Assembly (NCBI RefSeq): GCF_002095385.1
Contig: NZ_MIPP01000016.1
Span: forward strand, 1-64,000
Direction: 5' to 3'
Length of the DNA stretch: 64,000 bases
Source: Pantoea eucrina
GTDB lineage: Bacteria; Pseudomonadota; Gammaproteobacteria; Enterobacterales; Enterobacteriaceae
The position numbers and the translations under genes were made by a program. The notes below the pieces were generated by a model. The model was not told the origin of the DNA. It did no database searches and was given only the letters and a program-made list of their open reading frames with translations. Below, piece after piece: positions 1-64,000 of this stretch. Numbering within the stretch: the stretch's first letter is position 1; every line of letters starts with the position of its first letter.

Positions 1-624
1 CGCCGGCACGGGCGCGCAGCGTCTCAAGCGCGCCGCGCGCCGCGCGCCAGCGTTCAAAGATATGGATGGAGATATCGCCATAAATTTCGGTACCGGTCAG
101 CTCCTCCAGCAGTTCGGCACGCTCGCCGGGCCGGGCGTGAGAAACGCGGCAAACTGACCCTGTGACAGCATCATTGAGCGGGTGAAGCGGGCAAAATCGA
201 GCCCGGAGAGCGACTCTATGGCTTTCAGCTTATCGCCGACTTTATCCGCCACGATCTGATTATCAGCGACCCGCGCCAGCTCCACGCGCGGCGCCTGCAG
301 CTTGCCGTCAGCCTGACCGCGCGCCCGGTTCTGGCTCCAGAAGGCGCGCCAGGCTTCACCTTTGATTTCAAACTCGACTTCAGCCAGACACTCGGCGGTG
401 TCGCGCGTCATCAGCTGATTCTCACTCTGCGACAGCCCGCCAAGGCGCGGCGTCTGGTGATAGAGCGCCAGGCAGATCGCATCCAGCAGCGTGGTTTTGC
501 CGGCGCCGGTAGCGCCCGTGATGGCAAACAGACCGTTGCTGGCGAACGGCTCCTGGCGGAAGTCGATCAGCCATTCACCGCGCAGCGCGTTGAGATTTTT
601 AAAACGTAGCGTCAGAATTTTCAT
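1..624 (-). pseudogene. sbcC: Exonuclease subunit SbcC, N-terminal part, frameshifted and cut by window edge
   Basis: SbcC is the SMC-like ATPase of the SbcCD (Mre11-Rad50 type) nuclease that cleaves DNA hairpins and protein-blocked ends. The visible part is the N-terminal ATPase lobe: Walker A GATGAGKT at residues 37-44 and the Q-loop region [11 protein letters not shown]. The ATG at 622-624 overlaps the sbcD stop, so the two are coupled. The open frame ends early at 97. Adding one base near 138 (an A on the coding strand, giving [16 protein letters not shown]) restores a conserved frame that runs [11 protein letters not shown] and on to the window edge. So the gene is either truly broken or carries a one-base sequencing deletion; I favour the latter. 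The rest of the gene lies to the left of the window. Confidence 0.9.
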
Positions 625-1838
625 GCGTGCGGATCCTCGAGGGCGGTCAGCGCGCTGCGAAACAGGCGGGTCAGTCCGTCACTCTGCTGCGCGTCCAGCT
701 CTGACTCCTGTGCCAGGCGACGGGCAAAAACCTCTTCGACTTTCAGTTCGCTCAGCGTCTCATTTGTCAGCCGTTCCAGACTGCGCTGACGCAGCGCGCG
801 GCTGCGGCGCACCAGCAGCACCTCTACCGGCAGCGTGGCCGTGAGCTGCTCAATACGCCGCTGCAGATCGGTGAGGTACTCCTGCGTGGTGATCTCGATA
901 TCCAGCCATACCGGCAGCGATCCCTCATAGCGGGCAAACTGTGCCAGCTGCGCCTCAATCTCTGCCATCGAACCTTTTAGCATCTGCATCGGTTGAAAGG
1001 CGGGTATGGTCAGCGCGGTTACGCTCTCCAGCGTGCGGCCAAAATCGAGTAGCCAGACGCTTTTATCACGTCCGCTCTCATCAAAACTGAGCGGGATCGG
1101 TGAGCCGCTGTAGCGAATATGTTCCGTGCCGGCAATCCGCTGCGCGCGGTGAATATGGCCGAGTGCAATGTAGTCTGCGGGCGGAAACGCCTGCGCCGGA
1201 AACGCATCCAGCGTGCCGATATAGATATCGCGTACCGCGTCGCTTTTGGTCACGCCCACGGTAGTGAGGTGGCCGGTGGCGACGATTGGCAGCGGCTCAT
1301 CCAGCCGTTCTCTTTCTGCCACGGCGGCGCTATAGCAGTGCTGGTAATGCTGCTCGATCGCCTGCAGCAGCGATAACTGCTTGTCGCGACCGGACTGACC
1401 GGCCCGACTGCGCAGAATATCGCGCGGGCGCAGATAGGGGATGGCGCACAGCAGCGCGCCCGGCGATCCGTCGCGCTGCGTCAGCGTCAGCACCTGCTGT
1501 TCACCGCCGGGGGTAGCGCTGGTGATCACCCGGGTGTTAAGGCAGGCCAGCAGTTCGCGCGACTCATTCAGCGTGGCGACTGAATCGTGATTGCCCGCCA
1601 GCACAACCAGCTGACAGCCGCTGGGCTGCAGCGCGACCACAAACCGGTTAAACATTTCACGGGCGTAACTGGGGGGCGAACCGGTATCAAACAGATCGCC
1701 TGCCACGATCAGTGCATCAACCTGATGCTCAGCAATTTGCCGGAGCAGCCAGTCAAGAAAAGCCTGGTGTTCGGCGGCGCGACTCTTGCTGTAAAAAAAC
1801 TGACCGAGGTGCCAGTCTGCGGTATGAATAATGCGCAT
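621..1838 (-). CDS. sbcD: Exonuclease subunit SbcD
   Basis: The 405-residue Mre11-type nuclease partner of SbcC. Metal-binding phosphoesterase motifs are visible: HTADWHLG at the N terminus (Asp8, His10), AGDLFDTG and LAGNHDS. The frame is open further upstream, but the start at 1838 is chosen because family members begin [13 protein letters not shown]. The stop overlaps the sbcC start by three bases (622-624). It is divergent from phoB. The pair processes hairpins and double-strand ends in the cytoplasm. The frame is intact, unlike that of its partner. Confidence 0.95.
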
Positions 1839-1948
1839 GGGGTGTCCTGCCTGAAAGCTGGCGGCCAGTATAACGGCTTCGGGCACAAAGGAAAAAAGAC
1901 GTTTTTGCCGGTGCGAGGGTGGTTTTTATCTCTTGCTTACCGGCCGGG

Positions 1949-1983
1949 TTTTTCATAAAAGTGTCATAAAACTGACGCATAAT
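1949..1983 (+). promoter_or_regulatory. Pho box and promoter of phoBR
   Basis: Three 11-base-spaced copies of a TCATAAA-like motif (1952-1958, 1964-1970 and the degenerate CTGACGCAT at 1972-1980) match the PhoB-binding Pho box, with the core GTGTCATAAAACTGACGC at 1961-1978. A -10 hexamer CATAAT lies at 1978-1983. The layout matches the autoregulated phoB promoter of E. coli, so phoBR should be activated by PhoB under phosphate starvation. PhoB binding here is inferred from the motif. Confidence 0.85.
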
Positions 1984-2030
1984 GACGCCGCATATCCTAG
2001 TGACATCCCGTCACACTCGCAGGAGCAATA

Positions 2031-2720
2031 ATGGCCAAGCGCATTTTGGTTGTGGAAGATGAAGCGCCCATCCGGGAAATGTTATGTTTTGTGCTGGAAC
2101 AGAACGACTATCAGCCTATTGAAGCGGAAGATTATGACAGCGCGATTAGCCGGCTGATTGAACCCTGGCCCGATCTGATACTGCTGGACTGGATGTTGCC
2201 CGGCGGCAGCGGCATCCAGTTTATTAAGCATCTGAAGCGCGAAGCCATGACGCGCGATATCCCGGTCATGATGCTGACCGCGCGCGGTGAGGAAGAGGAT
2301 CGCGTGCGCGGACTGGAAGTGGGCGCAGATGATTACATCACCAAGCCGTTCTCACCGAAAGAGCTGATGGCGCGTATCAAAGCCGTCATGCGGCGCATCT
2401 CCCCGATGGCGGTCGAAGAGGTGATTGAGATGCAGGGGCTGAGTCTCGATCCCTCCTCACACCGCGTGATGTCGGAGACCACGCCGCTGGAGATGGGGCC
2501 AACCGAATATAAGCTGCTGCATTTCTTTATGACGCATCCGGAGCGGGTCTACAGCCGCGAACAGCTGCTGAACCACGTCTGGGGCACCAACGTCTATGTC
2601 GAAGATCGCACCGTAGATGTGCATATTCGTCGCCTGCGTAAAGCACTGGAAATCTCCGGCCACGATCGTATGGTGCAAACCGTACGCGGAACAGGGTATC
2701 GTTTCTCTGCCCGCTACTAA
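2031..2720 (+). CDS. phoB: Phosphate regulon response regulator PhoB
   Basis: A 229-residue OmpR-family response regulator. The receiver domain (about 1-120) has acidic residues at Glu9-Asp10, the phosphoacceptor at Asp53 (LLDWMLPGG), and the conserved TKPFSPKEL lysine. The C-terminal winged helix (about 130-229) contains [17 protein letters not shown]. The length is the same as I recall for E. coli PhoB. The AGGAG at 2020-2024 precedes the ATG. It activates Pho regulon genes once PhoR phosphorylates it; the upstream Pho box implies positive autoregulation. It is cotranscribed with phoR. Confidence 0.98.
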
Positions 2721-2735
2721 ACGGAGCCTGCTACC

Positions 2736-4046
2736 GTGCTGGAACGCCTCTCCTGGAAGCGATTACTGACCGAGCTGGCGCTGGCCTGTCTGCCTGCGCT
2801 GCTGTTCGGCCTGCTGTTTGGTTATCTGCCGTGGTGGCTGCTGGCAGCCGTCTCAGGCGTTCTGGCCTGGCACTTTACTAATCTGATGCGGCTCTCCCAC
2901 TGGCTGTGGGTCGACCGCTCAATGACGCCGCCCACCGGGCGCGGCAGCTGGGAACCGCTGTTTTATGGCCTCTACCAGATGCAGTTGCGTAACCGCCGTC
3001 GCCGCCGCGAGCTGGGAAACCTGATCAGGCGTTTTCGCAGCGGCGCGGAGTCGCTGCCGGATGCCGTGGTGCTCACCACCGAAGAGGGCACCATTTTCTG
3101 GTGCAACGGCCTCGCTCAGCAGCATCTGGGGCTGCGCTGGCCGGAGGATAACGGCCAGAATATTCTCAACCTGCTGCGCTATCCTGAATTCTCCCGCTAT
3201 ATCCGCCAGCGCGACTTTGCCCGGCCGCTGACGGTGGTGCTGAATAATCAGCGGCACATGGAGTTCCGCGTGATGCCTTACAGCGAGGGGCAGTGGCTGA
3301 TGGTGGCGCGTGATGTGACCCAGATGCATCAGCTGGAGGGCGCCCGCCGCAACTTTTTTGCCAACGTCAGTCATGAACTGCGTACGCCGCTCACGGTGCT
3401 GCAGGGCTATCTGGAGATGATGGACGATGAGGCGATGAATGCGCGCACGCGCAGCAAAGCGCTGGGCACGATGCAGGAGCAGACCCGACGCATGGACAGC
3501 CTGGTGAGGCAGCTGCTGACGCTGTCGCGCATCGAGGCGGCCCCGGCGCTCGATCTCAAAGAGCGGGTTGATGTACCGGCCATGCTGCATCTGCTGCAGC
3601 GCGAAGCGGAAACGCTGAGCCAGGGGCGCCATGTTATTCACTTCCATACCGATCCTCATCTGCGCGTACTGGGTAACGACGAGCAGCTGCGCAGCGCTAT
3701 CTCGAACCTGGTCTATAACGCGGTTAACCACACGCCGGAAGGCACGCATATTCATATCAGCTGGCTGCGCACGCGGCAGGGAGCGGAGTTTAAAGTCTGC
3801 GATAACGGTCCCGGCATCAGCGAAGAGCATCTGCCGCGCCTGACGGAGCGCTTTTACCGCGTTGATAAAGCGCGGTCGCGCGCCACCGGGGGCAGCGGAC
3901 TGGGGCTGGCGATCGTCAAGCATGCGCTGAGCCATCACGGTGCGCGGCTGGAGATCAGCAGCTGGCCGCATCAGGAGACCTGCTTTCGCTTTCTGCTGCC
4001 GTCGCGTCTGATTGTGGAAGAGGCCGCGCAGGAGCGGGCGGGGTAA
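2736..4046 (+). CDS. phoR: Phosphate regulon sensor histidine kinase PhoR
   Basis: A 436-residue inner-membrane sensor kinase. Two hydrophobic segments (about 10-30 and 32-52) are followed by a basic stretch, a PAS domain (about 95-190), the H-box with His213 ([10 protein letters not shown]), and the ATPase with N ([11 protein letters not shown]), G1 (DNGPGI), F (ERFYRV) and G2 (GGSGLGLAI) boxes. It has a GTG start at 2736, preceded by ACGGAG at 2721-2726, 15 bases after the phoB stop. PhoR phosphorylates PhoB in low phosphate and dephosphorylates it when the Pst transporter signals sufficiency through PhoU. Confidence 0.98.
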
Positions 4047-4111
4047 TCTGCATTGCGCCGTTTTCGCAGGCTTGCCACAATAGCGCTCTTCTTCTCTCTG
4101 ACGGCGGCTCC

Positions 4112-5035
4112 ATGCTGAAATCTCTGCTGTTCACACTTCTGCTGCTCTTCTCTGTGCTGGCGCAGGCGCAAAAAGCGATGCTGACCGGCAACCTCAGCAG
4201 CGCCGGGTCAGATACGCTGGGTTATCTGATGACGCTGTGGGGGGAAGATTTCAGCCTGCAGGCGCCCGGCGTCAACGTTCAGGTACAGGCGGCGGGCTCT
4301 TCGACCGCGCCAACGGCGCTGGCGGCAGGAGCCGCACAGCTGGGCGCGATGAGCCGGCCGATGCAGAACGATGAGCGACAGTTGTTTATTGCCCGCTACG
4401 GCTATCCGCCGCTCGCCGTACCGGTCGCCATGGATGCGCTGGTCGTGGTGGTGAACCAGGCTAATCCGCTGCAGCGTATCAGCCAGCCGCAGCTTGATGC
4501 GCTCTATTCTGTTACCCGGCTGTGCGGCGGCACGCAGGTTCCGCAGCGCTGGGGCGATACGGGCGTGACAGATGATAAGTGGGCGCAGCGGCGCATCCAG
4601 CGCTTTGGCCGCAACTCTGCCTCCGGCACCTGGGGGTTCTTCAAGCAGCAGGCGCTTTGCCGCGGCGATTTTCGCGCTGACGTGGCGGAGTTTCCCGGTT
4701 CGGCTGCCGTGGTGCAGGCGGTTGCGACCACGCCAGAGAGTATCGGCTACGCCAGCTTTGGCTTTCATCTCAGCGGTGTGAAGATCGTGCCGATTGTCAC
4801 CCGGACCGGCGAAAGCATCATGCCCGATGCCGATACCATCCGCAGCGGCCGCTATCCCTGGTCCCGGCCGCTCTATATTTACGTGAACAAACCACCGGGC
4901 AAGCCGCTGCCGCCGCTGGTGGCGGCATTTCTGCATCAGGTACTGTCGTCGCAGGGACAGCGGCGGGTGGCGGAAGCGGGCTATTTACCTCTCTCCGATG
5001 CGCAAATCTCCGCTGCGCGGGCGGCCATTAAATAA
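4112..5035 (+). CDS. PstS-family periplasmic phosphate-binding protein
   Basis: A 307-residue protein with a signal peptide ending ...LAQAQ (about residues 1-20). The phosphate-cradle motifs of the PstS family are visible: SAGSDTL, AGSSTAPTAL and GRNSASGTWGF (the R..SGT element). It is diverged from the main E. coli PstS. It lies 65 bases after phoR on the same strand with no terminator between, so it may be read through from phoBR; I see no Pho box directly upstream. No pstC, pstA or pstB follows, so it is an orphan binding protein that may serve another Pst permease or a sensing role. The ATG at 4112 places the signal peptide correctly, but its ribosome site is weak. Confidence 0.85.
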   Translation: MLKSLLFTLLLLFSVLAQAQKAMLTGNLSSAGSDTLGYLMTLWGEDFSLQAPGVNVQVQAAGSSTAPTALAAGAAQLGAMSRPMQNDERQLFIARYGYPPLAVPVAMDALVVVVNQANPLQRISQPQLDALYSVTRLCGGTQVPQRWGDTGVTDDKWAQRRIQRFGRNSASGTWGFFKQQALCRGDFRADVAEFPGSAAVVQAVATTPESIGYASFGFHLSGVKIVPIVTRTGESIMPDADTIRSGRYPWSRPLYIYVNKPPGKPLPPLVAAFLHQVLSSQGQRRVAEAGYLPLSDAQISAARAAIK

Positions 5036-5059
5036 GCAGCAAGCGCGTGCTCAGGAAAA

Positions 5060-5092
5060 TGAATTTTCTTCATGTCTGCTGAAAATTCTTCC
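5060..5092 (+). promoter_or_regulatory. Two tandem MetR-type binding sites
   Basis: The sequence TGAATTTTCTTCA at 5060-5072 fits the MetR consensus TGAANNTNNTTCA at every fixed position. A second copy, TGAAAATTCTTCC at 5080-5092, differs only in the last base. The centres are 20 bases apart, about two helical turns, as in the tandem sites that activate metE in E. coli. They stand upstream of the candidate -35 of the following methionine synthase-like gene, which fits activation by homocysteine-bound MetR. The function is inferred from the motif. Confidence 0.65.
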
Positions 5093-5124
5093 GTTGCCCC
5101 GCGCGCGGAAGCGTGGCAGTCTTT

Positions 5125-5148
5125 GGACATATAGCCATCCAGATGGCT
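5125..5148 (+). promoter_or_regulatory. Candidate MetJ operator (met boxes)
   Basis: Three contiguous 8-base units, GGACATAT, AGCCATCC and AGATGGCT, resemble the met box AGACGTCT at 5, 5 and 6 of 8 positions. The last two form a near-perfect dyad (5133-5148). They overlap the region between a candidate -35 (TTGGAC, 5123-5128) and the -10 area, so MetJ with S-adenosylmethionine could block transcription. The match is moderate, but its position just downstream of MetR-type sites and upstream of a methionine gene supports it. Confidence 0.55.
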
Positions 5149-5204
5149 GAAATAACCAGAAGAAATTATACCTGACCGCAACTACCGGTCTGCAAGGAGA
5201 ATCT

Positions 5205-6311
5205 ATGCCCGCTCAGCACGCCCCGTTCCGCGCCGATACCGTCGGCAGTTTTCTGCGTCCCGCTGCGATCAAACAGGCGCGCGAACAGCACGCCCGTGGC
5301 GAGATTAGCGCTGAGCAGCTGCGCGAAGTGGAAGACCAGGCTATTCGCGATGTTGTCGCGCAGCAGCGTGCCAATGGCCTGCAGGTTGTCACTGACGGCG
5401 AGTTCCGTCGCGCGTGGTGGCACTTCGATTTCTTTGGCGATCTGAATGGCGTAGAGCTGTTCGAAGCGGAGCAGGGGATCCAGTTCAACGGCGTACAGAC
5501 CAAAGCGCACGGTGTAAAAGTCACCGGTAAAGTCTCGTTTAATCCGGCGCATCCGATGCTGGAACACTTCCGCTTTCTGCAGAGTATCGCCGGCGACGCG
5601 GTCGCTAAAATGACGATTCCCAGCCCGAGCGTGCTGCATTTCCGCGGCGGCCGCAAGGTTATCGACGCCACGGTTTACCCCGATCTGGATGCCTACTTTG
5701 CCGATCTGGCGCAGACCTATAAAGACGCCATTGCCGCGTTTTATGCTGCCGGCTGCCGCTATCTGCAGCTGGACGATACCGTCTGGGCCTATCTCTGCTC
5801 CGGGGAGCAGCAGGAGCAGATCCGCGCACGCGGCGACGATCCGCAGGCGCTGGCCCGCACTTATGCCCAGGTGCTGAACGCGGCGCTGGCAGATAAACCG
5901 GCCGATCTCACCGTCGGGCTGCACGTGTGCCGCGGTAACTTTCGCTCGACCTGGATATCAGAAGGCGGCTATGAGCCGGTAGCGGAGATCCTGTTTGGCG
6001 GCGTGAATATCGACGCCTTTTTCCTGGAGTATGACAACGAACGCTCCGGCGGATTTGAGCCGCTGCGCTTTATTAAGCCAGGTCATCAGAAAGCGGTACT
6101 CGGCCTTATCACGACCAAAACCGGCGCGCTGGAAGATCCTGAACAGGTTAAAGCGCGGCTGCAGGAAGCGGCGCAGTACGTCAGCCTCGATCAGATCTGC
6201 CTCAGCCCGCAGTGCGGCTTTGCTTCCACCGAAGAGGGTAATAGCCTGAGCGAAGCGGAGCAGTGGCAGAAGATCCGTCTGGTGGTGGATATCGCTAAAC
6301 AGGTGTGGTGA
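5205..6311 (+). CDS. Short cobalamin-independent methionine synthase-like protein (MetE C-terminal domain family)
   Basis: A 368-residue protein matching only the catalytic C-terminal barrel of MetE (YxjG/YxjH-like); the N-terminal folate-binding domain of the roughly 750-residue MetE is absent. The zinc ligands are in place: His240 and Cys242 (GLHVCRGN), Glu275 (FFLEYD) and Cys337 (SPQCGF). The N terminus FRADTVGSFLRP is typical. AAGGAG at 5194-5199 precedes the ATG. Upstream MetR- and MetJ-type sites place it in the methionine regulon. It probably moves a methyl group to homocysteine or a related thiol, but the methyl donor cannot be told from sequence. A candidate terminator follows at 6332-6353. 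It is absent from this position in E. coli. Confidence 0.88.
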   Translation: MPAQHAPFRADTVGSFLRPAAIKQAREQHARGEISAEQLREVEDQAIRDVVAQQRANGLQVVTDGEFRRAWWHFDFFGDLNGVELFEAEQGIQFNGVQTKAHGVKVTGKVSFNPAHPMLEHFRFLQSIAGDAVAKMTIPSPSVLHFRGGRKVIDATVYPDLDAYFADLAQTYKDAIAAFYAAGCRYLQLDDTVWAYLCSGEQQEQIRARGDDPQALARTYAQVLNAALADKPADLTVGLHVCRGNFRSTWISEGGYEPVAEILFGGVNIDAFFLEYDNERSGGFEPLRFIKPGHQKAVLGLITTKTGALEDPEQVKARLQEAAQYVSLDQICLSPQCGFASTEEGNSLSEAEQWQKIRLVVDIAKQVW

Positions 6312-6331
6312 GAGTGTAAAGTTGTGCAGAC

Positions 6332-6353
6332 AGGCGCGTAAATCGCGCCTTTT
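6332..6353 (+). terminator. Intrinsic terminator after the MetE-like gene
   Basis: A 7-base stem AGGCGCG/CGCGCCT (6332-6338 and 6344-6350) with a 5-base loop is followed by a short T run. It lies 20 bases past the stop. Confidence 0.6.
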
Positions 6354-6712
6354 GTGCATCCTGAACCGCACTTATGCAAGAACAACTTTCGCTTTGTCTG
6401 AATTTTAAACAAATCATCTGGGGTGTTTAGCGGCTATTTCGCCCATATTCACTGCCTGCATACGCTTATGCGCGATATCCTTCTGGTTTTCCGATCCCGT
6501 ATTGTCTTTCTCCGCTATAAACGTTTTAATTTGCGCCGTTGTCGATTCATCCCTCTGTGAACAGAAGAAAAGCAGATTAAATCACCTGCGCTGTCTCGAT
6601 TCGGCCCACATTTCGCACTGGGTAATCCAGCTAAGCCATTGTTATCGCGCAATCAGGGGACAACACAAACTCAACTTCCACCGCAACATCAGCTACAGGC
6701 ACGACAGAAGTT
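6354..6712. other. Untranslated region upstream of brnQ, no gene seen
   Basis: This 359-base stretch is less GC-rich than its surroundings. I see no convincing ORF, RNA gene or repeat. It must hold the brnQ promoter and possibly a long leader, but I could not pick a convincing -35/-10 pair. A frame from 6502 that runs into brnQ has no recognisable content. Confidence 0.4.
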
Positions 6713-8032
6713 ATGACATACCGTTTAACCTCGAGGGACATCCTTGCGCTGGGCTTTATGACCTTTGCCCTGTTCGTTGGCGCAGGCAACATTATCTTTC
6801 CACCGATGGTGGGAATTCAGTCTGGTGAACACGTCTGGGTCGCCGCACTCGGCTTCCTCGCGACCGCGGTCGGCCTGCCGGTCATGACCGTGATCGCGCT
6901 GGCGCGCGTTGGCGGTGGCATCGATGCGCTCAGTTCGCCAATCGGTAAAGCAGCGGGTCTGCTGCTGGCGACGGTCTGCTATCTGGCCGTGGGACCGCTG
7001 TTTGCGACGCCGCGTACCGCGACCGTTTCGTTTGAAGTCGGTATCGCTCCGCTGACCGGTGACGGCCCGCTGCCGCTGTTTATCTATAGCCTTATTTACT
7101 TTGCGCTGGTTATCGGGATCTCCCTCTATCCGGGCAAGCTGCTGGATACCGTCGGGCACGTGCTGGCGCCGCTGAAAATTGTCGCGCTGACCATACTCGG
7201 CGTTGCCGCGCTGGTCTGGCCGGCGGGCGGTATTGCGCCTGCGACGGCAGACTATCAGCGCGCGGCGTTCTCTACCGGTTTTGTAAATGGCTATCTCACC
7301 ATGGATACGCTGGGCGCCCTGGTGTTTGGTATCGTGATTGTGAATGCGGCGCGTTCGCGCGGCGTTGAAGATGCGAAACTGCTGACGCGCTACACCATGC
7401 TGGCTGGCCTGATCGCCGGTGTCGGACTGACGCTGGTCTACCTGAGCCTGTTCAAGCTTGGCTCCGGCAGCGCCGGCCTGGTTGACCAGAATGCCAACGG
7501 CGCCGCTATTCTGCACGCTTATGTACAGCAGACGTTTGGCAGCATGGGCAGCTTCTTCCTCGCGGCGCTGATCTTTATCGCCTGCATGGTAACGGCCGTT
7601 GGCCTGACCTGCGCCTGCGCTGAGTTCTTTGCACAGTATCTGCCGCTCTCGTACAAAGCGCTGGTGTTTATTCTGGGCCTGTTCTCGATGGTGGTGTCAA
7701 ATCTGGGGCTGAGCCATCTGATTCAGATCTCCATCCCGGTGCTGACAGCAATTTATCCGCCCTGTATCGTGCTGATAGTGCTAAGCTTCACCCTCAACTG
7801 GTGGAACCGCAGCGCGCGTATTATTGCGCCAACCATGCTGGTCAGCCTGCTGTTTGGCATTGTGGATGCAATCAAAACCACCAGCTTTAAAGAGATACTG
7901 CCGCTGTTCAGCCAGCATCTGCCGCTGGCCGATCAGGGACTCGCCTGGCTGCCGCCTTCGCTGGCAATGATGGTGATTGCTGCCGTCGTGGATCGCGTTA
8001 AAGGACCACAGCAGGTAGTCGTCCGGCAGTAA
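6713..8032 (+). CDS. brnQ: Branched-chain amino acid:cation symporter BrnQ
   Basis: A 439-residue, strongly hydrophobic LIVCS-family carrier with about 12 membrane segments. It imports leucine, isoleucine and valine with sodium or protons. The N terminus [18 protein letters not shown] and the following [12 protein letters not shown] motif are characteristic. The ATG at 6713 is chosen by alignment to family starts; no strong ribosome site is visible. It is followed by a terminator and then proY, the same order as in E. coli. E. coli brnQ follows phoR directly, whereas here two genes intervene. Confidence 0.95.
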
Positions 8033-8054
8033 ACGACACGGCTGTTCATTCCGA

Positions 8055-8078
8055 CCACGGGCTTGCCCGTGGTTTTTT
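8055..8078 (+). terminator. Intrinsic terminator between brnQ and proY
   Basis: Stem CCACGGG (8055-8061) and CCCGTGG (8066-8072) with a 4-base loop, followed by six T. It separates brnQ from proY, 23 bases before the proY start. Confidence 0.85.
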
Positions 8079-8101
8079 CATTTTCACAGGACCTGTTTGT
8101 T

Positions 8102-9439
8102 ATGCAAGAAACCAACACGCTCAAACGCGGACTGAGCACGCGCCATATTCGCTTTATGGCGCTGGGATCGGCAATCGGTACCGGGCTGTTTTACGGCTCG
8201 GCGGATGCTATCAGGATGGCGGGGCCCAGCGTTTTACTGGCCTATATTATTGGTGGCGCGGTGGCCTATATCATCATGCGTGCGCTGGGGGAGATGTCGG
8301 TTAACAATCCGCAATCAAGCTCCTTTTCGCGCTATGCGCAGGATTATCTCGGTCCGCTGGCGGGCTATATCACCGGCTGGACCTACTGCTTTGAGATCCT
8401 GATTGTGGCGATCGCGGATGTCACCGCATTTGGCATCTATATGGGCGTCTGGTTTCCGGATGTACCGCACTGGATCTGGGTGCTGTCAGTAGTGCTGATT
8501 ATCGGCGCCATCAACCTGATGAGCGTGAAGGTGTTTGGCGAAGTAGAGTTCTGGTTCTCTTTCTTTAAGGTCGCCACCATTATCATCATGATTGTGGCGG
8601 GCTTTGGCATGATTTTCTGGGGCATCGGCAACGGCGGAACGCCGACCGGGATCCATAATCTCTGGAGCAACGGCGGCTTCTTCGCCCACGGTATTGTGGG
8701 TATGCTGCTCTCGCTGCAGATGGTGATGTTTGCCTATGGCGGGATCGAAATCATCGGTATTACCGCCGGTGAAGCGGATGAGCCCGCCAAATCGATTCCG
8801 CGCGCGATCAATTCGGTGCCGCTGCGTATCCTGGTGTTTTATGTGGGTACGCTTTTTGTCATCATGTCGATCTACCCGTGGAATCAGGTCGGTACCGAGG
8901 GCAGCCCCTTTGTGCTGACGTTCCAGCATCTGGGTATCGCTGCGGCGGCGTCAATTCTTAACTTTGTGGTGCTGACCGCTTCGCTATCTGCCATCAACAG
9001 CGATGTGTTTGGCGTGGGGCGTATGCTGCACGGTATGGCGCAGCAGGGCCATGCGCCTAAAGTGTTCCAGAAAGTCTCTTCGCGCGGCATCCCGTGGGTG
9101 ACGGTGGTGGTGATGATGTTTGCGATGCTTATCGCCGTTTATCTGAACTACCTGATGCCGGAAAAAGTCTTCCTGGTGATCGCCTCGCTGGCGACCTTTG
9201 CCACGGTCTGGGTATGGATCATGATCCTGCTGTCGCAGATCGCATTCCGGCGCAAAATTGGCAAGGCGCAGGCGGCGCAGCTGCAGTTTGCCGTACCGGG
9301 CGGCAGTGCCACCACCTGGGCAGGCGTGCTGTTTCTCGCCTTTATCATTGCGCTGATTGGCTATTTCCCTGATACGCGAATTTCACTCTACGTGGCTTTG
9401 CCTGGATTATGCTGCTGCTGCTGGCGTGGCCGCTGGTGA
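8102..9439 (+). CDS. proY: Amino acid permease ProY, 3' end frameshifted
   Basis: An APC-superfamily proline-type permease with about 12 membrane segments. The ATG at 8102 ([20 protein letters not shown]) is used rather than the longer open frame because family members begin here. The frame as read gives 445 residues ending in an unnatural [13 protein letters not shown]. Adding one base near 9394-9399 (GTGG-CTTT, probably a lost G) restores [25 protein letters not shown] and a stop at 9454-9456, 451 residues in all. Only the end of the last membrane helix is affected. ProY is cryptic or weakly expressed in E. coli; substrate here is inferred from homology. Terminator at 9478-9503. Confidence 0.9.
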
Positions 9440-9477
9440 AAAAGCAGAAACGCTGAGCGTCAGGCTAAAAAGAAAAG

Positions 9478-9503
9478 AGTCGCCCTGTGTGGCGACTTTT
9501 TTT
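9478..9503 (+). terminator. Intrinsic terminator after proY
   Basis: Stem AGTCGCC (9478-9484) and GGCGACT (9491-9497) with a 6-base loop, running into a T tract. It lies 21 bases beyond the restored proY stop. Confidence 0.85.
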
Positions 9504-9507
9504 ATGG

Positions 9508-9540
9508 GAAAAAAAGTATTCGGCGCATCCTGTCGCCGAA
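9508..9540 (-). terminator. Candidate terminator for the leftward phytase operon
   Basis: Stem TTCGGCG (9519-9525) and CGCCGAA (9534-9540). Read on the minus strand it is followed by TAC and a long T run. It faces the proY terminator between convergent genes but is 200 bases past the phytase stop. A second hairpin, AGCCCGC/GCGGGCT at 9705-9721, lies closer to that stop but lacks a T run. Confidence 0.5.
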
Positions 9541-9740
9541 AAATAGAACCAAAACGGAAAAATAGGTCAAAACTAAGGGATGATTGACGCACTCAGAATA
9601 CGCTAAATTTCATAGCGTTATGTCACAGCGGACAAATATAGAATTATCGCAATTCAGCCATAAAAACGCTTCAGCAGAACGAAGAGGCGGCCGGGAAACT
9701 GATAAGCCCGCATGGCGGGCTGAACAAAGGTGCAACTGAC

Positions 9741-10970
9741 TCAGGGAGCCCATGTGACGGGGGCGAGGGCGCTGCTGTCGACTCCCTGCCTGAGCTGAGC
9801 CAGCGTCGATTGATAAGGACAGAGCGTGCCGATGGCGCTGTCGTGACAGTCTGGCTGATGCCACTCTGCCTGCAGTAAAGGGTGCTGCCGATCCACCGGC
9901 GCGAGCTGGCGCAGCGCATCCAGACTCTGCGCCTGAAAGTAAATGCGCAGCCGGCGGCTGTTGTCACGCGTATCGCGCCAGCGCTCAAACACCAGGCTGC
10001 TGCCCGGCGGGATATTACCGCGCGCGTAGCCCGGCAGCTGCCAGCTGAAATTCATCAGGGTGCGCACCATTGCGATATTGGTATCGTGGGCTACCAGCAG
10101 CAGCCAGCGGGTATCGGGCGAGCCGGGACGATCTTCGAGCGCCGCGATCGCCGTATTGAGCAATATTGAGCCGCGCTTTTGTGCCAGATAAGGGACATCG
10201 TTACTCAGATCGTAATTTGCGGTGAGCAGTGGCAGCAGCGCCGTAATCTGCTGCGCGCTGTTCAGGCGCCCCTGCGCCAGCGCCTCTGGTGGCAGATTTT
10301 CACTCCAGCCGAGACGCAGCGTTTCCACCATGCTCGCCATGACGCTTAATCCCTGGATATAGCTGTGGCCGCTCCGGGTCTGCTTCAGCTGCCACGGGCG
10401 CGAAAAAAAGCGGCAATCGCCGTCACAGACCGCCGCATTTAGCTGCCGGATCGCCGGCTGCAGCCGCTGCTGCAGCGCAGCAAGGTCGCCAGCCCGTGCG
10501 GCAATCGCTGCCTGCTCGCGGGCAGGATCGGTCCGGGCAAATGGAAATTTATCGCTCTGAAACAGGGGATCCGCCCCATCGGCAACAACGTGCACCGGCA
10601 CACCGCAGCCGGGAAACGCGCCGTCAGTCAGCGCCTGTGCCGTGGCCCGCGTGCGCTGCAGCGGGCTGGCGCGCACATAAATTTGCCGGCTGTCAGGGCA
10701 GCCCGCGTGGAGCAGGCCCGCCTGACGGTAGTAGTTACCCTGCCAGCGTCCTTTATTGACCACCGCGCTGTAGCCGTGACCGGTAAGTTCGCCATCCGCC
10801 GTGCTCCAGCGCGGCCAGGGGTGCTGCGTGGCCGCTTCAATCTCTGCCCGGTTAGCCGCCGTCGGAGGACGTACGCCGTGCCGGCCGATCTCTACCACCT
10901 TTTCCAGCTGCCAGCGATCGGCTGCGGTGGCGAGCAGCGGCAGCAGCAGCAATATCAGCAGCGATTTCAC
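9741..10970 (-). CDS. Periplasmic histidine acid phosphatase, AppA-like phytase
   Basis: A 409-residue histidine-type acid phosphatase with a signal peptide (MKSLLILLLLPLLATAA). The catalytic motif RHGVRPP is at residues 30-36 and the proton-donor motif HDTN at 295-298. HDTN and the following LPG...PPGSSLVFERW resemble E. coli AppA phytase rather than glucose-1-phosphatase. The cysteines at 91, 121, 182 and 186 suggest periplasmic disulfides. It likely releases phosphate from phytate or other phosphomonoesters. The GTG start overlaps the stop of the inositol monophosphatase-like gene as GTGA (10967-10970), so translation is coupled. In E. coli malZ occupies this site. Substrate is inferred; the phosphatase family is clear. 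Confidence 0.88.
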   Translation of the reverse strand: MKSLLILLLLPLLATAADRWQLEKVVEIGRHGVRPPTAANRAEIEAATQHPWPRWSTADGELTGHGYSAVVNKGRWQGNYYRQAGLLHAGCPDSRQIYVRASPLQRTRATAQALTDGAFPGCGVPVHVVADGADPLFQSDKFPFARTDPAREQAAIAARAGDLAALQQRLQPAIRQLNAAVCDGDCRFFSRPWQLKQTRSGHSYIQGLSVMASMVETLRLGWSENLPPEALAQGRLNSAQQITALLPLLTANYDLSNDVPYLAQKRGSILLNTAIAALEDRPGSPDTRWLLLVAHDTNIAMVRTLMNFSWQLPGYARGNIPPGSSLVFERWRDTRDNSRRLRIYFQAQSLDALRQLAPVDRQHPLLQAEWHQPDCHDSAIGTLCPYQSTLAQLRQGVDSSALAPVTWAP

Positions 10971-11773
10971 GTCAGCGGCTCCGCCAGCAGCGCATTGATC
11001 TGCGGCCAGAGCGTGGCGTTAGCCAGCAGCACCGGATTGCCCTGCGTCAGGCCATTATTCTGCTCATAACGGTTGGTCTCTCCACCCGCTTCCCGCATCA
11101 GTACGATGCCTGGCAGGCCGTCCCACGGCTGCATGCGCGCTTCGTAATAGCCGGTCAGCCGCCCGGCCGCCGCCCACGCGCTCATCAGCGCCCCGGAACC
11201 GTTGCGGATAAACATGCCGCCCTGCTGCAGCAGCGCGCTGATAAAGTCGAGCAGTGGAGCCGCAGGCTGACTGGTGGAGCAGCCCAGACCAAACAGCCCC
11301 TGGCTCAGCTGGCCGGCGCTGTGTGCCCGGATACGCTGCTCGTTCATCCATGCGCCTTTGCCCCGGCAGGCGTGAAAGATCTCATGATGATTGGGATCGC
11401 ATACCACGCCAATAACCGGTTCGCCTTCACACACAATCGCCAGCGCCACGCACCAGTTGTGCAGCCCGCTGAGAAAGTTGCTGGTGCCATCAATCGGATC
11501 AACTACCCAGATAAAGCGTGCCTGTCCGGCGTCTCCGCCGCTCTCCTCACCGATAACTGCGTCTTCAGGAAAGCGTTCCAGGATAAGGTGCCGGATTAAC
11601 TCCTCAACGTTGCGGTCAGCCTCACTGACCAGATCCTGTAAATCCTTCTTATATTCTGCAATCAGCTGGTTACGCTGCTGATACCACGACATGGCGCGAC
11701 TGCCAGCGGCTCTGGCGACCTCGCAGGCAAACTGATAGCGCGCCTCTAATTCAGTTAACGTAGCTGATGACAT
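10967..11773 (-). CDS. Inositol monophosphatase family protein
   Basis: A 268-residue member of the Mg-dependent IMPase/SuhB superfamily. The metal ligands are visible: GEESG (Glu77), DPIDGTSNF (Asp92, Asp95) and WDGL (Asp218; the family norm is WDxAAG, here WDGLPG). No signal peptide, so it is cytoplasmic. It is not the suhB orthologue by position, and it differs from SuhB along its length. It is coupled to the downstream phytase gene by a 4-base overlap, which suggests a role in inositol phosphate breakdown, though other small phosphomonoesters are possible. The start at 11773 is preceded by a GAGGG-type ribosome site on the minus strand. Confidence 0.85.
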   Translation of the reverse strand: MSSATLTELEARYQFACEVARAAGSRAMSWYQQRNQLIAEYKKDLQDLVSEADRNVEELIRHLILERFPEDAVIGEESGGDAGQARFIWVVDPIDGTSNFLSGLHNWCVALAIVCEGEPVIGVVCDPNHHEIFHACRGKGAWMNEQRIRAHSAGQLSQGLFGLGCSTSQPAAPLLDFISALLQQGGMFIRNGSGALMSAWAAAGRLTGYYEARMQPWDGLPGIVLMREAGGETNRYEQNNGLTQGNPVLLANATLWPQINALLAEPLT

Positions 11774-11876
11774 GTTTCCCTCTTATCATTTTCTGGCTGG
11801 TGTAGTAACCAGACGTGCCTGAACAGGCGGAATGGTGGTGTGGCCGGGTCTGGTAAAGTTAAGAAAGGCTTCATTA

Positions 11877-11896
11877 AGCCGCAGATATATGCGGCT
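11877..11896 (-). terminator. Weak hairpin between acpH and the IMPase gene
   Basis: Stem AGCCGCA (11877-11883) and TGCGGCT (11890-11896) with a 6-base loop, 40 bases after the acpH stop. The following minus-strand bases are T-rich but not a clean T run, so termination is uncertain. Confidence 0.35.
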
Positions 11897-11935
11897 GGCA
11901 AGAGGGGAGAAGAGGTATTGGCGCGGATTACGGAT

Positions 11936-12517
11936 TCAGAGGCGCTGCGCGCGAGCGTCTGCCATCAGGCGCGGATAGAAAGCAAAAAACAGCGCTTCCA
12001 GCGCGTCATAGTGATCAACAAAATCCTGATAGGAGTCGCGCAGCGCCGCAAGACGGGGACGGCGATACGCCATGCCGCGCAGCACCCGCTCCAGCCGCGC
12101 CGGTTCGGCGTAGTGTTCAAACCAGCGTTCGCGCCACATCACCGCGTTGAGCTCAATAAAGCTTTCTGGCGTTCCCGCCAGCTGCGGCACAATATGCCGC
12201 TGCGCAGCCTCACTAAAGGCGGCGAGTGAGATATCAGGCTGGAACTGCTGCCAGTGGCGCGCAAGAAAATGATCCCAGATCACATCAAGCGTAATCGGGG
12301 CTACGCGCCGCGTTTCCGGACGAAACCACTGCCGGGCGGTACGCACTTCAGGCAGGTTGTCCGTCAGCACATCGATACGGCGGTGCAGGGCGATCCCCGC
12401 TGCAACCGGTGCCGGCCACTGCGCCTGAACATTGCCGCGCACAAAGTCGGCCAGCAGGTTGCCCAGCAGCGAGCTTTCTGCCAGCGTGGCAAGATGAAGG
12501 TGAGCAAGAAAATTCAT
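11936..12517 (-). CDS. acpH: Acyl carrier protein phosphodiesterase AcpH
   Basis: A 193-residue HD-related phosphodiesterase that removes 4'-phosphopantetheine from holo-ACP. Family motifs [19 protein letters not shown] and GIALHRRID are visible; the length is the same as I recall for E. coli AcpH (formerly YajB). It is divergent from queA, as in E. coli. The start ATG is at 12515-12517. Frame intact. Confidence 0.93.
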
Positions 12518-12619
12518 GCGCTATTATAGGCAGAATCGCGTCTCTGCAGCCAGTTGTTCAGAATTTCCCACTTTTCCGCTAAACTATGCCGCCTGTTTTT
12601 GAGTCCGGAAAAGTTATAC

Positions 12620-14895
<2,276 letters not shown>

Positions 14896-14920
14896 TTATT
14901 CTATCAATGAGGGAAATTAA

Positions 14921-15253
14921 ATGAGCTTTTTCATTTCTGACGCCGTCGCAGCAGCGGGCGCTCCGTCACAGGGAAGTCCGTATTCTCTGGTGATCATGCT
15001 GGTGGTTTTTGGTCTGATTTTCTACTTCATGATCCTGCGTCCGCAGCAGAAGCGCGCCAAAGATCATAAAAAGCTGATGGACTCCATCTCGAAAGGGGAT
15101 GAAGTGCTGACCAACGGCGGCCTGGTGGGTCGTGTCACTAAAGTTGCTGATACCGGTTATATCGCTATCGCCCTGAACGACACCACTGAAGTAGTGATTA
15201 AACGTGATTTCGTGGCCGCCGTCCTGCCGAAAGGGTCGATGAAGGCGCTGTAA
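14921..15253 (+). CDS. yajC: Sec translocon accessory subunit YajC
   Basis: A 110-residue small inner-membrane protein with one membrane helix (about 18-38) and the conserved [17 protein letters not shown] segment after it. It associates with SecDF. GAGGG at 14909-14913 precedes the ATG. It lies 25 bases after tgt and 25 before secD, so the genes form one operon. Confidence 0.96.
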
Positions 15254-15278
15254 TTTTATCTTCCCGAAGGGAACTGCC

Positions 15279-17126
15279 GTGTTAAACCGTTATCCTTTGT
15301 GGAAGTACATCATGCTGGTCGCCGTTATTCTTATCGGCCTGCTGTATGCGCTTCCTAACCTTTATGGTGAGGATCCGGCCGTTCAGATCACTGGTGCGCG
15401 CGGAAGCGCCGCCAGTGAGCAGACGTTGGATCAGATCCAGAACGTACTCAAACAAGACAACATTCAGAGCAAATCCCTCGCACTGGAAAATGGCGCTATT
15501 CTGGCGCGTTTCGCTAACACCGATGTGCAGCTGCGCGCGCGCGAAGCGCTTACAACTGCGCTGGGTGACGATTTCGTGGTAGCCCTCAATCTCGCACCGG
15601 CCACGCCGCGCTGGCTCACTCTGCTGGCAGCGGAACCGATGAAACTCGGTCTGGACCTGCGGGGCGGGGTGCACTTCCTGATGGAAGTGGATATGGATAC
15701 CGCGCTGGGCAAGCTGCAGGAGCAGAATGCAGACGGCCTGCGCAGCGATCTGCGTGAAAAGAATATTCCTTATACCAACGTCAGCAAACTCGCTAACTAC
15801 GGTGTGGAAGTGCGTTTCCGCGACGCCAAAAGCCGCGATGACGCGATCGGCTACCTGACGCCACGCCACCGCGATATGGTATTCACCAGTGCGGGCAGCG
15901 ATGCAATGCGCGCGGTGATGACCGATGCGCGCCTGAGTGAAGCGCGGGAATATGCGGTACAGCAGAATATTAATATCCTGCGCAACCGTGTTAACCAGCT
16001 GGGCGTTGCTGAGCCGCTGGTGCAGCGTCAGGGTGCCGACCGCATCGTGGTTGAGCTGCCGGGTATCCAGGATACCGCGCGGGCAAAAGAGATCCTTGGT
16101 GCCACCGCGACGCTGGAGTTCCGTCTGGTTAATACCAGCGTAGATCCGGGTGCTGCGGCAAATGGACGCGTGCCGGGTGACTCAGAAGTGAAGAAAACGC
16201 GGGAAGGGCAGCCGGTTGTGCTTTATAAGCGTGTCATTCTTACCGGCGATCACATCACCGATTCCACGTCCAGCATGGATGAGTACAACCAGCCGCAGGT
16301 GAATATTTCACTGGATGGCGCGGGCGGTAACATCATGTCGAACTTCACCAAGGACAACATCGGCAAGCCGATGGCGACCCTGTTTGTGGAGTACAAGGAC
16401 AGCGGCAAGAAAGATGCCAACGGCAGAGCGATTCTGGCGAAGCAGGAAGAAGTGATCAACGTGGCGAACATTCAGTCACGGCTGGGTAATAGCTTCCGCA
16501 TCACCGGTATCAGCAACCCGAACGAAGCGCGTCAGCTGTCGCTGCTGCTGCGTGCCGGTGCGCTGATTGCGCCGATTCAGATTGTCGAAGAGCGTACCAT
16601 TGGCCCGACTATGGGTCAGCAGAACATCACCCAGGGTCTGGAAGCCTGCCTGTGGGGTCTGATCGCTTCGATCATCTTTATGGTGGTGTTCTACAAAAAG
16701 TTTGGTCTGATTGCGACCAGCGCGCTGCTGTGTAACCTGGTGCTGATTGTCGGCATCATGTCGCTGCTGCCAGGCGCCACGCTCACCATGCCGGGCATTG
16801 CCGGTATCGTGCTGACGCTGGCGGTTGCCGTAGATGCCAACGTGTTGATTAACGAACGTATTAAAGAAGAGCTGCGTAACGGACGCTCGGTACAGCAGGC
16901 GATTCATGAGGGCTACAAAGGCGCCTTCTCCAGTATCGTCGACGCCAACGTCACCACGCTGATTAAAGTCATCATTCTTTATGCGGTGGGTACCGGCTCC
17001 ATCAAAGGCTTTGCAATCACCACCGCTATCGGTATTGCAACCTCGATGTTTACCGCTATCGTCGGCACCCGTGCCATCGTTAACCTGGTGTACGGCGGCA
17101 AACGCATCAACAAGCTGTCTATCTGA
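15279..17126 (+). CDS. secD: Protein translocase subunit SecD
   Basis: A 615-residue RND-type inner-membrane protein that uses the proton gradient to drive protein export. One N-terminal membrane helix (about 10-28), a large periplasmic P1 domain, the [16 protein letters not shown] motif, and five C-terminal helices with [16 protein letters not shown] are visible. GTG start at 15279, GAAGGGAA upstream at 15265-15272. secF follows after 10 bases. Confidence 0.97.
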
Positions 17127-17136
17127 GGAGTGCGTT

Positions 17137-18105
17137 GTGGCACAGGAATATAGTATTGAACAGCTGAACCACGGGCGTAAGGTCGTAGACTTTATGCGCT
17201 GGGATACGCTGGCGTTTATCATCTCGGGTCTGCTGATCGTGGCGTCAATCGCCATTATCGGCGTGCGCGGGTTTAACTGGGGACTCGATTTCACCGGCGG
17301 TACGGTGATTGAGATTAACCTGGAGAAACCTGCAGATCTCGATGCGCTGCGCGAAGGTCTGGTAAAAGCGGGCTTTGACGAGCCGCTGGTGCAGAACTTC
17401 GGCAGCAGCCGCGACGTGATGGTGCGGATGCCACCTGCGACCGGCAATGCGGGTCAGGAGCTGGGCAACAAGGTGTTGTCCTCTATCAACCAGACCACGC
17501 AGCAGAACGCGACGGTAAAACGCATTGAGTTTGTCGGACCAAGCGTAGGTAGCGACCTGGCGCAGGCGGGGGCGATGGCGCTGCTCTCTGCGCTGATCGC
17601 TATTCTTATCTACATCGGGTTTCGCTTTGAATGGCGTCTGGCGCTGGGCACCGTGCTGGCGCTGGCGCATGACGTTATCATCACCTGCGGCCTGCTGGCG
17701 CTATTCAGCATTGAAATCGATCTGACCATCGTTGCCTCGCTGATGTCGGTGATTGGTTACTCGCTTAACGATAAGATTGTGGTTTCTGACCGTATTCGTG
17801 AGAACTTCCGTAAGATCCGTCGCGGTTCTTCTTACGATATCACCAACGTGTCGCTGACCCAGACGCTGAGCCGTACCCTGATCACTTCTATCACCACGCT
17901 GGCGATGATCCTGATCCTGTTCATCTTTGGCGGCGCGCTGCTGAAAGGCTTCTCGCTCACGATGCTGATTGGTGTGACGATCGGTACGATCTCATCCATC
18001 TACGTCTCTTCAGCGCTGGCGCTGAAGCTGGGGATGAAGCGTGAGCATATGCTGGTGCAGAAAGTGGAAAAAGAGGGCGCCGATCAGCCTTCTATTCTGC
18101 CGTAA
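17137..18105 (+). CDS. secF: Protein translocase subunit SecF
   Basis: A 322-residue partner of SecD with six membrane helices. The motifs [19 protein letters not shown] and [20 protein letters not shown] (charged residues of the proton path) are conserved. The GTG at 17137 ([20 protein letters not shown]) is used; the frame is open far upstream inside secD but without family similarity. GAGGAG at 17125-17130 is the ribosome site. The operon ends at the terminator at 18128-18156. Confidence 0.97.
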
Positions 18106-18127
18106 GCCCGGCGCTGACCGATGCAAA

Positions 18128-18156
18128 AAGGCCCTTCTCCGGAAGGGCCTTTTTTT
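18128..18156. terminator. Bidirectional terminator between secF and yajI
   Basis: Stem AAGGCCCTT (18128-18136) and AAGGGCCTT (18143-18151), with A on the left and seven T on the right. It ends the rightward secF transcript. The left A run could also end leftward yajI transcription, whose stop lies just inside the right edge. Confidence 0.88.
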
Positions 18157-18706
18157 ATGGCGCGGCGTCTGCCGTTACCTCATGTACGCGCACATAGCCG
18201 AGCCGATCCGGTGTCAGGCCACTCAGGTGCAGCGGCACTGTTACCGTGCTGCGCGGCATCAGGCTGGCGGGCACGCTGATGCGCTGACTCAGGCTGTCGG
18301 CGGCCAGCGGCTGACCACTGGCGGGATCGCTTTCACCCCACACCACGGTCGCGCTCAGCGCGGGTACCGGCTTGTCATCAGCAGAGCGGATAACCAGGCT
18401 GGCCTGGCTGCCGTTTGCTTCTGCACTCACGTTCAGCAGTGCGAGACGCAGCGTACCCAGCTGCGTCTCCAGATCAACCGGCGTCGCGGAACCAGGTACC
18501 AGCCATGCGCCCTGAGTGGAGCGGCTGTTAAGCTGGCCCTGCTGCTCCAGCGCGCCGGCGCGGCGGGTGAGATGACGCATCTGCTGATTGAGCTGGCTCA
18601 CCTCCTGATGCAGCTCTCTGACCTGCGGGGCAGGAGGCGGAGTGCTGCAGCTGCTCAGCAGCAGCAGCGACAGCACCGCCAGAACCGGTAAGCTCCTGAG
18701 TCTCAT
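18155..18706 (-). CDS. yajI: Lipoprotein YajI (DUF3251 family)
   Basis: A 183-residue predicted lipoprotein. The lipobox LLLSSC gives a lipidated Cys20. Residues about 30-60 (VRELHQEVSQLNQQMRHLTR) form a probable coiled coil. The rest, with LGTLRLALLNVSAEANG, resembles E. coli YajI. Its function is unknown. It is on the minus strand 15 bases after kbp, so the two may be cotranscribed. In E. coli, yajD and tsx lie between secF and yajI; neither is present here. Confidence 0.75.
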   Translation of the reverse strand: MRLRSLPVLAVLSLLLLSSCSTPPPAPQVRELHQEVSQLNQQMRHLTRRAGALEQQGQLNSRSTQGAWLVPGSATPVDLETQLGTLRLALLNVSAEANGSQASLVIRSADDKPVPALSATVVWGESDPASGQPLAADSLSQRISVPASLMPRSTVTVPLHLSGLTPDRLGYVRVHEVTADAAP

Positions 18707-18721
18707 GCTCTCTCCCGCACC

Positions 18722-19159
18722 TTATTCCGGAATACGCAGTACCTGGCCCGGATAGATTTTGTCCGGATGGCTCAGCATCGGCTTATTAGCTTCGAAGATT
18801 TTGTTGTACTGATTCGGATCGCCGTAGACCTGTTTGGAAATAGCGCTCAGGGTGTCGCCTTTTTTCACTGTGTAGAGGTTGGCTTCGCGTGCGGTGTCGC
18901 TGACGGTAACTTTATCATCCACTTTAGTGATGCCGGCAACGTTACCGGCTGCCACCAGAATCTTCTCTTTGAGCTCCTGTGAGATGCCGTCGCCGCTGAC
19001 GGTTACGGTATCACCCTGCACATTGACGTTGACTTTATCGCTGTCTGGCAGGCCGAGCTTGTTGATGTGATCCTGCAGCTTTTTGCTGGAGTCATCACCG
19101 CCTGTCACGCTGTCCCACAGCTTCTCTCCTGCTTCTTTGACGAAGTTAAACAGACCCAT
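18722..19159 (-). CDS. kbp: Potassium-binding protein Kbp (BON and LysM domains)
   Basis: A 145-residue cytoplasmic protein with an N-terminal amphipathic segment, a BON domain (about 20-90: [19 protein letters not shown]) and a C-terminal LysM domain (about 95-143: [19 protein letters not shown]). It closely resembles E. coli Kbp/YgaU, which binds potassium. In E. coli the gene lies elsewhere. AGGAGGAA precedes the ATG, a strong ribosome site. It may form a two-gene unit with yajI. Confidence 0.9.
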
Positions 19160-19331
19160 AGTTCCTCCTGTGATTGTGCCGGATTGGCTCTTTAAGCGTA
19201 GTGCGTTTTTGACATTTGCTGGCAGAAGCGGTTATGAGCGCTGAAAAAACCGCCAGGCAGGCGGCCTCTGTTTTGTTAAATGTGAGTTCGCGTTACACTG
19301 TGTGGCCCAAAATGTCGCGACAGGAAACGTC

Positions 19332-19781
19332 ATGCATTGCCCATTCTGTTCCGCTGTGGATACCAAAGTGATCGACTCACGCCTGGTCAGTGAAGGTTCC
19401 TCGGTGCGCCGCCGCCGTCAGTGTCTGGTCTGCCATGAGCGCTTTACCACGTTTGAGATGGCGGAGCTGGTGATGCCGCGCGTGGTAAAAAGCAACGACG
19501 TGCGTGAGCCTTTTAACGAAGATAAGCTGACCAGCGGCATGATGAAGGCGCTGGAGAAGCGTCCCGTCAGTGCTGATGCGGTCGATAGCGCAGTCAATCA
19601 CATTAAAACCCAGCTGCGTGCGACCGGCGAACGTGAGATTGCCAGCAAGCTGATTGGCAATCTGGTGATGGAAGAGCTAAAAAAACTGGATAAGGTCGCC
19701 TATATCCGCTTCGCCTCGGTCTACCGCAGCTTTGAAGATATCCGCGACTTTGGCGAAGAGATCGCCCGCTTACAGGACTGA
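19332..19781 (+). CDS. nrdR: Transcriptional repressor NrdR
   Basis: A 149-residue repressor of ribonucleotide reductase genes. The zinc ribbon has Cys3, Cys6, Cys31 and Cys34. An ATP-cone domain follows (about 46-136). The start at 19332 (MHCPFC) is preceded by CAGGAAA at 19321-19327; the frame is open 30 bases further but family members start at MHCPFC. ribD begins 3 bases after the stop, as in E. coli. Confidence 0.97.
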
Positions 19782-19784
19782 ATC

Positions 19785-20888
19785 ATGACCGATGCTCGCT
19801 ATATGGCGCGCGCGCTGGAACTGGCGCGACGCGGTCGTTTCACCACCACGCCAAACCCCAACGTCGGCTGCGTGATCGTGCGTGACGGCACAATTGTCGG
19901 CGAAGGCTGGCATCAGCGCGCGGGTGAACCGCATGCTGAAGTGCATGCGCTGCGCATGGCCGGAGAGCAAGCGCGCGGTGCAACCGCCTACGTTACGCTG
20001 GAGCCGTGCAGCCATCATGGCCGGACGCCACCCTGCTGCGATGCGCTGATTGCTGCTGGCGTCAGCCGCGTGGTGGTCGCCATGCAGGATCCTAACCCGC
20101 AGGTCGCAGGGCGCGGTCTCTGGCGCCTGCAGCAGGCGGGAATTGAAGTCAGTCACGGGCTGATGATGGCGGAAGCGGAAGCGCTCAATCGCGGGTTTCT
20201 CAAGCGTATGCGCACCGGGTTTCCCTGGATACAGCTCAAGCTTGGCGCTTCACTGGATGGCCGCACAGCGATGGCGAGCGGTGAGAGCAAGTGGATCACC
20301 TCGGCGGCCGCCCGCCGGGATGTGCAGCAGTTCCGCGCGCAGAGTTCCGCCATTCTTACCAGCAGTGCCACCGTGCTGGCCGACGATCCGTCACTCACGG
20401 TACGCGCAGATGAACTCAGCGACAGCGTTCTCCAGCAGCTGGATACGCAAACTCTGCGGCAGCCGGTGCGGGTGGTGGTTGACAGCCAGCAGCGCGTGAC
20501 GCCGCAGCACCGGCTGATTCATCAGCCGGGTGAGAGCTGGCTGATGCGTACCGCTCCCGATGACGCCGCGTGGCCGGAGAGCGTAACGCAGATTGCGGTG
20601 CCGCCGCGCGGCGAACAGCTTGATCTGGTCGCGATGATGATGCTGCTCGGTCAGCGTCAGATTAACAGCGTCTGGGTCGAGGCGGGAGCGGGCCTGGCGG
20701 GCGCGCTGATTCAGGCCGGACTGGTGGATGAGCTGATTGTTTATATCGCACCGGTGCTGCTTGGCGACGCCGGACGCGGGCTCTGTACGCTCCCCGGGCT
20801 GGAGGCGTTGAGCGCCGCGCCGCGCCTCGATTTTCGTGATGTGCGCAAAGTGGGTGACGATCTGCGTCTTACCCTGACCCTGCGTTAA
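19785..20888 (+). CDS. ribD: Riboflavin biosynthesis bifunctional deaminase/reductase RibD
   Basis: A 367-residue enzyme of riboflavin synthesis. The N-terminal deaminase (about 1-145) has the zinc site His50, Glu52 (PHAEVHAL), Cys75 and Cys84 ([13 protein letters not shown]). The C-terminal reductase (about 147-367) has [11 protein letters not shown] and [15 protein letters not shown]. It converts the GTP cyclohydrolase II product to the ribitylamino-uracil phosphate. It is translationally close to nrdR (3-base gap). Confidence 0.97.
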
Positions 20889-20982
20889 GCATGCACGGAA
20901 AAGCCTGAGCGCCGGGCTAAAGAGTATGATAGAATCCGCCCCCTTCTGCGGGGGCTATAAAACACACACCCAAAGGATATGT

Positions 20983-21453
20983 ATGAACGTTATCGAAGCT
21001 GCTGTTGCCACGCCTGATGCTAAAATTGCCATCGTGATTGCGCGTTTTAACAACTTTATTAATGACAGTCTGCTGGATGGCGCGGTCGATGCGCTGAAGC
21101 GTATCGGTCAGGTTAAAGCTGAAAACATTACCGTGGTCTGGGTGCCGGGCGCCTATGAGCTGCCGCTGGCCGCGCGCGCGCTGGCGAATACCGGTAAGCA
21201 CGACGCGATTGTTGCGCTGGGCACGGTGATCCGTGGCGGCACTGCCCATTTCGAATATGTGGCAGGTGAAGCGAGCTCCGGTATCGCTAACGTGGCAATG
21301 AGCTGCGAAATCCCGGTCACCTTCGGCGTTCTGACCACCGAAAATATCGAGCAGGCGATTGAACGCGCCGGCACGAAAGCGGGTAACAAAGGCGCAGAAG
21401 CCGCGCTGACCGCACTTGAAATGATCAACGTATTGAAAGCCATTAAAGCCTGA
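20983..21453 (+). CDS. ribE: 6,7-dimethyl-8-ribityllumazine synthase RibE (RibH)
   Basis: A 156-residue lumazine synthase that forms icosahedral 60-mers. Motifs [30 protein letters not shown] (with the catalytic His) and [11 protein letters not shown] are visible. The start at 20983 ([16 protein letters not shown]) follows AAAGGA at 20972-20977; the frame is open upstream but without similarity. A 6-base GC hairpin (20938-20955) lies in the leader. nusB follows 19 bases later. Confidence 0.97.
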
Positions 21454-21472
21454 TTTTTGTAAGGGGAATTTT

Positions 21473-21892
21473 GTGAAACCTGCTGCTCGTCGTCGCGCCC
21501 GTGAGTGCGCTGTCCAGGCGCTCTACTCCTGGCAGTTGTCCAACAACGACATTGCCGATGTGGAATACCAGTTTCTGGCGGAACAAGACGTCAAAGACGT
21601 CGATATTAGCTATTTCCGCGAATTGCTGGCCGGTGTGGCGACCAACAGCGCGTACCTGGATGGCCTGATGAAACCCTGGCTGTCACGCCAGCTTGAAGAG
21701 CTGGGTCAGGTAGAAAAAGCGATCCTGCGCCTCTCGCTCTATGAGCTGAGCAAGCGTGCGGATGTGCCTTATAAAGTCGCCATCAACGAAGGTATTGAGC
21801 TGGCAAAAGTGTTTGGCGCTGAAGACAGCCATAAGTTTGTCAACGGCGTGCTGGATAAAGCCGCTCCGCAAATACGACCAAACAGAAAGTAG
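21473..21892 (+). CDS. nusB: Transcription antitermination factor NusB
   Basis: A 139-residue all-helical protein that, with NusE (S10), binds boxA RNA in rRNA operons and lambda N complexes. The N terminus [21 protein letters not shown] and the C-terminal [30 protein letters not shown] are typical. GTG start at 21473 with AAGGGGAA at 21461-21468 upstream. A terminator follows the gene before thiL. Confidence 0.97.
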
Positions 21893-21897
21893 TGCAG

Positions 21898-21921
21898 AAG
21901 GCCGGGTGACCGGCCTTTTTT
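21898..21921 (+). terminator. Intrinsic terminator between nusB and thiL
   Basis: Stem AAGGCCGG (21898-21905) and CCGGCCTT (21910-21917) with a GTGA loop, followed by T. It ends 17 bases before thiL, so thiL and pgpA may depend on read-through or a separate promoter. Confidence 0.8.
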
Positions 21922-21937
21922 CATTGAGACCTGATTT

Positions 21938-22915
21938 ATGTCCTGTGGTGAATTTGAACTGATCGCACGCTATTTCAACCGTGTAACCAGCTCCCGTCGC
22001 GACGTGGAGAAGGGCATTGGTGATGACTGTGCGTTACTGAACGTTCCTGACAAACAGACCCTCGCTATCAGCACCGATACGCTGGTAGCGGGCGTCCATT
22101 TCTTACGCGATATCCATCCGGCCGATCTCGGCTACAAAGCGCTGGCGGTAAACCTCAGCGATTTAGCTGCGATGGGCGCCGATCCGGCATGGCTGACGCT
22201 GGCACTGACGCTGCCTGAGGTCGATGAGACCTGGCTGGCGGGCTTCAGCGACAGCCTGTTTGAGCTGCTCGACTACTACGATATGCAGCTGATTGGCGGC
22301 GACACCACGCGCGGTCCGCTCAGCCTGACGCTGGGTATTCACGGGCTGGTGCCTGTCGGGCGCGCGCTGAAGCGCTCCGGTGCAAAGCCGGGTGACTGGA
22401 TCTACGTTACCGGCACGCTGGGTGACAGCGCGGCGGGACTGTCGCTGCTGCAGCATCATCATCGTCTTGACGATCCGGCGGTGCACGAGGTGCTGATCAA
22501 GCGTCATCTGCGTCCGATGCCGCGCGTGCTGCAGGGCCAGGCGCTGCGCAGCCTTGCTACCTCGGCGATCGATATCTCTGATGGCCTGATTTCCGATCTT
22601 GGCCATATTCTGACGGCCAGCCGGGTTGGCGCACGCCTGAATCTCGACGCGCTGCCGCTCTCCGCTACGCTGCGCGATCATTTTGCGCCGGAGCAGGTGC
22701 TGCGCTGGGCGCTGAGCGGCGGTGAAGATTATGAACTTTGCTTCACGGTGCCTGAAGTTAACCGCGGCGCGCTGGATGTGGCGCTGGGCCGGCTTGGCGC
22801 ACCTTATACCTGTATCGGACAGATCGCCCCGGAAGCGGAAGGGCTGACGCTGCTGGAGCACGGTAAGCCGCGCCGCTTTAACCATAAAGGATTTGACCAT
22901 TTTGACGCGCGATAA
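21938..22915 (+). CDS. thiL: Thiamine-monophosphate kinase ThiL
   Basis: A 325-residue kinase that makes thiamine diphosphate from thiamine monophosphate. Family motifs include [40 protein letters not shown] and GGDTTRG. It overlaps the pgpA start by 23 bases. No signal peptide; cytoplasmic. Confidence 0.96.
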
Positions 22916-23393
22916 AGATGTAGCGAAAAGTCGCCTGCGGATGCGCAATCCCTGGCATCTGCTGGCAACCGGTTTTGGCAGCGGATTAAGCCCTTTTATG
23001 CCGGGTACCGTAGGCTCGGTGGCCGCGATCCCGTTCTGGTGGCTGATGACGTTTCTGCCGCTGCAGCTCTATTCGCTGGTGGTGCTGGTGGGTATCAGCG
23101 TGGGCGTCTATCTCTGTCATCGCACCGCGCGTGACATGGGCGTACACGATCACGGCAGCATCGTCTGGGATGAGTTTGTCGGCATGTGGATCACGCTAAT
23201 GGCGATCCCGGTGCTTAACGGCTGGTGGGTACTGGCTGGTTTTGTCATCTTCCGGATTTTTGATATCTGGAAACCGTGGCCTATTCGCTGGTTCGATAAG
23301 AACGTTCATGGCGGAATGGGCATTATGGTCGACGATATCATCGCCGGCGTAGTCTCCGCAGCCGTATTATACGGCGCCGGCCTGCTGCTGTAA
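22893..23393 (+). CDS. pgpA: Phosphatidylglycerophosphatase A
   Basis: A 166-residue inner-membrane phosphatase of phosphatidylglycerol synthesis. Conserved [17 protein letters not shown] and [17 protein letters not shown] motifs carry the acidic active-site residues; about four membrane segments. It begins with a TTG (22893) inside thiL, with AAAGGA at 22886-22891. A TTG start here matches what I recall for E. coli. It is convergent with yajO across a REP cluster. Confidence 0.94.
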
Positions 23394-23399
23394 GGGCGG

Positions 23400-23609
23400 C
23401 CAGGGGCGCATTAATGCGCCCCCTACGCGCGGTGTCCCGCCGCGTAATTATTACCGTAGGGGCGGCATTTATGCCGCCCTGGTTTCAGGTGTATGATTTG
23501 GCCAGGGGCGCATGAATGCGTATAACCGTGGTGCATGATTCGGCCAGGGGCGCATAAATGCGCCCCCTACGCCGGAATTACCGTAGGGGCGGCATTTATG
23601 CCGCCCTGG
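23400..23609. repeat. REP/BIME cluster between pgpA and yajO
   Basis: Five palindromic units. Forward units begin with the GTAG tetranucleotide, then GGGCGGCATTTATGCCGCCC, then TGG: 23456-23482 and 23583-23609. Inverted units read CCAGGGGCGCAT...ATGCGCCCCCTAC: 23400-23426 and 23544-23570. A degenerate inverted unit without its GTAG end lies at 23502-23520. Two inverted units share the upstream flank ATGATTYGGCCA. A GTAG head plus imperfect palindrome in alternating orientation is the hallmark of REP elements and BIMEs, which are moved by RAYT transposases. The cluster sits between convergent genes and may protect or end both messages. Confidence 0.85.
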
Positions 23610-23629
23610 TTTATGCGGATATCAATTGC

Positions 23630-24604
23630 TTACTCATACCCTACAGCCGGATGCGGCTGATAGACCATCTCCAGCTCGGCGATATCTTCCGCACTCAATT
23701 CAACGTCAACCGCTTTAACCAATTCGGCAAACTGCTGCTCACGTGAAGCGCCGATAATAGGGGCGGTCACGGCGGGTTTATGCAGCAGCCATGCCAGTGC
23801 GACCTGCGCGCGCGTCACCTTTTTCTCCGCGGCAATGGTGGCCAGTCGCTCCGCAATCGCGGCGTCGTTCTCTTCTGTACCGGTATACAACTTCTCCATC
23901 ACATTATCAGAGACCGAGCGTGCGGTAGTTTCCCCCCAGGGGCGCGTCAGTTTGCCGCGCGCCAGCGGGCTCCACGGCAGCACGGCGATGCCCTCACGCT
24001 GACAGAGCGGGTGCATCTCCTTTTCCTCTTCGCGCTGGATCAGATTGTATTGATCCTGCATGCTGACAAAGCGCGCCCAGCCATGATCTTGCTGCAGCTG
24101 CAGTGCCTGAGCAAACTGAGAGGCGTGCATGGAAGAGGCGCCGATATAACGCGCCTTACCCGCTTTCACGACCTCATCCAGCGCCTGCAGCGTCTCTTCA
24201 ACGGGCGTTGCATAGTCCCAGCGGTGGATCTGCAGCAGATCCACATGATCCATGCCGAGTCGCATCAGGCTGTCATCGATCGACTGCAGAATATTCTGCC
24301 GCGACAGGCCCTGCGACAGGTTGCTGAGCGGGAAGTAAACTTTGGTCGCGACCACCACGTCATCGCGCCGCGCGAAATCTTTCAGCGCGCGTCCGAGGAT
24401 CTCTTCGCTGCTGCCGTCAGAATAGCTGTTGGCGGTATCAAAAAAGTTGATCCCCGCGTCCAGCGCCTGTTTGATCAGCGGCCGGCTGCTCTCTTCCGGC
24501 AGCGTCCAGGCGTGGTTGCCGCGCATCGGATCGCCATAAGTCATGCAGCCTAAGCAGAGTCGGGATACCTGGAGATCGGTCTGGCCTAAACGAACGGTTT
24601 TCAT
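23630..24604 (-). CDS. yajO: Aldo/keto reductase YajO
   Basis: A 324-residue NADPH-dependent aldo/keto reductase barrel. The catalytic tetrad is present: Asp56, Tyr61, Lys88 and His127 (LLQIHRWD). The length is the same as I recall for E. coli YajO, which has been linked to 1-deoxyxylulose 5-phosphate formation from ribulose 5-phosphate. It is 68 bases after dxs on the same strand, which fits a link to the isoprenoid precursor pathway. GAGCTC-type weak ribosome site. Confidence 0.93.
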   Translation of the reverse strand: MKTVRLGQTDLQVSRLCLGCMTYGDPMRGNHAWTLPEESSRPLIKQALDAGINFFDTANSYSDGSSEEILGRALKDFARRDDVVVATKVYFPLSNLSQGLSRQNILQSIDDSLMRLGMDHVDLLQIHRWDYATPVEETLQALDEVVKAGKARYIGASSMHASQFAQALQLQQDHGWARFVSMQDQYNLIQREEEKEMHPLCQREGIAVLPWSPLARGKLTRPWGETTARSVSDNVMEKLYTGTEENDAAIAERLATIAAEKKVTRAQVALAWLLHKPAVTAPIIGASREQQFAELVKAVDVELSAEDIAELEMVYQPHPAVGYE

Positions 24605-24672
24605 TGAGAGCTCCTGCTCTTATGCGTGGGAAAAGGATTCCGTAAGCATAGCAGCAGGAGCGAAGAGGGGAG

Positions 24673-26538
24673 TTATTGCGCGAGCCAGGCAGCGATCTGC
24701 TGCTGAATGCCGGCGGCATCCAGTTGATAGTCGTGACGCACCTCTTCCTGAGTACCCTGTGGAATAAACTCATCTGGCAGGCCAAGGTTGAGCACCGGCA
24801 CGGCCAGGCGTTTCGCCATCACAAACTCATTTACGCCGCTGCCGGCGCCACCCATGATGGCACCTTCTTCCAGCGTCACCAGCGCATCATGGCTCTGCGC
24901 CAGCTCGCAAATCAGGGTTTCATCCAGCGGTTTCACAAAGCGCATATCTACCAGCGTGGCGTTCAGTGCTTCAGCCGCGGCCTGCGCATCCGGCAGCAGC
25001 GTGCCGAAATTGAGGATCGCCAGCTTTTCACCCTGACGCTTCACCACCCCTTTGCCCAGCGGCAGACTGGTAAGCGGCTCAAGCGTGGCACCGGTACCGG
25101 TACCGCGCGGATAGCGCACCGCGCTCGGACCCGCCTGATAGTGATAGCCGGTGTAGAGCATCAGGCGACACTCATTCTCGTCGCTTGGCGTCATAATCAC
25201 CATGCCGGGCACGCAGCGCAGATAGACGATATCAAATGCGCCCTGATGCGTCTGACCATCCGCGCCGACAATACCGCCGCGGTCGATAGCAAACAGCACC
25301 GGCAGCTGCTGAATCGCCACATCGTGGATCACCTGATCGTAAGCGCGCTGCAGGAAGGTGGAGTAAATCGCCACGACCGGCTTGTAACCGCCAATCGCCA
25401 TGCCGGCAGCAAAGGTCACGGCGTGCTGTTCAGCAATCGCCACGTCAAAATATTGCTGCGGATAGGCGCGCGAATAACTCACCATGCCGGACCCTTCACG
25501 CATTGCCGGCGTGACCGCCATCATGCGCGGATCGTCAGCGGCGATCTCGCTCAGCCAGTCGCCAAAAATCTTCGAGTAGCTCGGCAGACCAGGCACGCTT
25601 TTTGGCAGCGCACCGCTGGCCGGGTCAAACTTCGGTACGGCATGCCAGGCGATAGGATCCTGCTCGGCAGGGGCATAGCCTTTGCCTTTTTTGGTCATGA
25701 TATGCAGGAACTGCGGACCTTTAAGATCGCGCATATTCTTCAGCGTGCCGACAAGCGTCAGTACATCATGGCCGTCAACCGGACCGATGTAGTTAAAGCC
25801 CAGCTCCTCGAACAGCGTGCCGGGCACCACCATGCCTTTCAGATGCTCTTCGGTGCGCTTCACCAGCTCTTTAATCGGCGGCAGACCGTCCAGCACGCGC
25901 TTGCTGCCTTCGCGCAGGCGCGAATAGGTTTTACCGGAGAGGATCTGCGCCAGGCGGTTATTCAGCGCGCCAACGTTCTCCGAGATCGACATCTCATTGT
26001 CGTTGAGGATCACCAGCATATCGGGCTTGATATCGCCGGCATGGTTCATCGCCTCAAACGCCATTCCGGCGGTAATTGCGCCGTCGCCAATGATACAGGC
26101 GGTGCGGCGACCTTTACCTTCCCGCTCGGCGGCGACCGCCATGCCGAGACCAGCGCTGATGGAGGTAGAAGAGTGTCCGACGCTCAGGACGTCATATTCG
26201 CTCTCACCGCGCCACGGAAACGGGTGCAGGCCGTTTTTCTGCCGGATGGTGCCGATGCGATCGCGGCGTCCGGTCAGAATTTTATGCGGATAAGCCTGAT
26301 GGCCTACGTCCCAGACCAGATGGTCAAACGGAGTATTGTAGACGTAATGCAATGCGACGGTCAGCTCGACAACGCCCAGACCCGACGCAAAGTGGCCGGA
26401 TGAGCGGCTGACGCTATCCAGCAGATACTGACGCAGCTCGTCGCACAGGGCCGGAAGTTTCTCTTTCGGCAGTAAACGTAATTCCTGCACCGTGCCTGCT
26501 AACGCCAGTGTCGGGTATTTTGCAATATCAAAACTCAT
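24673..26538 (-). CDS. dxs: 1-deoxy-D-xylulose-5-phosphate synthase Dxs
   Basis: A 621-residue thiamine diphosphate enzyme that condenses pyruvate and glyceraldehyde 3-phosphate, the first step of the MEP isoprenoid pathway. The thiamine diphosphate motif [31 protein letters not shown] region (about 150-180), catalytic His in [10 protein letters not shown], and [15 protein letters not shown] are visible. The start at 26538 ([13 protein letters not shown]) matches the family; the frame is open 36 bases further. It is 19 bases after ispA. Confidence 0.97.
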
Positions 26539-26557
26539 CAGAGACTCATTATGAAAG

Positions 26558-27457
26558 TTATTTATCGCGTTCAATTATGAAGCTTGCCAGCGCTTGTAAT
26601 ACGCTTGTGTCATAGCCCTGGCCGGCGAGGATCTCCAGCGCCCCCAAAGCTTCCTGATAGAGCGCCTGCGCTTTTGTACGCGCGCCCTCTAGCCCTAACA
26701 GGGCAGGGTAGGTACTTTTGCCCAGCGCCTGATCGGCGCCCTGCGTTTTGCCCAGCACGGCGGTATCGCCGGTGACATCCAGAATGTCATCCTGCACCTG
26801 AAACGCCAGGCCGATAGCATCAGCATAGGTGTCCAGCAGCGGCAGCGCCAGGCGAGCCGGCTCGCCTGCAGCCAGCGCACCCAGACGCACGGCAAGACGG
26901 ATCAGTGCGCCGGTTTTATGGCGATGGATCTGCTCAAGCTGCGCCAGATCGATCTGTCTGCCTTCGGCCGCTAAATCCAGCGCCTGGCCGCCGCACATAC
27001 CGGCAACGCCGCTGGCCTGCGCCAGTTCAGAGATCATTCTCACGCGCGTTGCCGCGCTGACGCCCGGCATCGGTTCATCAGCCAGAATAGAGAAGGCCAG
27101 CGTTTGCAGCGCATCGCCCGCCAGAATGGCCGTATCTTCACCATAACGAATATGACAGGTAGGCTGTCCGCGGCGCAGCGCGTCATCATCCATCGCCGGC
27201 AGATCGTCATGGATCAGCGAATAGGCGTGGATACACTCTGTGGCGGCGGCAGGCGCATCAAGGCTGGCTGCGTCGGCGTTAAGCATTTCACCGGTGGCAT
27301 AGACCAGAAAAGGACGCAGACGCTTACCTCCTAATAGTGCCCCATAATGCATGGCATTCACCAGCGGGGAACTCTGAAAAGGCAGTGGATCTATTAAACG
27401 TGTCAGCGCCTGATTTACGCGCTCATGATAGGTTTGCTGTAGCTGGACAAAATCCAT
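26558..27457 (-). CDS. ispA: Farnesyl diphosphate synthase IspA
   Basis: A 299-residue prenyltransferase that makes farnesyl diphosphate from dimethylallyl and isopentenyl diphosphates. The first aspartate-rich motif is DDLPAMDDD (from Asp84) and the second is DDILD. The start ATG overlaps the xseB stop by one base (TAATG), so the genes are translationally coupled. It supplies the precursor for quinones, undecaprenyl phosphate and heme O; CyoE, which uses farnesyl diphosphate, is also in this window. Confidence 0.97.
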
Positions 27458-27699
27458 TAGTCGTTATCCGGCGTAAAAGGGGTAAGGTCGGCCGTTTTAT
27501 CATCGCTCAGCAGGATCTGTACGCGCTGTTCAGCCTGCTGCAGCGTCTGCTGACCGCTGCGCGCCAGCTGCACACCGCGCTCAAACTCATTCAGCGCCTC
27601 TTCCAGCGGCAGCTCGCCGCTTTCCAGCCGGCTCACAATCTGCTCCAGCTGCTGCAGGGCGGTTTCAAAACTCACGGGCGCTTCGGCTTTTTTCGGCAT
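27457..27699 (-). CDS. xseB: Exodeoxyribonuclease VII small subunit XseB
   Basis: An 80-residue helical protein that combines with XseA to form exonuclease VII. The motif [26 protein letters not shown], spread over residues 12-37, is the family signature. The start at 27699 ([12 protein letters not shown]) is favoured over an upstream ATG at 27738, as it gives the usual 80-residue length. First gene of the xseB-ispA-dxs-yajO operon, divergent from thiI. Confidence 0.95.
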
Positions 27700-27933
27700 A
27701 ATCAGTGTCGACTCACAGTTTGGGACATCTTCGTGCAATCGGTCATGGTAGCCGACGGGGAATAATAAGCAAAATGTTGAATGTGATTGCGGTAGCAGAA
27801 GCAGTCACGCAGTAAAGGTGGTATACTTTTGCGCCTCGGATGCGGACGCTCTCGCGATCCCCGCAATATTATGATCTTACCAGCTAAGTGCTGATGATTT
27901 TAGCACTTATTTGCCCAACGAAGCTGTGTCGCC

Positions 27934-29382
27934 ATGAAGTTTATCATCAAGCTCTTCCCTGAAATCACCATCAAAAGTCAGTCGGTGCGGCTGCGCTTTA
28001 TCAAAATTCTTACCGGCAATATCCGCAATACCCTGCGTTCTCTGAATGAGGATATCAAGGTGGTGCGCCACTGGGATCACATTGAAGTACGCGCCAAAAA
28101 CGAAGCGCTGCGTGAAACCATAGTGGATGAGCTGACGCGTATTCCTGGTATCCACCACGTGCTCGCCGTTGAAGATCGTGCTTACACAGATATGCACGAT
28201 ATCTTTGAGCAGACGCTGGCGCTGAATCGTGAGCGCCTGGAAAATAAAAGCTTCAGCGTGCGCGTAAAACGTCGCGGCACCCACAGCTTCAGTTCACAGG
28301 ATGTGGAACGCTATGTAGGCGGCGGCCTGAATCAGCATATCGCCAGCGCGCGCGTGCAGCTGAAGCAGCCGGATGAGACAGTTAATCTGGAGATTGAAGA
28401 CGATCGTCTGCTGCTGATTACCGGTCGCTCTGAAGGGCTGGGCGGCTTTCCAATCGGCACGCAGGAAGATGTGATGTCGCTGATCTCCGGTGGCTTTGAT
28501 TCCGGTGTCTCCAGTTACATGCTGATGCGACGCGGCTGCCGCGTGCACTACTGCTTCTTTAACCTTGGCGGCGCGGCACATGAGATTGGCGTGCGTCAGG
28601 TAGCACACTATCTGTGGAATCGTTTTGGCCGCTCACACCGCGTGCGCTTTGTCGCCATCAATTTTGAGCCGGTCGTCGGCGAGATTCTGGAAAACGTTGA
28701 TGACGGGCAGATGGGCGTGGTGCTGAAGCGCATGATGGTTCGCGCTGCGTCAATGATTGCCGAGCGCTACGGTGTACAGGCGCTGGTGACCGGCGAAGCG
28801 CTGGGGCAGGTATCGAGCCAGACGCTGACCAACCTGCGCCTGATCGATAACGCATCCGATACGCTGATCCTGCGTCCGCTGATTTCACACGATAAAGAGC
28901 ATATTATTAACGTGGCGCGGCAGATCGGTACGGAAGATTTCGCCCGCACCATGCCGGAATACTGCGGCGTTATCTCAAAGAGCCCGACGGTTAAAGCGGT
29001 GAAAGGCAAAATTGAAGCGGAAGAGCAGAATTTCAACTTCGATATTCTTCAGCGCGTGGTGCAGGAAGCGACTAATCTCGATATCCGCGAGATTGCTGAA
29101 CAGACCGAAGAAGAAGTGGTGGAAGTAGAGACCGTGGACTCTTTTGGCACTAACGATGTGGTGCTCGATATCCGTGCCGCTGACGAGCAGGACGCTTCCC
29201 CGCTGGATCTCAGCGGCGTGGAGGTGAAGTCGCTGCCGTTCTATAAGCTCAGCACGCAGTTTGGCGATTTGGATCAGAACCGGACCTGGCTGCTTTATTG
29301 CGATCGTGGCGTGATGAGCAAACTGCAGGCGCTTTATCTGCACGAGCAGGGTTTTACAAACGTGAAAGTTTATCGCCCATAG
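27934..29382 (+). CDS. thiI: tRNA 4-thiouridine synthase / thiamine sulfurtransferase ThiI
   Basis: A 482-residue enzyme with NFLD and THUMP domains (about 1-165), a PP-loop ATP pyrophosphatase (SGGFDSG at 185-191), and a C-terminal rhodanese domain (about 400-482). The disulfide pair Cys344 and Cys456 is present at the E. coli positions. It transfers persulfide sulfur from IscS to uridine 8 of tRNA and to ThiS for thiamine. It is divergent from xseB and convergent with yajL across a REP cluster. Confidence 0.97.
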
Positions 29383-29385
29383 CAC

Positions 29386-29546
29386 GTCAGGGGCGCCACC
29401 GGGATTATCCGCCGGGATATCACCGGAATTTGTTGGGGCGCATTAATGCGCCCCCTACGTCTGGCTTCGTAGGGGCGCCATTAATGGCGCCCTGGTTTAT
29501 GTGCGGCATCCGATTCGGCCCAGGGGCGCATTAATGCACCCCCTAC
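29386..29546. repeat. REP/BIME cluster between thiI and yajL
   Basis: Three palindromic units of the same kind as at 23400-23609, plus a partial one. Inverted units: 29435-29458 (left end altered) and 29520-29546 (one mismatch, GCACCCCC). Forward GTAG-headed unit: 29469-29495 with palindrome GGGCGCCATTAATGGCGCCC. A partial unit lies at 29386-29397. The last inverted unit is preceded by GATTCGGCC, the same flank as in the first cluster. Again the cluster lies between convergent gene ends. Confidence 0.83.
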
Positions 29547-29594
29547 GGTGATACCGGAATTAATTTCGCGCAACGGAATTCGCAGAGGCGCACT

Positions 29595-30206
29595 TTATTC
29601 GCGCTCGTCGAACTCCTGATAATTATAAATGCCTGCCGCCAGCACCAGCTGTGAGGCGACTTCGCGTGCGGTCTCTTTATCCTGCAGCAGATCCACCAGC
29701 TTTAATGCAAAATCAAACGCTGTACCCGGTCCCTGGCTGGTGAGCAGATTGACGCGCGGATCCCATACCACGCGGCGCTCCATCCATTTCGCATCCGGAA
29801 TTGTCTCTTTCAGGCCCGGAAAGCCGGTCATATTCCCGACCGGAAAAAGATCGTGCGGCACCAGTACCGTGCCTGGCGCTGCGCAAATAGCCGCCACAAT
29901 TTTGCCTGTCAGATGAAACTGGCGCACCGTTTCCACCAGCAGCGGGCTGTCGCGGAACGTCTCCGCACCTTTCAGACCACCGGGCAGAACAACGGCGTCA
30001 AAATCGTTATCTGCCACTTCTGCCAGAGGGGCATCAGCCAGCAGGCGCACGCCGCGCGAGCATATAATTTCCCGTGTGCCGTCACTCTCTGCGCTGGCGG
30101 TGGTGACAGTGATGCCGCCGCGCACCAGCACGTCGATGGTGGTGACCGCTTCGGTCTCTTCACTGCCATGAGCGAGGCATACCAGTACGGATGGGCTGGC
30201 GTTCAT
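29595..30206 (-). CDS. yajL: DJ-1 family chaperone / deglycase YajL
   Basis: A 203-residue DJ-1/PfpI superfamily protein. The reactive cysteine is Cys108 in AAICAAPGT and the acidic partner Glu16 is in GSEETEA. E. coli YajL is an oxidative-stress chaperone; protein deglycase activity has been proposed but is disputed. The gene overlaps the 3' end of panE by 47 bases, the same arrangement as in E. coli. It ends in an extended tail NYQEFDERE. Confidence 0.95.
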
Positions 30207-31080
30207 ATTGTGACTCCTTACGTTTTACCAGATCATAAAGGCGGCTATTCTCCGGCAGCGTAATGCCCTGACTGCGCGCGCGGCGCAGCAGATAGCCGGT
30301 AATATAATCAATTTCAGTTTGTCGCTGCGTACGGATATCCTGCAGCATAGAAGAGACATTGGCGGCAGTCGTGTCGATAACGTCATAAATAATGGCGCGT
30401 AGCGTCTCTGCATCCATATGCTGTCCTTCACGCGTCAGCAGCAGCGCCAGCTCGTCGCACAGCGTATCGATCTGCTCCGGCCAGGCGCGCAGCGCGCCGT
30501 TCAGGCACTCATGCTCTACCGTTAGCGGATTGATAACGCAGTTCACCGCCAGCTTGCGCCAGCAGGCGGAAGCAATATCATCATGCCAGGCAACGTCAGG
30601 TAATGCCTGATGCAGCAGATCCGCGAGATGGCTCAACGGCGCGGCGTCACGGCTGACCGGTCCGATATGCGTGATGCCAGCCGCCACGTGGCGGATCACT
30701 GTCCCGTCATGCATCGCCGCATGGGTGGTGATGCCGCGCAGCAGCGGCTGCGTCAAATCGCGCAGCTCCTCCAGCGTTCCCATACCGTTATGCAGCAGCA
30801 AAACCGGCATGTCCGCGCGCAGCACGCTCTGAAGATTTTTAATTGCTGGCGAAACCTGTGGCGCTTTCAGGGTAACCAGCAACAGGTCGCTGCGCGCCAG
30901 AAACAGCGGATCGTTGGCGATAAAGGTGTGATTGCTCACTTCGCCCTGCAGATCGGTGACGTTAACGGAACAGTAGGGCTGCGGCACGCGCAGCCAGCCC
31001 TGTACGTCGTGACCCTGACGGGCCAGCGCAGTCAGCCAGACCTGCCCCAGCGCGCCGCAGCCCAGCACGGTAATTTTCAT
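30160..31080 (-). CDS. panE: 2-dehydropantoate 2-reductase PanE
   Basis: A 306-residue NADPH-dependent ketopantoate reductase of pantothenate (coenzyme A) synthesis. The Rossmann motif GCGALG is at residues 7-12. The catalytic Lys in the [15 protein letters not shown] segment and the substrate-binding SSMLQDI motif are visible. It is divergent from yajQ and overlaps yajL downstream. Confidence 0.96.
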
Positions 31081-31204
31081 TCTGCCTCCTGCTGGCGGGG
31101 TATTTTCACATCACATACTCAGTATAGCTTTGAGCTGCCGCGTGTTTTATTAGCGCAGCAAGACGCGTATTATGCATGTCACTTTAGTATCAGGAGAAGA
31201 AAAG

Positions 31205-31696
31205 ATGCCATCTTTCGATATCGTTTCCGAAGTCGAGCTGCAGGAAGTCCGCAACGCGGTAGAAAATACCAACCGTGAACTCTCAACCCGCTTCGACTTT
31301 CGTAACGTCACCGCCAGCGTTGAGCTGAATGAGAAGAACGAGACGATTAAAATCACCACCGAGTCCGATTTTCAGGTGAAGCAGATTGTCGATATTCTGC
31401 GTGAAAAGCTACTGAAGCGCGGTATTGAAAACGCTGCGATTGAGGTGCCGGAAGAGATTGAACACAGCGGTAAAAGCTGGAGCGTAGAAGCCAAACTGAA
31501 AAAAGGCATTGAAAGCGACGTTGCCAAAAAGCTGGTGAAGCTGATCAAAGACAGCAAGCTTAAGGTGCAGACGCAGATTCAGGGCGACGAACTGCGCGTG
31601 ACCGGCAAATCGCGCGACGATCTGCAGGGCGCGATGGCGCTGGTGCGCGGTGGCAACCTCGGCCAGCCGTTCCAGTTCAAAAACTTCCGCGATTAA
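31205..31696 (+). CDS. yajQ: Nucleotide-binding protein YajQ
   Basis: A 163-residue protein of the YajQ/UPF0234 family with two ferredoxin-like halves. The N terminus [19 protein letters not shown] and C terminus [14 protein letters not shown] are typical. YajQ homologues bind nucleic acid and, in Xanthomonas and Pseudomonas, cyclic di-GMP. AGGAGAAAAG at 31191-31200 precedes the start at 31205; the upstream ATG at 31172 lacks a site. Confidence 0.95.
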
Positions 31697-31758
31697 TCCT
31701 CTCTGGCGCACGCCGTACCGCGATAGATCGACAGCGCACCATGCCGGATAGATCGCTG

Positions 31759-31789
31759 TAAAAAAAAGCCCGACGCAGTGGTCGGGCTT
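31759..31789 (-). terminator. Intrinsic terminator after yajR (minus strand)
   Basis: Stem AAGCCCGAC (31766-31774) and GTCGGGCTT (31781-31789), with an A run at 31760-31767 that is a T run for leftward transcription. It lies just past the yajR stop and faces yajQ. Confidence 0.88.
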
Positions 31790-31794
31790 CAGAT

Positions 31795-33159
31795 TCAGCA
31801 GCTGGCGAGCAGCGCCTCTATCTCAACGCGGCTCGTGACTTTGCTGTCGATTTTGATATACGCGCTTTTCTCTTCCGGCACGATAAATACGGATGCCACG
31901 CCAGGCTGAGCTTTCAGACGTTTTTCCAGATTCGGCACGGCCAGCACGGCGTCGCTCAGTACCAGCCGCAGGCTGCTGACGTAAGGCGGCTCCTGCATCG
32001 ACATCGCAACAAACAGCCAGGCCGCAGCGATAATCGCTCCGATGAGAAATACCGTCTGCGCATCAATATGACCAAAAATCCAGCCGCCGAGGCTGCCGCC
32101 AATCGCCACTCCAAGAAACTGGCTGGTGGAGTAGATACCCATGGCGGTGCCCTTATAACCAGCCGGTGACTCTTTGCTGATCAGCGAGGGCAGAATGGCC
32201 TCCATTACGTTAAACGCGAGGAAAAAGAGCTGCACGCCAGCCACCAGCGTCCAGAAGTGGCCTTCTGCTCCCCAGAGAACGATTTCCGCAATGATAATCA
32301 GCGCCACGCAGCTGACAAAAACCCGCTTCATACGGCGCTTTACTTCGGCGTAGATAATGACCGGCACTACGGCGACAAAGGCAACCAGCATGGTCACCAG
32401 ATAGATTTTCCAGTGCTCAGCTGCCGGGAGGCCTGCCAGTTCAAACTGGCCGGGCAGGGCGACAAAGCTCGACATCAGCAGCACGTGCAGACAGAGAATG
32501 CCGATATTAAGCTTCAGCAGTCTGGGATTGGCCAGCACGGCGCGAATGCTGCCTTTTACCATCCCGGACTCGCGGTTAAGCACGTGACCGCGCGCATTCG
32601 GCACGACCAGCAGCGTGATAACGATACCCAGCGTTGCCAGCAGCGCAATCATCCAGAACAGCGCATGCAGCCCCAGTGCGTGCGTGACAATGGGTCCGGC
32701 CACCATGGCAATCGCAAAGGTCACGCCAAAACTGATACCGATAAATGCCATCGCTTTAGTGCGGTTCTGCTCACGGGTGAGATCGGACAGCAGCGCCATT
32801 ACGGCTGCGGCAATAGCGCCGGAGCCTTGTAAGGCGCGACCAAGAATAATGCCCCAGATTGAGGTTGTCGTGGCGGCGATCACGCTGCCAAGGACAAACA
32901 GCAGCAGGCCGCCGACAATCAGCGGCTTGCGTCCGATACGATCGGAAAGCAGCCCGAAGGGGATCTGAAAAATGGCCTGTGCCAGACCATAAATACCAAT
33001 TGCCAGACCAATCAGGGTTTCGCTGGCACCCTGCAACGCCATGCCGTAAGTAGTAAGTACCGGCAGAACCATAAACATTCCGAGCATACGCAGGGAAAAA
33101 ACGGTACCTAAACCCCATGTAGCGCGCAGCTCTACCGGCGTCATTTTATTGTCGTTCAT
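31795..33159 (-). CDS. yajR: Major facilitator superfamily transporter YajR
   Basis: A 454-residue 12-helix transporter with a C-terminal cytoplasmic ferredoxin-like YAM domain (about 385-454). Motif A, GLLSDRIGRKPLIVGG, is intact. The substrate is unknown. The ATG at 33159 (MNDNKMTPVELRATWGLG) follows CAGAGG; the frame is open further upstream. Length equals E. coli YajR as I recall it. Confidence 0.95.
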   Translation of the reverse strand: MNDNKMTPVELRATWGLGTVFSLRMLGMFMVLPVLTTYGMALQGASETLIGLAIGIYGLAQAIFQIPFGLLSDRIGRKPLIVGGLLLFVLGSVIAATTTSIWGIILGRALQGSGAIAAAVMALLSDLTREQNRTKAMAFIGISFGVTFAIAMVAGPIVTHALGLHALFWMIALLATLGIVITLLVVPNARGHVLNRESGMVKGSIRAVLANPRLLKLNIGILCLHVLLMSSFVALPGQFELAGLPAAEHWKIYLVTMLVAFVAVVPVIIYAEVKRRMKRVFVSCVALIIIAEIVLWGAEGHFWTLVAGVQLFFLAFNVMEAILPSLISKESPAGYKGTAMGIYSTSQFLGVAIGGSLGGWIFGHIDAQTVFLIGAIIAAAWLFVAMSMQEPPYVSSLRLVLSDAVLAVPNLEKRLKAQPGVASVFIVPEEKSAYIKIDSKVTSRVEIEALLASC

Positions 33160-33310
33160 TCCAACCTCTGTAAGTGTCTGCCTGTCATGCACCATGCTGC
33201 AGCAGCCAGTAACACCCTGTTGCTGCAAATCGATTTATTTCGGGCATTTAGCACCCATTTTAGGGAGCAGGGGAGGGCGGGTAAAACATTTGTTTTTAAG
33301 CAGTGGTAAC

Positions 33311-33342
33311 AAAAAGAAAGGGCGCGAAAATCGCGCCCTTTC
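33311..33342 (-). terminator. Intrinsic terminator of the cyo operon
   Basis: A 12-base perfect stem GAAAGGGCGCGA (33316-33327) and TCGCGCCCTTTC (33331-33342). On the minus strand it is followed by five T, 20 bases after the cyoE stop. Confidence 0.9.
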
Positions 33343-33361
33343 TCAGAGTGACGGTGCCCGC

Positions 33362-34249
33362 TTACCAGACGTAAGTGAGCAGGTCTTTGGATGCGGGAGC
33401 CATGAAGTCAACTGACATCATGACGCTCAGCGCGGTGATGGCGATGATAGAGAACACAAACAGTTTACGCGCCCAGACTTTATCGTTTGAGGTTTTGTAA
33501 CCTGAGAGTGCCATACCCAGCCACCAGACGCTGACCGCCGCAGCCACGATCAGATATTTGTAGCCCGCATAACCACCCAGTGAGAGCATCAGCGTGGCAA
33601 TCATAAACGCCAGAATGTAGAGCGTAATATGATTTTTCGCCACAGAGATGCCTTTCACCACCGGCAGAACCGGAATGTTGGCGGCCTGGTAATCTTTAAA
33701 GCGGAAGATGGCAATCGCGTAGGAGTGCGGCATCTGCCACAGGCTAAAGATAGCCAGTAAAATTAATGCGCCAGCATCAAACTCATTGGTGACTGCGCAG
33801 TAGCCAATTACCGGTGGCGCAGCACCGGAGAGGCTGCCGATCAGCGTTCCGTAGACCGAATGACGCTTCATATAGAGGCTGTAAACGCCAACATAGACCA
33901 CGAAGCCCATGACCGCCAGCCACATGGCCAGCGGGTTGGCGCCGAAATACAGCAACGCAAAGCCAGCAATACCCAACGCAGTGGCATAAACCAGGCTTAC
34001 TTTCGCCGAGATCAGGCCTTTGACCAGAACCCGGTTCCGCGTTCTCTCCATTTTGATGTCGATATCGCGGTCAATCACATTGTTGAATACACAACCCGAT
34101 GCGACCACCAGCGATACGCCAGCCAGCGCGGTGAGAAACAGGGGATAATCGATGCTGCCTTTAGAGGCCAGCAGAAATCCACCGATGACAGAAATTAAAT
34201 TTCCGAAAATAATTCCTGGTTTTGTTACTTGCAGGTATTGCTTAATCAT
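33362..34249 (-). CDS. cyoE: Heme O synthase (protoheme IX farnesyltransferase) CyoE
   Basis: A 295-residue UbiA-family membrane prenyltransferase with about nine helices. The first Asp-rich motif [18 protein letters not shown] and the second region [15 protein letters not shown] carry the Mg-diphosphate ligands. It attaches a farnesyl group to heme B to make heme O for cytochrome bo3. Last gene of cyoABCDE, 13 bases after cyoD. Confidence 0.97.
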
Positions 34250-34262
34250 TACGCGTGACTCT

Positions 34263-34592
34263 TTAGTGGGCCATCATGTTGTAGTTGAGGTTCCACATAA
34301 TCCACAGTGAACCGATCACAACAATCAGAATGATGATTGCTGAGAAGACAATGGCCACCATGTTCCAGCCACCCTCTGATTTGCTGTCCAGATGCAGGAA
34401 GTAGACCAGGTGCACCAGCACCTGAACCACTGCACACACCAGAACCACACCCAGGATGGTGCCGTGTGAGGCACTGCCATCCATTACCATCCAGAACGGG
34501 ATCGCCGTCAGGATGATAGAGAGGATGAAGCCGATCATGTAAGACTTCACGCTACCGTGTGATGCACCATGTTCGTTTACAGAATGACTCAT
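34263..34592 (-). CDS. cyoD: Cytochrome bo3 oxidase subunit IV CyoD
   Basis: A 109-residue subunit with three membrane helices. The start at 34592 ([19 protein letters not shown]) shares bases with the cyoC stop region (34592-34594), a one-base overlap. Upstream extension of the frame lies inside cyoC and is not used. It helps assembly of the CuB site in subunit I. Confidence 0.96.
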
Positions 34593-35206
34593 TACATGGC
34601 CCCCATCAGATAGACAACGGTGAATACGCAGATCCACACCACATCCAGGAAGTGCCAGAACAGGCTCAGGCACATGATACGGGTACGGTTGCTCTCAGTC
34701 AGACCACGTTTAGCGATCTGGAACATCAGAACCGCCATCCAGATCAGACCAGAGGTAACGTGCAGACCGTGCGTACCAACCAGAGTAAAGAAGCCAGAAA
34801 GGAAGCCACTACGGTTTGGACCGAAGCCTTCCGCAATCAGGTGATGGAATTCATAGATTTCCATCCCGATAAATCCGGCACCGAACAGGAAGGTCAGGGC
34901 CAGCCAGCCAATGACCGAACCTTTGTTCTGGTTGTTCATCGCAATCACTGCCATTCCATAAGTAATGGAGCTCAGCAGCAGCAGCGCGGTTTCAACCAGC
35001 ACAAACGGCAGTTCGAAAATATCTTTACCTGCCGGGCCACCGGCAGTGTTGTTGACCATTACTGCATAGGTCGCAAACAGCGTTGCGAAGATAATGCAGT
35101 CACTCATCAGGTAGATCCAGAAGCCAAAGACTTTATTGGCTCCTGCATCGTGATGCCCATGCTCCGCATGGGCGTCGTGGTGGTGTTTTACGGTTTGAGT
35201 CGACAT
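34592..35206 (-). CDS. cyoC: Cytochrome bo3 oxidase subunit III CyoC
   Basis: A 204-residue subunit with five membrane helices after a His-rich N terminus ([15 protein letters not shown]). Motifs [18 protein letters not shown] and [14 protein letters not shown] are typical of COX3. Its start overlaps the cyoB stop by one base, and it overlaps cyoD by one base downstream, so the operon is tightly coupled. Confidence 0.97.
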
Positions 35207-37188
35207 TATTTCAGACCTGCTTTGCTGATGTCATCAAAGTGCTTCTTCTCGATCTGCTCGATTTCAGCAACCGGAACGTAGTAATCCACGTCCTCATCGA
35301 AGCTCTTCACAATCCAGGTCACGATAGTGCCCAGGAAAGTGAGACCCGCCAGCCACCAGATATGCCAGATCATGGCGAAACCGAAGACTGTTACGAATGC
35401 AGCGATAACAATGGCCGCGCCGCTGTTTTTCGGCATATGAATTTCTTCATATTTTTCTGGCTGCTTGTACGCTTCGCCTTTCTCTTTCATTTCCCAGAAC
35501 GCATCACGCTCGTGGATATGAGGGATAACAGCAAAGTTGTAGAACGGTGGTGGTGAAGAGGTTGCCCACTCCAGCGTACGACCGCCCCACGGGTCACCAG
35601 TCAGATCGCGGTTCTGATCGCGGTCACGTACCGATACCCAGAACTGAACCAGCTGGCACAGAATACCGCAGGCAATCAGCGCCGCACCGCCAGCTGCAAC
35701 AACCAGCAGCGAGTGGAACTGTGGATCGATATCCTGGCTCAGACGACGGGTCATACCCATGAAGCCCAGTGCGTACAGCGGCATAAAGGCAACAAAGAAG
35801 CCGATGATCCAGAACCAGAAAGCGCGTTTACCCCAGGTTTCGTTCAGCGTGAAGCCAAATGCTTTCGGGAACCAGTAAGTCACACCGGCCATGCAACCGA
35901 AGACAACACCACCGATAATAACGTTATGGAAGTGTGCAATCAGGAACAGGCTGTTGTGCAGGACAAAGTCTGCGCCCGGTACGGCCAGCAGTACGCCGGT
36001 CATACCACCGACTGAGAAGGTCACCAGGAAGCCGATGGTCCACAGCATCGCTGAGTTAAACTCAATACGACCCTGATACATGGTGAACAGCCAGTTAAAG
36101 ATTTTCACCCCGGTCGGAATCGCGATGATCATCGTCATGATACCGAAGAAGGCGTTAACGTTAGCGCCCGCACCCATGGTGAAGAAGTGGTGCAGCCAGA
36201 CGATGAACGACAGTACGGTAATGGCGATGGTTGCCCACACCAGTGAGGTGTAACCAAACAGACGCTTTTTCGAGAACGTCGCGGTAACTTCAGAGAAGAC
36301 ACCAAAGACCGGCAGAACGAGGATGTACACTTCCGGGTGACCCCAGACCCAGATAAGGTTGACGTACATCATCATGTTACCGCCCATATCATTAGTAAAG
36401 AAATGGAAGCCGAGGTAACGATCAAGCGTCAACAGTGCCAGCGTCACGGTCAGAACCGGGAACGCAGCGATGATCAGGACGTTGGTGCAGAGTGATGCCC
36501 AGGTAAAGACCGGCATTTTGAACAGGTCCATGCCCGGCGCACGCATCTTCAGAATGGTCACGAAGAAGTTGATACCGGTCAGCGTGGTCCCGATCCCTGA
36601 GAGCTGGAGACTCCAGATCCAGTAGTCGACCCCGACGCCAGGACTATACTCCGCGCCAGAAAGCGGCGGATAAGCCAGCCAGCCAGTCTGTGCGAACTCG
36701 CCTACACCCAGAGAGATGTTCACCAGGATCACACCGACCGCGGTAAACCAGAAGCTCAGGTTGTTCAGGAACGGGAACGCAACGTCACGGGCACCGATTT
36801 GCAGCGGAACCGCGATGTTCATCAGACCTACAACGAATGGCATTGCCACGAAGAAGATCATAATCACGCCGTGAGCAGTGAAGATCTGATCGTAGTGGTG
36901 CGGAGGCAGAATGCCCGCCTCACCGGCAGAAGCCATAACCTGTTGGGTACGCATCATTACTGCATCGGCAAAGCCGCGCAGCAGCATGACGAATGCCATG
37001 ATGATATACATGATACCCAGTTTTTTGTGGTCAACGGAGGTAAGCCATTCTGACCACAGATACTTCCACTTACCAAAATAGGTGAGGGCGGCAACCAGCG
37101 CCAGACCACCAATGATGATAGCGGCGACCGTAACCATGATAATAGGCTCATGGTACGGCACTGCATCCAGTGTTAATTTTCCGAACAT
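35206..37188 (-). CDS. cyoB: Cytochrome bo3 oxidase subunit I CyoB
   Basis: A 660-residue heme-copper oxidase catalytic subunit with about 15 helices. The heme b ligand in [10 protein letters not shown], the CuB motif [14 protein letters not shown] with its cross-linked Tyr, the [10 protein letters not shown] di-histidine, and the heme ligands in [12 protein letters not shown] are all present. It reduces oxygen with ubiquinol electrons and pumps protons. It starts 4 bases after the cyoA stop. Confidence 0.98.
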
Positions 37189-37192
37189 CGTA

Positions 37193-38116
37193 TTATTCCC
37201 CGGTTCCCGCAGCAGCGGCGTGATTCATGTCCATGCCTTCGTGTGACATGTCCATTTTCCCGTGGCTCATCTTGAACTTATCAATAATCTGCTTGAAAAG
37301 TTCAGGATTCGCAGTTGAGAAATATTCCACCGGATGATTCTCACTTGGCGAAGCCAGTTTCTCAAACTCATCCATGGTGGTCAGCGTGTTAGGTGCCGCT
37401 TTAACTTTGGCAACCCACTGCTGGAATTCCGCATCATCTTTAGTTGCAATGGCCTTGAACTTCATGCCAGAGAAACCGCGACCACTGAAGTTTGATGAGA
37501 TACCGTCAAACGTTCCTGGCTCATTGGCGATCAGGTGCAGTTTGGTCTGCATGCCCGCCATGGCGTAGATCTGGCTGCCGAGCGTAGGAATGAAGAACGA
37601 GTTCATCACGGAGTTAGAGGTGATTTTGAAGTTAACTGGCGTATTTGCCGGGAAGGCAATCTGGTTAACGGTGGCAATACCCTGTTCCGGGTAAATGAAC
37701 AGCCATTTCCAGTCCAGTGCAACCACATCGATCTCAACAGGCTTAACGTCAGAGACCAGCGGTTTAGCCGGCTCCAGCGCATGCGTTGATTTCCAGGTCA
37801 GCACGCCGAGGAAGATGATGATCAGGATCGGAATGGTCCAGACCACGGCTTCCACTTTGTTAGAGTGTGACCAGTTAGGGCTGTACTTCGCTTCGGTATT
37901 GGTCGCCCGATATTTCCAGGCAAACACAACAGCCATTAAGACTGCCGGAATAACGACAATCATCATCAAGCCAAAGGCTGTCAGAATCAGTGAACGTTGC
38001 TCCATTGCAATCTGTCCCTTGGGATTTAACAACGCACTATCGCAGCCGCTGAGTAATACAGCGCCTGCGATTAATGACAAAATCCCCAAACATTTATTGT
38101 ATTTCATGAGTCTCAT
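37193..38116 (-). CDS. cyoA: Cytochrome bo3 oxidase subunit II CyoA
   Basis: A 307-residue lipoprotein (LLSGC, lipidated Cys25) with two membrane helices and a periplasmic cupredoxin domain that lacks the CuA ligands, as usual for quinol oxidases. The C terminus is rich in Met, His and Asp ([19 protein letters not shown]). First gene of cyoABCDE. Its upstream 436 bases hold a promoter and a possible ArcA site. The start at 38116 matches the E. coli MRLRKYNK start. Confidence 0.97.
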
Positions 38117-38185
38117 TTAACGACCTCAATGACAAGGGCTCTATTGTCGTTTAAGTGTGCGCGCATTTTACGGTAAGGTTTATGC

Positions 38186-38213
38186 AGTGTAAACCAGCTT
38201 AAGGATGTGTCAG
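38186..38213 (-). promoter_or_regulatory. Candidate sigma-70 promoter of cyoABCDE
   Basis: Minus-strand -35 CTGACA (38208-38213) and -10 TACACT (38186-38191), spaced by 16. It is about 70 bases upstream of cyoA. Confidence 0.55.
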
Positions 38214-38552
38214 AAGGGTGTTGACACCTTTTGCTAAGGGAGTCACAGATGTTACGCAGAGTGACAAATTATTAACCGCGACAAGCAGTTGGCGGCAATA
38301 TAACAAAAAGCAATGACAGAAACCGCAGAAAAAACAGGGAAAGCATAAACCGTACTTTTAATGCTCACTTATTTAACAATTATGCATCATTTGAGCGATA
38401 ATTTTTCCACAAACTGATTGCTCACCGGATTTAAATATCGCCCGATGTTGTTAAATTAATGTTTTTATTTCGCGATGAAAAAAATGCTATTTGCGCTAAT
38501 TCGCAGGTGCTATTTTTAAACAAAATAAATAGCGCCTGCAAATAGTGTCTGG
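38214..38552. other. AT-rich intergenic region between cyoA and ampG
   Basis: This region is clearly AT-richer than the flanking genes. It has no convincing ORF. At 38450-38464 the sequence GTTAAATTAATGTTT resembles the ArcA direct-repeat motif (TGTTA spaced by 11), which would fit anaerobic repression of cyo by ArcA. The ampG stop at 38553 borders it; no clear ampG terminator is visible. Confidence 0.45.
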
Positions 38553-40040
38553 CTATCGCTCAGCGAGCCGGTGGGTTTTCCTCAGAGCCAGACAGTCGAG
38601 TACCACGCCCAGCATAACGGCCAGAACGGCAATGCCGATGCCCGCCTCAAACAGTGGCGTCAGCAGCGCAGTCAGCGATTCTGCGCCTGCAGCTGTTAGC
38701 GCCAGCGTCAGCAGCCAGCAGCTCAGTAACGCGCAGCCTGCGGTGAACAGGCGGACAATCCAGCGATAGCCCACAGGCCAGCTGGTACGCGGAATAAACG
38801 TGCCGCTCTGCTGCATCTGAAGAAGCGTGGTGCGGCTAAGCCACAGCAGCAGCAGTCCCGGTAGCGCAGCCACAACGGTAAACGCATAGAAAGCTGACCA
38901 GCCCCATAGCTCAACCAGCCAGCCGGCGGCCGGACCCACATAAACGCGGCCAACAGCAGCCAGCGCTGAGAGCAGAGCGAACTGGGTGGCAGAGAACGCT
39001 TTATTACACATGGTCATCAGCAGCGCCACAAAGGCTGCTGTTCCCATGCCACCACACAGATTTTCAATAAACACCGCGCTGGCCATGCTCCAGAGGTGGG
39101 GCGGGGTAACCGCCAGCAGCCAGTAAGCGGCGTTCGATACGGCCTGCAGAATGCCAAACAGCATCAGAGCGCGAAACAGGCTCAGACGCTGCATCAGCAC
39201 GCCGCCATAGAGTGCGCCGATAATCGTCGCCAGCAGCCCCAGCGTTTTATTCACCAGGCCAACATCGCCCGCGCTGAAGCCGACGCCGCGGATAAGAAAG
39301 GTTGTTGTCAGCGACGCCGCGAAGGCATCTCCCAGCTTATAAAGGATGATCAGGGTGATAAGCAGCCAGGCATTGTTACGCTGAAAAAAATCCGCCAGAG
39401 GAAACGTAACGGCCTGGCGCAGCGTATGCGGCTCGCGTTTAGCTGCAGCGGGCTCGCGAGCCAGCAGCGTGGCAATCAGCCCCGGGATCATTAGCAGCGC
39501 CATCAGCCAGTAGGTTGCGCGCCAGCCCAGATAGCGATCGGCAAGCCAGAGTGCCAGCCCGCCGGAGATAAGCATCGCCAGGCGATAGCCCAGCACCGTA
39601 ATCGCTGCGCCGCTGCCGCGCTCTTCCGGCGGCAGGATATCCGTTTTCCACGCATCAAAAACGATATCCTGAGAGGCGGAACAGAATGCGACCAGCACGG
39701 CGATGGCCGCCAGCAGCGTTAAATCCTGAGCCGGATGCATAAAACCGAGCGCGACAATGCCGGCAATCAGCGCCAGCTGAGTCAGCAGTAGCCAGCCCCG
39801 GCGACGTCCCAGAAACGGCGGCGTATAGCGGTCCATCACCGGCGACCAGAGAAATTTGAAAACGTAAGCCTGTCCTACCAGAGAAAAGAAGCCAATAGTT
39901 TTGAGGTCGACATTCTCTACGGTCATCCATGCCTGCAGCGTGCCCGCAGTCAGCGCCAGCGGCAAGCCGGAAGCAAAGCCAAGCAGCAGCAGTACCGCCG
40001 CGTTACGTTGGGTAAATATTCGCAGATAGTGAGAGGTCAT
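38553..40040 (-). CDS. ampG: Muropeptide permease AmpG
   Basis: A 495-residue MFS-type inner-membrane permease with 12-14 helices. It imports GlcNAc-1,6-anhydroMurNAc peptides for cell wall recycling and AmpC induction. The motifs ASGLPLALTAGTLQAWMT, WSPVMDRYTPPFLGRRRGW and FCSASQDIVFDAWKTDIL are typical. It lies downstream of yajG on the same strand, the E. coli order. Confidence 0.96.
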   Translation of the reverse strand: MTSHYLRIFTQRNAAVLLLLGFASGLPLALTAGTLQAWMTVENVDLKTIGFFSLVGQAYVFKFLWSPVMDRYTPPFLGRRRGWLLLTQLALIAGIVALGFMHPAQDLTLLAAIAVLVAFCSASQDIVFDAWKTDILPPEERGSGAAITVLGYRLAMLISGGLALWLADRYLGWRATYWLMALLMIPGLIATLLAREPAAAKREPHTLRQAVTFPLADFFQRNNAWLLITLIILYKLGDAFAASLTTTFLIRGVGFSAGDVGLVNKTLGLLATIIGALYGGVLMQRLSLFRALMLFGILQAVSNAAYWLLAVTPPHLWSMASAVFIENLCGGMGTAAFVALLMTMCNKAFSATQFALLSALAAVGRVYVGPAAGWLVELWGWSAFYAFTVVAALPGLLLLWLSRTTLLQMQQSGTFIPRTSWPVGYRWIVRLFTAGCALLSCWLLTLALTAAGAESLTALLTPLFEAGIGIAVLAVMLGVVLDCLALRKTHRLAER

Positions 40041-40056
40041 AGCCAGCCTGAGGTAG

Positions 40057-40079
40057 TGCCCGGCACAGACGGCCGGGCA
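40057..40079. other. Hairpin between yajG and ampG
   Basis: Perfect 8-base stem TGCCCGGC (40057-40064) and GCCGGGCA (40072-40079) without a T run. It could modulate read-through or message stability in the yajG-ampG operon. Confidence 0.4.
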
Positions 40080-40095
40080 GATGACAGCGGAGCGG

Positions 40096-40674
40096 TTAGC
40101 GTGCGTTCTGTTTAATAAAGTTGTTTACACTGGTGTCCTGCGCCATATCGGCGATCACATCGCTCAGCGTCGCATTCACAGCGTTGGTGATCTTGTCATT
40201 GGTGGCATTGAAAGCGCCTTCAATGCTGTAGGTCTGACGGTAGTTTTTCACCTGCTTATTGCCGTTTTTCGCCGTGGCAATAATAGAGATATCCGCTTTC
40301 GTGGTGATGCTGTAGCGCACGTTACCCTGCGTGACGTCAGCGTAGAGGCCATTCACCACAATCTGCAGATCCACTGCGCCGTTCGGACCAATCATATATC
40401 CGCGGGAGGTCATCTGCTTCTCCAGCACTTCCTGCAGCAGAAAACGCAGGTCGCGTGATGGCGTCAGCGTAACCAGCTGTCCATCGCGGTTAACCTTTGC
40501 CAGCGCCTGATCGCTGCGCTGATCGGCACCGTTTACGCTGACGGTAACGCCCATCAGGCTCGGATCCTGTTGTGGCAGCTGGATCTTTGGCTGAATGTTC
40601 AGGGTTGTACTGTTGCTGGCACAGCCGGCTAAAACAAAAGCAGCCAGCAGAGGGAATAACAGTTTTTTCAACAT
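40096..40674 (-). CDS. yajG: Lipoprotein YajG
   Basis: A 192-residue lipoprotein with lipobox VLAGC (Cys18). The conserved stretch QQDPSLMGVTVSVNGADQR and C terminus NNFIKQNAR match E. coli YajG. Its function is unclear. The ATG at 40674 (MLKKLLFPLLAAF) gives the usual length; another ATG two codons upstream at 40680 is possible. It is divergent from bolA and cotranscribed with ampG. Confidence 0.93.
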   Translation of the reverse strand: MLKKLLFPLLAAFVLAGCASNSTTLNIQPKIQLPQQDPSLMGVTVSVNGADQRSDQALAKVNRDGQLVTLTPSRDLRFLLQEVLEKQMTSRGYMIGPNGAVDLQIVVNGLYADVTQGNVRYSITTKADISIIATAKNGNKQVKNYRQTYSIEGAFNATNDKITNAVNATLSDVIADMAQDTSVNNFIKQNAR

Positions 40675-40939
40675 ACTCATTCTCATTAGCGTTAGGTTGG
40701 GAGATAAATCCGGCGTCATCATAGCATTGCAGCGAGGTGAAAAAAGCCCCAGCCACCGGGAAATTGATTGTAAAGGCTTTTTTCAGCCCGGAGGAAAACC
40801 CGCAGGTTGACCCGCCCGGATTGCCGGTTATGATGCGCTGCAGAGCGGGAATATTTTCTGATTTTTACCGGGCAGTAATGCAAAACCTACTAATATTTAA
40901 ACAGATGGGGCACAGCGCTCGCCGGAGAGGGTGTAAACA

Positions 40940-41254
40940 ATGATTCGCGAACAAATAGAAGAAAAGCTGCGCAACGCTTTCACACCTGCACACCTCGAAG
41001 TGCATGATGAAAGCTATCGTCATAACGTGCCTGCCGGTTCTGAAAGTCACTTTAAAGTGGTGATTGTCAGCGATCACTTTACCGGCCAGCGCTTTTTACA
41101 GCGGCATCGCGCCATCTATGGCGAACTGTCTGCGGAACTGGCAGGCAGCGTACACGCGCTGGCGCTGCATACTTACACGCAAAAAGAGTGGCACGGGCTG
41201 CAGGATACTGTTCTGGCTTCGCCTAACTGCCGGGGTGCCGGTACGCTTGCCTGA
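40940..41254 (+). CDS. bolA: Morphogene regulator BolA
   Basis: A 104-residue BolA-family protein, class II KH-like fold. The motif [27 protein letters not shown] and [12 protein letters not shown] are family signatures, including the conserved His near the C terminus used for iron-sulfur binding with Grx4. It acts in stationary-phase morphology and stress. GAGAGGG at 40925-40931 precedes the ATG. Confidence 0.96.
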
Positions 41255-41277
41255 TGCTGGCATCTTCAACCTTTCCT

Positions 41278-41302
41278 GAAACGGCCTGCGGGCCGTTTTT
41301 TC
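41278..41302 (+). terminator. Intrinsic terminator after bolA
   Basis: Stem ACGGCC (41281-41286) and GGCCGT (41291-41296), extended by AA/TT, followed by a T run. Confidence 0.85.
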
Positions 41303-41376
41303 GTTTCTCAGACGCTAAACGCGATCTGCGGCGCAAAAAAGCAGCAAAGTCGTTAAAAAGTGGTGAGTTTGCAGCC

Positions 41377-41405
41377 TCGACTCATTCCGGCGATGCCGCT
41401 ATAAT
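41377..41405 (+). promoter_or_regulatory. Candidate sigma-70 promoter of tig
   Basis: The -10 hexamer TATAAT (41400-41405) is a perfect match, with -35 TCGACT (41377-41382) at a 17-base spacing. It implies a leader of about 145 bases before tig. Nothing else recognisable lies in 41303-41555. Confidence 0.7.
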
Positions 41406-41555
41406 GCGGCGTCTATTTTTCCGGAATGTCTTCGGGACGCTTCTGGTGACAGGGATGTGGTTCTGCCCGCAGAGGCCGTCCCGGTTATTGGATACGGCGC
41501 ATTAATTGTGTGGTGTCTGAAGTTGACCGAGCACGTGATTTTTTGAGGTAACAAA

Positions 41556-42860
41556 ATGACAGTTTCAGTAGAAACCACCCAGGGTCTGGGCCGCCGCATT
41601 TCGATTACTATTCCAGCTGACAGCATTGACGCTGCAGTTAAGAAAGAACTGATTGAAGTGGCTAAGAAAGTCCGTATCGATGGTTTCCGTAAAGGTAAAG
41701 TGCCATCGCATATCATCAATCAGCGCTACGGCGCCTCTGTTCGCCAGGATGTGCTGGGCGAGCTGATGACGCGTAACTTTGTTGACGCCATCATCAAAGA
41801 GAAAATCAATCCAGCAGGCGCGCCTGACTACGTGCCGGGTGAGTATAAAGAAGGCGAAGACTTTACCTATGCGGTTGAGTTTGAAGTCTACCCGGAAGTG
41901 GAATTACAGGGTCTGGACGCAATCGAAGTTGAAAAACCGGTTGTTGAAGTGACCGATGCAGACGTTGACGCGATGCTGGATACCCTGCAGAAGCAGCAGG
42001 CTACCTGGAAAGAGACTGACGCAGCGGCTACCGCTGAAGATCGCGCTACCATCGATTTCAACGGTTCTGTTGATGGCGAAGAGTTTGAAGGCGGTAAAGC
42101 GTCTGACTTCGTACTGGCGATGGGTCAGGGTCGTATGATCCCTGGTTTTGAAGAAGGCATCACCGGTAAGAAAGCGGGTGACACCTTTACTATCGACGTT
42201 AAATTCCCGGACGATTACCACGCAGAAAACCTGAAAGGGAAAGATGCGAAGTTTGATATCGTTCTGAAGAAAGTTGAAACCCGTGAACTGCCAGAACTGA
42301 CCGCTGATTTCATCAAACGTTTCGGCGTAGAAGATGGTTCAGTTGATGGCCTGCGTGCAGAAGTGCGTAAAAACATGGAGCGCGAGCTCAAAGGCGCTAT
42401 CCGCAACCGCGTGAAGTCTCAGGTTCTGGATGGTCTGGTTGAAGCGAACAACATCGACGTGCCAGCCGCTCTGATTGATGGCGAAATCGACGTGCTGCGT
42501 CGTCAGGCTGCTCAGCGCTTTGGTGGCAATGAGAAGCAGGCGCTGGAACTGCCACGTGAGCTGTTCGAAGAGCAGGCAAAACGTCGCGTTGTTGTAGGTC
42601 TGCTGCTGGGCGAAGTGATCCGCATCAACGAGCTGAAAGCGGATGAAGATCGCGTTAAGACGCTGATCGAAGAGATGGCTTCTGCGTATGAAGATCCGCA
42701 GGAAGTTATCGAGTTCTACAGCAAGAACAGCGAGCTGATGAACAACATGCGCAACGTTGCGCTGGAAGAGCAGGCGGTCGAGGCTCTGCTGGCGAAAGCC
42801 AAAGTCGCCGACAAAGCGACCTCTTTCCAGGAGCTGATGAACCAGACCTCTGCGGCCTGA
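41556..42860 (+). CDS. tig: Trigger factor
   Basis: A 434-residue ribosome-associated chaperone. The ribosome-binding loop GFRKGKVP lies in the N-terminal domain, the FKBP-type prolyl isomerase domain is central (about 155-245; [17 protein letters not shown]), and the helical chaperone domain is C-terminal. TTGAGGT at 41543-41549 precedes the ATG. It binds nascent chains at the tunnel exit. It is followed by a strong terminator, then clpP. Confidence 0.98.
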
Positions 42861-42884
42861 TTAATCACTTAACGGAATGTGCTC

Positions 42885-42914
42885 AGCCCGCGACCTCCTG
42901 TCGCGGGCTTTTTT
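42885..42914 (+). terminator. Intrinsic terminator after tig
   Basis: A 10-base perfect stem AGCCCGCGAC (42885-42894) and GTCGCGGGCT (42900-42909), followed by T. Confidence 0.92.
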
Positions 42915-43022
42915 ATATTTATGATAAAAACCCCCTTCCTGCACTGCTATTTGACTAATTAAGCGGCAAATTATCCGTTATGCTCTTTTTCCAGGTTAGC
43001 GAATAGAGAAAAGGTTGTTATG

Positions 43023-43051
43023 CTTGAAACAACCGGGCAGCATCCCCAGAT
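43023..43051 (+). promoter_or_regulatory. Heat-shock (sigma-32) promoter of clpPX
   Basis: The -35 CTTGAAA (43023-43029) and -10 CCCCAGAT (43044-43051) are 14 bases apart, matching the sigma-32 consensus CTTGAAA, 13-15 bases, CCCCATNT at all but one fixed position. It gives a leader of about 135 bases to clpP. Apart from the tig terminator, nothing else is evident in 42861-43195. Confidence 0.82.
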
Positions 43052-43195
43052 AGAGGAAGAATGCGAGAGAACCGTGAGGCTGGCTGATTAACCGTCCTGA
43101 AATGTCGGAACGAGGCGGCTGTGCATAGTTTTCGCAGCGCGTCTCACGTAGAATCGGTACAGAATGTTGCCAATGAAATTTATCAGGAGACGGTA

Positions 43196-43819
43196 ATGTC
43201 ATACAGTGGCGATCGTGAATTTACTGCACCAACTAATGCGCTGGTGCCAATGGTGGTCGAACAAACCTCGCGCGGCGAGCGTTCTTACGACATCTATTCC
43301 CGCCTGCTTAAAGAGCGCGTTATCTTTCTGACCGGTCAGGTTGAAGATCACATGGCGAACCTGATTGTGGCGCAGATGCTGTTTCTGGAAGCAGAGAATC
43401 CGGAAAAAGATATCTATCTCTACATCAACTCACCGGGTGGCGTGATTACGGCTGGTATGTCGATCTACGACACCATGAAATTCATTAAGCCGGACGTCAG
43501 CACCATCTGTATGGGCCAGGCGTGCTCAATGGGCGCGTTTTTGCTGACGGCAGGAACCAAAGGTAAACGCTTCTGCCTGCCTAACTCCCGCGTGATGATT
43601 CACCAGCCGCTGGGCGGCTATCAGGGACAGGCAACGGATATTGAAATTCACGCGCGTGAAATTCTGAAAGTAAAACAGCGCATGAATGAGCTGATGGCTG
43701 AGCATACCGGCAAATCGCTGGAGCAGATTGAGCGCGATACCGAACGCGATCGTTTCCTCTCTGCCAGCGAAGCGGTAGAGTATGGCCTGGTTGACTCTAT
43801 ACTGACACACCGTCAATAA
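43196..43819 (+). CDS. clpP: ATP-dependent Clp protease proteolytic subunit ClpP
   Basis: A 207-residue serine protease that forms a double heptameric ring with ClpX or ClpA. The catalytic triad is Ser111, His136 and Asp185, at the E. coli positions. The residue before Ser111 is Cys ([10 protein letters not shown]), where E. coli has Ala. The ATG at 43196 with CAGGAGA upstream is chosen; the frame is open 75 bases further. The propeptide should be cleaved near residue 14. Confidence 0.98.
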
Positions 43820-43948
43820 GACGCACCTGCCTGGCCCTTACGCTATAGTTAACGGGGGGCAGGCAGATGAGTTGCATGCATACCGGCCGTTGTTGTACGG
43901 CCAGTGCCGTACACCAGAGTAGGTCTGAGAACGAAAAGAGGTTAGCTG

Positions 43949-45220
43949 ATGACAGATAAGCGCAAAGACGGTTCAGGTAAGTTGCTGTACTGCTCTTTCT
44001 GCGGCAAAAGCCAGCATGAAGTCCGTAAGCTGATTGCCGGGCCGTCAGTCTATATTTGCGACGAATGTGTCGATTTATGTAATGACATCATTCGTGAAGA
44101 GATCAAAGAGGTTGCGCCCCATCGCGAGCGTAGCGCTCTGCCAACGCCACATGAAATTCGTCACCATCTCGATGACTATGTTATTGGTCAGGAAAAGGCG
44201 AAAAAAGTGCTGGCGGTTGCCGTTTACAACCACTACAAACGTCTGCGCAATGGCGATACCAGCAACGGTATTGAGCTGGGCAAAAGTAACATCCTGCTGA
44301 TCGGCCCAACCGGTAGCGGTAAGACACTGCTGGCAGAGACGCTGGCGCGCCTGCTGGATGTGCCTTTTACCATGGCGGACGCCACTACGCTGACCGAAGC
44401 GGGCTACGTGGGCGAAGATGTAGAAAACATCATCCAGAAGCTGCTGCAGAAGTGCGACTATGATGTGCAGAAGGCGCAGCGCGGTATCGTCTACATCGAT
44501 GAGATCGATAAAATCTCCCGTAAGTCTGATAACCCTTCTATTACGCGTGATGTGTCAGGCGAAGGCGTACAGCAGGCCCTGCTGAAGCTGATCGAAGGCA
44601 CCGTTGCCGCTGTCCCGCCTCAGGGTGGCCGCAAACATCCGCAGCAGGAGTTCCTGCAGGTTGATACATCGAAAATCCTGTTTATCTGCGGCGGCGCATT
44701 TGCCGGCCTTGATAAGGTGATTTCGCAGCGTGTAGAAACCGGATCGGGTATCGGCTTTGGCGCGACAGTAAAAGGCAAATCGCAAAAAGCCAGCGAAGGC
44801 GAACTGCTGTCACAGGTAGAACCGGAAGATTTGATCAAATTTGGTCTGATTCCGGAATTTATCGGTCGTCTGCCAGTGGTTGCCACGCTGAACGAGCTGA
44901 GCGAAGAAGCCCTGATTCAGATCCTGCGCGAGCCGAAAAATGCGCTCACCAAGCAGTATCAGGCGCTGTTTAACCTGGAAGGCGTTGAGCTGGAGTTCCG
45001 CGACGAAGCGCTGACGGCTATCGCTAAAAAGGCGATGTCGCGTAAAACCGGTGCGCGCGGTCTGCGTTCTATCGTTGAGGCGGCGCTGCTGGAAACCATG
45101 TATGACCTGCCTTCAATGGAAGATGTCGAGAAAGTGGTTATCGATGATTCGGTGATTGATGGCGAGTCCGATCCAATGCTGATTTATGGTAAGCATGAAG
45201 CACAAGCTTCTGGCGAATAA
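43949..45220 (+). CDS. clpX: ATP-dependent Clp protease ATP-binding subunit ClpX
   Basis: A 423-residue AAA+ unfoldase. The zinc-binding domain has Cys15, Cys18, Cys37 and Cys40. Walker A GPTGSGKT, Walker [11 protein letters not shown], pore loop GYVGEDV and the ClpP-docking IGF loop (GSGIGFGA) are visible. It is 129 bases after clpP with no terminator between. It unfolds substrates such as ssrA-tagged proteins and feeds them to ClpP. Confidence 0.98.
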
Positions 45221-45251
45221 ATAAGCAGCCAAATCACGTTGTTATCTTAAA

Positions 45252-45280
45252 AAAGGGGAATTTTATTCCCCTTTTACTTT
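45252..45280 (+). terminator. Intrinsic terminator after clpX
   Basis: Stem AAAGGGGAA (45252-45260) and TTCCCCTTT (45266-45274) with a 5-base loop, followed by TACTTTT. Confidence 0.8.
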
Positions 45281-45296
45281 TCTCACCGCTGTGACA

Positions 45297-45323
45297 TTGA
45301 ATGTCGGACAAGCATCCCCATAT
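45297..45323 (+). promoter_or_regulatory. Heat-shock (sigma-32) promoter of lon
   Basis: The -35 TTGAA (45297-45301) and -10 CCCCATAT (45316-45323) are 14 bases apart, matching sigma-32 elements. It is about 85 bases before lon, as in E. coli. Confidence 0.85.
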
Positions 45324-45409
45324 ACTCATAATCCTGTGGGTTTAACTGCATACAGCCTGTATTACGCGGTACCCATCACCTGGCGGACATTAAACTAAGA
45401 GAGAGCTCT

Positions 45410-47764
45410 ATGAATCCTGAGCGTTCTGAACGCATTGAAATCCCCGTGTTGCCGCTGCGCGACGTGGTGGTTTATCCGCACATGGTAATTCCGTTGTTTG
45501 TTGGTCGGGAAAAATCGATTCGTTGCCTGGAAGCAGCAATGGATCATGACAAGAAGATCATGCTGGTTGCCCAGAAAGAGGCTTCAACGGATGAACCTGG
45601 AATTAACGATCTCTTTGCCGTAGGGACAGTGGCGTCCGTACTGCAGATGCTGAAGCTGCCTGATGGCACGGTTAAGGTGCTGGTGGAGGGCCTGCAGCGT
45701 GCCCGCATTACCACGCTATCTGACAATGGCGATCACTTTGTCGCTCAGGCTGAATATCTGACTTCGCCAGAAATTGAAGAGCGCGAGCAGGAAGTGCTGG
45801 TGCGCACCGCGATTAATCAGTTTGAAGGCTATATCAAGCTGAACAAAAAGATCCCGCCTGAAGTGCTGACGTCGCTGAACAGCATTGATGACGCGGCGCG
45901 CCTGGCCGATACCGTGGCGGCGCATATGCCCCTTAAGCTGGCGGATAAACAGTCCGTGCTGGAGATGTCCGACGTTAACGAGCGTCTGGAATATCTGATG
46001 GCGATGATGGAATCGGAAATCGACCTGCTGCAGGTTGAAAAACGTATTCGCAATCGCGTCAAAAAGCAGATGGAAAAAAGCCAGCGCGAATATTATCTGA
46101 ACGAACAGATGAAGGCGATTCAGAAAGAGCTGGGCGAGATGGATGATGCGCCAGACGAGTATGAAGCTCTGAAGCGTAAAATCGACGCGGCTAAAATGCC
46201 GGCTGAAGCGCGTGAAAAAGCGGAAGCTGAGCTGCAGAAGCTGAAGATGATGTCGCCGATGTCGGCGGAAGCGACAGTGGTACGCGGCTATATCGACTGG
46301 ATGGTGCAGGTTCCATGGAACGCGCGCAGTAAGGTGAAGAAAGATCTGCGCAAAGCGCAGGAGACGCTTGATACCGATCACTTTGGTCTTGAGCGCGTCA
46401 AAGATCGCATCCTTGAGTATCTTGCGGTGCAGAGTCGCGTCAGCAAAATCAAAGGCCCAATCCTCTGTCTGGTTGGCCCGCCGGGTGTGGGTAAAACCTC
46501 TCTGGGACAGTCGATTGCGAAAGCGACCGGACGTAAATATGTGCGTATGGCGCTGGGCGGCGTACGCGATGAAGCAGAAATTCGCGGACATCGTCGTACC
46601 TATATCGGTTCAATGCCGGGCAAGCTGATCCAGAAAATGGCAAAAGTCGGGGTGAAAAACCCGCTGTTCCTGCTGGATGAGATTGATAAAATGTCGTCTG
46701 ATATGCGCGGCGATCCCGCTTCGGCGCTGCTGGAAGTGCTGGATCCGGAACAGAACATCGCGTTTAACGATCACTACCTGGAAGTCGACTACGATCTGTC
46801 TGACGTGATGTTTGTCGCGACCTCCAACTCCATGAATATTCCGGCACCGCTGCTGGATCGTATGGAAGTGATCCGCCTGTCGGGCTATACCGAAGATGAA
46901 AAACTCAATATTGCGAAGCAGCATCTGCTGCCAAAACAGATTGAGCGCAATGCGCTGAAAGAGAAAGAGATCAGCGTTGACGATAGCGCAATCATCGGCA
47001 TCATCCGCTATTACACGCGTGAAGCAGGCGTGCGTAGCCTGGAACGTGAGCTCTCTAAGTTATGCCGTAAAGCGGTCAAAGCGCTGCTGATGGATAAAAC
47101 TCAGAAGAGCATCACAATTAATGGCGACAACCTGAAAGATTTCCTTGGCGTACAGCGTTTTGATTACGGTCGCGCTGACAGCGAAAACCGCGTAGGACAG
47201 GTGACCGGCCTGGCGTGGACAGAAGTGGGCGGCGATCTGCTGACCATCGAAACCGCGTGTGTGCCAGGTAAAGGCAAGCTGACCTATACCGGTTCTCTCG
47301 GCGAGGTTATGCAGGAGTCGATTCAGGCTGCATTAACCGTGGTTCGCGCCCGGGCAGAAAAACTGGGTATTAACGGCGACTTCTACGAGAAGCGCGATAT
47401 CCACGTGCACGTGCCGGAAGGAGCTACGCCGAAGGATGGTCCGAGTGCCGGTATTGCGATGTGTACGGCGCTGGTCTCCTGTCTGACCGGTAACCCGGTC
47501 CGTTCCGATGTGGCGATGACCGGCGAGATCACGCTGCGCGGTCAGGTACTGCCTATCGGCGGTCTGAAAGAGAAACTGCTGGCAGCACACCGTGGCGGGA
47601 TTAAAACTGTACTGATCCCGGATGAAAACAAGCGCGATCTGGAAGAGATCCCGGCAAACGTGATTGCTGACCTCAGCATTCATCCGGTTAAACGCATTGA
47701 AGAGGTGCTGAATCTGGCCCTGGAAAATGCGCCATCCGGTATGCAGGTTGTGACGGCAAAATAG
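45410..47764 (+). CDS. lon: Lon protease
   Basis: A 784-residue AAA+ serine protease, same length as I recall for E. coli Lon. It has an N-terminal substrate domain (about 1-310), Walker [10 protein letters not shown], Walker [11 protein letters not shown], and a protease domain with the catalytic dyad Ser679 ([12 protein letters not shown]) and Lys722 ([10 protein letters not shown]). AGAGAGAG at 45400-45406 precedes the ATG. It degrades misfolded and regulatory proteins. Terminator at 47794-47830. Confidence 0.98.
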
Positions 47765-47793
47765 CGCTGAGCAGTAAACGCGGCTAAAAAGCG

Positions 47794-47830
47794 AAGCTGG
47801 CAGGCCAAATCAGGCTTGCCAGCTTTTTTT
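47794..47830 (+). terminator. Intrinsic terminator after lon
   Basis: Stem AAGCTGGCA (47794-47802) and TGCCAGCTT (47817-47825) with a 14-base loop, followed by T. Confidence 0.85.
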
Positions 47831-47974
47831 GCCTGTTAAGTTAGAGGGCTGCTGGATCGGCGATTAAGATGAATACCGTTGTTTCAGCACCACAGGCTTG
47901 TTATAACTGGCTGCGCGTTTGCTCCGGCGTAAAGAGACGGGGCAAAGTGAATAATAAAAGAGGGGATGAAGAGA

Positions 47975-48247
47975 GTGAATAAGTCACAGTTGATCGACAA
48001 AATCGCTGCAGAAGCGGACATTTCAAAAGCAGCAGCCGGACGTGTACTGGAGGCCTTTACCGAATCTGTTTCTGGCGCACTGAAAGAGGGCGACGAAGTA
48101 GCCCTGGTGGGTTTCGGTACTTTCTCTGTGCGCGAGCGCGCTGAGCGTGCCGGCCGTAATCCGCAGACCGGTAAAGAGATCACCATCCCGGCTGGCAAAG
48201 TACCGGGATTCCGCGCCGGTAAAGCGCTGAAAGACGCCGTTAATTAA
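47975..48247 (+). CDS. hupB: DNA-binding protein HU-beta
   Basis: A 90-residue nucleoid protein. The DNA-binding arm [27 protein letters not shown] is typical, spread over residues 55-83. The GTG at 47975 ([20 protein letters not shown]) gives the exact HU length and has AGGGG at 47960-47964; an in-frame ATG three codons earlier would add residues the family lacks. It bends and compacts DNA as a heterodimer with HupA. Terminator at 48322-48350. Confidence 0.97.
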
Positions 48248-48321
48248 GCCAGTCAGGATTAACCAGTGAAGCATTTTCTTCTCTGGATTGAGGACGAAAA
48301 AGCCGTTCTCATGTAACATAC

Positions 48322-48350
48322 GGGCACATCATTACTGATGTGCCCTTTTT
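48322..48350 (+). terminator. Intrinsic terminator after hupB
   Basis: A 10-base perfect stem GGGCACATCA (48322-48331) and TGATGTGCCC (48336-48345), followed by five T. Confidence 0.92.
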
Positions 48351-48482
48351 ATTTGATGCGCAGCTTAAGCCAGTGGCTTCAGTCTCCGCATGGTTGCCAG
48401 CTGCCAGCCTGAACTGCAGCTGCACGATGATGGCATCGTGTCTGAGCTTTACATTCACACTACAGCGGAGTGTTGTCATACC

Positions 48483-50351
48483 ATGATGGACAATTTACGC
48501 GCGGCGTCGAATCATGTCGTGCTCAAGGTTATTCTGGGATTGATTATCCTGTCCTTTGTGCTTACCGGGGTGGGCAACTACCTGATAGGTGGCAATGGCG
48601 ATTACGCTGCGAAAGTTAACGGCCACGAAATCAGCCGGGCTGAGCTGGAGCAGGCGTTTAACAGCGAGCGCAATCGTCAGCAGCAGATGCTGGGCGATCA
48701 GTTCTCGCAGCTGGCGAGCAATGATGGGTATATCCAGCAGATGCGCCAGCAGGCGCTGTCACAGCTGGTGGATCAGGCGCTGCTGGATCAGTACATCAGC
48801 GAGCTGCATCTTGGCATCAGTGATGAGCAGGTAAAGCAGGCCATTTTTAACCAGAAAGCGTTTCAGACCAACGGCAAATTTGATAATGCCAAATATAACG
48901 GTCTGATCACCAGCATGGGCTTCTCAGCCGATCAATATGCAGAAGCGCTGCGCAAGCAGTTGCTTAATCAGCAGCTGATCAATGCCATCGCTAACACTGA
49001 TTTTATGCTGAAAGATGAAACCACAAAGCTGACCGATTTAGTCTCGCAGCAGCGGGAAATTCGTCAGGCGGTGATTAACGTGGATGCGCTGGCAGCGAAG
49101 CAGACGGTTAATGACGATGAGATCGCGCAGTATTATCAGCAGCATCAGAACAGTTTTATGGCTCCGGAGCAGTTCCGCGTCAGCTACATCAAAATGGATG
49201 CAGCAGCGATGCAGCAGCCGGTCAGCGAAGCGGACATTCAGAGCTGGTACGATCAACACAAAGCGGACTATTCACAGCCCCAGCGCAGCCGTTACAGCAT
49301 CATACAGACCAAAACTGAGGCGGAAGCCCGATCGGTACTGGATGCGCTGAAGCAGGGCGGGGACTTTGCCAGCCTGGCGAAAAGCAAATCTGCCGATCCT
49401 ATCTCCGCGCGTAAAGGCGGTGATATGGGCTGGCTGGAGCCTGCAACCACGCCGGACGAGCTGAAAAACGCCGGCCTGACGCAGAAAGGCCAGCTTTCAG
49501 ACGTGATCAAGTCCTCAGTAGGTTTCCTGGTGGTACGTCTGGATGATATCCAGCCGGAGCAGGTGAAGCCGCTGGCGCAGGTGCATGACGTTATTGCAGA
49601 TAAAGTTAAGCAGGAGAAAGCGCTTGACGCGTTCTATAAGCTGCAGCAGAAAGTCAGTGAAGCCGCCAGCAATGACAATGAATCGCTGGCGGGTGCAGCC
49701 CAGGTATCGGGTCTTAAGGTCAGCGAAACAGGCTGGTTTACCCGTGATGATATGCCTGCCGACCTCGACTTTGACGCGGTTAAACAGGCGGTCTTCAGCG
49801 GCGGCTTAATTGGGCAGAACGGCGCGCCGGGCAATAACTCCGATATTATCAGCGTGGATGGCGATCGCGCGTTTGTGCTGCGCATCAGCGAACACAAACC
49901 GGAAGCGGTAAAACCGCTTGACCAGGTGAAGGTACAGGTGACCGACCGCATCAAACACGATAAGGCGACGCAGCAGGCTAAAGCGCAGGCAGATAAACTG
50001 CTGGCCGGGCTGAAAGCGGGCAAGAGTGAGGCGCTGAGCGCGGCAGGACTGACGCTGAGCAGCAGCAAAGTGGTTGATCGTAACGCACAGGATCCGGTCG
50101 CCCAGACCGCATTTTCACTGCCGCAGCCGGCAGAGAATAAACCGTCCTGGGGCGTAAGCGAAGATATGCAGGGCAACGTCGTGCTGGTCGCGCTGGATAA
50201 AGTCTCTGCCGGCAGCCTGCCGCAGAACCAGGTCGATGAGATGATCAAAGGCGTGACGCAGAACAATGCGCAGATCGCGTTTGAAGCGCTGCTTGAAAAC
50301 CTGCGTAAAGAGGCGAAGATCAAATATGGGGCAGCGGCACAAACCCAGTAA
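48483..50351 (+). CDS. ppiD: Periplasmic folding chaperone PpiD
   Basis: A 622-residue inner-membrane-anchored chaperone. The N terminus is a short cytoplasmic segment and one membrane helix (about 13-34, ending LTGVGNYLIGG), followed by a SurA-like domain, a parvulin domain (about 225-355; QTKTEAEARSVLDALKQGGD) and a C-terminal domain. It works near the Sec translocon on emerging periplasmic proteins. The start at 48483 (MMDNLRAASNHVVLK) matches the family; the frame is open 93 bases further upstream. Confidence 0.96.
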   Translation: MMDNLRAASNHVVLKVILGLIILSFVLTGVGNYLIGGNGDYAAKVNGHEISRAELEQAFNSERNRQQQMLGDQFSQLASNDGYIQQMRQQALSQLVDQALLDQYISELHLGISDEQVKQAIFNQKAFQTNGKFDNAKYNGLITSMGFSADQYAEALRKQLLNQQLINAIANTDFMLKDETTKLTDLVSQQREIRQAVINVDALAAKQTVNDDEIAQYYQQHQNSFMAPEQFRVSYIKMDAAAMQQPVSEADIQSWYDQHKADYSQPQRSRYSIIQTKTEAEARSVLDALKQGGDFASLAKSKSADPISARKGGDMGWLEPATTPDELKNAGLTQKGQLSDVIKSSVGFLVVRLDDIQPEQVKPLAQVHDVIADKVKQEKALDAFYKLQQKVSEAASNDNESLAGAAQVSGLKVSETGWFTRDDMPADLDFDAVKQAVFSGGLIGQNGAPGNNSDIISVDGDRAFVLRISEHKPEAVKPLDQVKVQVTDRIKHDKATQQAKAQADKLLAGLKAGKSEALSAAGLTLSSSKVVDRNAQDPVAQTAFSLPQPAENKPSWGVSEDMQGNVVLVALDKVSAGSLPQNQVDEMIKGVTQNNAQIAFEALLENLRKEAKIKYGAAAQTQ

Positions 50352-50386
50352 GCCTCACAAAAACAGGTAATTCTCTGCAACAATCA

Positions 50387-50408
50387 AAGGCCGCTTCTGC
50401 GGCCTTTT
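50387..50408 (+). terminator. Intrinsic terminator after ppiD
   Basis: Stem AAGGCCGC (50387-50394) and GCGGCCTT (50399-50406) with a TTCT loop and a short T run. Confidence 0.8.
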
Positions 50409-50451
50409 CCATCTCTGCGCTTCGCCTTTTGCCGGACATCCTCTGCTGTGA

Positions 50452-50817
<366 letters not shown>

Positions 50818-50918
50818 AGCACTTCGCGATGCTGAAGTATCAGTAAGTCCCGGCAACAGGCTGTGCTATGCTCAACAGGTCCAACCAGTTAGCAATTTCA
50901 GCCTGTTCAGGAGCGTTG

Positions 50919-51323
50919 ATGCAAACCACAATAAAAGTGCGCGGCTATCATCTGGATGTCTATCAGCACGTTAATAATGCGCGCTATCTCGAATTCCTGG
51001 AGGAGGCGCGCTGGCAGTGGCTGGAAGAAGCGGACGCCTTTAACTGGCTGATGGCGCAAAAACTGGCGTTCGTGGTGGTAAACATCAATATCAACTATCG
51101 CCGGCCTGCGGTTCTGGGCGATCGTCTGGTTATTGAAAGTGACGTGTCACAGCTCAGCGGCCGCAGCGGGATCATTGCACAGCGTGTGCTGCTTGCAGAC
51201 GATCGCACTCTGGTGGCTGACGCTCTGCTGACGTTTGTCTGTATCGATTTACGGACGCAAAAAGCGGTGCCGCTGGAAGGAGAACTGCGCGAACGCCTGG
51301 CCGCTCTCATGGCCGGACGTTAA
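50919..51323 (+). CDS. fadM: Long-chain acyl-CoA thioesterase FadM
   Basis: A 134-residue hotdog-fold thioesterase. The signature RGYHLDVYQHVNNARYLEFL carries the active-site Asp. E. coli FadM (YbaW) hydrolyses 3,5-tetradecadienoyl-CoA, a side product of oleate breakdown. The ATG at 50919 with CAGGAG at 50908-50913 is used; the frame is open further upstream. It is convergent with queC across a strong hairpin. Confidence 0.94.
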   Translation: MQTTIKVRGYHLDVYQHVNNARYLEFLEEARWQWLEEADAFNWLMAQKLAFVVVNININYRRPAVLGDRLVIESDVSQLSGRSGIIAQRVLLADDRTLVADALLTFVCIDLRTQKAVPLEGELRERLAALMAGR

Positions 51324-51325
51324 AC

Positions 51326-51349
51326 CGTGGCGTCACTGCTGACGCCACG
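51326..51349. terminator. Hairpin between convergent fadM and queC
   Basis: A perfect 10-base stem CGTGGCGTCA (51326-51335) and TGACGCCACG (51340-51349) with a CTGC loop. There is no T run on either side, so it may stall or protect 3' ends rather than act as a classic terminator. Confidence 0.5.
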
Positions 51350-51365
51350 CCAGCGGCATGCTGAC

Positions 51366-52061
51366 TCAGCGCAGGCCGCTTTTTTGCTTCATTGCCGTCA
51401 TTATCGCGGCGGCATTGTTCTGATACTCCGCCAGCCCGCGGGCACGTAAATGACAGGCGGCGCAGGTTCCGCAGCCATCTCCTTTAATGCCGTTATAGCA
51501 GGTCAGCGTCTCTGTCCGCACCAGCGGCAGCTGCTGCCAGTAATCAGCAAGCGCCCAGGTCTCTGCTTTATTCAGCCACATCAGCGGCGTCTCAAAACGT
51601 ATCTCGCGAGCCATGCCAAGGCTGACCGCGTGATTTAACGCTTTAACAAACTCATCGCGGCAGTCGGGATAGCCGGAGAAGTCGGTCTCGCAGACGCCGG
51701 TAATAACAGCTTCAGCTTCTACCTGATACGCGTAGACAGAAGCGAGCGTCAGAAACAGAATATTACGGCCCGGGACAAAGGTGCTGGGTAATCCGCTGGC
51801 ATCAGCCTCATAGGCCGGTACCGGAATGTTATCGCGCGTCAGGCTGCTTATCGCCAGTTCGTTAAGCAGGGTGACATCCAGTACTTTATGCGCGCGCGCG
51901 CCCAGTTTACGTGCCAGCTCCGCCGCCACTTCGATCTCTTCGCGGTGGCGCTGGCCATAATCGAAGGTGACGCAGTGAACTTCATCATAGTGCTGCAGAG
52001 CCTGAATCAGGCAGGTGGTGGAGTCTTGTCCACCACTAAAAACGACAACGGCGCGTTTCAT
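51366..52061 (-). CDS. queC: 7-cyano-7-deazaguanine synthase QueC
   Basis: A 231-residue PP-loop enzyme (SGGQDS at residues 9-14) that converts 7-carboxy-7-deazaguanine to preQ0 with ammonia and ATP. The C-terminal zinc site has four cysteines in [16 protein letters not shown]. It supplies the base inserted by Tgt and finished by QueA, both in this window. Length equals E. coli QueC. Confidence 0.97.
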
Positions 52062-52176
52062 TAACTTATCTCTCCTGGTGTGGTCTCTTATGGTACTGCG
52101 TCAGCGCCGGAGTGAACAGGGCTGAAGGCTGGCGGCGGGATCCACGCCCGGGTAAAGTCAAACCAGCCCAGTGAAG

Positions 52177-53796
52177 TCAGCCGCACACCTTCAACGCCCG
52201 CTGGTGCCAGTACCTGATAACGGTATTGAACAGCGGCAGCAGATAACCTTCGCTCATCAGCGTATGGAAAAGTTGCTGAACGGCGGACGAGCGTACGCTG
52301 TCGTCTGGCTCACGGGCGATCTGCTGAAGCGACTGACGAAAGCTGTCGCGCAGCGGCTGCCACAACCTGTCCTGCTCCAGCCAGTTCAGCAGGGTAAACT
52401 GCGGCGCGTCACCGATCAGCCGGTCGCCCATAATAATATCCGCTGCGGTGAGATCCTGCGCGTGGCCCCAGCTTTTTACCTCATGAAAGACGCAGCTCAG
52501 CTCACAGCCGTGTGAAGCCAGCAGCGTGACCAGCGCCTCCGCCATCACGTGCAGTTCAACCGGCAGATGGTAATGCAGGGTCAGTCGGGCGGGCAGGGCA
52601 ACGGGGTCCGCCCCGGTCTGCGGAACCGGCCAGCCGGGCAGCAGCGAGTGACTCGGCGTAATCAATCCTTCTGCCAGCGGCAGCTGGCGGATCACATCGC
52701 TGCGCTGGATCAGCGCAATCAGCGTCCGGGCCTGAGCCGTACTGAAACGCAGCGAGGGGCGGGTCGCCAGATAGCAGAAGCCGCGGCTGATACTGCGGTC
52801 TACCGGCCGCAGCTGCTGCAGTTCGTCAGCATTGCCAATCGCAATCTGTACCGGATGCCGGCAGCTGTTGCCCTGTTCCGGCATAAACAGGGCAGGCGTG
52901 ATCCAGTATTCAATACGCTGGATCAGCGCGCGCTGCAGATGCCAGCGCGCATAGCTCTCCAGCCGCAGCAGGGTCGGGGTAAACTGCACCAGCTGCCAGG
53001 GACCGCTGCCGGTTTGCGGGCTGTCGGGGTGCGGCAGCAGACAAAATTGATGAGCCAGCCGCTGCGGCAGCCAGTAGTCGGGCCGATGCAGCCGGATACG
53101 CAGCGTGAGCGGATGCGGCGCGTCAATCTGCGCCACGCTGGCAAGCAGCGCGCGGCCGTCGGGGCTGCGGATAATCTGCTGCAGGACCGCTGCCAGCTGC
53201 GCGGCATACAGCGGCTCGCCGTTATGCCAGCTGAGCTGCGGACGCAGCCAGAAGCTCCAGTTCAGTCCGCTGCTGTCATGCTGCCAGTGGTGCGCCAGAT
53301 CGCCGCTGACGCGGTTGTTTTCTACGCGCGTCAGGCCAGAGAAAATCTGCCGGGCCAGATGCTGCTCAGCGCGACCGAGAGGCTGCAGGGGGGCCGGGAA
53401 CGCGAGGGTACGATAATAAGGAATGCGCAGCACCGGCATACGATCCTGCCAGTGCCCGCCCATCAGTGGCTGCAGCAGCTGCAGCAGGCGTTCCGGCGGC
53501 AGATCAAGCGTCTGCAGCATCTGGATCGGTTCGCCCGCCAGTAGCTGGCGGTTAAGCAGCTGCTGGCGCAGCGTCTCCGGTGCGATCAGAAACTGCAGTT
53601 CACCCTGCTTACCGCGCCCCGGCTGGCTGCTCCAGCGGATCCAGCCCGCCTGCTGCCATTTTTTCAGCAGAGTACGCGCATGACGTTCGCTGCAGAAACA
53701 GCGCTGAGCCAGCATGGCAACGCTTAGTCGCTGCGTCTCTCCCTGGCTGGCGTGCCACAGCCGCTGAAACTGGCTGACACGATGAAGTTCACGCAT
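52177..53796 (-). CDS. ybaE: SgrR-like transcriptional regulator YbaE, 3' end frameshifted
   Basis: The protein has an N-terminal SgrR-type winged helix (about 1-110; RCFCSERHARTLLKKWQQAG) and a C-terminal periplasmic-binding-protein-like domain (SBP_bac_5). Family members start at MRELHRVSQFQRLW (53796); the longer open frame is not used. As read the protein ends LPLFNTVIRYWHQRALKVCG. Adding one base near 52225 restores LPLFNYRYQVLAPAGVEGVRL and a stop at 52088-52090, giving 569 residues, close to E. coli YbaE. So about the last 45 residues are lost only through a missing T (coding strand). The ligand is unknown. It is divergent from cof. Confidence 0.88.
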   Translation of the reverse strand: MRELHRVSQFQRLWHASQGETQRLSVAMLAQRCFCSERHARTLLKKWQQAGWIRWSSQPGRGKQGELQFLIAPETLRQQLLNRQLLAGEPIQMLQTLDLPPERLLQLLQPLMGGHWQDRMPVLRIPYYRTLAFPAPLQPLGRAEQHLARQIFSGLTRVENNRVSGDLAHHWQHDSSGLNWSFWLRPQLSWHNGEPLYAAQLAAVLQQIIRSPDGRALLASVAQIDAPHPLTLRIRLHRPDYWLPQRLAHQFCLLPHPDSPQTGSGPWQLVQFTPTLLRLESYARWHLQRALIQRIEYWITPALFMPEQGNSCRHPVQIAIGNADELQQLRPVDRSISRGFCYLATRPSLRFSTAQARTLIALIQRSDVIRQLPLAEGLITPSHSLLPGWPVPQTGADPVALPARLTLHYHLPVELHVMAEALVTLLASHGCELSCVFHEVKSWGHAQDLTAADIIMGDRLIGDAPQFTLLNWLEQDRLWQPLRDSFRQSLQQIAREPDDSVRSSAVQQLFHTLMSEGYLLPLFNTVIRYWHQRALKVCG

Positions 53797-53888
53797 AGTT
53801 AAACCCGGAACAGTTTTCAAAAAGTATTCACTATTCGTTCCGTAATTACCAGGCGATAGTAAAAGCATCCCCTGACAGGAGAACAGGC

Positions 53889-54710
53889 ATGGCTCGTCTT
53901 GCAGCATTTGATATGGACGGCACGCTGCTGCTGCCCACGCATCAGTTAGGTAAAGAGACGCTGGAAACCCTGCATGCGCTGCAGCAGCGCAATGTGATTC
54001 TGGCTTTTGCCACCGGTCGCCATCTGCTGGATATGCAGGTGATCCGTACACAGATCACGCTGCCTGCCTGGCTGATAACCGGTAACGGCACGCGTATTCA
54101 CGACCCGCAGGGCAACCAGCTGTATGGCTGCGATCTGCCAGCGGACGTCGCAGAGCAGGTCATGCGAACCCGCTGGGAAACGCCAGCCTCCATTCACCTG
54201 TTTACCGACGAGGGCTGGTTTACTGATAAGCCACTGCCTGGCGCGCTGGAGGCGCACTCGCTGAGCGGATTTAGCTATCAGCTGTGCGATCTGCAGCAGA
54301 TGTCAGGAAATAACATCACCAAAATCTGTTTTATCGCACCCCACGAGATGCTGCTGGCGCTGCAGGAAGAGCTGCAGCAGGCGCTGGGCGCGCGTGCCAC
54401 TATCTGTTTTTCCGCCTGGGACTGTCTTGAGGTTCTGCCGACAGGTTGCCATAAAGGCGCGGCGCTGGCGCGACTGTGCGAACATCTCGATCTGCCGCTG
54501 GCGGAGTGTATGGCCTTTGGTGATGCGATGAACGATCGCGAGATGCTGGAGCAGGTAGGTAAAGGCTTTGTTATGGGCAACGCGATGCATCAGCTTAAAG
54601 CCGCGCTGCCGCATTTGCCGGTTATCGGCCATTGCGAGACACAGGCGGTGTCTCACTATTTAAATCACTGGCTGACCACGCCCCACCTTGATTACTCCCC
54701 CCGGGGCTGA
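53889..54710 (+). CDS. cof: HMP-PP phosphatase Cof
   Basis: A 273-residue HAD-superfamily type IIB phosphatase. Motif I is DMDGT (Asp8, Asp10), motif II ATGR, and motif [13 protein letters not shown]. coli Cof hydrolyses the thiamine precursor HMP-pyrophosphate and other sugar phosphates. AGGAGAA at 53877-53883 precedes the ATG. Terminator at 54724-54747. Confidence 0.94.
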
Positions 54711-54723
54711 GTCTTGCCGTGAG

Positions 54724-54747
54724 CCGGACCGGATGTCCGGTTTTTTT
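54724..54747 (+). terminator. Intrinsic terminator after cof
   Basis: Stem CCGGAC (54724-54729) and GTCCGG (54735-54740), followed by seven T. Confidence 0.85.
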
Positions 54748-55780
54748 ATTGCAGCGCCTGCAGCCAGGGCTGAATATCGCCAATCTGCGCCGCAACCCAC
54801 GCCGGGTTGTAATAGGTGTCAGGATAGCGTTCACCGCTGTCGCAGAGCAGCGTAACCAGCGCGCCCCGTTCACCGCTGGCGCGCATGCGTTTCGCCACCT
54901 GCATCATGCCCCAGAAGTTGGTGCCGGTTGAAGCGCCGGGGCGCCGCCCGAGGATCTGTTCCAGCCGCAGCATAGCCGCCAGCGTGGCGCCATCGGGGAC
55001 TTTGATCATCTCATCAATCACGTCGGGCAGAAAAGAGGGTTCGACGCGCGGGCGACCGATTCCTTCAATCAGGCTGCCGCGTGCATTGCGCAAACTGCTG
55101 TCCCGGCTGTGCCAGTAGTCAAAAAATACCGAATGCTGCGGGTCAGTAACCAGCAGGCGGGTGGAGTAGCCCTGATAGCGAATATAGCGGCCCAGCGTGG
55201 CGGAAGTGCCGCCGGTGCCGGCGCTCATGATCAGCGTATGCGGCACCGGAAACGGCTCATGCGCCATCTGCCGGAAAATACTTTCAGCAATATTATTATT
55301 GCCGCGCCAGTCCGTCGCGCGCTCGGCATAGGTAAACTGATCCATAAAGTGGCCGTTGAGTTCACGCGCCAGCCGCTCAGACTCCGCGTAGAGCTGGCAC
55401 GGATCAGCCACAAAATGGCACTCTCCGCCATAAAAACGGATCATCTCAATTTTGCGCTTTGCGGTACTGACCGGCATAACCGCGATAAACGGCAGGCCGA
55501 GCAGCCGGGCAAAGTAGGCTTCCGATACGGCAGTACTGCCGGATGACGCTTCAATAATCGGGGTTTTTTCACCGATCCAGCCATTAGCCAGTCCATACAG
55601 AAACAGCGAACGCGCAAGGCGATGTTTCAGGCTGCCGCTGGGGTGCGTGCTCTCATCTTTGAGATAGAAAAAGATGCCCGGGAAATCGTCCAGCGTAAAG
55701 CGGATCAGGTGTGTGTCAGCCGAGCGCTGGATATCAGCGTTGATCTCATTAATGGCGTGGCGGATCCAGGGGGGTTGCAT
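54746..55780 (-). CDS. ccdA: PLP-dependent cysteine desulfhydrase (CcdA-like)
   Basis: A 344-residue fold-type II PLP enzyme of the cysteine synthase family. The PLP lysine is Lys52 (SGSLKHRL), the substrate loop is SSGSTAVSEAYF, and the phosphate-binding loop is SAGTGGTSATLG. It sits divergent from a decR homologue. I recall the same pair from Pantoea ananatis as ccdA-ccdR, a cysteine-inducible cysteine desulfhydrase and its activator. That would make this a cysteine detoxification gene releasing sulfide, ammonia and pyruvate. Other PLP beta-eliminations remain possible. It is absent from this place in E. coli. Confidence 0.82.
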   Translation of the reverse strand: MQPPWIRHAINEINADIQRSADTHLIRFTLDDFPGIFFYLKDESTHPSGSLKHRLARSLFLYGLANGWIGEKTPIIEASSGSTAVSEAYFARLLGLPFIAVMPVSTAKRKIEMIRFYGGECHFVADPCQLYAESERLARELNGHFMDQFTYAERATDWRGNNNIAESIFRQMAHEPFPVPHTLIMSAGTGGTSATLGRYIRYQGYSTRLLVTDPQHSVFFDYWHSRDSSLRNARGSLIEGIGRPRVEPSFLPDVIDEMIKVPDGATLAAMLRLEQILGRRPGASTGTNFWGMMQVAKRMRASGERGALVTLLCDSGERYPDTYYNPAWVAAQIGDIQPWLQALQ

Positions 55781-55852
55781 GGCGATTCTCTCCGGTTTTC
55801 ATTGCCGCCAGTGTACGGCACGGGCAGGAAAAAGAGGTTGCTAAAACCAGGG

Positions 55853-55883
55853 TATAATCGGCTTTTTAGAGAAAAATATTCTC
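55853..55883 (+). promoter_or_regulatory. decR promoter -10 and adjacent palindrome
   Basis: A perfect -10 hexamer TATAAT (55853-55858) is followed by the palindrome GAGAA-AAATA-TTCTC (55869-55883) around the expected start of transcription. It lies in the 115-base divergent region between ccdA and decR, and is a candidate operator for the DecR-type regulator. No good -35 is seen. Confidence 0.5.
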
Positions 55884-55895
55884 CGGTGAGGCGTG

Positions 55896-56357
55896 ATGAT
55901 AGATAAAGTTGACCGTAAGCTGCTCGCCCTTTTGCAGAAGGATTGCACGCTATCGCTGCAGGCGCTGGCAGAGGCGGTCAATCTGACCACCACGCCCTGC
56001 TGGAAGCGCCTGAAAAAACTTGAAGATGACGGTATCATCCGGGCGCGCGTAGCGCTGCTGGATGGTGAAAAACTCGGTCTGTCACTGACCGCGTTTATGC
56101 TGATCAAAACGCAGCAGCACAGCAGCGAATGGTTCAGACAGTTTGTCGCCGTGGTTGAGCCAATGCCGGAAGTCATGGCGTTCTACCGTATGGCCGGTGA
56201 GTATGACTATCTGCTGCGAATACAGGTTGCGGATATGAAGAGCTACGACGCGTTTTATAAGCGGCTGGTGAATGGCGTGCCGGGCCTGATAGATGTCACC
56301 TCCAGCTTTGCGATGGAAGAGATTAAATATTCAACCGCGCTGCCCGTTGTGCCCTGA
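55896..56357 (+). CDS. decR: Lrp/AsnC-family cysteine-responsive regulator DecR (CcdR)
   Basis: A 153-residue Lrp-type regulator with an N-terminal helix-turn-helix (about 18-45; [20 protein letters not shown]) and a RAM ligand domain (about 60-150). It is very close to E. coli DecR (YbaO), which responds to cysteine and activates cysteine detoxification. GTGAGG at 55886-55891 is the ribosome site for the ATG at 55896; a GTG one codon earlier is possible. Divergent from the ccdA-like gene, its likely target. Confidence 0.93.
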
Positions 56358-56379
56358 AGCGTAAATAAAGAGAGAGATT

Positions 56380-58163
56380 GTGCGATTATTCAGCCAGCTT
56401 AGTTGGTATTTCCTGCGTGAGTGGCGCCGCTATGCCGGTGCTGTCTGCCTGCTTATTATCATCGCTTTACTGCAGCTGATCCCGCCGCATCTGGTCGGCG
56501 TAATTGTCGATGGCGTCACGCAGCAGCGGCTCTCTGCCGGGCAGATTATGATGTGGATCGGCGTTATGTTGCTGACCGCCGTTATCGTTTATCTGCTGCG
56601 CTATGTCTGGCGCGTGCTGCTGTTTGGCGCCTCGTATCAGCTGGCGGTAGAGCTGCGCGAGGACTTTTATCGTCAGCTAAGCCGGCAGCATCCTGCGTTC
56701 TATCTGCGCCATCGCACCGGCGATCTCATCGCGCGCGCAACGAATGATGTCGACCGCGTTGTGTTTGCAGCGGGAGAGGGAGTGCTGACGCTGGTGGACT
56801 CCCTGGTCATGGGGCTGGTAGTGCTGGCGGTCATGAGTACGCAGATAAGCTGGCAGCTGACGCTGCTGGCGCTGATCCCGATGCCCTTTATGGCGCTGGC
56901 GATCCAGCGGGATGGTTCCCGGCTGCATCAGCGTTTTAAAGTTGCGCAGGCGGCGTTCTCCAGCCTTAACGATCAGACGCAGGAGAGCCTGACCAGCATC
57001 CGTATGATCAAAGCATTTGGACTGGAAGATCACCAGTCGCAGCAGTTTGCTGACATCGCCAGCGATACCGGACGTAAAAATCTGCATGTTGCGCGGGTGG
57101 ATGCGCGATTTGATCCCATTATTTACGTCGCCGTTGGCTTCTCCAACCTGCTGGCGATCGCAGGCGGCGGCTGGATGGTATGGCACGGTATCCTGACGCT
57201 GGGCCAGCTCACCAGTTTTGTGATGTATCTGGGGCTGATGATCTGGCCGATGCTGGCGCTGGCGTGGATGATCAACATCGTGGAGCGCGGCAGTGCGGCC
57301 TGGAGCCGTATTCGCGCGCTGCTGGCTGAAGCGCCGGCAGTGGCTGACGGTACCCTGACGTTACCGCCTGAGCCGGCTGTGCTGCAGCTCGCCATTGACG
57401 CCTTTCACTACCCGGGGACAGAAAATGCCGTACTGCAGGATATTCACGCGCAGCTGCAGCCAGGGCAGATGCTGGGATTATGTGGCCCGACCGGCTGCGG
57501 TAAAAGCACGCTGCTCAGCCTCATCCAGCGCACTTCGACATCGTTCGGGGAGAGATCCGCTACGGCGAGCTGCCGCTGGCGCAGCTGCAGCTGGACAGCT
57601 GGCGCAGCCGCCTGGCGGTAGTGAGCCAGACGCCGTTTCTGTTTTCTGACAGCGTGGCAAACAATCTGGCGCTGGGTCGTCCCGACGCCACGCAGCAGCA
57701 GATTGAGCAGGCGGCAAGAATGGCCTGCGTGCATGAGGATATTCTGCGCCTGCCGCAGGGCTATGAGACAGAGGTCGGAGAGCGTGGGGTCATGCTTTCG
57801 GGCGGACAGAAGCAGCGTATCGCGATTGCCCGTGCGCTGCTGCTGGAGGCGGAGATCCTGATTCTGGATGATGCGCTCTCTGCGGTAGATGGACGTACTG
57901 AACATGACATCCTGCATAACCTGCGCATCTGGGGAGAGAACCGTACGCTGATTATCAGCGCGCACCGTCTCTCGGCGTTAACGGAAGCGAGTGAAATTCT
58001 GGTGCTGCAGCAGGGGCGCGTTGCGCAGCGAGGCGATCATGACCAGCTGGCGGCGCAGCCGGGCTGGTACCGCGATATGTACCGCTATCAGCAGCTGGAA
58101 GCGGCGCTGGATGATGAGAGTGAAAACAAAGATGAAACCGCAACAGGAGCGCAGCATGGCTAA
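56380..58163 (+). pseudogene. mdlA: ABC exporter subunit MdlA, internally frameshifted
   Basis: An exporter-type half-transporter with six membrane helices (about 1-310) and an ABC ATPase. GTG start at 56380 with AGAGAGA upstream. Walker [10 protein letters not shown] is intact, but the frame breaks right after it. As read, the first part stops at 57621 after 413 residues ending in nonsense. Adding one C after 57531 restores [17 protein letters not shown] and continues through [11 protein letters not shown], the signature LSGGQKQR and Walker B ILILDDALS to the stop at 58161-58163, 594 residues in all. So one base is missing, whether in the cell or only in the assembly. It pairs with mdlB, overlapping it by 8 bases. 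Confidence 0.9.
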
Positions 58164-59919
58164 GTCGCAGCGGCTGTGGCCGACGCTGAAACGGCTGCTG
58201 GCATACGGAAAACCCTGGCGCCGCTCGCTGTGGCTGGCAACCGGTATGCTCTGGCTGGCGGCGGCGGCCGAGGTGACCGGCCCGGTGCTGGTCAGCTATT
58301 TTATCGATCGCCTGATCGCCAGACATCAGATGCCGTGGGGCATCGTGGCGGGATTACTGGTGAGTTTTATTCTGCTGCAGCTTATGGCGGCGGCGCTGCA
58401 CTATTTTCAGGCGCTGCTGTTTAACCGTGCGGCAATCGGAGTGGTGCAGCAGCTGCGCGTTGATGTCATGAACGCGGCGCTGCGCCAGCCGCTGAGCGCG
58501 TTCGACACCCAGCCGGTGGGGCAGATTATTTCGCGCGTCACCAATGACACCGAGGTTATTAAAGATCTCTATGTCACCGTAGTCGCCACCGTGCTGCGCA
58601 GCGCCGCGCTGATTGGCGCGATGCTGGTCGCCATGTTTTCGCTCGACTGGCGTATGGCGCTGGTGGCGCTGGTTATTTTCCCGCTGGTGCTGACCGTGAT
58701 GCTTATTTATCAGCGTTACAGTACCCCGATTGCCCGTCGGGTTCGCAGCTATCTGGCAGATATCAATAACGGCTTTAACGAAGTGATCAACGGCATGAGC
58801 GTGATCCAGCAGTTCCGGCAGCAGGCGCGTTTTGGGGCCCGCATGAGCGAAGCGAGTCGCGCCCATTATATGGCGCGCATGCAGACGCTGCGGCTGGACG
58901 GATTTCTGCTGCGTCCGCTGCTGAGCCTCTTTTCTGCACTGATTTTGTGCGGCCTGTTACTGCTATTCAGTTTTGCTTCACCCGGCGCATTTGAAGTCGG
59001 CGTGCTTTATGCCTTTATCACCTACCTGGGCCGGCTGAATGAGCCGCTGATCGAACTGACGACGCAGCAGTCGATGCTGCAGCAGGCGGTGGTATCGGGT
59101 GAGCGCATCTTTGAACTGGTTGATGCGCATCAGCAGGGGTATGGCAGCGAAAGTGCTCCGCTGCGTTCCGGAGAAATTGCGCTGCACGACGTCAGTTTCG
59201 CCTATCGCGACGATCGCGACGTGCTGAGCAATATCTCCTTTACCGTGCCGTCACGGGGCTTCGTTGCGCTGGTCGGGCATACCGGCAGCGGCAAGAGCAC
59301 GCTGGCAAACCTGCTGATGGGTTACTATCCGGTAAAGCACGGATCGATTGTGCTGGACGGGCGTCCGGTCTCTTCGCTCTCGCACGATGCGCTGCGCACC
59401 GGCATTGCCATGGTGCAGCAGGATCCGGTGGTGCTGGCCGATACGCTGCTGGCTAACGTACAGCTGGGGCGGGCGATCCCTGAAGAGCGGGTGTGGCAGG
59501 CGCTGGAGAGCGTGCAGCTCGCTACGCTGGCCCGTGCGCTGCCGGACGGTATCCATACGCGACTGGGAGAGCAGGGCAATACGCTTTCGGTCGGGCAGAA
59601 ACAGCTGCTGGCGCTGGCTCGCGTGCTGGTCGCGCCGCCGCAGATCCTGATCCTCGATGAAGCTACCGCGAACATCGATTCCGGCACCGAGCAGGCGATT
59701 CAGCAGGCGCTGCGCACCCTGCGCCAGCACAGCACGCTGGTGGTCATTGCGCACCGGCTCTCGACGATTATGGAGGCGGAACAAATCCTGGTGTTACATC
59801 GCGGCCATATTGCCGAGCGCGGTACGCATACAGAGCTACTGGCGCAGCAGGGGCGCTACTGGCAGATGTATCAGCTGCAGCAGGCTGGCGAGCAGCTGGC
59901 GGCCGGCGCATCCGCCTGA
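58156..59919 (+). CDS. mdlB: ABC exporter subunit MdlB
   Basis: A 587-residue half-transporter with six membrane helices (about 1-310) and an ATPase with Walker [10 protein letters not shown], signature [14 protein letters not shown] and Walker [14 protein letters not shown]. It should form a heterodimer with MdlA. The substrate is unknown, perhaps hydrophobic compounds. The ATG at 58156 ([15 protein letters not shown]) overlaps the mdlA end; CAGGAG at 58144-58149 is the ribosome site. The frame is open further upstream inside mdlA. No terminator is evident before glnK. Confidence 0.94.
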
Positions 59920-59963
59920 GTTGCACCTTTTTTGTTCATCCTGACCCGTTCTTTTCTCGCTTC

Positions 59964-60000
59964 TGCACCTCTTTGACGCCCTGAGCACCAAAGAGGTGCA
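59964..60000 (+). promoter_or_regulatory. NtrC-type enhancer within a perfect inverted repeat
   Basis: The dyad AGCACC, 5 bases, GGTGCA at 59984-60000 matches the NtrC site TGCACC-N5-GGTGCA except for the first base. A half-site TGCACC lies at 59964-59969, and TGCACC-N5-TGTTCA at 59922-59938. In addition TGCACCTCTTTG (59964-59975) and CAAAGAGGTGCA (59989-60000) form a perfect 12-base inverted repeat. It lies about 90 bases upstream of the sigma-54 promoter, the usual enhancer distance. Confidence 0.75.
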
Positions 60001-60085
60001 GCCCCCCGTACCGTTCTTTCTCTCCGGCAATGCCGCCCCGCGCTGAGCCTGTACCGCCGCCGCGTTAAACCGCGTTTTGCACTTC

Positions 60086-60101
60086 TGGCACACCCTTTGC
60101 T
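60086..60101 (+). promoter_or_regulatory. Sigma-54 promoter of glnK-amtB
   Basis: TGGCACACCCTTTGCT contains the -24 element TGGCAC (60086-60091) and the -12 element TTGCT (60097-60101) at the canonical spacing. It is 50 bases before glnK. With the upstream NtrC sites this predicts induction under nitrogen limitation. Confidence 0.9.
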
Positions 60102-60151
60102 TTAACCACTGCGTATACATCGCGCAGTTGTGTTTAATCCGGAGGGGACGT

Positions 60152-60490
60152 ATGAAGCTGGTTACCGTGGTAATCAAACCATTCAAGCTGGAGGATGTCC
60201 GTGAGGCACTATCCTCCATTGGCATTCAGGGGCTGACGGTATCTGAAGTTAAAGGGTTCGGCCGTCAGAAAGGACATGCCGAACTCTATCGCGGGGCCGA
60301 GTACAGCGTTAACTTCCTGCCAAAAGTAAAAATCGATATCGCGATTGCAGATGACCAGCTGGATGAAGTGGTTGATGTCATCAGTAAAGCGGCCTACACC
60401 GGCAAAATTGGCGATGGCAAAATCTTCGTTGCTGAGCTGCAGCGGGTGATCCGTATCCGTACCGGTGAAACTGACGAAGCGGCGCTCTGA
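60152..60490 (+). CDS. glnK: Nitrogen regulatory PII protein GlnK
   Basis: A 112-residue PII protein. Tyr51, the uridylylation site, is in the T-loop (RGAEYSVNF); the C-terminal signature GKIGDGKIFV follows. It binds and blocks the AmtB channel when nitrogen is sufficient. GGAGGGG at 60141-60147 precedes the ATG at 60152; the frame is open 75 bases further. It is 23 bases before amtB. Confidence 0.98.
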   Translation: MKLVTVVIKPFKLEDVREALSSIGIQGLTVSEVKGFGRQKGHAELYRGAEYSVNFLPKVKIDIAIADDQLDEVVDVISKAAYTGKIGDGKIFVAELQRVIRIRTGETDEAAL

Positions 60491-60513
60491 TCCGGATTCT
60501 GACTTGAGATGGG

Positions 60514-61812
60514 ATGAAAAAAATGAAAAAAATGATGATGAAACTGGGCCTTGCCAGCCTGGCGCTGTTACCCACTCTGACGCTGGCTGCTGCCCCTGCG
60601 GTCGCAGATAAAGCGGACAACGCCTTTATGATGATTTGTACCGCGCTGGTACTTTTTATGACAATTCCCGGCATCGCGCTGTTTTATGGCGGCCTGATCC
60701 GCGGTAAAAATGTCTTGTCCATGCTCACACAGGTTGCCGTAACCTTTGCCCTGGTCTGCGTATTGTGGGTTGTGTATGGCTACTCGTTAGCCTTTAGCGA
60801 AGGCAACGCCTTTTTCGGCAACTTCCAGTGGGTGATGCTGAAAAACATCGAGCTGAAAGCCGTTATGGGCAGCTTTTATCAATATATTCACGTCGCGTTC
60901 CAGGCGTCGTTTGCCTGTATTACCGTCGGATTGATCGTGGGCGCGCTGGCTGAGCGTATTCGCTTCTCAGCGGTGCTGATTTTCGTCGGCGTCTGGCTGA
61001 CGCTCTCCTATCTGCCGATTGCGCATATGGTGTGGGGCGGCGGTTATCTGGCACAGGATGGCGCGCTGGACTTTGCCGGCGGCACCGTGGTGCATATCAA
61101 CGCCGCTGTCGCGGGACTGGTGGGCGCGTATCTGGTCGGAAAGCGTGCCGGTTTTGGCAAAGAGGCGTTTAAACCGCATAACCTGCCGATGGTGTTTCTC
61201 GGTACGGCCATTCTCTACGTCGGCTGGTTTGGCTTTAACGCCGGTTCAGCGTCATCGGCGAACGAAATTGCTGCGCTGGCGTTTGTGAACACCGTTGTCG
61301 CTACCGCCGGTGCGGTGCTCTCCTGGGTCTTTGGTGAGTGGGCGCTGCGCGGTAAGCCTTCGCTGCTGGGTGCCTGCTCCGGCTTTATCGCCGGCCTGGT
61401 CGCCATTACGCCAGCCTGTGGCTACGTGGGCGTTGGCGGCGCACTGATCATCGGTCTGGCGGGCGGACTCGCGGGCATCTGGGGCGTTACGACGCTGAAA
61501 AGATGGCTGCGCGTCGATGATCCCTGCGATGTGTTTGGCGTGCACGGCGTGTGCGGCATCCTCGGCTGCATCCTGACCGGCGTCTTCGCCTCCAGCTCAC
61601 TGGGTGGCGTTGGCTATGCGGAAGGCGTCACTATGGGGCATCAGGTCTGGGTCCAGATATTCAGCTGTATCGTTACCGTAGTCTGGTCCGGCGTGGTGGC
61701 CTTTATCGGCTTCAAGCTGGCGGATGTGATTGTCGGCCTGCGCGTACCGGAAGAGCAGGAGCGTGAAGGTCTGGATGTAAACAGCCACGGCGAAAACGCA
61801 TATAACCAGTAA
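60514..61812 (+). CDS. amtB: Ammonium transporter AmtB
   Basis: A 432-residue trimeric ammonium channel with a cleavable signal peptide (cut after ...LAAAPAVA region) and 11 helices. The pore twin histidines lie in GGTVVHINAA and DVFGVHGVCG. The C-terminal tail RVPEEQEREGLDVNSHGENAY is the GlnK-docking segment. Several ATG codons crowd the start (MKKMKKMMMKLG), so the exact first residue is uncertain. Terminator follows at 61828-61855. Confidence 0.97.
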   Translation: MKKMKKMMMKLGLASLALLPTLTLAAAPAVADKADNAFMMICTALVLFMTIPGIALFYGGLIRGKNVLSMLTQVAVTFALVCVLWVVYGYSLAFSEGNAFFGNFQWVMLKNIELKAVMGSFYQYIHVAFQASFACITVGLIVGALAERIRFSAVLIFVGVWLTLSYLPIAHMVWGGGYLAQDGALDFAGGTVVHINAAVAGLVGAYLVGKRAGFGKEAFKPHNLPMVFLGTAILYVGWFGFNAGSASSANEIAALAFVNTVVATAGAVLSWVFGEWALRGKPSLLGACSGFIAGLVAITPACGYVGVGGALIIGLAGGLAGIWGVTTLKRWLRVDDPCDVFGVHGVCGILGCILTGVFASSSLGGVGYAEGVTMGHQVWVQIFSCIVTVVWSGVVAFIGFKLADVIVGLRVPEEQEREGLDVNSHGENAYNQ

Positions 61813-61827
61813 GCTAAAAATGAAGAA

Positions 61828-61855
61828 AAGGGGCGACCAGGTCGCCCCTTTTTTT
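61828..61855. terminator. Bidirectional terminator between amtB and tesB
   Basis: Stem AAGGGGCGAC (61828-61837) and GTCGCCCCTT (61841-61850) with a CAG loop, A-rich on the left and T-rich on the right. It ends both the amtB and the convergent tesB transcripts. Confidence 0.88.
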
Positions 61856-62717
61856 ATGCGTCGCGCTGACGCATAACACCTTCCTGTACCGTGGTCGCCA
61901 CCAGCGTACCCTCCTGCGTATAGAACTCGCCGCGTACAAAGCCGCGCGCGCCAGAGGCAGACGTGCTCACCACGCTGTAAAGCAGCCATTCTGAGAGATC
62001 GAACGGGCGGTGAAACCACATCGAGTGATCGATCGTGGCCACCTGCATATCCGCTTCCAGGAACCCTTTGCCGTGCGGCTGCAGCGCCACCGGCAAAAAG
62101 TTAAGGTCGGAGGCGTAGCCCAGCACATATTGATGGATGCGACGATCGGCAGGCATCTGGCCATTGGCGCGCACCCAGACCTGGCGCACCGGCTCAGCCA
62201 CGTGGCCCTTAAGCGGGTTGTGGATCTGAACCGGGCGGATATCCAGCGGTCGCTCAGCGAGAAACTTCTCTTTGAGCTTCAGCGGCAGGTGCGCGGCGAG
62301 TTTTTGCGCCAGATCGCGTTCAGAGGGCAGTTCATCCGGACCCGGTACCGGGGGCATGCTGTTCTGATGCTCAAACCCGGTTTCAGGCGCCTGAAATGAG
62401 GCGGTCATATAGAAAATAGGCTGACCATTCTGGACTGCGCTGACGCGGCGCGCGCTGAAGCTTTTACCGTCGCGCAGCGTTTCAACATCGTAAATAATCG
62501 CTTTATGGCTGTCGCCGGGACGCAGAAAATAGCTATGAAATGAATGAATAATGCGATCTTCCGGCACCGTCTGTTTAGCAGCATAGAGCGCCTGACCCAC
62601 CACCTGACCGCCAAACACCTGACGCAGACCGAGATCTTCACTCTGCCCGCGGAACAGGCCTTCTTCCAGTTTTTCCAGATTTAATAGCGTAAGCAGGTTA
62701 GTCAGCGCCTGGCTCAT
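61854..62717 (-). CDS. tesB: Acyl-CoA thioesterase II TesB
   Basis: A 287-residue double-hotdog thioesterase with broad chain-length range. [21 protein letters not shown] and the C-terminal half motif [21 protein letters not shown], spread over two hotdog repeats, are typical. The ATG at 62717 ([16 protein letters not shown]) has GAGGA at proper distance; another ATG two codons upstream is too close to it. Convergent with amtB. Confidence 0.96.
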
Positions 62718-62920
62718 AATCATGTCCTCATCAGCAGATATGGCGCAAGTGTGAAAGATCCGACCAGTTTGCGCAACGGATTTGCGCTGATTTCTGATGA
62801 CGGGCGACGCGCCAGGCGCAATGCGGATTTCTGTGCCAGAATTAAGAGCAATCGGCGGTTGAAATGCCAGCTAAAAAATTAACCGCCGACAATCATAGTG
62901 TTCATAAGGAGACGACATCG

Positions 62921-63478
62921 ATGAAACTTTGGCAGGTTATTAGCGGTATGACACTGGCGGCGGCGATTACAGGGTGTGCTGACCACAGCAAACCGGTTCC
63001 GACGCCTACGCTTGGCTCGGCGGTTGCCAGCCAGCAGTCGGCCATCAAGCAGCCTAACGTAAGCGGTTCTGTTTATATCCGTCAGCGCATCGCGCTGCCG
63101 CCGGATGCAGTACTGACCGTTACGCTGGCAGATGCGTCGCTGGCGGACGCGCCTTCTAAAGTGCTGGCACAGCGTGCCGTGCGTACCGAAGGCAAACAGT
63201 CACCGTTCCAGTTTATTCTGCCCTTTAATCCGGCAGACATTAAGCCAGACGCGCGCATTCTGCTGAGCGCAGCCATCACTATGGATGGCAAACTGGCGTT
63301 TGTTACGGACACGGTAAAGCCAGTGATCAATCAGGGCGGCACCAAAGCTGAACTGCTGCTGGTGCCGGTTGCCAATCGCGCAATGCCGACGCAGCCGGGT
63401 GCCGCTACCACGGTTCCGTCGACGTCGCCTACTCAGGTAACGCCATCGGCTTCAGTACCGGCGCCGACCAGCCTGTAA
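62921..63478 (+). CDS. ybaY: Lipoprotein YbaY
   Basis: A 185-residue lipoprotein; the lipobox ITGC gives Cys19. The core NVSGSVYIRQRIALPPDAVL and LAQRAVRTEGKQSPFQF match E. coli YbaY and the YscW family. The C-terminal tail is rich in Pro, Ser and Thr. Its function is unclear. The ATG at 62921 follows TAAGGAGA; the frame is open 57 bases further upstream. It is divergent from tesB and convergent with ybaZ. Confidence 0.93.
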   Translation: MKLWQVISGMTLAAAITGCADHSKPVPTPTLGSAVASQQSAIKQPNVSGSVYIRQRIALPPDAVLTVTLADASLADAPSKVLAQRAVRTEGKQSPFQFILPFNPADIKPDARILLSAAITMDGKLAFVTDTVKPVINQGGTKAELLLVPVANRAMPTQPGAATTVPSTSPTQVTPSASVPAPTSL

Positions 63479-63514
63479 TCTGCAGCATCAGCAGGCCCGT
63501 TGCGGGCCTGCTGA

Positions 63515-63826
63515 TTAAATTTCCCAGCGATAGCGTGCCATATCAATCCCGCCTTCCTCACTGACAACGACGCCTTCAGCCTCCAGCGCATCGCGCTGAC
63601 GCAGCAGATCGTCACCCTGCAGGGAAATCTGTCCGTAACGGTTAACAACGCGATGCCAGGGCAGCGTGCTTTCCGGCGGCAGGCGACGCAGTACACCGCC
63701 GACCTGACGCGCAGCGCGCGGTGAACCGGCGAGTAAGGCGATATCACCGTAGGTGGTTACCTGACCGCGCGGTATTGCGGCCACAATGTGCCACACGCGT
63801 GCGGCAAAATTCAGAGAATCATTCAT
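63515..63826 (-). CDS. ybaZ: Alkyltransferase-like protein Atl (YbaZ)
   Basis: A 103-residue member of the alkyltransferase-like family, related to O6-alkylguanine-DNA alkyltransferase. The active-site motif is PWHRVV, with Trp in place of the methyl-accepting Cys, so it binds alkylated guanine without repairing it and flags the lesion for nucleotide excision repair. The helix-turn-helix GSPRAARQVGGVLRRLP is present. The start at 63826 (MNDSLNFAARVWHIV) is chosen by family similarity; the longer frame begins in the ffs promoter. Confidence 0.92.
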   Translation of the reverse strand: MNDSLNFAARVWHIVAAIPRGQVTTYGDIALLAGSPRAARQVGGVLRRLPPESTLPWHRVVNRYGQISLQGDDLLRQRDALEAEGVVVSEEGGIDMARYRWEI

Positions 63827-63915
63827 TATCGGGAGTAAGAAACAGAGGGAAACCAGAAGCAGGGTAGCTGACAGAGTACGCCTGTTCAAGAAAACAACGG
63901 TTGTCTGGCTCACCC

Positions 63916-63944
63916 TTGCAATTGCACAGGCGTTCGCTGATAAT
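63916..63944 (+). promoter_or_regulatory. Sigma-70 promoter of ffs
   Basis: The -35 TTGCAA (63916-63921) and -10 GATAAT (63939-63944) are 17 bases apart. A GC-rich discriminator (GCCCCCGC) follows, typical of growth-rate-controlled stable RNA promoters. Confidence 0.8.
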
Positions 63945-63975
63945 GCCCCCGCTCTCCGAAAAGAGAGCACTCAAT

Positions 63976-64000
63976 GGAGGCCCTGTTGGTTCTCCCGCAA
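63976..64000 (+). ncRNA. ffs: 4.5S RNA of the signal recognition particle, 5' end only
   Basis: The last 25 bases include GTTGGTTCTCCCGCAA, identical to the start of E. coli 4.5S RNA as I remember it, and ffs follows ybaZ in E. coli too. The mature 5' end is near 63976. The rest of the gene is beyond the window. 4.5S RNA binds Ffh to target inner-membrane proteins. Confidence 0.88.

Follow-up and report, generated by a model that had tools for sequence, protein, structure and literature searches.

Phytate is a main organic phosphorus store in seeds and soils, and PhyK-type phytases strip it to lower inositol phosphates. We know of no dedicated bacterial inositol-phosphate transporter so far. 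In the sections of the papers that were available, 2wnh is the structure of PhyK from Klebsiella ASR1 and Klebsiella was isolated on phytate as the exclusive carbon and phosphorus source (PMC11219571), and PhyK is described as assumed to dephosphorylate phytate completely (PMC12838507). The phyK gene has also been reported in Pantoea sp. 3.5.1, where its context was likened to that of P. vagans; section 12 of that paper mentions no inositol monophosphatase (IMPase) (PMC4642748). Among importers of phosphorylated compounds, AfuABC takes up hexose phosphates, and AfuA of Actinobacillus binds hexose-6-phosphates (PMC4546632, in the part available). An operon in the order LacI-IMPase-antiporter-phytase, which is central to what follows, was not described in the open-access literature searched, that is, in the available parts of PMC4546632, PMC11219571, PMC4642748, PMC10221785, PMC12838507, PMC9430895, PMC4052901, PMC12712290 and PMC2597717.

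The window that we analysed is a stretch of 64,000 nucleotides from Pantoea eucrina (NZ_MIPP01000016.1, positions 1 to 64,000), and its genome (G000) is a 3.89-Mb draft. An IMPase-family gene on the minus strand (10967-11773, ATG at 11773 to TGA at 10967, 268 aa, PF00459) is the first of a pair, followed on the same strand by the gene for a PhyK-type histidine acid phytase (9741-10970, GTG at 10970 to the stop at 9741, 409 aa, PF00328). We propose, with a probability of about one in two, that the two genes form an operon for phytate use, whose most likely origin is a LacI-IMPase-antiporter-phytase operon. The proposal draws on the gene content, the tight spacing, the complete operon of Winslowiella at the same site, the IMPase phylogeny and the iol genes.

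The original prediction was that the IMPase stop overlaps the phytase start. Both frames are open at these positions and have the 4 bp GTGA in common (10967-10970, minus strand), as read from the sequence. A GGAG, possibly the ribosome-binding site, was found by eye 8 nt before the phytase GTG and within the IMPase gene (10979-10982, minus strand), and the first residues of the phytase, about 17 (10920-10970, minus strand), were judged by eye to be a likely Sec signal peptide. Two terminator-like hairpins (9540-9519 and 9497-9478) lie 3' of the phytase within 9478-9540 on the minus strand. Folding of the gap between acpH and the IMPase gene gave a hairpin, GCCGCA...TGCGGC (11877-11896, minus strand), which is a possible weak terminator; with the window's sequence alone folded, its z was -2.4 and 1 of 200 shuffles was equally good.

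The pair is flanked by proY (8063-9439, plus strand; 889 bits, above the cut-off of 736) and acpH (11936-12517, minus strand; assigned from 279 bits, below the cut-off of 331, and from synteny). The order in E. coli strain 08-00022, the one strain compared, is brnQ-proY-malZ-acpH-queA. With the same flanks, the pair fills the malZ position between proY and acpH, as had been predicted. The window's genome gave no full-length malZ match and one partial match of 82 residues. At the 3' end of proY (9395-9439), the residues are unlike those of relatives and matching ends around residue 446 of 458, which may reflect a frameshift. The nearest named locus, that of Pantoea eucrina strain Russ, is 93% identical in the phytase and 96% in the IMPase. 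Both genes of the pair have a low dN/dS against P. eucrina G155 (NG86; 0.035/0.349 for the phytase and 0.018/0.292 for the IMPase), with 0.016/0.304 for the neighbouring acpH.

The phytase matches PF00328 with 107 bits and carries RHGVRPPT and AHDTN, the RHGxRxPT and HD motifs of histidine acid phytases. It had been labelled AppA-type, and this label has to be replaced. The protein reached 210 bits with the NCBIfam AppA equivalog NF007552 (cut-off 585) and 162 with the Agp equivalog (cut-off 425). Its nearest solved chains are those of the 3-phytase 2wnh and 2wni (566 and 561 bits), compared with 139 bits for the phytase 1dkl, which we take to be E. coli AppA. Judged by these scores, it is a PhyK-type phytase (the Klebsiella 3-phytase) and not AppA; the phytase tree described below was built without AppA, and the closeness to PhyK over AppA is read from 566 versus 139 bits. 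In the phytases of Erwinia typographi (L261) and Erwinia sp. ErVv1 (L258), AHDTN reads ASDIN and the conserved HD is altered.

The fold of the IMPase is not in doubt. The protein matches PF00459 with 184 bits (gathering score 27), contains the motifs GEES, DPIDGT and WDGLPG, and has no signal peptide that we could see by eye. It is one of four PF00459 genes in the genome and stays below the cut-offs of the SuhB equivalog NF008027 (144 bits, cut-off 332) and the histidinol-phosphatase HisN, TIGR02067 (157 bits, cut-off 275).

We then surveyed 61 genomes of the window's genus, some of which are still filed under Mixta, [Erwinia] or Enterobacter. At E <= 1e-60, the IMPase was matched in 59 of them and the phytase in 55. 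Reading the acpH-IMPase site in each of the 59 showed an intact pair in 39, a degraded pair in one (G191) and an IMPase without an intact phytase in 19; among these reads, G199 stops at the contig edge and G179 retains a phytase remnant. The resulting 39/1/19/2 split was compiled by hand, as were the AfuA and antiporter tallies given below. A strain-specific pair is ruled out by this co-occurrence survey, which had been suggested along with the original prediction: the genes are intact and adjacent at the site in 39 of 61 genomes. Fourteen of the 19 IMPase-only genomes have a phytase elsewhere, that of G173 with only 42% identity, and five have no intact phytase (G184, G202, G169 and G179 gave no match at the cut, and the match in G176 has two stops; the IMPase start of G176 is doubtful). 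Two small genomes, G188 (2.4 Mb) and G190 (1.4 Mb), gave neither an IMPase nor a phytase match at E <= 1e-60 and have an iolD match above the cut-off.

Measured from the first base of the IMPase stop, the first usable phytase start of all 39 pairs falls in a range from 1 nt upstream to 18 nt downstream; these are the first possible and hence candidate starts, with starts more than 40 nt upstream left out. The start is GTGA or ATGA in 12 pairs, TTGA followed by ATG in 2, 2-3 nt on in 16 and 12-18 nt on in 9. From this spacing, we infer that translation of the phytase may be coupled to that of the IMPase through the start/stop overlap. In two genomes, G172 (L120:8155-8955) and G198 (L137:5717-6526), the IMPase frame is open and adjoins an open phytase frame, and the metal-ligand motifs are altered (GETA and DPLDGS in the former, SKMQ and EPINGT in the latter). 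The altered motifs argue against an essential IMPase step in those genomes, where the IMPase frame possibly serves the translation of the phytase.

These observations bear on a different explanation, in which the phytase would work for phosphate supply alone, the substrate of the IMPase would be a different phosphate ester of the cytosol, and the common transcript would be a relic of an older operon. We consider this unlikely, although several facts speak for it. The IMPase is retained in the five genomes without an intact phytase, the phytase is retained beside the two altered IMPases, and the locus has no importer gene. The first two of these also count against an uptake route for inositol phosphate. 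The maintenance of tight spacing in 39 genomes is harder to reconcile with phosphate supply alone.

Beyond the genus, we looked at 149 genomes of the family. A phytase of at least 40% identity was found in 13, with an IMPase within 3 kb in five of them (G000, G146, G027, G032 and G016) and not in the other eight, which again counts against the uptake route. The gap between IMPase and phytase in G027, G032 and G016 measures 1.65-1.74 kb and is filled by a major-facilitator gene, and a LacI-like gene lies upstream (the LacI-like gene tested against family models was that of L067). We then classed 77 named phytase loci by what lies up to 4.5 kb from the phytase (up to 9 kb in the case of IMPase-C), at an identity of at least 50% for the IMPase, at least 55% for the antiporter and LacI, and 60% for AfuA, IMPase-C and LacI3. 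An IMPase is near the phytase in 48. Of these, 25 are pairs at the proY-acpH site (L270 degraded), 16 are LacI-IMPase-OPA-phytase loci, two are the Winslowiella loci, four are AfuA-type with IMPase-C and one is other. About one IMPase-linked locus would be expected by chance, as estimated from the four PF00459 genes in G000, but the loci are kin, so this is not a test.

The order LacI-IMPase-antiporter-phytase was seen in 18 of the 77 loci. The operon is present in Klebsiella, Raoultella, Serratia, some Pantoea and a Vibrio, and its holders include K. pneumoniae, K. oxytoca, K. michiganensis, Raoultella, Serratia sp. AKBS12 (L257), several Pantoea and Vibrio salinus. Winslowiella iniecta and W. 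arboricola carry the entire operon between acpH and proY, which is the site of the window's pair. The window has an operon-clade IMPase and a PhyK-type phytase in one direction, as the operon does, with no antiporter gene between the two genes and no LacI gene upstream. Five of the 77 loci lack an IMPase, with the phytase either at the site or beside a single LacI or antiporter gene, and 24 have none of these partners within the set limits. The latter fit phosphate supply alone and weigh against the uptake route. In three loci of other Erwiniaceae (L258, L265, L267), the phytase sits at the proY-acpH site without these partners. In Erwinia rhapontici (L244:4551-8239), two phytase genes flank a LacI-type gene at the acpH-proY site.

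The antiporter itself resembles transporters of organic phosphates. Its best models are PgtP, UhpC and GlpT, all below the NCBIfam cut-offs. It aligns to GlpT 1pw4 with 176 bits, and an Arg, a His and an Arg, presumably the GlpT substrate residues, are aligned. Eight of the 61 genus genomes have an antiporter of the operon type (76-78% identity), and in all eight it adjoins IMPase-B and the phytase by coordinates. Relatives in the order were found in at least 2 of 247 genomes at E <= 1e-120, a strict cut, and in many genomes it was the best 6 candidates that were scored. Two genomes from another family of the order (L297:5014-7167 and L298:6164-8378) have an IMPase gene and an antiporter gene of 47-49% identity 10-15 nt apart; there was no phytase match within the 14 kb read.

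To place the window's genes, trees were built from aligned tblastn segments (61 IMPase rows and 65 phytase rows). Of the 39 pairs, 22 were included and 17 left out; of the 19 IMPase-only loci, 6 were included and 13 left out. The proY-acpH site IMPases group together in one clade (100/99), whose sister group, at a moderate support of 93/88, consists of the operon IMPases from Klebsiella, Raoultella and Pantoea; the operon IMPases of Winslowiella, Vibrio and Serratia fall outside, and IMPase-C stands apart. In the phytase tree, the phytases of the Klebsiella-type operon and the Afu-linked phytases are nested within those of the Pantoea pairs (100/98). The two trees conflict, which indicates that genes were exchanged between loci and does not settle the direction of evolution. 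On the simple reading of the IMPase tree, the operon would be older, and the pair would have arisen from it when the antiporter and LacI genes were lost; this hangs on a root given by a single outgroup row on a long branch, flagged by the program. Given that the operon of Winslowiella occupies the same proY-acpH site, and given the position of the site clade in the IMPase tree, the pair is probably what remains of an operon for inositol-phosphate uptake after the loss of its regulator and transporter.

A second kind of linkage involves an ABC importer. In four Pantoea loci (L112, L113, L114, L117), the phytase has a second LacI-type gene beside it, and the genes for an AfuABC-like importer and IMPase-C are divergent from these; the same contigs are the four Afu loci counted among the 77 and add no further cases. 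The binding protein of these loci reaches 306 bits with AfuA 4r72, where the His-Asp and Glu that contact the sugar are aligned, and it also matches the pyridoxal-phosphate binding protein 6wce with 250 bits, so that the ligand is not readable from the match. Given the kept hexose-phosphate residues, hexose phosphates may be the ligand of the AfuA homologue. The window's genome has an AfuA homologue on C2, for which the best NCBIfam model is a 2-aminoethylphosphonate binding protein (206, below the cut-off of 393), and AfuB/AfuC-like genes with IMPase-C on C28. A GlpT is encoded on C7 (944 bits, cut-off 748). An intact AfuA is encoded in 26 of the 39 pair genomes and an operon-type antiporter in 2 others, which leaves 11 with neither (AfuA is split in 2 of the 11). 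An intact AfuA was not significantly associated with the pair (26 of 39 genomes with and 10 of 22 without the pair, p 0.17).

It is conceivable that the AfuABC-like importer and its own IMPase-C are the working route of uptake in the window's lineage, and that the IMPase of the pair is a second, partly redundant phosphatase. The genes on C2 and C28 and the four of 77 named loci where the phytase adjoins such an importer fit this explanation. We nevertheless hold it to be quite unlikely: AfuA of Actinobacillus binds hexose-6-phosphates (PMC4546632, in the part seen) and the sugar-contacting residues are kept here, and the 11 pair genomes without an intact AfuA or an operon-type antiporter speak against it. 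The same 11 genomes count against the uptake route that we propose.

Other architectures were seen as well. A Klebsiella plasmid (NZ_CP138437.1, L292:6212-14966) carries genes for a KdgM-type porin, a phytase (40% identity), an ABC importer, a 479-aa IMPase and a LacI-type protein. The C-terminus of the 479-aa IMPase scores 28.9 bits with a dual-specificity phosphatase domain, below the cut-off of 33.5. In G173 (L129:628-7697), a KdgM porin gene, phytase, ABC genes and IMPase follow in one run, as on the Klebsiella plasmid, and in L066 a KdgM-like gene lies 3' of the phytase. A plasmid origin was considered and rejected; the search gave 7 records at E <= 1e-60, all of them Klebsiella, and one is 5.4 Mb in length and so hardly a plasmid. 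That phytase, IMPase and importer are linked repeatedly and in differing architectures weighs against the phytase serving phosphate supply alone, and these arrangements suggest uptake for the window's pair as well.

In the phytate-use operon that we propose, the exported PhyK-type phytase would trim phytate to lower inositol phosphates in the periplasm, and a lower inositol phosphate, probably the monophosphate, would enter the cell. Its importer in other genera would be the OPA-type antiporter whose gene lies between those for IMPase and phytase. In the window's lineage, uptake would run through another importer of phosphorylated compounds, such as the AfuABC-like one (C2/C28) or GlpT (C7). 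The cytosolic IMPase would then take off the last phosphate, and the iol pathway would consume the myo-inositol. Mammalian IMPase is not known to act on Ins(2)P, the axial isomer. The overlap of start and stop would couple phytase translation to IMPase translation. The iol genes are present: iolB, iolC, iolD, iolG, iolE and an iolA-like gene for methylmalonate-semialdehyde dehydrogenase lie together on C8, each above its NCBIfam cut-off, and iolD is above the cut-off in 60 of the 61 genus genomes.

The original prediction had read the pair as a possible route to complete phytate breakdown, with the caveat that the phytase acts outside and the IMPase inside. The caveat is apt, and it is answered in principle by the antiporter gene that lies between the two genes in other genera. 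The reading itself is plausible and, as far as gene content and comparison reach, partly supported. Our broader proposal, which we hold tentatively and at a little under even odds, is that PhyK-type phytases are part of a pathway dedicated to inositol-phosphate uptake, with an OPA antiporter or AfuABC-like importer and a cytosolic IMPase that frees inositol, of which Pantoea retains a stripped, translationally coupled two-gene form. The predicted importer gene between the two genes in relatives suggests that such bacteria import a half-digested product of phytate and complete the breakdown internally. If a phosphorylated product is imported and finished inside, this would point to the first dedicated bacterial inositol-phosphate transporter that we know of. 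Import, if true, would also help to explain how Klebsiella could be isolated on phytate as the exclusive source of both carbon and phosphorus (PMC11219571, in the part available).

Regulation was searched upstream of the IMPase. Pho regulation was rejected there, in line with the earlier observation that the region has no Pho box: the best match was 11/18 with 208 of 300 shuffles equally good, versus 15/18 and 0 of 300 for phoB in the window, which served as the control. This too argues against phosphate supply as the sole role. A search for a sigma-70-like promoter upstream gave no match. The palindrome search and alignments revealed a conserved block before the operon IMPase; a LacI operator common to the operon and the window's pair was rejected, as they gave none. 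In several Pantoea (L148, L126, L184), the inverted repeat TTAACTTTTGTTAA, a possible operator, lies before the IMPase, and it is degenerate in the window at about 11850-11870.

Compared with known systems, the window's IMPase has the PF00459 family and motifs in common with SuhB, the inositol-1-monophosphatase, but it falls in its own clade, apart from the copy on C43 of the same genome, which we read as SuhB. The phytase belongs with E. coli AppA phytase and the glucose-1-phosphatase Agp to the PF00328 histidine acid phosphatase superfamily, yet it is far below both NCBIfam equivalog cut-offs. The organophosphate:phosphate antiporters UhpT/GlpT are matched by the antiporter of the related operons, which aligns with GlpT; it is below all named NCBIfam cut-offs, and its gene is absent at the window's locus. 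The AfuABC hexose-phosphate importer (PMC4546632, in the part seen) is not part of the window's locus, whereas a homologous importer and an IMPase are encoded elsewhere in the genome and, in some Pantoea, beside the phytase. The PhyK genes lie in the LacI-IMPase-antiporter-phytase operon in seven of seven loci (L235-L241; K. pneumoniae, K. oxytoca, K. michiganensis, K. spallanzanii, K. grimontii, Raoultella planticola and R. terrigena), and the window differs from them in being without the antiporter and LacI genes. The phytases of the Klebsiella loci are 65-66% identical to that of the window, and PhyK of Klebsiella sp. ASR1 (2wnh, 2wni) is its closest solved structure, with motifs in common.
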